From: a virus
Strand: one strand, 5' to 3'
DNA length: 23,249 nucleotides
IMG/VR virus record: IMGVR_UViG_3300027659_000214
Span: 1 to 23,249 of that record
Translations under genes and position numbers: made by a program
Shown here: piece after piece, positions 1 through 23,249 of the stretch
How positions within the stretch are numbered: position 1 is the first letter of the stretch
Layout: every line of letters starts with the position of its first letter
Notes under the pieces: generated by a model
Databases searched by the model: none
Told to the model about the DNA's origin: nothing
Seen by the model: the letters and a program-made list of their open reading frames with translations, nothing else

Positions 1-192
1 CCAGAAGATTTAACAACATTCTTAGAAATTAGTATGGAAGACCTTATAATGGCTTTCCCTGAAAAACTGGTTGAACTACACTCAAAGATATTTGTTCCCT
101 TGGATGAGGATGAAGATGATGTTAAAGAGAAAACAAGAAAAAATGAGGCCGTATGGGACAGCACTGGAACCGAGGAAGACCTTTGGGATTAA
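1..192 (+). CDS. C-terminal end of an unidentified phage protein (5' partial)
   Basis: The first frame is open from the window edge to a TAA at 190-192 and gives 63 residues. The peptide is acidic near its end (a DEDEDD run at about residues 36-41) and finishes EEDLWD. The amino acid composition looks like real coding sequence. It is the upstream member of a chain of overlapping small genes leading to thyX: the next gene starts inside it at 143. I do not recognise the family, and because the N-terminus is outside the window no function is proposed. An acidic tail of this kind is common in small phage regulators and ssDNA-binding proteins, but that is only a composition argument. Confidence 0.6.
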   Translation, partial: PEDLTTFLEISMEDLIMAFPEKLVELHSKIFVPLDEDEDDVKEKTRKNEAVWDSTGTEEDLWD

Positions 193-286
193 GCCTAAGA
201 AAATCTTGTATGATGTGAAGAATGAAGAAGCCCTAGAGGAAATTAAAGAGTTTAAATTCAATGAACAAGACAAGAGATTTCATTAG
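143..286 (+). CDS. Small basic protein of unknown function
   Basis: Predicted 47-residue protein. The frame stays open back to an ATG at 71, but the stretch 71-142 overlaps the acidic upstream gene and translates into an implausible Met/Arg-rich run. I therefore prefer the ATG at 143, which has the purine-rich stretch AAAGAGAAAACAAGAAAAA just before it as a weak ribosome binding site. The protein has a basic first half (PRKTFGIKPKK) and a charged, probably helical second half (NEEALEEIKEFKFNEQD). It overlaps the previous gene by 50 bases and the next by 26, which suggests translational coupling. The family is not recognised and the start is uncertain. Confidence 0.5.
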   Translation: MRPYGTALEPRKTFGIKPKKILYDVKNEEALEEIKEFKFNEQDKRFH

Positions 287-446
287 CCCAAGTCACACAG
301 ACACAGACGTTAAATCTTGTGCATCTTGCAAATATGATCCAGTAGTTAAGAGAAGCATTGACGATGCTCCTCCTATCTGCTGGACTTGTATAAATACAGC
401 CGTAGTGCTTGAGTTTCCTTTACCAATGTGGACACCTAAAATATGA
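261..446 (+). CDS. Small zinc-ribbon-like protein
   Basis: Predicted 61-residue protein with two CxxC pairs: CASC at residues 20-23 and CWTC at residues 40-43, about 17 residues apart. This is the spacing of a small treble-clef or zinc-ribbon fold. Such proteins in phage early regions are often nucleic-acid or RNA-polymerase binding, but nothing in this sequence shows which applies. The start at 261 lies inside the end of the previous gene with AAAGAG upstream. The stop overlaps the thyX start in an ATGA arrangement at 443-446, so the two are probably translationally coupled. Confidence 0.7.
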   Translation: MNKTRDFISPSHTDTDVKSCASCKYDPVVKRSIDDAPPICWTCINTAVVLEFPLPMWTPKI

Positions 447-1084
447 AGACCTCTCCAATTGAAGTAACCCTTATTGATAGTTGTGGGAACGATTTAAGCG
501 TTGTTAACGCAGCACGAGTATCCTTCCACAAAGAGGCTGCTGAGATGTCTGAGAAGGATGGTAGGCTTTTGAACTACCTTGCCAAGCATAAGCACTTCAG
601 CCCCTTCAATCATGCCTTCCTATCCTTCAGGGTTAAGGCCCCTGTCTTTGTTGCACGGCAATTGGTTAAGCATAAGTTTCTCCCTTGGAATGAAACTTCC
701 AGGCGCTATGTCGATGAAGAACCCGAATACTTCTTTCCAACCTTACTTCGTAAACGTAGTGAAGACAAGAAGCAGGGTAGTGAGGGTGTTGTGTATGGGT
801 CTGACCAATGGCTTGAGGGTGCAGCATATTACGTAAAGCACTTGAACCATATGTACCAGAACATGATTGATGGTGGCGTATGTGCAGAACAAGCACGTAT
901 GTTCCTTCCACAAAATATGATGACCGAATGGATTTGGAGTGGTACTTTAGGTGCTTTTTGTGATATGCTACGTCTGCGTCTGGATGAGCACACACAAGAA
1001 GAAACAAGGCAAGTGGCCTTATTCATTGATGCGGAGATTACCCGCCTATTCCCCGCAAGTTCTGCGGCTTTAAAAGGAGAATGA
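443..1084 (+). CDS. thyX: FAD-dependent thymidylate synthase ThyX
   Basis: Predicted 213-residue flavin-dependent thymidylate synthase. It makes dTMP from dUMP using methylene-tetrahydrofolate and reduced FAD, without needing a separate dihydrofolate reductase. The diagnostic region is residues 72-89, RQLVKHKFLPWNETSRRY, matching the ThyX signature RHRxxSxNExSxR with Lys at both outer basic positions and Pro in place of the first Ser. Further family features are the N-terminal AARVSF (residues 23-28), HFSPFNHA (51-58), and the C-terminal AEQARMFLP and TQEETRQVA blocks. Length is normal for the family (about 210-250). The start overlaps the previous stop (ATGA). It lies in one block with the ribonucleotide reductase gene, consistent with phage-directed dNTP supply. 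Identity is secure; only the catalytic consequence of the altered signature is open. Confidence 0.95.
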   Translation: MKTSPIEVTLIDSCGNDLSVVNAARVSFHKEAAEMSEKDGRLLNYLAKHKHFSPFNHAFLSFRVKAPVFVARQLVKHKFLPWNETSRRYVDEEPEYFFPTLLRKRSEDKKQGSEGVVYGSDQWLEGAAYYVKHLNHMYQNMIDGGVCAEQARMFLPQNMMTEWIWSGTLGAFCDMLRLRLDEHTQEETRQVALFIDAEITRLFPASSAALKGE

Positions 1085-1085
1085 A

Positions 1086-1292
1086 ATGCAAACCTTTCGG
1101 TTTAGTCGTAGTCAAGAGGTAGAAGATGATGAGGCATACATCTTCAACATTCCTCATTCAAACTTTTCTTTTGAAACAGATATGGATGTAACCTATACTG
1201 AAGTTGTAGAGCAATTCTTGTTCTTCCTATCTTCATGCTATGGTTATCCAATTACAGTTGAGATGCTAAGTCGTGAATTCCCCAGTTTCTGA
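1086..1292 (+). CDS. Small hypothetical protein
   Basis: Predicted 68-residue protein starting one base after the thyX stop, with a clear AAAGGAGA ribosome binding site at 1073-1080. The sequence is acidic and rich in aromatic residues, with a predicted helical segment at about residues 36-55 (YTEVVEQFLFFLSSCYGY). It overlaps the HNH gene by 20 bases at its 3' end. I do not recognise a family. The short intergenic gap and strong ribosome binding site support real expression as part of the thyX-nrdJ operon. Confidence 0.65.
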   Translation: MQTFRFSRSQEVEDDEAYIFNIPHSNFSFETDMDVTYTEVVEQFLFFLSSCYGYPITVEMLSREFPSF

Positions 1293-1794
1293 TTGGACAG
1301 AGGGAAGGTTTAATAGTTTTATTGTTAGCACTTTACGTGCTGGAGTGCGAAGATTTCCTAACAAGTGGAAAGCATTAGAGGCAGCAGCACATGGTGTGGG
1401 CCTTAATGAAGCCACGGGTAGGAAGGCTAAACTCTATTTCTGTAATCATTGCTCTAAACTATTCACTGCAAAACACATACAAATAGATCACATTACTCCT
1501 GTTGTTGATCCAGTAGTTGGATTCACAACTTGGGATGATTATATTAGTAGGTTGTTTTGTGAAATTGAAAACTTACAAGCACTTTGCATCAAATGTCACA
1601 AACTAAAAACAGCAGAAGAAAAGCAGACAAGGACGGGCAAGACAGCGTTGAAGACTTCGCTGAAGCCTCGTATGCGTACTCACTCATGCACTTTGAAGAA
1701 GCCCTCAAGAGTGTCAGGTGGGGCCAGAAAGTCTGGAGTGACCTCTCCAGCGAAGCAAAAGAAAAACTTAGGGAATTTGTCAAAAAGGAAATGA
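1273..1794 (+). CDS. HNH endonuclease
   Basis: Predicted 173-residue protein with an HNH nuclease domain. Visible residues are CNHC (C57, C60), the DH pair of IDHITPV (D72, H73), then ENLQALCIKCHK with N100, C105, C108 and H109. The two Cys pairs bind a structural zinc, and the His and Asn residues form the metal-dependent nuclease site in this family. Residues 1-50 are basic and probably bind DNA. The start is a GTG at 1273. From about residue 113 the protein becomes a Lys/Arg/Ser/Thr-rich tail that overlaps out of frame with the 1593-1799 gene, so the tail may be a by-product of that overlap. Such freestanding HNH genes near reductase and thymidylate synthase genes are often homing-type enzymes; that role is inferred. 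Confidence 0.88.
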   Translation: MNSPVSDWTEGRFNSFIVSTLRAGVRRFPNKWKALEAAAHGVGLNEATGRKAKLYFCNHCSKLFTAKHIQIDHITPVVDPVVGFTTWDDYISRLFCEIENLQALCIKCHKLKTAEEKQTRTGKTALKTSLKPRMRTHSCTLKKPSRVSGGARKSGVTSPAKQKKNLGNLSKRK

Positions 1795-1799
1795 AATGA
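1593..1799 (+). CDS. Small hypothetical protein overlapping the HNH gene
   Basis: Predicted 68-residue protein from the ATG at 1593 (a TTG at 1584 is an alternative start). It is read in a different frame from the HNH gene and shares about 200 bases with it. The amino acid pattern looks like a folded helical protein (ASYAYSLMHFEEALKSVRW, then KEKLREFVKKE), while the HNH frame over the same bases gives low-complexity basic sequence. I see no good ribosome binding site, so translation may depend on coupling to the HNH gene. The stop overlaps the next start at 1796-1799 in an ATGA arrangement. The family is not recognised. Confidence 0.55.
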   Translation: MSQTKNSRRKADKDGQDSVEDFAEASYAYSLMHFEEALKSVRWGQKVWSDLSSEAKEKLREFVKKEMK

Positions 1800-1945
1800 T
1801 TATTTGTAGCGTACAACTCATCACTGGATGTATGGTTGGTTTAGAATTCCCTGAACAAGAGGGAATTGTTTGTGTGATTGATCTAGGAATCATTCGCGTA
1901 TTGTTTGAGCGTTATACACCTGAAGAAGAAGGAACACAAGAATGA
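1796..1945 (+). CDS. Small hypothetical protein upstream of nrdJ
   Basis: Predicted 49-residue protein. The ATG at 1796 overlaps the preceding stop (ATGA) and has AAGGA at 1786-1790 five bases upstream, a good ribosome binding site. The TGA at 1943-1945 overlaps the nrdJ start at 1942. This four-base coupling on both sides is strong evidence for a real gene despite its size. The sequence is strand-like and hydrophobic (CVIDLGIIRVLFERY at about residues 26-40) with an acidic C-terminus (PEEEGTQE). It resembles small SH3-like phage proteins only in general character. No function is proposed. Confidence 0.7.
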   Translation: MIICSVQLITGCMVGLEFPEQEGIVCVIDLGIIRVLFERYTPEEEGTQE

Positions 1946-3849
1946 CGGCAACAGCAACACCTTGGTCAACCCTTGGTTACTTGGTTTATAAGCGTACCTA
2001 TTCACGCCGCATTGATGAGGCTAATGTTGACTCGCGCTCAGAGGAATTTAATGAGACAGTTGAACGTGTCATCAACAGTTGTGAGAAGCAACTCAAGTGT
2101 GAGTTCACACCAATAGAGGAAGACCGTCTACGATGCTATTTGACGGGTCTTAAAGGCTCTGTGGCAGGACGTTTCTGGTGGCAGATGGGTACAGCCACAG
2201 TCGATAAACTAGGGCTCTCCAGCCTCCAGAATTGTGCCTTCACAACTGTTGACAATCCAATTCGACCTTTCACATGGGCAATGGATATGCTCATGCTTGG
2301 ATCAGGTGTCGGCTATAACATTCAAAGGAAAAGTGTTGATAAACTACCACCTGTCAATAGTTCTTTCACTTGTCCTACGCGCGTCGATAGCAGTGACGCT
2401 GATTACATCGTCCCTGATAGCCGTGAAGGATGGGTTAAACTCCTGGGTAAGACGCTTAAAGCAGCGTTTCTAAGTGATAACAAATCCACCTTCACCTACA
2501 GCACAAAGATGATTCGTGGCAAGGGTGCTCCTATCAAGGGTTTTGGTGGTGTTGCATCAGGCCCTGAAGACCTTTGCTGGGGTATTGAGCAGATCAGCAA
2601 GGTGCTGGAGAAACGTGCTGGTAAGAAGGTACGTCCTATTGATGTGCTTGACGTTATGAACATCATTGGTGCTGTTGTTGTTGCTGGTAACGTGCGCCGC
2701 AGTGCCCAGATTGCAATTGGAGATGCTGACGATGTGGAATATCTACTTGCGAAACGATGGGACTTGGGCAATATTCCCTCATGGAGGGCTATGTCTAATA
2801 ACTCCGTGGTCTGTGATGATATCAGTGACCTTCACGAGTTCTTCTGGGATGGTTATGAAGGTAAAGGAGAACCCTACGGTCTTATCAACCTTAAACTCTC
2901 AAGAAAAGTTGGTCGTCTGGGAGAGTCTCAATACCCTGACCCAGAAGTTCAGGGATACAACCCATGCGCTGAACAGTCACTTGCAAACTATGAAACTTGC
3001 TGCCTAGCAGAAGTATTCCTACCTAACATTTCCTCTAAAGAGGAATTTTTAGATGTATGTAAACTCCTCTATCGCATCAACAAACACTCACTACGTCTTC
3101 CTTGCCACCATGAAGAAACACAAACCATTGTTCATGCTAATATGCGTATGGGTATTGGCATCACTGGTGTTCTTCAGGCAACTGAGGAACAAAAGAGTTG
3201 GCTAAGTGACACCTATGAACGTCTACGTGAATACGATAAAACCTACAGTATGCGTCATGGTTGGCCTGAGTCAATTAAGTTGACAACTGTTAAGCCGTCA
3301 GGTACATTAAGTCTCCTACCTGGAGTTACACCGGGAGTACACCCCGGCTATGCACAATATATGATTCGGAGGGTACGAATTGCATCAAATCATCCATTGG
3401 TTGAAACTTGTCGTAATCACGGTTATGATGTTGAGTATCAGCGTAATTTTGATGGTAGTGAAGATCGTGGAACTGTTGTCGTATCCTTTCCGTTTAGTTA
3501 TCCGGAAGGTACTAAACTAGCCAAGGACATGACTGCCATTGACCAACTTGAAGCAGTTAAGTGGCTACAAGAGGTGTGGAGTGATAACAGTGTCTCTTGC
3601 ACTGTCTACTACCGCAAGGAGGAACTACCTGAGATTAAGAAGTATTTGAAGAAGCATTACAAGGGTTGCCACAAGAGTCTGTCATTCTTGCTGCACAGTG
3701 AACACGGGTTCCAGCAAGCACCTCTAGAGGAAATTACCAAAGAGGAGTTTGATAAGATGATTGCCAAGTCAACCCTCATCACTGCAATCTCTAGTGTTGA
3801 GATGGATGGTGGTGATGAATGTGCAACTGGTGCTTGTCCTGTTCGTTAA
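1942..3849 (+). CDS. nrdJ: Adenosylcobalamin-dependent (class II) ribonucleoside-triphosphate reductase
   Basis: Predicted 635-residue monomeric class II ribonucleotide reductase, which reduces ribonucleotides to 2'-deoxyribonucleotides using coenzyme B12 to start a thiyl radical. It lines up along its length with the Lactobacillus leichmannii enzyme: WSTLGYLVYKRTYSR near the N-terminus; SLQNCAF with C98 (first cysteine of the active-site pair); GVASGP and VVAGNVRRSA; NPCAEQSLANYETC with C342 as thiyl-radical cysteine, E344 as catalytic glutamate and C353 as the partner of C98; TVKPSGTLSLL; and the tail CATGACPVR with C627 and C632 as the shuttle pair. All catalytic residues are present. At 635 versus 739 residues it is compact and lacks an ATP-cone. 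The start overlaps the previous stop. Being oxygen-independent, the enzyme needs no partner subunit, but it does require host B12. Confidence 0.95.
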   Translation: MTATATPWSTLGYLVYKRTYSRRIDEANVDSRSEEFNETVERVINSCEKQLKCEFTPIEEDRLRCYLTGLKGSVAGRFWWQMGTATVDKLGLSSLQNCAFTTVDNPIRPFTWAMDMLMLGSGVGYNIQRKSVDKLPPVNSSFTCPTRVDSSDADYIVPDSREGWVKLLGKTLKAAFLSDNKSTFTYSTKMIRGKGAPIKGFGGVASGPEDLCWGIEQISKVLEKRAGKKVRPIDVLDVMNIIGAVVVAGNVRRSAQIAIGDADDVEYLLAKRWDLGNIPSWRAMSNNSVVCDDISDLHEFFWDGYEGKGEPYGLINLKLSRKVGRLGESQYPDPEVQGYNPCAEQSLANYETCCLAEVFLPNISSKEEFLDVCKLLYRINKHSLRLPCHHEETQTIVHANMRMGIGITGVLQATEEQKSWLSDTYERLREYDKTYSMRHGWPESIKLTTVKPSGTLSLLPGVTPGVHPGYAQYMIRRVRIASNHPLVETCRNHGYDVEYQRNFDGSEDRGTVVVSFPFSYPEGTKLAKDMTAIDQLEAVKWLQEVWSDNSVSCTVYYRKEELPEIKKYLKKHYKGCHKSLSFLLHSEHGFQQAPLEEITKEEFDKMIAKSTLITAISSVEMDGGDECATGACPVR

Positions 3850-3869
3850 CAAGAGATGTTTAACTTTAT

Positions 3870-3893
3870 AGCCCTCGTAAGGGGGCTTTTTAT
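3870..3893 (+). terminator. Rho-independent terminator after nrdJ
   Basis: The stem GCCCTC (3871-3876) pairs with GGGGGC (3881-3886), including one G-U pair, closed by A3870-T3887 around a GTAA loop. It is followed by a run of T (TTTTATT). It lies 20 bases past the reductase stop codon and before the next gene, so it probably ends or attenuates the thyX-nrdJ transcript. Confidence 0.8.
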
Positions 3894-3909
3894 TCTAAGG
3901 GAGAAGGTT

Positions 3910-4092
3910 ATGGAAATTTCAGACTTAGTTGAGAATGATGATGGCAGTTGTGATATTCGCCTATCACTAAATGCTAAAGAGGCAGAAGCCCTAATCAATG
4001 TTGGTTTTAATAAACTGTTGCTGGACTTGATTGAGAAGCAAGAACTCTCAAAGGCCGTCCCAGCCCTACTACGGGAGAAAGAGAATGGATAA
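3910..4092 (+). CDS. Small hypothetical protein
   Basis: Predicted 60-residue acidic protein (MEISDLVENDDGSCDIRL...). The frame is open back to an ATG at 3856, but that start would place the first codons across the terminator hairpin at 3870-3893. I choose ATG 3910, which follows the ribosome binding site GGGAGAAGG at 3899-3907. The N-terminal half looks strand-like, and the C-terminal half is helical (ALINVGFNKLLLDLIEKQEL). Its stop overlaps the start of the next gene by eight bases. The family is not recognised. Confidence 0.65.
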   Translation: MEISDLVENDDGSCDIRLSLNAKEAEALINVGFNKLLLDLIEKQELSKAVPALLREKENG

Positions 4093-4327
4093 GAATGTGA
4101 ATAGCGTCCTAGAGAAGTACATGGAACGTGCAACAGAGGGTTTTAAGAAGTATGGATGCACTACAGAGCGTGGTGACATTGATCTTCTTGGATGGCTAAA
4201 GCACCTACAAGAGGAAATGATGGATGCCACCATTTATATTGAACGTACTATGGCAGACCTTGCAAAGGCACAACGAGAGGCACAGAGCAAGGTGTTTGAT
4301 AGTATGATTAAGACCTTGAAGAAGTAA
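4085..4327 (+). CDS. Small helical protein with a MazG-like EExxD segment
   Basis: Predicted 80-residue protein from ATG 4085, inside the end of the previous gene. Upstream in-frame codons (an open stretch from 4031) only shadow that gene. GGGAGAAAGAGA immediately upstream supplies a ribosome binding site. Residues 28-53 (ERGDIDLLGWLKHLQEE then MMDATIYIER) resemble small phage proteins related to all-alpha NTP pyrophosphohydrolases, with EE and D spaced as in half of a MazG metal-binding motif. A second acidic motif is not obvious, so enzymatic activity is doubtful. The C-terminus is a charged helix rich in Lys, Glu and Ala. A nucleotide-related role would suit the neighbourhood but is inferred. 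Confidence 0.7.
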   Translation: MDKNVNSVLEKYMERATEGFKKYGCTTERGDIDLLGWLKHLQEEMMDATIYIERTMADLAKAQREAQSKVFDSMIKTLKK

Positions 4328-4347
4328 CAAGGATTTAACAAAACAAG

Positions 4348-4370
4348 AAGCCCCTTCACAGGGGCTTTTT
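4348..4370 (+). terminator. Rho-independent terminator, possibly bidirectional
   Basis: A perfect seven-base stem, AAGCCCC (4348-4354) and GGGGCTT (4361-4367), surrounds a six-base loop and is followed by TTTTT on the + strand. Read on the - strand the same stem is followed by CTTGTTTTG, so it could also stop transcripts coming leftward from the structural genes. It marks the end of the main left-arm transcript. Confidence 0.85.
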
Positions 4371-4375
4371 AACTT

Positions 4376-4390
4376 GTCCGTGTAACGGAC
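4376..4390. repeat. Perfect inverted repeat ahead of the 4398 gene
   Basis: GTCCG (4376-4380) and CGGAC (4386-4390) form a perfect five-base inverted repeat with loop TGTAA, six bases after the terminator and seven bases before the ATG at 4398. It could be a small RNA hairpin controlling that start, or a protein-binding dyad. The start has no visible Shine-Dalgarno sequence, which makes a role in translation worth considering. Confidence 0.5.
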
Positions 4391-4397
4391 TTACTAT

Positions 4398-4553
4398 ATG
4401 AATATTCTTTATATTTGGAAGAAGGCTTTAGGTGATAAGGCCCACCCTGATGATGCTGTTGCAGACAAGGTTGCACTTGTCAGAACACTTATAATTATGG
4501 TTTACATCATCACCAACCTATTCATTGTTGCTGGTGTAATAAGACATTGGTGA
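4398..4553 (+). CDS. Small single-pass membrane protein
   Basis: Predicted 51-residue protein. The N-terminal half is soluble and charged (residues 7-27, with HPDDAVADKVALVRT). It is followed by one transmembrane helix at about residues 30-48 (LIIMVYIITNLFIVAGVI) and the short positive end RHW. The sequence looks natural and resembles small phage membrane proteins of unknown role. It sits alone beyond the terminator at 4348-4370 and behind a small inverted repeat, without a convincing ribosome binding site. Its expression may therefore depend on read-through or on a promoter I cannot identify. Lysis or superinfection-related roles are possible but unsupported. Confidence 0.6.
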   Translation: MNILYIWKKALGDKAHPDDAVADKVALVRTLIIMVYIITNLFIVAGVIRHW

Positions 4554-4573
4554 TAATATTTCTTTAATTATTT

Positions 4574-4590
4574 CCCACCATGTAGGCGGG
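4574..4590 (-). terminator. Hairpin between the convergent arms, possible weak terminator
   Basis: On the - strand CCCGCC and GGTGGG pair over six positions (one G-U pair) around a five-base loop. The hairpin stands about 20 bases beyond the stop of tail spike 1. The following bases are A-rich rather than a T-run, so it is not a textbook intrinsic terminator. It may protect the 3' end or slow the polymerase where the two arms converge. Confidence 0.35.
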
Positions 4591-4609
4591 GGTTCAAAAA
4601 GATCGTTAA

Positions 4610-6490
4610 TCACAAATTCCCCGCCACCGACGTATTTGCAGACGCGCTTACATCAACTGTTGCTGTCACGCTGGTGCGGGCGTTGATACCAACAGCCGAA
4701 ATGTAGTTGGCAGGAGCCGCCGAAAACACGCCTCGATTGAACGCTGAAAATTGACACCCAGAAATTGCAATGTCTGTAGACGCGCCAAACATATACACCC
4801 CGGATGAAATGGATGTGGCTGTTCCGGTGTTGTACGCCGTTACGCCAGACACCGACACCTTGGTAGACGCAGATAGCGACACGGCGCTGCCAAACGTATA
4901 AGGCGTGGTTAGCAATCCGCCAGTGATTGAAACATTAGAGCAAGACGTTAGCCTAAATCCATCGTTTGCCGATGCAAGCACGATGTTTCCGCTACACGTT
5001 AACGTGTCTGCAAAATCAGCACGAATACCGTAAAGCGTTGGGGTGTCAACCGTGTTGTTGGAAACAATAGTGTTGACACATCTGTTGCCCGCTGTTGCCG
5101 CAGTCCCGACCAAACGAATACCCGACCTGTTTGCGCCAAGGTTTTTAACGGTGTTGCCGCTAATCGTGGCTTTTGTAACGCCAAACAACGTAATACCGTC
5201 GCCGCCTGCTGTGTCAATGTAATTGTTGCCAATACGCACATCGTATTGAGGGGATGCCGTGCTGCCCTCAACCACAACCCCATCTAATCTTGGATTGATG
5301 ATGGTGTTGTTGAAGATTGAATTTCCCACTCCATAACCTGTTGTATCGTAATTTCTGACGTAAATTCCGTACTGATACGCATTAGAAATGACGTTATTTA
5401 TAACTAGGGTTTTTTGCCCCCGCACAAGAATTCCACCACTTCCGGTAGTTGAAGTTTCTCCAGAGACATGGTTGCCGTCAAATATCCAATACAGACAATC
5501 TTCGTGGCAATCTAAAGAATACGAAGACGAATATGCGGCACTTCTATTGCCTGCAACCAAATTACGGGCAATGGTAACAGCAATCGCTGGATAATTGCCG
5601 CCGCCTGCTACTGCGTGACGGCAATTACGAAAAGATGCCTTCTCTACCTTAAAGTCGCGTGTTGCTGTGCCGGGGTTGATGCCGTAGCCGGTCACGGTTG
5701 TGACGCCGCTAGTTCCTGCGTCGGGCGAGGTGGCGTTATAGAACGCACCACCAACAACACCGCCGCCATACACCGTGTCGGTTCTGACGCCGCAATCTTC
5801 CGTGTCGCGGGTGCTGCAATTCGTCAGTTGTACGTTTTCAGCGTACTTAATGCGGATGCCGCAATGTGCTTTGTTTACGCCGCCCATGACCACGTTTAGG
5901 CCGTCCACAATGACATTGCTGACAGTAGACACTTTCTTGACGGAAAGCCCACCCGCTGCTGTCATGGCAAAAAACACACCGTCCATTAGCACCAACGCAG
6001 TCCCGCTGGTAATTGACCTGACTTTGTGCATCGCGCCGCACTTGTCGTTGGATGTAGTCGCTGGAGGATAAACTTCGTTTGAATACACAAAAAGCATATC
6101 GTCGGCTGCAAGGCCAGACGTAGAAATCATGCTCAAGTTGACAGTGCCTTCCGCAATGTCAGCCGTGCAAGTTATTGCTGACCCAATAGTGCCTTCAATT
6201 TTTAGTGCATAAATTTGGTCGAAGGCTGTGGCAGCGGCAATGGCAGAACCGTTAAGCGTTGCGCCGTTGCCCACCAGCGTGACATTACTGTAAGAGCAAA
6301 CAAGTGCGGAAGAAATCTTGTATGTTTTGCCGCGCTCAAACGACAAGACGCCGCCGCCCGCGCCACCAACATAAGTGATTGCCGCTTGAATTGCTGCGGT
6401 ATCATCAGCAACACCATCACCAACAGCACCAAAATCTTTAACTGAAACACTATCATTCAGTTTAACTTTATTCTCAATTGACTTACTCAT
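4610..6490 (-). CDS. Tail spike 1, right-handed beta-helix (pectate-lyase-like)
   Basis: Predicted 626-residue receptor-binding protein. A short N-terminus (MSKSIENKVKLND) leads directly into SVSVKDFGAVGDGVADDT (residues 15-32), the start of the pectate-lyase superfamily beta-helix found in many phage tail spikes. The rest is rich in Asn, Val, Gly, Ser and Thr with turns such as NNVISN and GNTVKN, typical of stacked beta-helix coils. It lacks the long virion-attachment region seen in the spike at 15255-17534, so it may attach through another protein. The start overlaps the previous stop (ATGA). Most of the gene is GC-rich (58-60% in sampled 60-base lines) while its first ~110 bases match the AT-rich backbone. 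Enzyme activity cannot be shown from sequence. Confidence 0.85.
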   Translation of the reverse strand: MSKSIENKVKLNDSVSVKDFGAVGDGVADDTAAIQAAITYVGGAGGGVLSFERGKTYKISSALVCSYSNVTLVGNGATLNGSAIAAATAFDQIYALKIEGTIGSAITCTADIAEGTVNLSMISTSGLAADDMLFVYSNEVYPPATTSNDKCGAMHKVRSITSGTALVLMDGVFFAMTAAGGLSVKKVSTVSNVIVDGLNVVMGGVNKAHCGIRIKYAENVQLTNCSTRDTEDCGVRTDTVYGGGVVGGAFYNATSPDAGTSGVTTVTGYGINPGTATRDFKVEKASFRNCRHAVAGGGNYPAIAVTIARNLVAGNRSAAYSSSYSLDCHEDCLYWIFDGNHVSGETSTTGSGGILVRGQKTLVINNVISNAYQYGIYVRNYDTTGYGVGNSIFNNTIINPRLDGVVVEGSTASPQYDVRIGNNYIDTAGGDGITLFGVTKATISGNTVKNLGANRSGIRLVGTAATAGNRCVNTIVSNNTVDTPTLYGIRADFADTLTCSGNIVLASANDGFRLTSCSNVSITGGLLTTPYTFGSAVSLSASTKVSVSGVTAYNTGTATSISSGVYMFGASTDIAISGCQFSAFNRGVFSAAPANYISAVGINARTSVTATVDVSASANTSVAGNL

Positions 6491-6639
6491 TTCTTCTTAG
6501 CCTTGTTCTTTGCAGTACGCTCACCACGTTTAGGCATTTCCTTCTTCTGCTTGTTCTCTACAGCGTAATATACTTCTTCGCCCTTCTTCTTACCGTAGGA
6601 TTCTTTCATACTTTTCATCATTGGTTTATTAACTGGCAT
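6487..6639 (-). CDS. Small basic protein
   Basis: Predicted 50-residue Lys-rich protein (MPVNKPMMKSMKESYGKKKG...). I start at ATG 6639, with AAAGGAATTAAA upstream. A longer frame reaching 6717 would overlap the holin gene and translate poorly. The segment GKKKGEEVYYAVENKQ is of a type often seen in small phage proteins near lysis or packaging genes, function unknown. The last residues (RGERTAKNKAKKK) are strongly basic, suggesting nucleic-acid or membrane-surface contact. The stop overlaps the start of tail spike 1 (ATGA). Confidence 0.75.
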   Translation of the reverse strand: MPVNKPMMKSMKESYGKKKGEEVYYAVENKQKKEMPKRGERTAKNKAKKK

Positions 6640-6649
6640 TTTAATTCCT

Positions 6650-7030
6650 TTACTTTTTAAGAGCACCAACAACTTGAGGCACAATCTTCTCAGCCGTGCG
6701 CCCAATAACATAACCACCTAGACCCAGTTCTACAATAGACCATAGTTTAAGTATTTCTGCATCTGAAATACCTGGAGCAGCAAAACCCATCCACCTAGCC
6801 ACAATGAGAGCACCAAAGGTTAGCATCAGGATGGGCCTCCAAGACTGTGCAAGCCAACTCTCAGAGGATGCTTCAGCCTTGATGATGTCTGCCCTAGCGT
6901 TCATCTCTGCAAACTCACCCCTTTGGGCTAGTTCCATAAGTTTCAACTTAGCCTCTGCCTGTGCAGTAGGGTCAGGTATCACTTTATCTAGTACATCCCC
7001 AATGATGGGGAGGAAAGATAGTAGACTCAT
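6650..7030 (-). CDS. Holin (GTA-type, 3TM holin family)
   Basis: Predicted 126-residue membrane protein resembling the 'holin of 3TMs, for gene-transfer release' family. A short hydrophobic N-terminus (MSLLSFLPIIGDVLDKVIPD) is followed by a charged Ala-rich helix (residues 22-58), the signature SWRPIL (63-68), a transmembrane helix at about 66-86 and a second at about 94-112. Holins form inner-membrane lesions that set lysis time and release the endolysin. Its start overlaps the endolysin stop (ATGA), making a lysis cassette. A family member without holin activity cannot be excluded, but position and topology agree. Confidence 0.85.
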   Translation of the reverse strand: MSLLSFLPIIGDVLDKVIPDPTAQAEAKLKLMELAQRGEFAEMNARADIIKAEASSESWLAQSWRPILMLTFGALIVARWMGFAAPGISDAEILKLWSIVELGLGGYVIGRTAEKIVPQVVGALKK

Positions 7031-7410
7031 TTATAAACACTCCTATCTAATTCCACATGAGGGCCATCTATAAACCCCTTCCAATCCACACCACAAGTAA
7101 TTGGAATCTTTAGTTCCTTAGCAACTGCTTTGATGTGGTCTGCTACTTCTTTGTACTTAGGTACATCCCAATTGGCCTTCCCATCAATGATGATGCAGAA
7201 GTCAACAGCGTGACCTGTCAGGTGTCTGCTGTTCATGGTCTTTGACTTTCCAGCCTCTACAAGCATCTTTTGCCTCTTGTGTGTACGTAGCCCTTCAGTG
7301 ATGGAGAAGTCGTAAGGGGAGTCCGTTATGGCCTCGTAAAACACCTTCCGTAGGTCTTGATGCACTCCCTCAAGCCTCTCCTTGCTTAGAACACCAAATT
7401 TGTAGGTCAT
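7027..7410 (-). CDS. Endolysin, M15-type L-alanyl-D-glutamate/D-Ala-D-Ala peptidase
   Basis: Predicted 127-residue zinc peptidase of the VanY/M15 family, related to the phage T5-type endolysin, which cuts peptidoglycan cross-linking peptides. Visible motifs are SITEGLRT (36-43); SRHLTGHAVD (61-70), giving zinc ligands H63 and D70; and IDGPHVEL (114-121), giving the likely catalytic D115 and zinc ligand H118. There is no signal peptide, so export depends on the holin encoded immediately downstream with an ATGA overlap. The start at 7410 has GGAGTAAAA upstream. Length suits single-domain endolysins without a cell-wall-binding domain, usual in phages of Gram-negative hosts. Confidence 0.92.
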   Translation of the reverse strand: MTYKFGVLSKERLEGVHQDLRKVFYEAITDSPYDFSITEGLRTHKRQKMLVEAGKSKTMNSRHLTGHAVDFCIIIDGKANWDVPKYKEVADHIKAVAKELKIPITCGVDWKGFIDGPHVELDRSVYK

Positions 7411-7412
7411 TT

Positions 7413-9629
7413 TTACTCCACAACTTGCTGAATAACACCACCAGTAACGGCTTGTTGTGATGGTGTAGAAGCCACTAAAGCCCTTAGTGTTTGTTGATTG
7501 CTTGGGCTTAGTTTTGCATAGATGGCCTGTGTAAGTTTCTCCATACTACTCTTAGGCACAACTTCTAAAAAGTCAGCCAACTTATTTGTATCTAAAGATA
7601 AATCAGCAAACTTCTTATCAAACTGTGCTTGACTACCAAACTTCAAAGCACTCAAAAAGGCTTTTGCAGCTGTAATTTTTGAATTCAACGCATTAATTCC
7701 TTCGCCAGCACTAACAACATCCTCTCCTGTATCTCTCACTCCCTTTGAAATCTCTGTTACTTTAGCCTTCCTAGAAAGGTCAGCAATAACATTCTCAACT
7801 GCTTTGATTTGACCGCCATCTAAGAAGTCAGAGAGTTTCTCAAATCTAGGTACACCTGTTGTACGTTTAATAAGTTGAGGTGCATTTTCAACAGCATTGG
7901 CAAATACACCTGCTTTTTCAGCATCAGTAAGTGGTGATCCTAGTTTCTTAATAAGTTCTTGACCAACTTCCATTCGGTTAATCTTCTGGCTATGACTTGC
8001 AAACTTATTTAAATAATCATTCCAAATGGTTGTTCCAGATGCTTTGTTAATAGAATCATCTAGTAAGGACTTTAGACGCTTTTCAACAGCAACAGCCTGT
8101 GATCCAAAACTAGCATTACTTCCCTGACGCTGAACCAAGAATGAACGAATATCATCTCCAATTTCTTTACGTACGTTGTAAAGATCAACACTGTTGATAA
8201 TTCCATTTTCATCTGTGAGGTTTGCAAGTTTCCCTCGGATGCTTTGTAGGGAATTAACAAGAATTTCATTAGACTTTTCACCTGTCTTAGAAAGGCTTGT
8301 ATCAATCTTATCAATCAAAGACTGAGAAGATAGAGGATAGAATCCCTCATCAGTGATGCTTTGTAGTTGCAGTTTCTTAAAATCTAGTTCTGCTTTACGT
8401 TGAGTGCTTATGTTACCAAATTCTTCAGCTACTTTCTTGTATTCTAATGCACGGTCATAGTTAGGACTATATCTTCCAGGAAATCTTGGTTGCCCAGGAA
8501 TAGGCGACCAAGTGTTTGCACGTTGAGTGGCCTGTGCAACTTCTGTTGCTGCTTTACCTTCACCTTGTAAAGCACCTACAAATGATTGCTGTTTACCTGC
8601 TACGGCTTGCTCCAGCCTAGGGGCTGCTTGCCCATACACGTTTGCCTGTGCTAGTGCCTCATCACGTAGTGGAGAAGTTTCTGCTGTTCTTGTTTTTCTT
8701 GCTGCTGCTAGGTCTGCTTGAGTTCCAAAAGCACCTGTTAATGATTGTTCTCGGGCTGCTGCTTGTTCTTGTCCCCTAGTGATAAACCTTGGGGCTTCTT
8801 TTACACTACCAGCAACACGTTGTTGTTCTTTGATTAGACCAACACCTGAAGGAGTTGAAGACAATGCTTCAGCAGCAGTTGGCCTACTTCCTGAAACAAT
8901 TTCACCAGCATTACGTAACTCATCAATGACCTGTGCCTTCTCAGGGCCAGCAAGTTTATCTACGAACCTCTTAAAGGCAGCATCTTTATTTTTCTCGGTG
9001 ATTGGAAGTGACTGATAAAACTTCTTCAGCAATGCAGAAGACTCTATTACTCCAGGAACAGCACCGCCTAGTACAGCACCTAGACCAATTTGAGTGAGTT
9101 TATCAAAAACATACTCGTCAGGATTACCTGTAGTAGGTGTGATACCTCCATATACAGCACCAGTGGCTGCACCTTGTCCAATCTTCCCAACAATACCTGC
9201 TGTAGGGGCAGCAGTGGGCATAACTTTGTTTATAGGAGAAAGTACAGCACCCCCTAGTTGATAAAAGTCAAAGCCAGTACTACCAACACGCTCTCGCCCT
9301 TGTTTGGTTGCTTCTTCATATTGACGTATGTTCTGATTAGCCCCTTGCTTGATGCCCTGACCAAATAGTCCAGTATTTGCAAGGGCTTGATTAACACCCA
9401 TCAAAGGATCAATAATTGCTCCCTTAGCAAAACGAGCAATAGGACTACCAAAACCAAAAGCCCTCTCAATCATAGAGGGAGGCTGCTGAGGGACTTGTGG
9501 TTGTTGTACAGCCATAGGTGCTGGTGCTGTGGGAACATTGTTTCCCCGTAGAACAGCAGCAATTTGAGCATCTGACATATCATCAGGAAACTCTATTGCT
9601 TCTCCGTTTACTTCAATAATCTGCGGCAT
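7413..9629 (-). CDS. Large internal virion (DNA-ejection type) protein
   Basis: Predicted 738-residue protein. The N-terminus carries EFPDDMSDAQIAAVLRGN (residues 13-30), a short motif found at the start of many phage structural proteins, then a Pro/Gln/Ala-rich linker (32-52). Residues about 125-200 are Gly/Ala-rich and weakly hydrophobic (GKIGQGAATGAVYGGITP and LGAVLGGAVPGVI), the sort of segment that could enter membranes. The remainder is largely helical and charged. It is the last and largest of three such genes before the lysis cassette, like the internal core proteins gp14-gp16 of T7. No transglycosylase motif is apparent. The ejection role is inferred from order, size and composition. 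Confidence 0.6.
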   Translation of the reverse strand: MPQIIEVNGEAIEFPDDMSDAQIAAVLRGNNVPTAPAPMAVQQPQVPQQPPSMIERAFGFGSPIARFAKGAIIDPLMGVNQALANTGLFGQGIKQGANQNIRQYEEATKQGRERVGSTGFDFYQLGGAVLSPINKVMPTAAPTAGIVGKIGQGAATGAVYGGITPTTGNPDEYVFDKLTQIGLGAVLGGAVPGVIESSALLKKFYQSLPITEKNKDAAFKRFVDKLAGPEKAQVIDELRNAGEIVSGSRPTAAEALSSTPSGVGLIKEQQRVAGSVKEAPRFITRGQEQAAAREQSLTGAFGTQADLAAARKTRTAETSPLRDEALAQANVYGQAAPRLEQAVAGKQQSFVGALQGEGKAATEVAQATQRANTWSPIPGQPRFPGRYSPNYDRALEYKKVAEEFGNISTQRKAELDFKKLQLQSITDEGFYPLSSQSLIDKIDTSLSKTGEKSNEILVNSLQSIRGKLANLTDENGIINSVDLYNVRKEIGDDIRSFLVQRQGSNASFGSQAVAVEKRLKSLLDDSINKASGTTIWNDYLNKFASHSQKINRMEVGQELIKKLGSPLTDAEKAGVFANAVENAPQLIKRTTGVPRFEKLSDFLDGGQIKAVENVIADLSRKAKVTEISKGVRDTGEDVVSAGEGINALNSKITAAKAFLSALKFGSQAQFDKKFADLSLDTNKLADFLEVVPKSSMEKLTQAIYAKLSPSNQQTLRALVASTPSQQAVTGGVIQQVVE

Positions 9630-9637
9630 AAGTTTCC

Positions 9638-10909
9638 TTAATTTGTAATAGGTTCTACATTACCTGTAGCAGGATTAAACCTTTTAGTAGGTGTACCCTG
9701 CCCAAAATAAGACTTAACATTCTGCGATGATCGACGGGAATCAACACGTACTTGAGTGCTTTTAATTGCAGCCTCTACAGCATCGTTATACTTTTTAAGT
9801 GCTTCTAAAGTTGCTTCAGAGTCGTTACGACCAAAAGCAGAAATAAGTGCGTTAGCAAAACGAACAACGTCCTTATCTGTTTGTACACCTTTCTCACCAC
9901 TAACTTGTAAATTAACAACAGTATCAACTGTTGATTTTAAATCAGCATATAGGCGGCTTTCAGGGGTTGACTGACCCGCTGCATTTCTAATAAGGTATTT
10001 ACCAATATTTACAGGATCAAGGTTTAGTTTTCTAGCCTTTGTTTTCTCGTCTGGGGTTAGTGCTGTAATGACAGGTTTTAATGCTGTTATTTGTGCTTTG
10101 CTAATATCAATAGACCTTAGATCGTCACCCTCATCTTTTTGAAGTCCTACAGGCAACACTGCGTTTGCTGCCTTCTCCTCAGCCTTTTGTTTATCTTCTG
10201 CTGCCTTAGCAGCAGACTTTTCTCTATCTGCATCTAGACGCATACTTTGAAGCATTGCCTGTGCATCTAAAGTCATTTGCTTTATTTGCATAGCAGATGC
10301 GCCAGCCATACGTGCCCTTTCTATAGTTGCTTCAGCAGCAACTTTAGCAGCCTCTACTCGTGCTTCAGCAGCATCCCTACGGGATTGAGCACCTTGAAGG
10401 GTAGCCAGAATCTTATCGGGAGAGCCAAACCTACTTACAACACCTAACACCTGTTGTTCAGTTGCATCAGGCCCTAGAGCAGCAAGCTCCTGTCTGAGTT
10501 GTTCTTCTTGTGCAATGGATAGGTTTACTTTCCTGGCATCTGCTTGAGTCTTACTTAGTGTTGCCTGTGACTGTGCAACCTCTTGATACTTTGCATACAA
10601 CGCTTGTGCCGCTGGACTATCACCCATCTCATTAGCCCGTTGTGCAGCCTGTAGGAGACTCTCAGGGTCATTAAAATCAATCCCTTGAGACATTTGCTGA
10701 CGTTGCCTAGCCCTCTCCATCTGAGGATCATTAACACCAAACAAACCTTGACCTAGTAAATTACCAGCCTTATACCCTAGTGTTTTGTAAGCCTCACCAC
10801 TTGACATCCTACCAAAGGCTTGTGCCTGTTGGTCTAAAGCAGCCATTCGTTGTGCTGCTAGGTCTTCTGGCATTATTCCAAATAAACCACCTACAATGTT
10901 ATCAGCCAT
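9638..10909 (-). CDS. Coiled-coil internal virion-type protein
   Basis: Predicted 423-residue protein dominated by Ala/Gln/Lys-rich heptad-like helices, especially at about residues 175-250 (for example ARVEAAKVAAEATIERARMA and ADREKSAAKAAEDKQKAEEK). It starts MADNIVGGLFGIMPEDLAAQRM, with a Gly-rich segment near residues 45-58. It lies between two other probable virion-interior genes, with AAAAGGAATATAAA before the start. Order and composition suggest a counterpart of the T7 core/ejection proteins, but sequence identity to that family cannot be judged here. A tail-associated structural role is the main alternative. Confidence 0.55.
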   Translation of the reverse strand: MADNIVGGLFGIMPEDLAAQRMAALDQQAQAFGRMSSGEAYKTLGYKAGNLLGQGLFGVNDPQMERARQRQQMSQGIDFNDPESLLQAAQRANEMGDSPAAQALYAKYQEVAQSQATLSKTQADARKVNLSIAQEEQLRQELAALGPDATEQQVLGVVSRFGSPDKILATLQGAQSRRDAAEARVEAAKVAAEATIERARMAGASAMQIKQMTLDAQAMLQSMRLDADREKSAAKAAEDKQKAEEKAANAVLPVGLQKDEGDDLRSIDISKAQITALKPVITALTPDEKTKARKLNLDPVNIGKYLIRNAAGQSTPESRLYADLKSTVDTVVNLQVSGEKGVQTDKDVVRFANALISAFGRNDSEATLEALKKYNDAVEAAIKSTQVRVDSRRSSQNVKSYFGQGTPTKRFNPATGNVEPITN

Positions 10910-10921
10910 TTTATATTCCTT

Positions 10922-11995
10922 TTAAGGGCGGTTCCAAGACAAGCCAGAGTATTGCGATGTATCCCCACCATAATATGCTGGTTGTGATGCTGGACGATAG
11001 AAATCTTGGTTTTGATAATCATTTAATTGACCTGATGTTGCCATTGCTGGCCCAAAAATACTATCTGACATCCAGTTACCTAATGGACTACCACCCATAC
11101 CACCACCACCTCCAGCAGCACCATACATACCACCAGTAGCATAGTTAAGTCCGTAATTGGCAAGACCCTTCACAGCACTGCTTGCAAGTTTACCAAGGCC
11201 GCTTCTTTGCATATCTGCTTGAGCACGTAATTGGTTTGCAGCATTTTGAGCACCAAGCATACCCTCAGCACCTTGAGTTGCAGCCCTAGTACGTAACCCG
11301 CCCATTTCTAAACCAGTAGCAAGTAATCCTTGACCTAAACCTTCCACACCTTGAGCAGCAAGTAAATTAGATTTCATAGGGTCATAAGCACTAGCACCTA
11401 AACCTAATCCTTGAGTGGTAAGATCACCACCAAAGGCTACACGCTGACGACCATACAAGTCAGAATTCATAGCCATCTCAGCTTGCTGCCTTGCAAGTGC
11501 ATTGTAATAGGCAGTTGCTTCAGGGTTGGCTGCTCCAATGCCTCCACCTTGTTCAACAGATAGGCCACCACGACCAGTGTTAAACAAGCCTTGATTCATC
11601 TGACTACGTGCGTAGTCTTGTCCTGGTTGTAACAGTGCTTGCTGATCTGCCATGTACTTAGCAGCAGCCTCTTGTGGAGAAGTTGCAATGTACTGAGCAC
11701 CTAAGTTAGCTAAACCTAAACCTGACTGAGTGGCTGTATTAGCAAACTGTAAGCCTGTACCACTAGCAGCATTAATAGCATTTTGACTAATGGCAGATAA
11801 CCTTGGGTCTAACGAATAACCAGCAGTTTCAAGCTGACCTTGAGGGTTGTACGTATATTGCGTACTACCAAAAGCATTAGTAGTACCTACAGGCTTAAAC
11901 TGTACTGATGATTGATATGCTTGCCCTGCTGCTTCTTGCCGCGCAGCCTGTTTACGTAACTTCTTTTTCTTCTTTTTGCTTGAAAAGAATCCCAT
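10922..11995 (-). CDS. Gly/Ala-rich internal virion-type protein with a poly-lysine N-terminus
   Basis: Predicted 357-residue protein. The N-terminus is extremely basic (MGFFSSKKKKKKLRKQAARQ), followed by long Ala/Gly/Gln-rich amphipathic helices. A Gly-rich hinge lies at about residues 285-300 (GGMYGAAGGGGGMGG), and the C-terminus is Tyr/Gln/Ser-rich and probably disordered. It is first of three large genes between the tail and lysis modules, the position of T7 gp14-like ejection proteins. The basic head could contact packaged DNA. The ribosome binding site AAGGAGAAAGC precedes ATG 11995. Function is inferred from position and composition only. Confidence 0.55.
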   Translation of the reverse strand: MGFFSSKKKKKKLRKQAARQEAAGQAYQSSVQFKPVGTTNAFGSTQYTYNPQGQLETAGYSLDPRLSAISQNAINAASGTGLQFANTATQSGLGLANLGAQYIATSPQEAAAKYMADQQALLQPGQDYARSQMNQGLFNTGRGGLSVEQGGGIGAANPEATAYYNALARQQAEMAMNSDLYGRQRVAFGGDLTTQGLGLGASAYDPMKSNLLAAQGVEGLGQGLLATGLEMGGLRTRAATQGAEGMLGAQNAANQLRAQADMQRSGLGKLASSAVKGLANYGLNYATGGMYGAAGGGGGMGGSPLGNWMSDSIFGPAMATSGQLNDYQNQDFYRPASQPAYYGGDTSQYSGLSWNRP

Positions 11996-12018
11996 TATGC
12001 TTTCTCCTTAATTGTTTA

Positions 12019-12738
12019 TTAGATACCTGTGGTCTTCATAATATAACAAAGAGCATAGTATGGTGGAAGGTTGGCGTTAGTGCCAGACACACCAGCAGAA
12101 TTAATAGTCACAGTGTGTGTGTGGTTTGCTACGGTGTTTGTGATACCTAGAGTAGCAGTACCTCCAACATTTGCCTCTGTGTTGTAATCTGAGTCACCAC
12201 CGCTAGTTTTTTGTCGAGCAACTGGCTGATTTGGATTAGATGCCATGTCCGCACCATTGACAGCGTTTGCCAAAATATAGTGATTATGGCTGCCTGCTGC
12301 ACTAACAGAATTAGTGTGGGTGTGGCTTACAATAACAGAATCTTTAGAACCACCCGTTGCTGCTACAGCGTAAGTAGTACCTGCACCTACAACGAACCTA
12401 TCACGAAGGTCTGGAGTGCTGCTAGAGCCATTACATAAGGCCCACCCAAAAGGAATAGAAGCACTAGAGCCTGACCACAACATGATGATGCCTTTAGGGA
12501 GGACATCATGCACGAAAGCTGTAGTAGCTAATTGCGTGGTATAAACACTTGAAGCAGCCGTTGGAGCAGTTGGAACACCAGTGAGTAAGGCATTATAACC
12601 TTCAATCTTAGAGTTAACAGCAGTTGCAATAGCGTTAAACTCATTATCAATTTCAGTACCCTTAACAATCTTTAAAGGATTGCCTGAAGCTAATGAATCC
12701 TTACTTGCAAAATTAGTAGCCTTTGTATATGAACTCAT
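12019..12738 (-). CDS. Tail-collar domain fibre protein
   Basis: Predicted 239-residue protein with a phage tail collar domain. PKGIIMLWSGSSASIPFGWA (about residues 80-99), then LCNGSSSTPDLRDRFVVGAG, is the classical collar motif (W.G. .P.GW..C.G....PDLR.RF..G). Histidine pairs SHTHT, SHNHY and NHTHT could bind metal between subunits, as in short tail fibres, and the end NLPPYYALCYIMKTTG is typical. The N-terminal 70 residues (KGTEIDNEFNAIATAVNSK) probably attach to the tail. It overlaps the upstream nozzle gene (ATGA), pointing to assembly on the same tail. It probably contributes a fibre or receptor contact. Confidence 0.85.
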   Translation of the reverse strand: MSSYTKATNFASKDSLASGNPLKIVKGTEIDNEFNAIATAVNSKIEGYNALLTGVPTAPTAASSVYTTQLATTAFVHDVLPKGIIMLWSGSSASIPFGWALCNGSSSTPDLRDRFVVGAGTTYAVAATGGSKDSVIVSHTHTNSVSAAGSHNHYILANAVNGADMASNPNQPVARQKTSGGDSDYNTEANVGGTATLGITNTVANHTHTVTINSAGVSGTNANLPPYYALCYIMKTTGI

Positions 12739-14279
12739 AATATCTTTCCATTCTTAGCTTGGATTTCAATCTTTTGAATACTTAAAGCAGAACCATTAAT
12801 ATCTGCTTCGTAGCCTGTTTGAATAACCTTACCTGCTCCATTAGGATATGCCACGAGAGTTTGAAGTGTAATACCATCAGCGTATGATGCTGTAGTATTA
12901 TACTCTGCTATATTATAATATGAAACACTTTGCTCAGGGATTTGAGCATTTTGTGAGTAATAGTTTTCTTTGAAGTCATAACCCCACTTCATTGTTACGA
13001 ACTGGTTACTTCCTCCAATAACAACTACAGACAGTTTCTTCAAAGATGAACTAACTGAAGGAGCGTCCAAGTCAGTATGATTAGTGTAGTAGCTCATACG
13101 ATAAGTAGAACCATTATCTTGGTAAGTAGAATACTCACCTAAATATCCTTCTTTACCTATAAGAAGTTGTTTATTTGACGCGTAAAAGAAACTCTTAGGT
13201 GTTATACCATTCCAAGTGGTTACTCTGCTAGAGCCATCTTGAAGGAGTGCTTTGTTGTCAAAACAATAGACAACACCAAGAGAGGGTGAGGTGAGTAAAT
13301 AAAAGGAATCTAAAGGACTGTAGACAGCTTTAACGTTAGCAAGGGTTTCACCACTAAGGCCAGTCATTAAGTCATTACGTACATTCTTACTTAAATCCCT
13401 GAACGGAGCAGACTTCTCTTGAATGGTACGTAAGACACTTCTAACACCAGTATCAGACAAGAAGATAAGATCACTACCAGTGTTTTGAATAGAATCCCTA
13501 GCGATACAACCAATACCTGTAATAGTATCAGATAAAGTCATAGTTGATGGGTTGGTAGCACCAGAGTATACTAGGATGTTGTTCCTACCAAAGATGAATA
13601 AGAAGCCATTATGAGCACCTAAGCCTGTAATGACATCGCCACCATTAGGCCAAACTTGGTCTACGTTTAAACTACCTGATGAACCTGCTCCCCACTTGTG
13701 GCCTGAAAGAATGTCACTCCAGAAGATAGTAGTTTTGTTAGTTGCTGAATCTGTAGCCCAAATACGACCATAGGCTGAGATTGCTACGTTAGCATTAGGA
13801 GGAGTTCCAGTTGAGCCTGATTTCTCAACAAGCCTACGATAGGTTGTAGTGCTAACAGAAGGATCAAACACTAAAGGATCATGTCCTAATTGGAACAAGT
13901 ATAGATGGTCAGCTAATGAAATCATTTGCCAGTTACTATCAGTGATCGTAGGGGCTGTTCCACCTCCACCATAGGTAAGGGTGTTTAAGACACCACCAGA
14001 GTACAAGAATAAGTTGTTATTACCTGCAACAATAACATAAGACGCAGCAGTGGTTGTAACTACCTCACCAATAGACTTGATAGAGTTAGCACCTAATGTA
14101 GCGTTGGTAGTATTGAGAGGGTTCCATCCTTTACGAGCACCTACACGACCATACTTGTCAATAACACAGTTGATGGCCTCAAGAGCAAATCCAGAAGCTA
14201 AGTCAAGAGATGAATCTTGAGTGTTCAGTCCGTAGAAGCCTGGAGCAGTAATACTAAAAGTTTGTATTTGCTGGGCCAT
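12735..14279 (-). CDS. Tail nozzle protein (T7 gp12 / P22 gp10-like)
   Basis: Predicted 514-residue protein starting MAQQIQTFSITAPGFYGLNT. I use ATG 14279 rather than an upstream in-frame start at 14294, because 14279 overlaps the adaptor stop by one base (TAATG). The sequence is beta-rich with propeller-like blades, e.g. NLFLYSGGVLNTL, HLYLFQLGHDPLVFD, GRIWATDSATNKTTIFWSD, GFLFIFGRNNILVYSG and IFLSDTGVRSV. This is the pattern of the nozzle that closes a podovirus tail. It directly follows the adaptor gene and precedes a collar fibre, matching the tail A/tail B order. It is shorter than T7 gp12 (about 790 residues) and nearer P22 gp10 (about 470). The assignment rests on order and architecture. 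Confidence 0.7.
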   Translation of the reverse strand: MAQQIQTFSITAPGFYGLNTQDSSLDLASGFALEAINCVIDKYGRVGARKGWNPLNTTNATLGANSIKSIGEVVTTTAASYVIVAGNNNLFLYSGGVLNTLTYGGGGTAPTITDSNWQMISLADHLYLFQLGHDPLVFDPSVSTTTYRRLVEKSGSTGTPPNANVAISAYGRIWATDSATNKTTIFWSDILSGHKWGAGSSGSLNVDQVWPNGGDVITGLGAHNGFLFIFGRNNILVYSGATNPSTMTLSDTITGIGCIARDSIQNTGSDLIFLSDTGVRSVLRTIQEKSAPFRDLSKNVRNDLMTGLSGETLANVKAVYSPLDSFYLLTSPSLGVVYCFDNKALLQDGSSRVTTWNGITPKSFFYASNKQLLIGKEGYLGEYSTYQDNGSTYRMSYYTNHTDLDAPSVSSSLKKLSVVVIGGSNQFVTMKWGYDFKENYYSQNAQIPEQSVSYYNIAEYNTTASYADGITLQTLVAYPNGAGKVIQTGYEADINGSALSIQKIEIQAKNGKIL

Positions 14280-14938
14280 TACACAGCATCCCAAGAATCT
14301 TCTTCAGGGTAACGGCTAGCCTCAATTGCAATGTAATCTGCAAGCACTTGACGATATAGAGAATACATTTCTGAAGACTGCGTACCACCATCTTCACCAC
14401 GTTCAACAAGTGCCTTAGCAGTAGCCAAGTGAATAACAGGCTCTGAGGGAACAAGCATGATGCTTGAATCTGTACTTAGTGATGCTTGTGGTTTATAGAT
14501 GTTAAAGTAGATTGAGTAAGCATTATCTGGAACAGGGTATAGATCAACAGCAGTGTCACCGTTGTTGTCAATACCGTTGAAGTTGTAATAGGCAGGAACA
14601 CCTGTGTTAGGTGTAGGGGTGCTGATGAACAGTTTAGTCATCTCAACAGTTGGAAGGGCATCTAGGTGCTGACCATTGGTTACGTCATAAACCTCTATTA
14701 GCTTAAACCTAGCACCTGAGCCAATCAAGGTGTAGTTAAAGACACCAGCAGTAGTGGTTGCTGTAAGAGTGTCAGTCAATGCGTTCCAGTTGTAAGAATC
14801 TTCTACTTGTCTTTTAGCATCATTGATAAACCTACCAACAATCTTAGATAATACATTCTCATTAACAGTAGATACTTCAGGCTCACGCATACGTACAAGC
14901 ACATCGTTAACTAACTCAAGAAATGTTGGTAGTGCCAT
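14279..14938 (-). CDS. Head-tail adaptor / tail tubular protein A-like
   Basis: Predicted 219-residue protein. Helical N-terminus (FLELVNDVLVRMREPEVS, then VGRFINDAKRQVEDSYNWNA), a beta-rich middle (DTLTATTTAGVFNYTLIG; RFKLIEVYDVTN), and C-terminal helices (HLATAKALVERGEDGG...YRQVLADYIAIEASR). This helix-sandwich-helix layout and size match the T7 gp11/P22 gp4 adaptor family that sits under the portal. The ribosome binding site AAGGAACATAT precedes the ATG, and the nozzle gene follows with TAATG coupling. Pairing with the nozzle gene supports the call. Direct homology is not demonstrated here. Confidence 0.7.
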   Translation of the reverse strand: MALPTFLELVNDVLVRMREPEVSTVNENVLSKIVGRFINDAKRQVEDSYNWNALTDTLTATTTAGVFNYTLIGSGARFKLIEVYDVTNGQHLDALPTVEMTKLFISTPTPNTGVPAYYNFNGIDNNGDTAVDLYPVPDNAYSIYFNIYKPQASLSTDSSIMLVPSEPVIHLATAKALVERGEDGGTQSSEMYSLYRQVLADYIAIEASRYPEEDSWDAV

Positions 14939-14956
14939 TATATATGTTCCTTATAC

Positions 14957-15250
14957 TTATCTTTTAAACAAAAAGAATAATGCAATTGATGTGACACAAA
15001 CAATTGGTAACACAAGATTCCAGAAGAAGTTATGTGCGTTCCAAACGGCAGGGTCTAGTGCGTTCCACCAACGTAGGTTCTCACGTTTGCCATTACCAAA
15101 CCAAGCAATCCAGCGGTACTCAGCTTGGGCCTGTTCGCGCCCGATCCAGAGCGCAGCGCACACCGCAGCACCGGCCCACCAGTTGCCGGTGATAAAGCCA
15201 ATGACTGCTTGGAGGCAGAGGCTGATGAGAAGGTGTTCGAGGTTGTCCAT
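14957..15250 (-). CDS. Membrane protein of unknown role next to tail spike 2
   Basis: Predicted 97-residue protein starting at ATG 15250, four bases after the tail spike 2 stop. Upstream in-frame codons to 15349 lie inside the spike gene and are Pro/Arg-rich shadow sequence. There is a hydrophobic N-terminal hairpin or helix at about residues 5-36 (LLISLCLQAVIGFITGNWWA), a charged aromatic middle with GREQAQAEYRWI, and a C-terminal transmembrane helix at about 75-95. Similar small membrane proteins occur near fibre or lysis genes in many phages; function unknown. Base composition changes sharply inside the gene: about 73% GC at 15121-15180 but about 23% in the line covering the C-terminal codons (14941-15000). 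Confidence 0.75.
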   Translation of the reverse strand: MDNLEHLLISLCLQAVIGFITGNWWAGAAVCAALWIGREQAQAEYRWIAWFGNGKRENLRWWNALDPAVWNAHNFFWNLVLPIVCVTSIALFFLFKR

Positions 15251-15254
15251 CAAA

Positions 15255-17534
15255 TCAACCAATACGCCAATTCGTGCCGTCGCTATACACAGGCACTTGA
15301 TTGGCCCCGCCCGCCGCAACAATAGAGGCAAACGTGGTGGCATTGGCATCTGTAACGAACGCCCTAGCGCCCGCTCCGGCAGTAGCTGCCGCAGTCAACC
15401 CCGAGACAGTCACGCCATGTGTTCTGACGTTAAACGCATGGACAAAAGACCAACGCTCTGTTGTGGTTCCAAGGGTTTGTGCGTTGTCAGTAACGGGACG
15501 CCAGTTTCCAGCAGCACTCATACGGATACGTTCACCATAAGTTGAGCCATTGTTACCGTAAAGACCGATACCCAACAAGCCTACCGTGCCTTCCGCAATA
15601 AAAGCCAAAGCAGCATTTACAGTATTTGGTGCGGATGCATCGTTTTGTCTGCATCGAAGTTGAGCAACCAACTCGCCGTTACTTAGTATTGTGTCCCTCT
15701 GGTCTAGTGTCAATGACCTATTTGCACCAGACATATCTGCTCTTAAGTCAAAATCATCCTCATAACGAACAATCAACTCGCCAACGTTATCTTTTCCAAG
15801 CACATTACCCATAAACCTAGTCGCTGTTGACGAGGTTATGTCATACCAATTTCCGTTGGCCGTCTGGATTGAATTGTTAACAACCAATGTCTCAAGAGTA
15901 TTTGTTACGGATATGGATAGCCCTGTATAAGCGGGACAAAGAATGTTGTTGCTAGATATAACAACGCCTGATCCATAAGTGTTAACAACAATCAAAGGCC
16001 CGTAGGAATTTGTTTCAGCACCAACGCCAACAATGGTGTTACCAGAAATTGATAAGTTATCGTCTGCTTCAGCTAAGGCCCAAAATGCACCTATTTGATT
16101 TTGATATTTGCAACGTATAAGGGTGTTGCCAGATACAGTAACATTTCCGCCTCTTACAATATCAATAGCACGTTGCAAGTTAGAAATATAAGCTGCAAGG
16201 TCGTTGGTTAACGTGTTACCGGACACAGTGACATTGTTAGCTTGAATCTTAATTCCTCTTCGAGTCCATCCGCTAAGGCTGTTGCCAGTAATGTTTGCTG
16301 GTAAATCATAAAAATTTACCTCATCATAGCTAATAACGACGATTGAATCGCCTTCCTCGCCTTCAACGTCAATGATGTTGTTGTTTGCAATAAGAACAGG
16401 CTTGACACAATCTTGGTCAGACTCAACAATAATTCCCCGTTGCATACCAATACCGTCCCCAGGCGTTCCATTACCAACGCCTTGAAGGTTTTCAATGGTA
16501 TTGTTACAAACCACCCCACCACCATCTTTGCCAAAAAAACTAAGTCGAATTGCAACGCCGCCCCAATTTGCAAAGCCATTAAGATTTTTGATATTGCAAT
16601 TTGAAACAAGCGGGTTTGCACCAGTCACGAATATAGCGTAACCAATGTAATTAGCACCATCAACATTTAGGTGAGTTTTAGAGTCAGCGCCGCTGATAGT
16701 GATAAGTTTTTTGACTTGTGAAGTAGCGGTCAAGATTCCCGGCCCACACAAAGTGCGGTTTGCAACCGCGCTGGTAAGCACAGGGGTTCCGTCTAGTAGA
16801 GAATCCACAACACGATATGACCCTTGCGGGAAATAAATTTGTGTGGCTGTTGTATTTAGTGCTGCTTGGATTGCAGCGGTGTCATTTGTCACCCCGTCAC
16901 CCACCGCCCCAAAATCCTTCACGCTCACCGACTCGCGCAACTTGGCCTGAACAGTAGTGGCAATTGCTCCAGTACCTGCTGGAAGATAGTTAACAGCATC
17001 AGCAGAAGTAGTACCTACAGAGAAAGGCTGTGCAATGATGATTTCTACTTCATCGCTTAAAGTAAGGCCTGAAGCAAAAGTAATAGAGGTAGAACTAGTC
17101 TCAATGTAGTCAACACCTGAGATTACTTTGAAGCCGTTAACATACACTTGAATAGTGTTGTTGTTTAACGTGTAAGCAGGGGTAGTTACAACAGTCTGTC
17201 CAGCAGTTGCTGTGACGACACTACGTACGTTAACACCACTGAAGAAGGTTTGCTGCCATGCAACACCAGACCATACAAACATCTGGTTTGATACTGAATT
17301 CCAGTAAAGAGCACCAGAGATTAAAGCATCCCCATCGTTATCCAACGTAGGTGCTACTGTTTTGGAGCCTAAGTAACGATCATCGAAGGAGTCGTATAAA
17401 GCAGCAGTGGCTGAAGCAGCAGCAGTGGTCGTAGCGGTGTCAGCTACGATGCTATTAGTTAAAGACGTAATAAAGTTAATTTCACTATCTGTAGTGGCAT
17501 CTCCACCACCCCCCTCACCACGCCAGATTGTCAT
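15255..17534 (-). CDS. Tail spike/fibre 2 with virion-attachment region and beta-helix
   Basis: Predicted 759-residue receptor-binding protein. Residues 1-~195 form an attachment region with DDRYLGSKTVAPTLDNDGDA and VYVNGFKVISGVDYIETSST, a layout common in podovirus tail fibres. At about 200-227, RESVSVKDFGAVGDGVTNDT opens a pectate-lyase-type right-handed beta-helix that runs to about residue 560. Its coils show repeated NNTI, SGNTL and NNNI turns. The C-terminal part (about 600-759) has TTTERWSFVHAFN and ends QVPVYSDGTNWRIG, a common fibre tip. The ribosome binding site AAGGAATAAT precedes the ATG. It shares the helix-entry motif with tail spike 1, but codon use differs, so the two domains are probably independently acquired. 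Depolymerase activity is possible but not visible. Confidence 0.87.
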   Translation of the reverse strand: MTIWRGEGGGGDATTDSEINFITSLTNSIVADTATTTAAASATAALYDSFDDRYLGSKTVAPTLDNDGDALISGALYWNSVSNQMFVWSGVAWQQTFFSGVNVRSVVTATAGQTVVTTPAYTLNNNTIQVYVNGFKVISGVDYIETSSTSITFASGLTLSDEVEIIIAQPFSVGTTSADAVNYLPAGTGAIATTVQAKLRESVSVKDFGAVGDGVTNDTAAIQAALNTTATQIYFPQGSYRVVDSLLDGTPVLTSAVANRTLCGPGILTATSQVKKLITISGADSKTHLNVDGANYIGYAIFVTGANPLVSNCNIKNLNGFANWGGVAIRLSFFGKDGGGVVCNNTIENLQGVGNGTPGDGIGMQRGIIVESDQDCVKPVLIANNNIIDVEGEEGDSIVVISYDEVNFYDLPANITGNSLSGWTRRGIKIQANNVTVSGNTLTNDLAAYISNLQRAIDIVRGGNVTVSGNTLIRCKYQNQIGAFWALAEADDNLSISGNTIVGVGAETNSYGPLIVVNTYGSGVVISSNNILCPAYTGLSISVTNTLETLVVNNSIQTANGNWYDITSSTATRFMGNVLGKDNVGELIVRYEDDFDLRADMSGANRSLTLDQRDTILSNGELVAQLRCRQNDASAPNTVNAALAFIAEGTVGLLGIGLYGNNGSTYGERIRMSAAGNWRPVTDNAQTLGTTTERWSFVHAFNVRTHGVTVSGLTAAATAGAGARAFVTDANATTFASIVAAGGANQVPVYSDGTNWRIG

Positions 17535-17542
17535 ATTATTCC

Positions 17543-17782
17543 TTATTTATCTGCTTTGTTATCTAGACGATCAAATATCTTAGACAGATATTCTTTGATT
17601 TCGTAAATATCTCTACGATAGTCCTCTTTCATAACATAGTCTTTTGGCATTTCCTCACGCAACTTGGCAAGGTCTTGTTTTAATTCTTTAACTGCGTTCC
17701 ATAACTCTCTGGCAAACCATCCAGTAACACCAGATATAAATACTAACGCACTATTTATTAGTTGTTGCGTTTCCAAGATCAT
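17543..17782 (-). CDS. Membrane-anchored coiled-coil protein
   Basis: Predicted 79-residue protein: one transmembrane helix at about residues 8-27 (INSALVFISGVTGWFARELW) followed by a charged coiled coil to the end (VKELKQDLAKLREEM, then KEDYRRDIYEIKEYLSKIFD), finishing RLDNKADK. Short TM-plus-coil proteins of this shape are widespread in phages. Some have been compared with holin-associated or XhlA-type proteins, but the role is not established. The start overlaps the previous stop (ATGA), and it precedes tail spike 2 by eight bases. It is far from the holin/endolysin pair, so a lysis role is only one possibility. Confidence 0.75.
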   Translation of the reverse strand: MILETQQLINSALVFISGVTGWFARELWNAVKELKQDLAKLREEMPKDYVMKEDYRRDIYEIKEYLSKIFDRLDNKADK

Positions 17783-17946
17783 GCACCTAGTGTTTCAAAC
17801 TTCTTCCTCTTTGGCTTTTCTTCTACGACAACCACTTCTTCTTCAACCACTTCTTCATATTCTGAATGAACACGCATACCAGCAATGTCATGTTCTACTG
17901 TGAACTCGTAAACTTCACCAGTTGCAAGGGATTTAAATTTAGCCAT
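17779..17946 (-). CDS. Small acidic protein after the capsid gene
   Basis: Predicted 55-residue protein beginning MAKFKSLATGEVYEFTVEHD. The first ~30 residues look like a small beta-sheet fold. Residues 30-43 are a Glu/Val run (YEEVVEEEVVVVEE), followed by a basic stretch (KPKRKKF). The ribosome binding site GAGGTG precedes the ATG, and the TGA overlaps the next start (ATGA at 17779-17782), so the gene is well supported despite its size. It sits just past the capsid terminator. Small head-decoration or head-completion proteins occupy such places in other phages, but no family is recognised. Confidence 0.7.
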   Translation of the reverse strand: MAKFKSLATGEVYEFTVEHDIAGMRVHSEYEEVVEEEVVVVEEKPKRKKFETLGA

Positions 17947-17966
17947 ATTTCACCTCTAAAAAATAA

Positions 17967-18007
17967 AGGTTCTCACCTTTCACCCAAAGGCTACTAAGTG
18001 AGAACCT
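17967..18007 (-). terminator. Strong terminator after the major capsid gene
   Basis: A perfect ten-base stem, AGGTTCTCAC (5' arm on the - strand, 17998-18007) with GTGAGAACCT (17967-17976), is followed on the - strand by TTATTTTTT. The large loop holds a second small stem, CCTTT/AAAGG. It begins nine bases past the capsid stop. It probably sets a high capsid-to-downstream transcript ratio, with read-through supplying the tail genes. Confidence 0.88.
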
Positions 18008-18015
18008 GACTAAAC

Positions 18016-18939
18016 TTAGGCTGGAACTGCTAGAGCAACAGCAGAATAATCACGTAGTTCTGCAACACCATAAAGAGTGTCAGCAGTAAAGAGACTACCT
18101 AAATATTCTTGCTTGTACTGAGTCTGGGTACGTACTTCCTTTTGAGTGGCAAGTACACCAAAGTCACGATGACCTAGTAGGCAAATACGGCAAGCAGTTG
18201 AACCAGAGGTGGTATCAGCATTGTTGGTAACGAATACGGGAACTCCGTACACATTACCAACTTCACCGTTACGGATGGTATTAGAACCACCAGTTTCACC
18301 AACAAAAGCCTGTTCAGTGAAACGTGCAATACCCAGTAGGGTGTTACGGGTTGAAGGAGGAACAACCAGGAAACGACCGTCCATAGGTACATCATTGTCA
18401 TCTAGACGCTGAATTGAACGGCGAATGGCGGCATCAGTTAGAGCACCAAGACCAGTGTTAGCACCAGCAACATAAGCAGTAGTACCATCAGTACCTGAAA
18501 AAGCACCGCTATATGCTGTGGTGTTAGTACCACCTTGAACCTGACGGCCAAGTGCAATTAGGCTGGAGTCAACCTGACGGGCAAGTGCATAACCAGCATC
18601 ATCAGTGTAAAACTGACGCATAGAGGTTAGTGCTTGAGTCTCAACGATGTCTTCAATAAGAATTGAATACTCAAAGTGAAGGTTGAGTGAAACCTGAACT
18701 TCAGTTGCAGTATCAGTTACTAGGGTAACTTGTGCTTGTGTTCCCTTAGCAGTTGCAGAGCCTCGACCTGGTTTTGGAATGTTGAGGGTATCACCCTTCT
18801 TACCAACCATGTTGATTTTCTTAATAAGATTTGCAAGAACAAGATTACGCTTGTATGTTGCAACAACTTCGTCACTCCAAATTTGTGGAATGAATTTATC
18901 AGCAGTCGTAACTGTCTGATGGTTTGAACCTAAAGCCAT
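18016..18939 (-). CDS. Major capsid protein (HK97 fold)
   Basis: Predicted 307-residue major head protein. It resembles a podovirus capsid family starting MALGSNHQTVTT..FIPQIWSDEV, with NLVLANLIKKINMVGKKGDT (residues 32-51) for the N-arm/E-loop region, EYSILIEDIVETQALTSMRQ and YTDDAGYALARQVDSSLIAL for the spine helix, and DNDVPMDGRFLVVPPSTRN followed by GEVGNVYGVPVFVTNN for the P- and A-domains. Size is in the usual 300-350 range. It follows the scaffold gene by 21 bases (AGGAGAATATA before the ATG), and a strong terminator follows it. This scaffold-capsid order is standard, so the call is firm even though detailed homology was not computed. Confidence 0.9.
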   Translation of the reverse strand: MALGSNHQTVTTADKFIPQIWSDEVVATYKRNLVLANLIKKINMVGKKGDTLNIPKPGRGSATAKGTQAQVTLVTDTATEVQVSLNLHFEYSILIEDIVETQALTSMRQFYTDDAGYALARQVDSSLIALGRQVQGGTNTTAYSGAFSGTDGTTAYVAGANTGLGALTDAAIRRSIQRLDDNDVPMDGRFLVVPPSTRNTLLGIARFTEQAFVGETGGSNTIRNGEVGNVYGVPVFVTNNADTTSGSTACRICLLGHRDFGVLATQKEVRTQTQYKQEYLGSLFTADTLYGVAELRDYSAVALAVPA

Positions 18940-18960
18940 ATTATATTCTCCTAAAAAGTT

Positions 18961-19740
18961 TTATTTAACTCGACCCTCGTTATAAGCCTTGATGATTTCA
19001 TCACCTAGTTGCTCATAGCGATCTGGGTCTGTCATACGTAAGCGGATAAGATCAGCACGGCGATATGTCTTCTTTGAGGTTTCACCTGATCCACCAACAT
19101 CCACGCCAGCAGCCTTTAGAGCCTTTGTACGCGATTGTTTTCCAGCATCTGACACTTCCTTTGACCTGACACCTTTAATCTGCTTATAGGTCGATAGAAG
19201 CTCATCTGCCGTTTCAAAATTGTAATTAGTATCTGCATCTTCATACATACGCATACGTACTGGTGATGCATTTACCCAAGCAATAAAATCCCCATCTTGA
19301 ACAATATTCCCAAAGTCAGGATGCTTGTTAGTAAGCTGACTCTGAAGGTTCATCTGCCTCATTTGTTGTGAGGCTTGCTTTGCCGCTTTAATGTCTGGAT
19401 GGTTCTCTAAAGCATTTTGAATGGCTTTTTGAGGGTTCTCAAAGAAATCAATATCTGTTTCTTCTTGTGCAGGTTTTACTTGTTTCTGCGAGAGTTGTTG
19501 TTTCAACAATTCATCAGCAAGTTTACGAACTTCACCAACCTCTTGTGCTTGCCTACCAATAAGCTGTTCAGCCTCTTGGTGCATCTTCACAATGTCTTCT
19601 AGGTTTTTGCCCCGATACTTGTCGGGAACCTTAGAGACTACGGGTTGTTCTGATTCTTCAAATTCATCATCTTCAGAATCTAGTTCATCAACTTCTTCTG
19701 TCTGTTGATCCAATTCGTCATCATTTTCAATAAAAGCCAT
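18961..19740 (-). CDS. Head scaffolding protein
   Basis: Predicted 259-residue protein with a very acidic N-terminus (residues 5-32, e.g. ENDDELDQQTEEVDELDSED), then KVPDKYRGKNLEDIVKMHQE and a long helix (AEQLIGRQAQEVGEVRKLAD), ending in a basic C-terminal region (residues ~200-259, KKTYRRADLIRLRMTDPDRY). Acidic head, coiled middle and basic tail is the usual plan of podovirus scaffolds, which shape the procapsid and then leave; the basic tail binds capsid. It sits immediately upstream of the capsid gene. A leader with two GTAA-loop hairpins precedes it, so expression may be regulated separately from the upstream genes. Confidence 0.85.
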   Translation of the reverse strand: MAFIENDDELDQQTEEVDELDSEDDEFEESEQPVVSKVPDKYRGKNLEDIVKMHQEAEQLIGRQAQEVGEVRKLADELLKQQLSQKQVKPAQEETDIDFFENPQKAIQNALENHPDIKAAKQASQQMRQMNLQSQLTNKHPDFGNIVQDGDFIAWVNASPVRMRMYEDADTNYNFETADELLSTYKQIKGVRSKEVSDAGKQSRTKALKAAGVDVGGSGETSKKTYRRADLIRLRMTDPDRYEQLGDEIIKAYNEGRVK

Positions 19741-19756
19741 GCTACACCTTTCTCCT

Positions 19757-19792
19757 GCCCTTACGGGTTTTAGGAGTATCGCCCTTACGGGC
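19757..19792 (-). promoter_or_regulatory. Two GTAA-loop hairpins in the scaffold leader
   Basis: GCCCTTACGGG occurs twice, at 19757-19767 and 19781-19791 (24 bases apart). On the - strand these read as hairpins CCC-GTAA-GGG and GCCC-GTAA-GGGC with GNRA-type tetraloops, just upstream of the AGGAGAAAGG ribosome binding site of the scaffold gene. There is no T-run directly after them. They may be RNA processing, stabilising or protein-binding elements. The nrdJ terminator (3870-3893) also uses a GTAA loop. Confidence 0.55.
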
Positions 19793-19798
19793 TTATTA

Positions 19799-19838
19799 CA
19801 AAATAAAAGAAAACAATCGGACTATTAGTTCCCCGATT
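19799..19838 (-). terminator. Terminator-like hairpin ahead of the scaffold gene
   Basis: On the - strand AATCGG (19833-19838) pairs with CCGATT (19815-19820), plus a G-U pair, and is followed by GTTTTCTTTTATTTTG. The 5' arm lies in the last codons of the zinc-ribbon gene. The AT-rich T-tract and moderate stem suggest partial termination, so the scaffold and capsid genes need read-through or their own promoter, for which I find no clear consensus. Confidence 0.55.
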
Positions 19839-20067
19839 CTGCGTTTTTCTTTCTCTCTTGACTGAGTTTCTCAGCCCTAACCCTTGCCCACTTATCTGCT
19901 GCCCCAGGAAAACTTCCAGTAATCCCTTCAAGTTTGATAGTTGGACAAGAAATTATTCTTTTTGCTTCTTCACCACAAATCTTGCAAGGAACTACCCTAT
20001 CTTCTGAGTTAACAAAGGATTCAAACATATGGAAGTCTTCACACATAAAGTCATAAAAACCCCTCAT
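19825..20067 (-). CDS. FmdB-like zinc-ribbon protein
   Basis: Predicted 80-residue protein: MRGFYDFMCEDFHMFESFV, then VPCKICGEEAKRIIS with C28 and C31, matching the phage variant of the FmdB putative regulatory zinc-ribbon family. The first metal pair looks like C9 with H13 instead of two cysteines. The C-terminal half (ITGSFPGAADKWARVRAEKL) is the usual tail of the phage version, often found between portal/terminase and scaffold genes. It may bind nucleic acid or another head protein; its role is unknown. The start overlaps the previous stop (ATGA). Part of a terminator-like hairpin lies in its 3' end. Confidence 0.8.
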   Translation of the reverse strand: MRGFYDFMCEDFHMFESFVNSEDRVVPCKICGEEAKRIISCPTIKLEGITGSFPGAADKWARVRAEKLSQERKKNAESGN

Positions 20068-20303
20068 TCGTCTTCTCCGTTTAACTGGTTGTAGGATTCC
20101 TCACAAATTTTCTTGCGAGTAAGAATCAAAGTGAGTATGTCTAGTTGTCCTTTTTTGAAGAATAAATCTTCAGCATTTAAAGTATTAGACACACTATCAA
20201 CAGTTTCTCGTAGATTTTCCATATCTTCTACAAAGAATTTCCATCCTTCAGTAGCAATCATAGAAAATGTTTCTTCGTAATACTTCTGTAGTTCCTTGTC
20301 CAT
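20064..20303 (-). CDS. Small helical protein, first gene after the dyad-containing promoter
   Basis: Predicted 79-residue protein, acidic and almost wholly helical, with FSMIATEGWKFFVEDMENLR (residues 14-33) and LFFKKGQLDILTLILTRKKI. The ...ATEGWK.F..D.......(K)GQL..L..IL pattern is seen in small phage proteins near head genes, function unknown. It is the first gene after the promoter at 20333-20362, with AAGGAG upstream of ATG 20303, and is coupled to the zinc-ribbon gene by an ATGA overlap. It may act in head assembly, but this is inferred from position only. Confidence 0.75.
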   Translation of the reverse strand: MDKELQKYYEETFSMIATEGWKFFVEDMENLRETVDSVSNTLNAEDLFFKKGQLDILTLILTRKKICEESYNQLNGEDE

Positions 20304-20332
20304 TATGGGGAAACTCCTTTATTGTTATACTT

Positions 20333-20362
20333 ATTATACTACATATTATAGTAGTATGTCAA
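20333..20362 (-). promoter_or_regulatory. Sigma70-type promoter for the head operon
   Basis: On the - strand TTGACA (20357-20362) and TATAAT (20333-20338) are both exact consensus hexamers separated by 18 bases, in the 83-base gap between the repeat protein stop and the 20303 gene. A second TATAAT at 20345-20350 is too close to the -35 to be used with it. Expected transcription starts near 20325 and runs leftward into the 79-aa, zinc-ribbon, scaffold and capsid genes. Confidence 0.75.
20336..20357. repeat. Inverted repeat inside the promoter (possible operator)
   Basis: ATACTAC (20336-20342) and GTAGTAT (20351-20357) form a perfect seven-base dyad around an eight-base centre. It covers the promoter spacer and touches both the -10 and -35 hexamers. 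A protein bound here would block or modulate RNA polymerase, so an operator role is plausible. No repressor gene is visible in the window. Confidence 0.55.
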
Positions 20363-20386
20363 TAGGTTATTGAAATATATTAACTA

Positions 20387-21292
20387 TTAAGGATATACGA
20401 TTGGGTCTTTATACAAGATTTGCCATGCTGTACCTGTATACCACTTTAATACGTAAGTTTGTGACTGTACTGGTAATGAGATGTTGTATTCACCAAAACC
20501 AGCGTTTAATGTTATCTGCCTTCCAATGGTTGCTGCTGATCCAGTGATGTTATAAACACCATTAGACAGCGTTATATTTCTAGTTACAGTTAAAGAACAA
20601 TCGCTTCCTGTAATTACAAAAGAAGCTGGAGATGCTACAAGGTTTAGAGTTCTAGCAAGTGTTGCAGCACTTCCTGTTAAAGTGTAACTGCCGTTTTGAA
20701 GATTTAGATTCCTAGAAACTACTAAACTAGCAGCAGCACCCGTTAGGTTATAAGAACCACTATTTGCATCTAGTACAGGTACAAAACTAACTGGTGTATA
20801 AGTTAGAGTAGCATCTACACCTGTAATGGTGTAGGAACCAGAAGCACTATTTAATACGCTTGCTGCTGATAGAGTTGCAGCAAACCCTGTAAGTGAATAA
20901 GAAGCAGGAGAACTGTTTAATACTTTTGTTGCTACTAATATTGCAGGAGAACCTGTAATGGCATAAGAACTAGAAGCACTGTTTAATATCTTCCCTGTTG
21001 AAAGTGTTGCAGGGAAACCAGTAACAGAATAACTACCTGAACCTAATAAAAGATTTCTAGTTAATGCTAATGTAGCGGGGAAACCACTTACTAAGTAAGA
21101 ACCACTTCCAGCATCTAATGTAAGAGCACCACCAATGGGAGCAGCAGGTATTTGTAACTCTGTAAAAGATACCTGAATATTGATTGCATAAAGGTAATCA
21201 GATAAAAGTACTACTCCCGCAGGGCCATTATCCCATGTATCAGAGCCTCCCCTTATACCTCTTGGGAGGTCAATATTAGGCTGCTTAACCAT
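20387..21292 (-). CDS. Repeat-built structural protein (ten ~22-residue beta repeats)
   Basis: Predicted 301-residue protein. Residues 1-58 form a non-repeat head (MVKQPNIDLPRGIRGGSDTW; DNGPAGVVLLSDYLYAINIQ). Residues 59-273 are ten repeats of the form LxxxSGSYxxTGxxATLxxxxx, each 22 residues except one of 27 and a short last unit. A 28-residue tail contains YVLKWYTGTAWQILYKDP, similar to ends of fibre proteins. Regular Gly-Ser-Tyr and Thr-Gly positions indicate stacked beta strands, as in a solenoid or fibre shaft. Repeats of this type occur in uncharacterised phage proteins. It lies between the 271-aa structural-type gene and the head promoter. A fibre or head-surface role is inferred. The start has only a weak ribosome binding site and probably depends on the upstream gene. 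Confidence 0.75.
   Translation of the reverse strand: MVKQPNIDLPRGIRGGSDTWDNGPAGVVLLSDYLYAINIQVSFTELQIPAAPIGGALTLDAGSGSYLVSGFPATLALTRNLLLGSGSYSVTGFPATLSTGKILNSASSSYAITGSPAILVATKVLNSSPASYSLTGFAATLSAASVLNSASGSYTITGVDATLTYTPVSFVPVLDANSGSYNLTGAAASLVVSRNLNLQNGSYTLTGSAATLARTLNLVASPASFVITGSDCSLTVTRNITLSNGVYNITGSAATIGRQITLNAGFGEYNISLPVQSQTYVLKWYTGTAWQILYKDPIVYP
20474..21118 (-). repeat. Array of ~66-base tandem repeats coding the GSY/TG units
   Basis: The stretch encodes ten tandem units of 66 bases (one of 81, last one partial) within the 301-residue protein. Units are clearly related in amino acid sequence but well diverged in DNA, which suggests an old expansion kept by structural selection. The 81-base unit carries five extra residues (within TYTPVSFVPV). 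Confidence 0.75.
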
Positions 21293-21297
21293 TTAAA

Positions 21298-22113
21298 TTA
21301 CCCGTGCAGGATTTTAGACATACCTAAAATAGTGCCTGTAGAGGTAGTAGAACAGGTCATTAAAAGCATTAAGCAAGAATCATTAGAAATTTCAGGAAAA
21401 CCAAGTATTGCCCAATCAAAGTTTTCTGTTTTATTAAGAAGGGGAATTGAAACACTGGTACGTGCCCTAGTTGCTGTAATACCAAAGTTACCCGCAGTAC
21501 CTGTAGTTGCAGATAAAGTGACACTGTTAACTGATCTGATAAATCTACCAGCAACAGCAGGAATAAGAGGGTAGAGTCGACCTGCCCTTGGTGTTGCACC
21601 TAATGCAAAGGCTGTTAAGTTACCTGTAGAGGCATCATCATACGTTACAGCAACCGTGGCATTAACACCTGTAGCACCCAGAGCAGTATAGATTTCTAGC
21701 CACCACTGTACTTCATCATAGTTGGTATCTCCAATACGAGCAGCAGAAGGAGCAGTTGTTACAAGGCTAAGAGCACCTTGTGCTGTAGTGACAGTACCAG
21801 ATAGGCCACCCATATGAACAAGACGATCATGTACTTCCACATTGGTAGGGCTAATACTTCCTTGTAAGGCCATAAAACCTAAATAACTTGTAGCTGGTGC
21901 TGTTTGATTAACTAGACCAAAAGAACCTGTTAAAGCACTTGTACACACAGCAGCCGTTGTTGGAATAGCCCCTGCACCTGGAGTTCCTGCTGATTGCCAC
22001 AAACTAAAAACCTGTCCTGCAACAGCGTTGGCTAAAGATGCTTTATTAATAACTTGTCTATCTGTGTTATTACCCATAGCACTAATAAGTTGGTCACGAG
22101 TAATAATTGTCAT
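21298..22113 (-). CDS. Probable phage structural protein (271 aa)
   Basis: Predicted 271-residue protein. Helical N-terminus (MTIITRDQLISAMGNNTDRQ), followed by beta-rich Thr/Ala/Gly sequence with FSLWQSAGTPGAGAIPTTAA (about 37-56), VEVHDRLVHMGGLSGTVTTA, and NYDEVQWWLEIYTALGATGV. Proteins of this kind are seen in many phages beside fibre and head genes, usually only as structural or hypothetical. The composition suits a beta-sandwich virion component. Start and stop are coupled to neighbours: ATGA with the 54-aa gene, and the next gene starts about five bases after its stop. I cannot assign it to decoration, tail or fibre with confidence. Confidence 0.65.
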   Translation of the reverse strand: MTIITRDQLISAMGNNTDRQVINKASLANAVAGQVFSLWQSAGTPGAGAIPTTAAVCTSALTGSFGLVNQTAPATSYLGFMALQGSISPTNVEVHDRLVHMGGLSGTVTTAQGALSLVTTAPSAARIGDTNYDEVQWWLEIYTALGATGVNATVAVTYDDASTGNLTAFALGATPRAGRLYPLIPAVAGRFIRSVNSVTLSATTGTAGNFGITATRARTSVSIPLLNKTENFDWAILGFPEISNDSCLMLLMTCSTTSTGTILGMSKILHG

Positions 22114-22274
22114 TCTGCTAACTCCAAATAAATAGCATCAAAACCGCCGTTGTCACCTAAAATATAAGCAACCTGTCCAATACCATCTGTAATTAAATCA
22201 GTAATTACATACGTATCTGGAAAAGAAATAGCAAAAGGATAAAGAATCCTTACTGTATCAGAAACATTAAACAT
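22110..22274 (-). CDS. Small SH3-like protein
   Basis: Predicted 54-residue protein (MFNVSDTVRILYPFAISFPD...GGFDAIYLELAE). The alternating hydrophobic pattern with turns (VRILYPF, YVITDLI, VAYILGD) suggests a small five-strand barrel, like short proteins often found beside the 271-aa type of gene. AAAGGAATTTCT is a good ribosome binding site before ATG 22274, and the TGA overlaps the next ATG (22110-22113). Both flanks are tightly spaced, so the gene is well supported. Function is unknown; a structural or assembly partner of its neighbour is a reasonable guess. Confidence 0.7.
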   Translation of the reverse strand: MFNVSDTVRILYPFAISFPDTYVITDLITDGIGQVAYILGDNGGFDAIYLELAE

Positions 22275-22289
22275 AGAAATTCCTTTATA

Positions 22290-23249
22290 TCAACTGCTTA
22301 CAAAACGTAAACGTAAGTCAGCATAATTTGTAATACTATCTGCTTCAGCACCTGACAAAGTGAATGTGTAGGTTTGAAATGAAGTTGTTATTGAAGGAGT
22401 ATTAGTTGCTATAACAGTTGTACCTTGTATAAGGCTCACTGTTAAAGTTCCTGTACCCTTAGCCCGATAACGAATAATATGTCCTGTGGATACAGCAGGA
22501 TCACTAACAGTTGACAAACTTACTTCAGCAGTTGACGCTGACGATGTTGTAATAAAATCAGCATCATTTGGGGACACTTCATCCAACATGGCAAACAAAT
22601 CAGTACCAGTAGAAGGAGCCCAAGTACCCGTTGTAATATCTAAAGTGGGCCTTAATAGTTGTACTGTCGCAGTATTTAGCCACAGACTTGACTTGGCGGG
22701 GCTTGGTTGAAATATCTGCCAAGGGTCATTTGATAGGGCCACCAGTTCAGCGTTTGAAATCGACGCTGTGCTGGCGCACGACAGCATTTGCTGGTGTGGA
22801 TTGGACTCTGAAAGACCCTGTGAGCCAAAAAACGAAGTGGCGGTGAAGTTTGGCGCAGCAGTCCAAGTGCCTGTTACCAGTTTGCCGTTTAACGCAAACG
22901 ATACTATTCCAGTACCCCCATCAACAACTCTTGGCTCAATGCAAAACGCAACGGTATTGGTTTCGTTAAATTTTACATCGCCAGCCGTTCCAACAATTAA
23001 ATTGCTGACGGTAGTGGCATCAATTTGGAGCGCATAAGAAGGCGAGACTTTTACATACAGCCCACCCGCCGCAGAACTCGCAATAAACAAAGGTACACGG
23101 TTGGCTGCAAGCGTCGGCCTAAATACAATCAGCCCACTTACAGGTTTGCTTTGTGTAAATTTACAAGTTGTATTGCCTAGTTGGATGGTGCTGGTAAGCG
23201 TAGACCCAAGATCGTATGCTTTACCGCCTTGATTGGCTCCACCATATCC
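22290..23249 (-). CDS. Fibre protein with LamG-like lectin domain (5' partial)
   Basis: The frame is open from the right window edge, giving at least 319 residues. A TTG at 23090 is in frame but not the true start, since coding pattern continues upstream of it (e.g. TLTSTIQLGNTTCKFTQSKP). The middle part is a concanavalin/LamG-like jellyroll domain, ending with the typical SNAELVALSNDPWQIFQP. A linker (SSLWLNTATVQLLRPTLDI) leads to a C-terminal beta-sandwich with MLDEVSPNDADFITTSSAS and IIRYRAKGTGTLTVSLIQGT, a domain common in phage fibres. It probably binds host-surface or environmental glycans. GC is higher in the upstream, lectin part (55% at 22741-22800) than in the C-terminal part (35% at 22381-22440). 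Confidence 0.8.
   Translation of the reverse strand, partial: GYGGANQGGKAYDLGSTLTSTIQLGNTTCKFTQSKPVSGLIVFRPTLAANRVPLFIASSAAGGLYVKVSPSYALQIDATTVSNLIVGTAGDVKFNETNTVAFCIEPRVVDGGTGIVSFALNGKLVTGTWTAAPNFTATSFFGSQGLSESNPHQQMLSCASTASISNAELVALSNDPWQIFQPSPAKSSLWLNTATVQLLRPTLDITTGTWAPSTGTDLFAMLDEVSPNDADFITTSSASTAEVSLSTVSDPAVSTGHIIRYRAKGTGTLTVSLIQGTTVIATNTPSITTSFQTYTFTLSGAEADSITNYADLRLRFVSS

Follow-up and report, generated by a model that had tools for sequence, protein, structure and literature searches.

A conserved host-type promoter ahead of a phage head operon, and a palindrome in its spacer that may be a repressor site

The head genes of the phage studied here stand behind a promoter of the kind read by bacterial RNA polymerase, and the spacer of this promoter holds a perfect palindrome, which raises the question of which polymerase transcribes these genes and whether a protein at the palindrome sets the time at which it does so. 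To our knowledge, late-gene timing in T7-like phages that have no polymerase of their own has been little studied. The window, that is, the whole stretch of DNA analysed, comprises positions 1 to 23,249 (23,249 nucleotides) of IMG/VR record IMGVR_UViG_3300027659_000214, from an uncultured phage of the T7 supergroup. Its head operon lies on the minus strand and contains four genes in the order ORF79 (20064–20303), which encodes a predicted four-helix protein kept across the family, an 80-residue zinc-ribbon protein with a weak FmdB-like match (19825–20067), the head scaffolding protein (18961–19740) and the major capsid protein (18016–18939). The upstream gene (20387–21292, minus strand) runs in the same direction, ends 24 nt before the −35 hexamer and encodes an internally repeated protein of 301 residues. 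Its repeats of about 24 residues are SGSYTITG-like and vary in number, since the counterpart in the relative L082 has only 150 residues. Elsewhere in the window (443–3849), the late arm faces convergent genes for a ThyX-like protein, an HNH endonuclease and a class II ribonucleotide reductase; the HNH gene was identified by search and the other two were read from the sequence. Cultured phages in the phage collection contain no DNA-level relative of the head genes.

Read on the minus strand from 20362 to 20333, the promoter is TTGACA-N18-TATAAT, a match to the consensus at 12 of 12 positions, with the −35 hexamer at 20357–20362, the −10 hexamer at 20333–20338 and the 18-nt spacer at 20356–20339. 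The first-pass annotation had described an exact-consensus promoter here, and both its sequence and its coordinates are exact, the site being on the minus strand. The hexamers are 18 nt apart, within the spacing of 16–18 nt at which near-consensus hexamers mark a sigma-70-type promoter. The position of the −10 hexamer predicts a transcription start 6–8 nt further on (20325–20327, minus strand), and the start codon of ORF79 follows 30 nt past the −10, with the ribosome-binding site AAAGGAG (20314–20320, minus strand, located by eye) in between.

The position of this promoter ahead of the head operon is conserved in the phage family. Loci were drawn from 80 capsid relatives, from 80 relatives found with a second query (mostly the same loci) and from five pattern matches, and the 87 loci in which ORF79 has at least 60 nt upstream were counted. 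A promoter matching at least 10 of 12 consensus positions precedes ORF79 in 58 of the 87, a level reached by 175 of 4350 resampled upstream stretches (4%). The site had also been called unusually perfect, which is apt for the window, where it is the sole 12/12 match and first-order resampling expects 0.017, but less so for the family, in which 25 of the 87 loci likewise have a 12/12 match there. The TGn extension present in 50 of the 58 loci with a promoter is absent at the window's −10. After removal of copies and addition of a third, more distant set, whose query retrieved in the main a different subfamily that has no promoter here, 55 of 119 distinct loci have one. In L003, L011, L039 and L043, which have no head promoter, there is no room for it because the upstream gene reaches to about 20 nt from ORF79. 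Among six long relatives, several also have similar promoters in front of a tail gene and of the first late gene. In cultured phages, the 33-mer of the promoter matches nothing better than degenerate promoter-like stretches, most of them in phages of Firmicutes and Prevotella (three inspected).

The gene content of the family likewise points to the host polymerase. A T7-type RNA polymerase (PF00940), the gene by which Autographiviridae are recognised, is found in none of 12 long family records of 31–41 kb, with T7 itself detected as control at E=1e-109; nor does PF00940 match in the window, which is a fragment. G005, a complete-looking relative with terminal repeats of 127 bases, encodes a T7-type helicase-primase, a family A DNA polymerase, a 5′-3′ exonuclease and endonuclease I, as well as a class II ribonucleotide reductase. 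The proposal that the head operon is transcribed by host RNA polymerase rather than by a phage polymerase as in T7 is supported by the retention of the promoter and by the absence of the polymerase gene, and we regard it as very probable that the head operon has a host-type promoter. T7-supergroup phages without an RNA polymerase are known, and in excerpts of PMC6129581 and PMC6775973 the phages Pf-WMP3, Pf-WMP4, PP, A-4L and SIO1 share with this family the combination of T7-type replication and virion genes without a phage RNA polymerase. The window's capsid protein is 27–37% identical to its best cyanophage matches, and A-4L, Pf-WMP3 and TR020 (Saffermanviridae) have the order portal-scaffold-capsid without the two small genes of this family. 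No site in the regions read of these three phages reaches 10/12 as a promoter; in CHP58 two overlapping promoters of this quality lie elsewhere.

The spacer palindrome, a candidate operator, is ATACTAC-N8-GTAGTAT at 20336–20357, with arms at 20351–20357 and 20336–20342 separated by an 8-nt gap. It overlaps one base of the −35 and three of the −10, exactly the seven-base inverted repeat, filling the spacer and touching both hexamers, that the first-pass annotation had reported. Taken alone, the dyad is only mildly improbable, because 2–3% of such spacers reach 7-bp arms: perfect arms of this length arise in 816 of 40000 random spacers of family composition and in 1243 of 40000 shuffles of the window's own spacer, and a slightly longer shuffled stretch reaches them in 900 of 20000 cases. 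A search for further copies, suggested together with the original observation, finds none with up to two mismatches in the window. At three mismatches there are four including the site itself against 1.3 expected, which is near chance in the window as in L082, and an operator array was rejected.

The dyad also recurs elsewhere in the family. A scan of 1.28 Mb of family DNA, with overlapping loci kept in, finds the exact pattern TACTAC-N4..12-GTAGTA at 8 distinct sites, and at 7 of the 8 the recurrent dyad lies inside a promoter of at least 10/12, always with a gap of 7 or 8; three of these 7 are one orthologous portal site. Of 43 sites with one mismatch, the sole one in a promoter is the window's own site read in an alternative way. 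At the head promoter, 5 of 55 promoters carry the dyad (the window, L082, L109, L123 and L169), where position frequencies of 49 non-carrier promoters predict 4e-5 carriers in 55, and the same dyad is found at the portal-gene promoter of L048, L122 and L130. The window and L082 have an identical intergenic region, so this pair shows nothing. To account for the carriers, the capsid tree needs 3 changes and the ORF79 tree 4, and supported branches force every one of them. The ORF79 tree, however, places L109, L123 and L169 in one clade, which weakens the capsid-tree argument for independent origins and leaves two origins at the head promoter as the safe count. ACAAAA/TTTTGT arms likewise come back in 2 of 14 promoter clusters, which equals the number for TACTAC.

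The most telling comparison is with close relatives of the window, which have a different palindrome at the same place. With ORF79 as query, six contigs (L299–L304) were obtained whose ORF79 is 89–95% identical and which retain both hexamers and the 18-nt spacing; in these the window's dyad is replaced by ATTATACTA-N7-TAGTATAAT, with 9-bp arms. L299 differs from the window at five spacer bases, and in all six contigs the left half-site is displaced by 3 bp. Arms of 9 bp are reached by 220 of 20000 shuffles of the L299 spacer and 73 of 20000 of the L304 spacer, and 978 of 40000 trials with five random substitutions in the window's spacer produce arms of at least 8. A single rigid dimer is hard to fit to both palindromes because symmetry is kept while the half-site spacing shifts by 3 bp. 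Since 50 of 55 promoters are without it, the idea that the dyad is strictly conserved in the family was rejected. A dyad not conserved in relatives had been named in advance as evidence against the proposal, and this applies by half: most family promoters lack it and the close relatives have another, while the arms recur in a distant clade.

These observations have to be weighed against explanations in which the palindrome has no regulatory role. One is that the site is a plain strong host promoter whose dyad arose by chance from having an AT-rich spacer between TTGACA and TATAAT, noticed as the extreme of many; the frequency of 7-bp arms among such spacers, the many family promoters without the dyad and the free variation of the spacer in close relatives all fit this. 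We nevertheless consider it unlikely, though a serious competitor, since a distant clade and a second promoter have the same specific arms against the very low expectation given above, and inverted repeats are generally enriched at family promoters, where 6 of 30 clusters, which are not fully independent, fall below p 0.05 with a combined p of 1.5e-4. Alternatively, recombination between phages may have spread a mobile promoter cassette whose symmetry has no role here. The promoters of L109, L123 and L169 and the portal promoter of L048 do share ACTACTTTT amid otherwise unrelated flanks, and the head region recombines, because the capsid and ORF79 trees conflict on L169 and L007-type loci. Transfer as a block accords poorly with the window's loop, TATAATAT, which is unlike the TTTT-type loops although all 12 core arm bases agree, or with the comparison of the L048 portal promoter (3208) and the L319 head promoter, in which 5 of 5 differences fall in the arms and none in loop or flanks, so that the arms change as a unit; we judge a cassette improbable. 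The head promoters of L169 and L161 have spacers that are alike except in the arms, which are TACTAC/GTAGTA in L169 and AAGTGTT-N16-AACACTT-like in the L007/L161 type.

The symmetry might instead serve transcription in both directions, with the dyad mirroring the −10 region for a polymerase that also initiates on the opposite strand. An excerpt of PMC12825309 describes bidirectional promoters as ubiquitous among prokaryotes, and 7 of 35 family promoter clusters do have an opposite-strand promoter with 17-nt spacing and TGn, interleaved with the head promoter. Such sigma-70-like promoters on the opposite strand upstream of ORF79 occur in L002, L016, L026, L028, L040, L051 and L055. In the window itself, by contrast, the opposite strand does not stand out from shuffles (p 0.50), and we think this explanation very improbable.

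A protein that could bind the dyad was sought in the family. None was found among the 10 window proteins scanned, 20 proteins of the G005 early region include no helix-turn-helix (HTH) protein by Pfam, and the small DNA-binding protein that the first-pass annotation proposed to look for is accordingly missing from both sets. The G005 proteins without homologs in five other relatives include no obvious regulator candidate. In the family records tested, most of which are fragments, neither HTH_26 nor HTH_3 reaches the cut-off; in G007 one HTH match stays below it (14.8 bits vs 22). ORF79 was rejected as the regulator on account of its predicted four-helix structure; at an E value of 0.001 or better it matches three uncharacterised viral proteins only and nothing in the PDB. 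The suggestion that a protein switches the promoter through the dyad thus fares unevenly: the arms turn up again in a distant clade and at another late promoter much more often than chance predicts, but the dyad is swapped in close relatives and the proteins scanned include no candidate to bind it.

Outside the family, the same arms lead to a repressor group. Public viral contigs contain 43 stretches, many of them near copies of each other, in which the dyad has a −35 in front; they are strongly phased, and with permuted arms the counts are 19 and 2. The dyad promoter adjoins an XRE gene whose helix is of the TGIRPGT type, a motif that we picked after inspecting the loci, at 6 of the 43 viral loci (three lineages), at 1 of 43 bacterial genome loci (a Clostridiales contig) and at 0 of 19 controls. 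In L096, L103, L111, L114, L129, L134 and L185, TTGACA-TACTAC-N7-GTAG-TATAAT adjoins XRE genes with this helix and is, judging from the sequences, likely to be the operator of the TGIRPGT-type XRE repressor group. TACTAC-N7-GTAGTA promoters near such genes therefore offer a ready operator prediction for that group. These XRE (HTH_26-type) dyad promoters have the same arms and the same placement as in the window, but a gap of 7 and a spacer of 17 against 8 and 18, and the family records tested yielded no such gene. In the control scan (L138–L156), the permuted dyad ATACATC-N6-GATGTAT fills promoter spacers in many phages in one fixed phase and is probably another spacer operator, so the architecture of a spacer-filling dyad is common. 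A literature search turned up no report of late promoters with operators and yielded nothing to take up on TACTAC operators. The BlaI/MecI operator has TACTAC/GTAGTA half-sites with a 4-bp gap; its half-site is similar to that of the window dyad, whose gap is 8.

Steric repressors use inverted repeats that lie between and touch the −35 and −10, and the window dyad is placed in the same manner as in sigma-70 spacer-operator promoters, although no repressor for it was found in the proteins scanned. On balance, we favour a head-operon promoter that would be read by host sigma-70 polymerase, with the dyad as a possible operator for a dimeric regulator; whether the dyad is a protein-binding site at all appears evenly poised. 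The palindrome may be a repressor site because it recurs in some distant relatives, though it is absent from most. A dimer at a spacer operator would extend over the spacer into the first half of the −10 and thereby keep sigma out. Under this model, host RNA polymerase with a sigma-70-type factor would transcribe the head operon, and in the window's lineage and one distant clade a dimer bound at the spacer dyad ATACTAC-N7/8-GTAGTAT would occupy DNA required by sigma. Most likely, such a dimeric regulator, encoded by phage or host, would repress head transcription sterically and might be lost or titrated later in infection so that head transcription opens; the operator may be replaced rapidly as lineages diverge. 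The conserved promoter, with palindromes that come back in some lineages and change in others, marks one short stretch of DNA where late-gene timing in T7-like phages without a polymerase is open to test.

A wider proposal, which we hold only tentatively and consider doubtful, is that head-gene timing at the host-type promoter is set by fast-turnover palindromic operators, each with its own phage or host regulator: ATACTAC-N8-GTAGTAT in the window, the 9-bp palindrome in its sister contigs and other dyads elsewhere. If true, apparently virulent phages would bear lineage-specific repressor-operator pairs on a late promoter.
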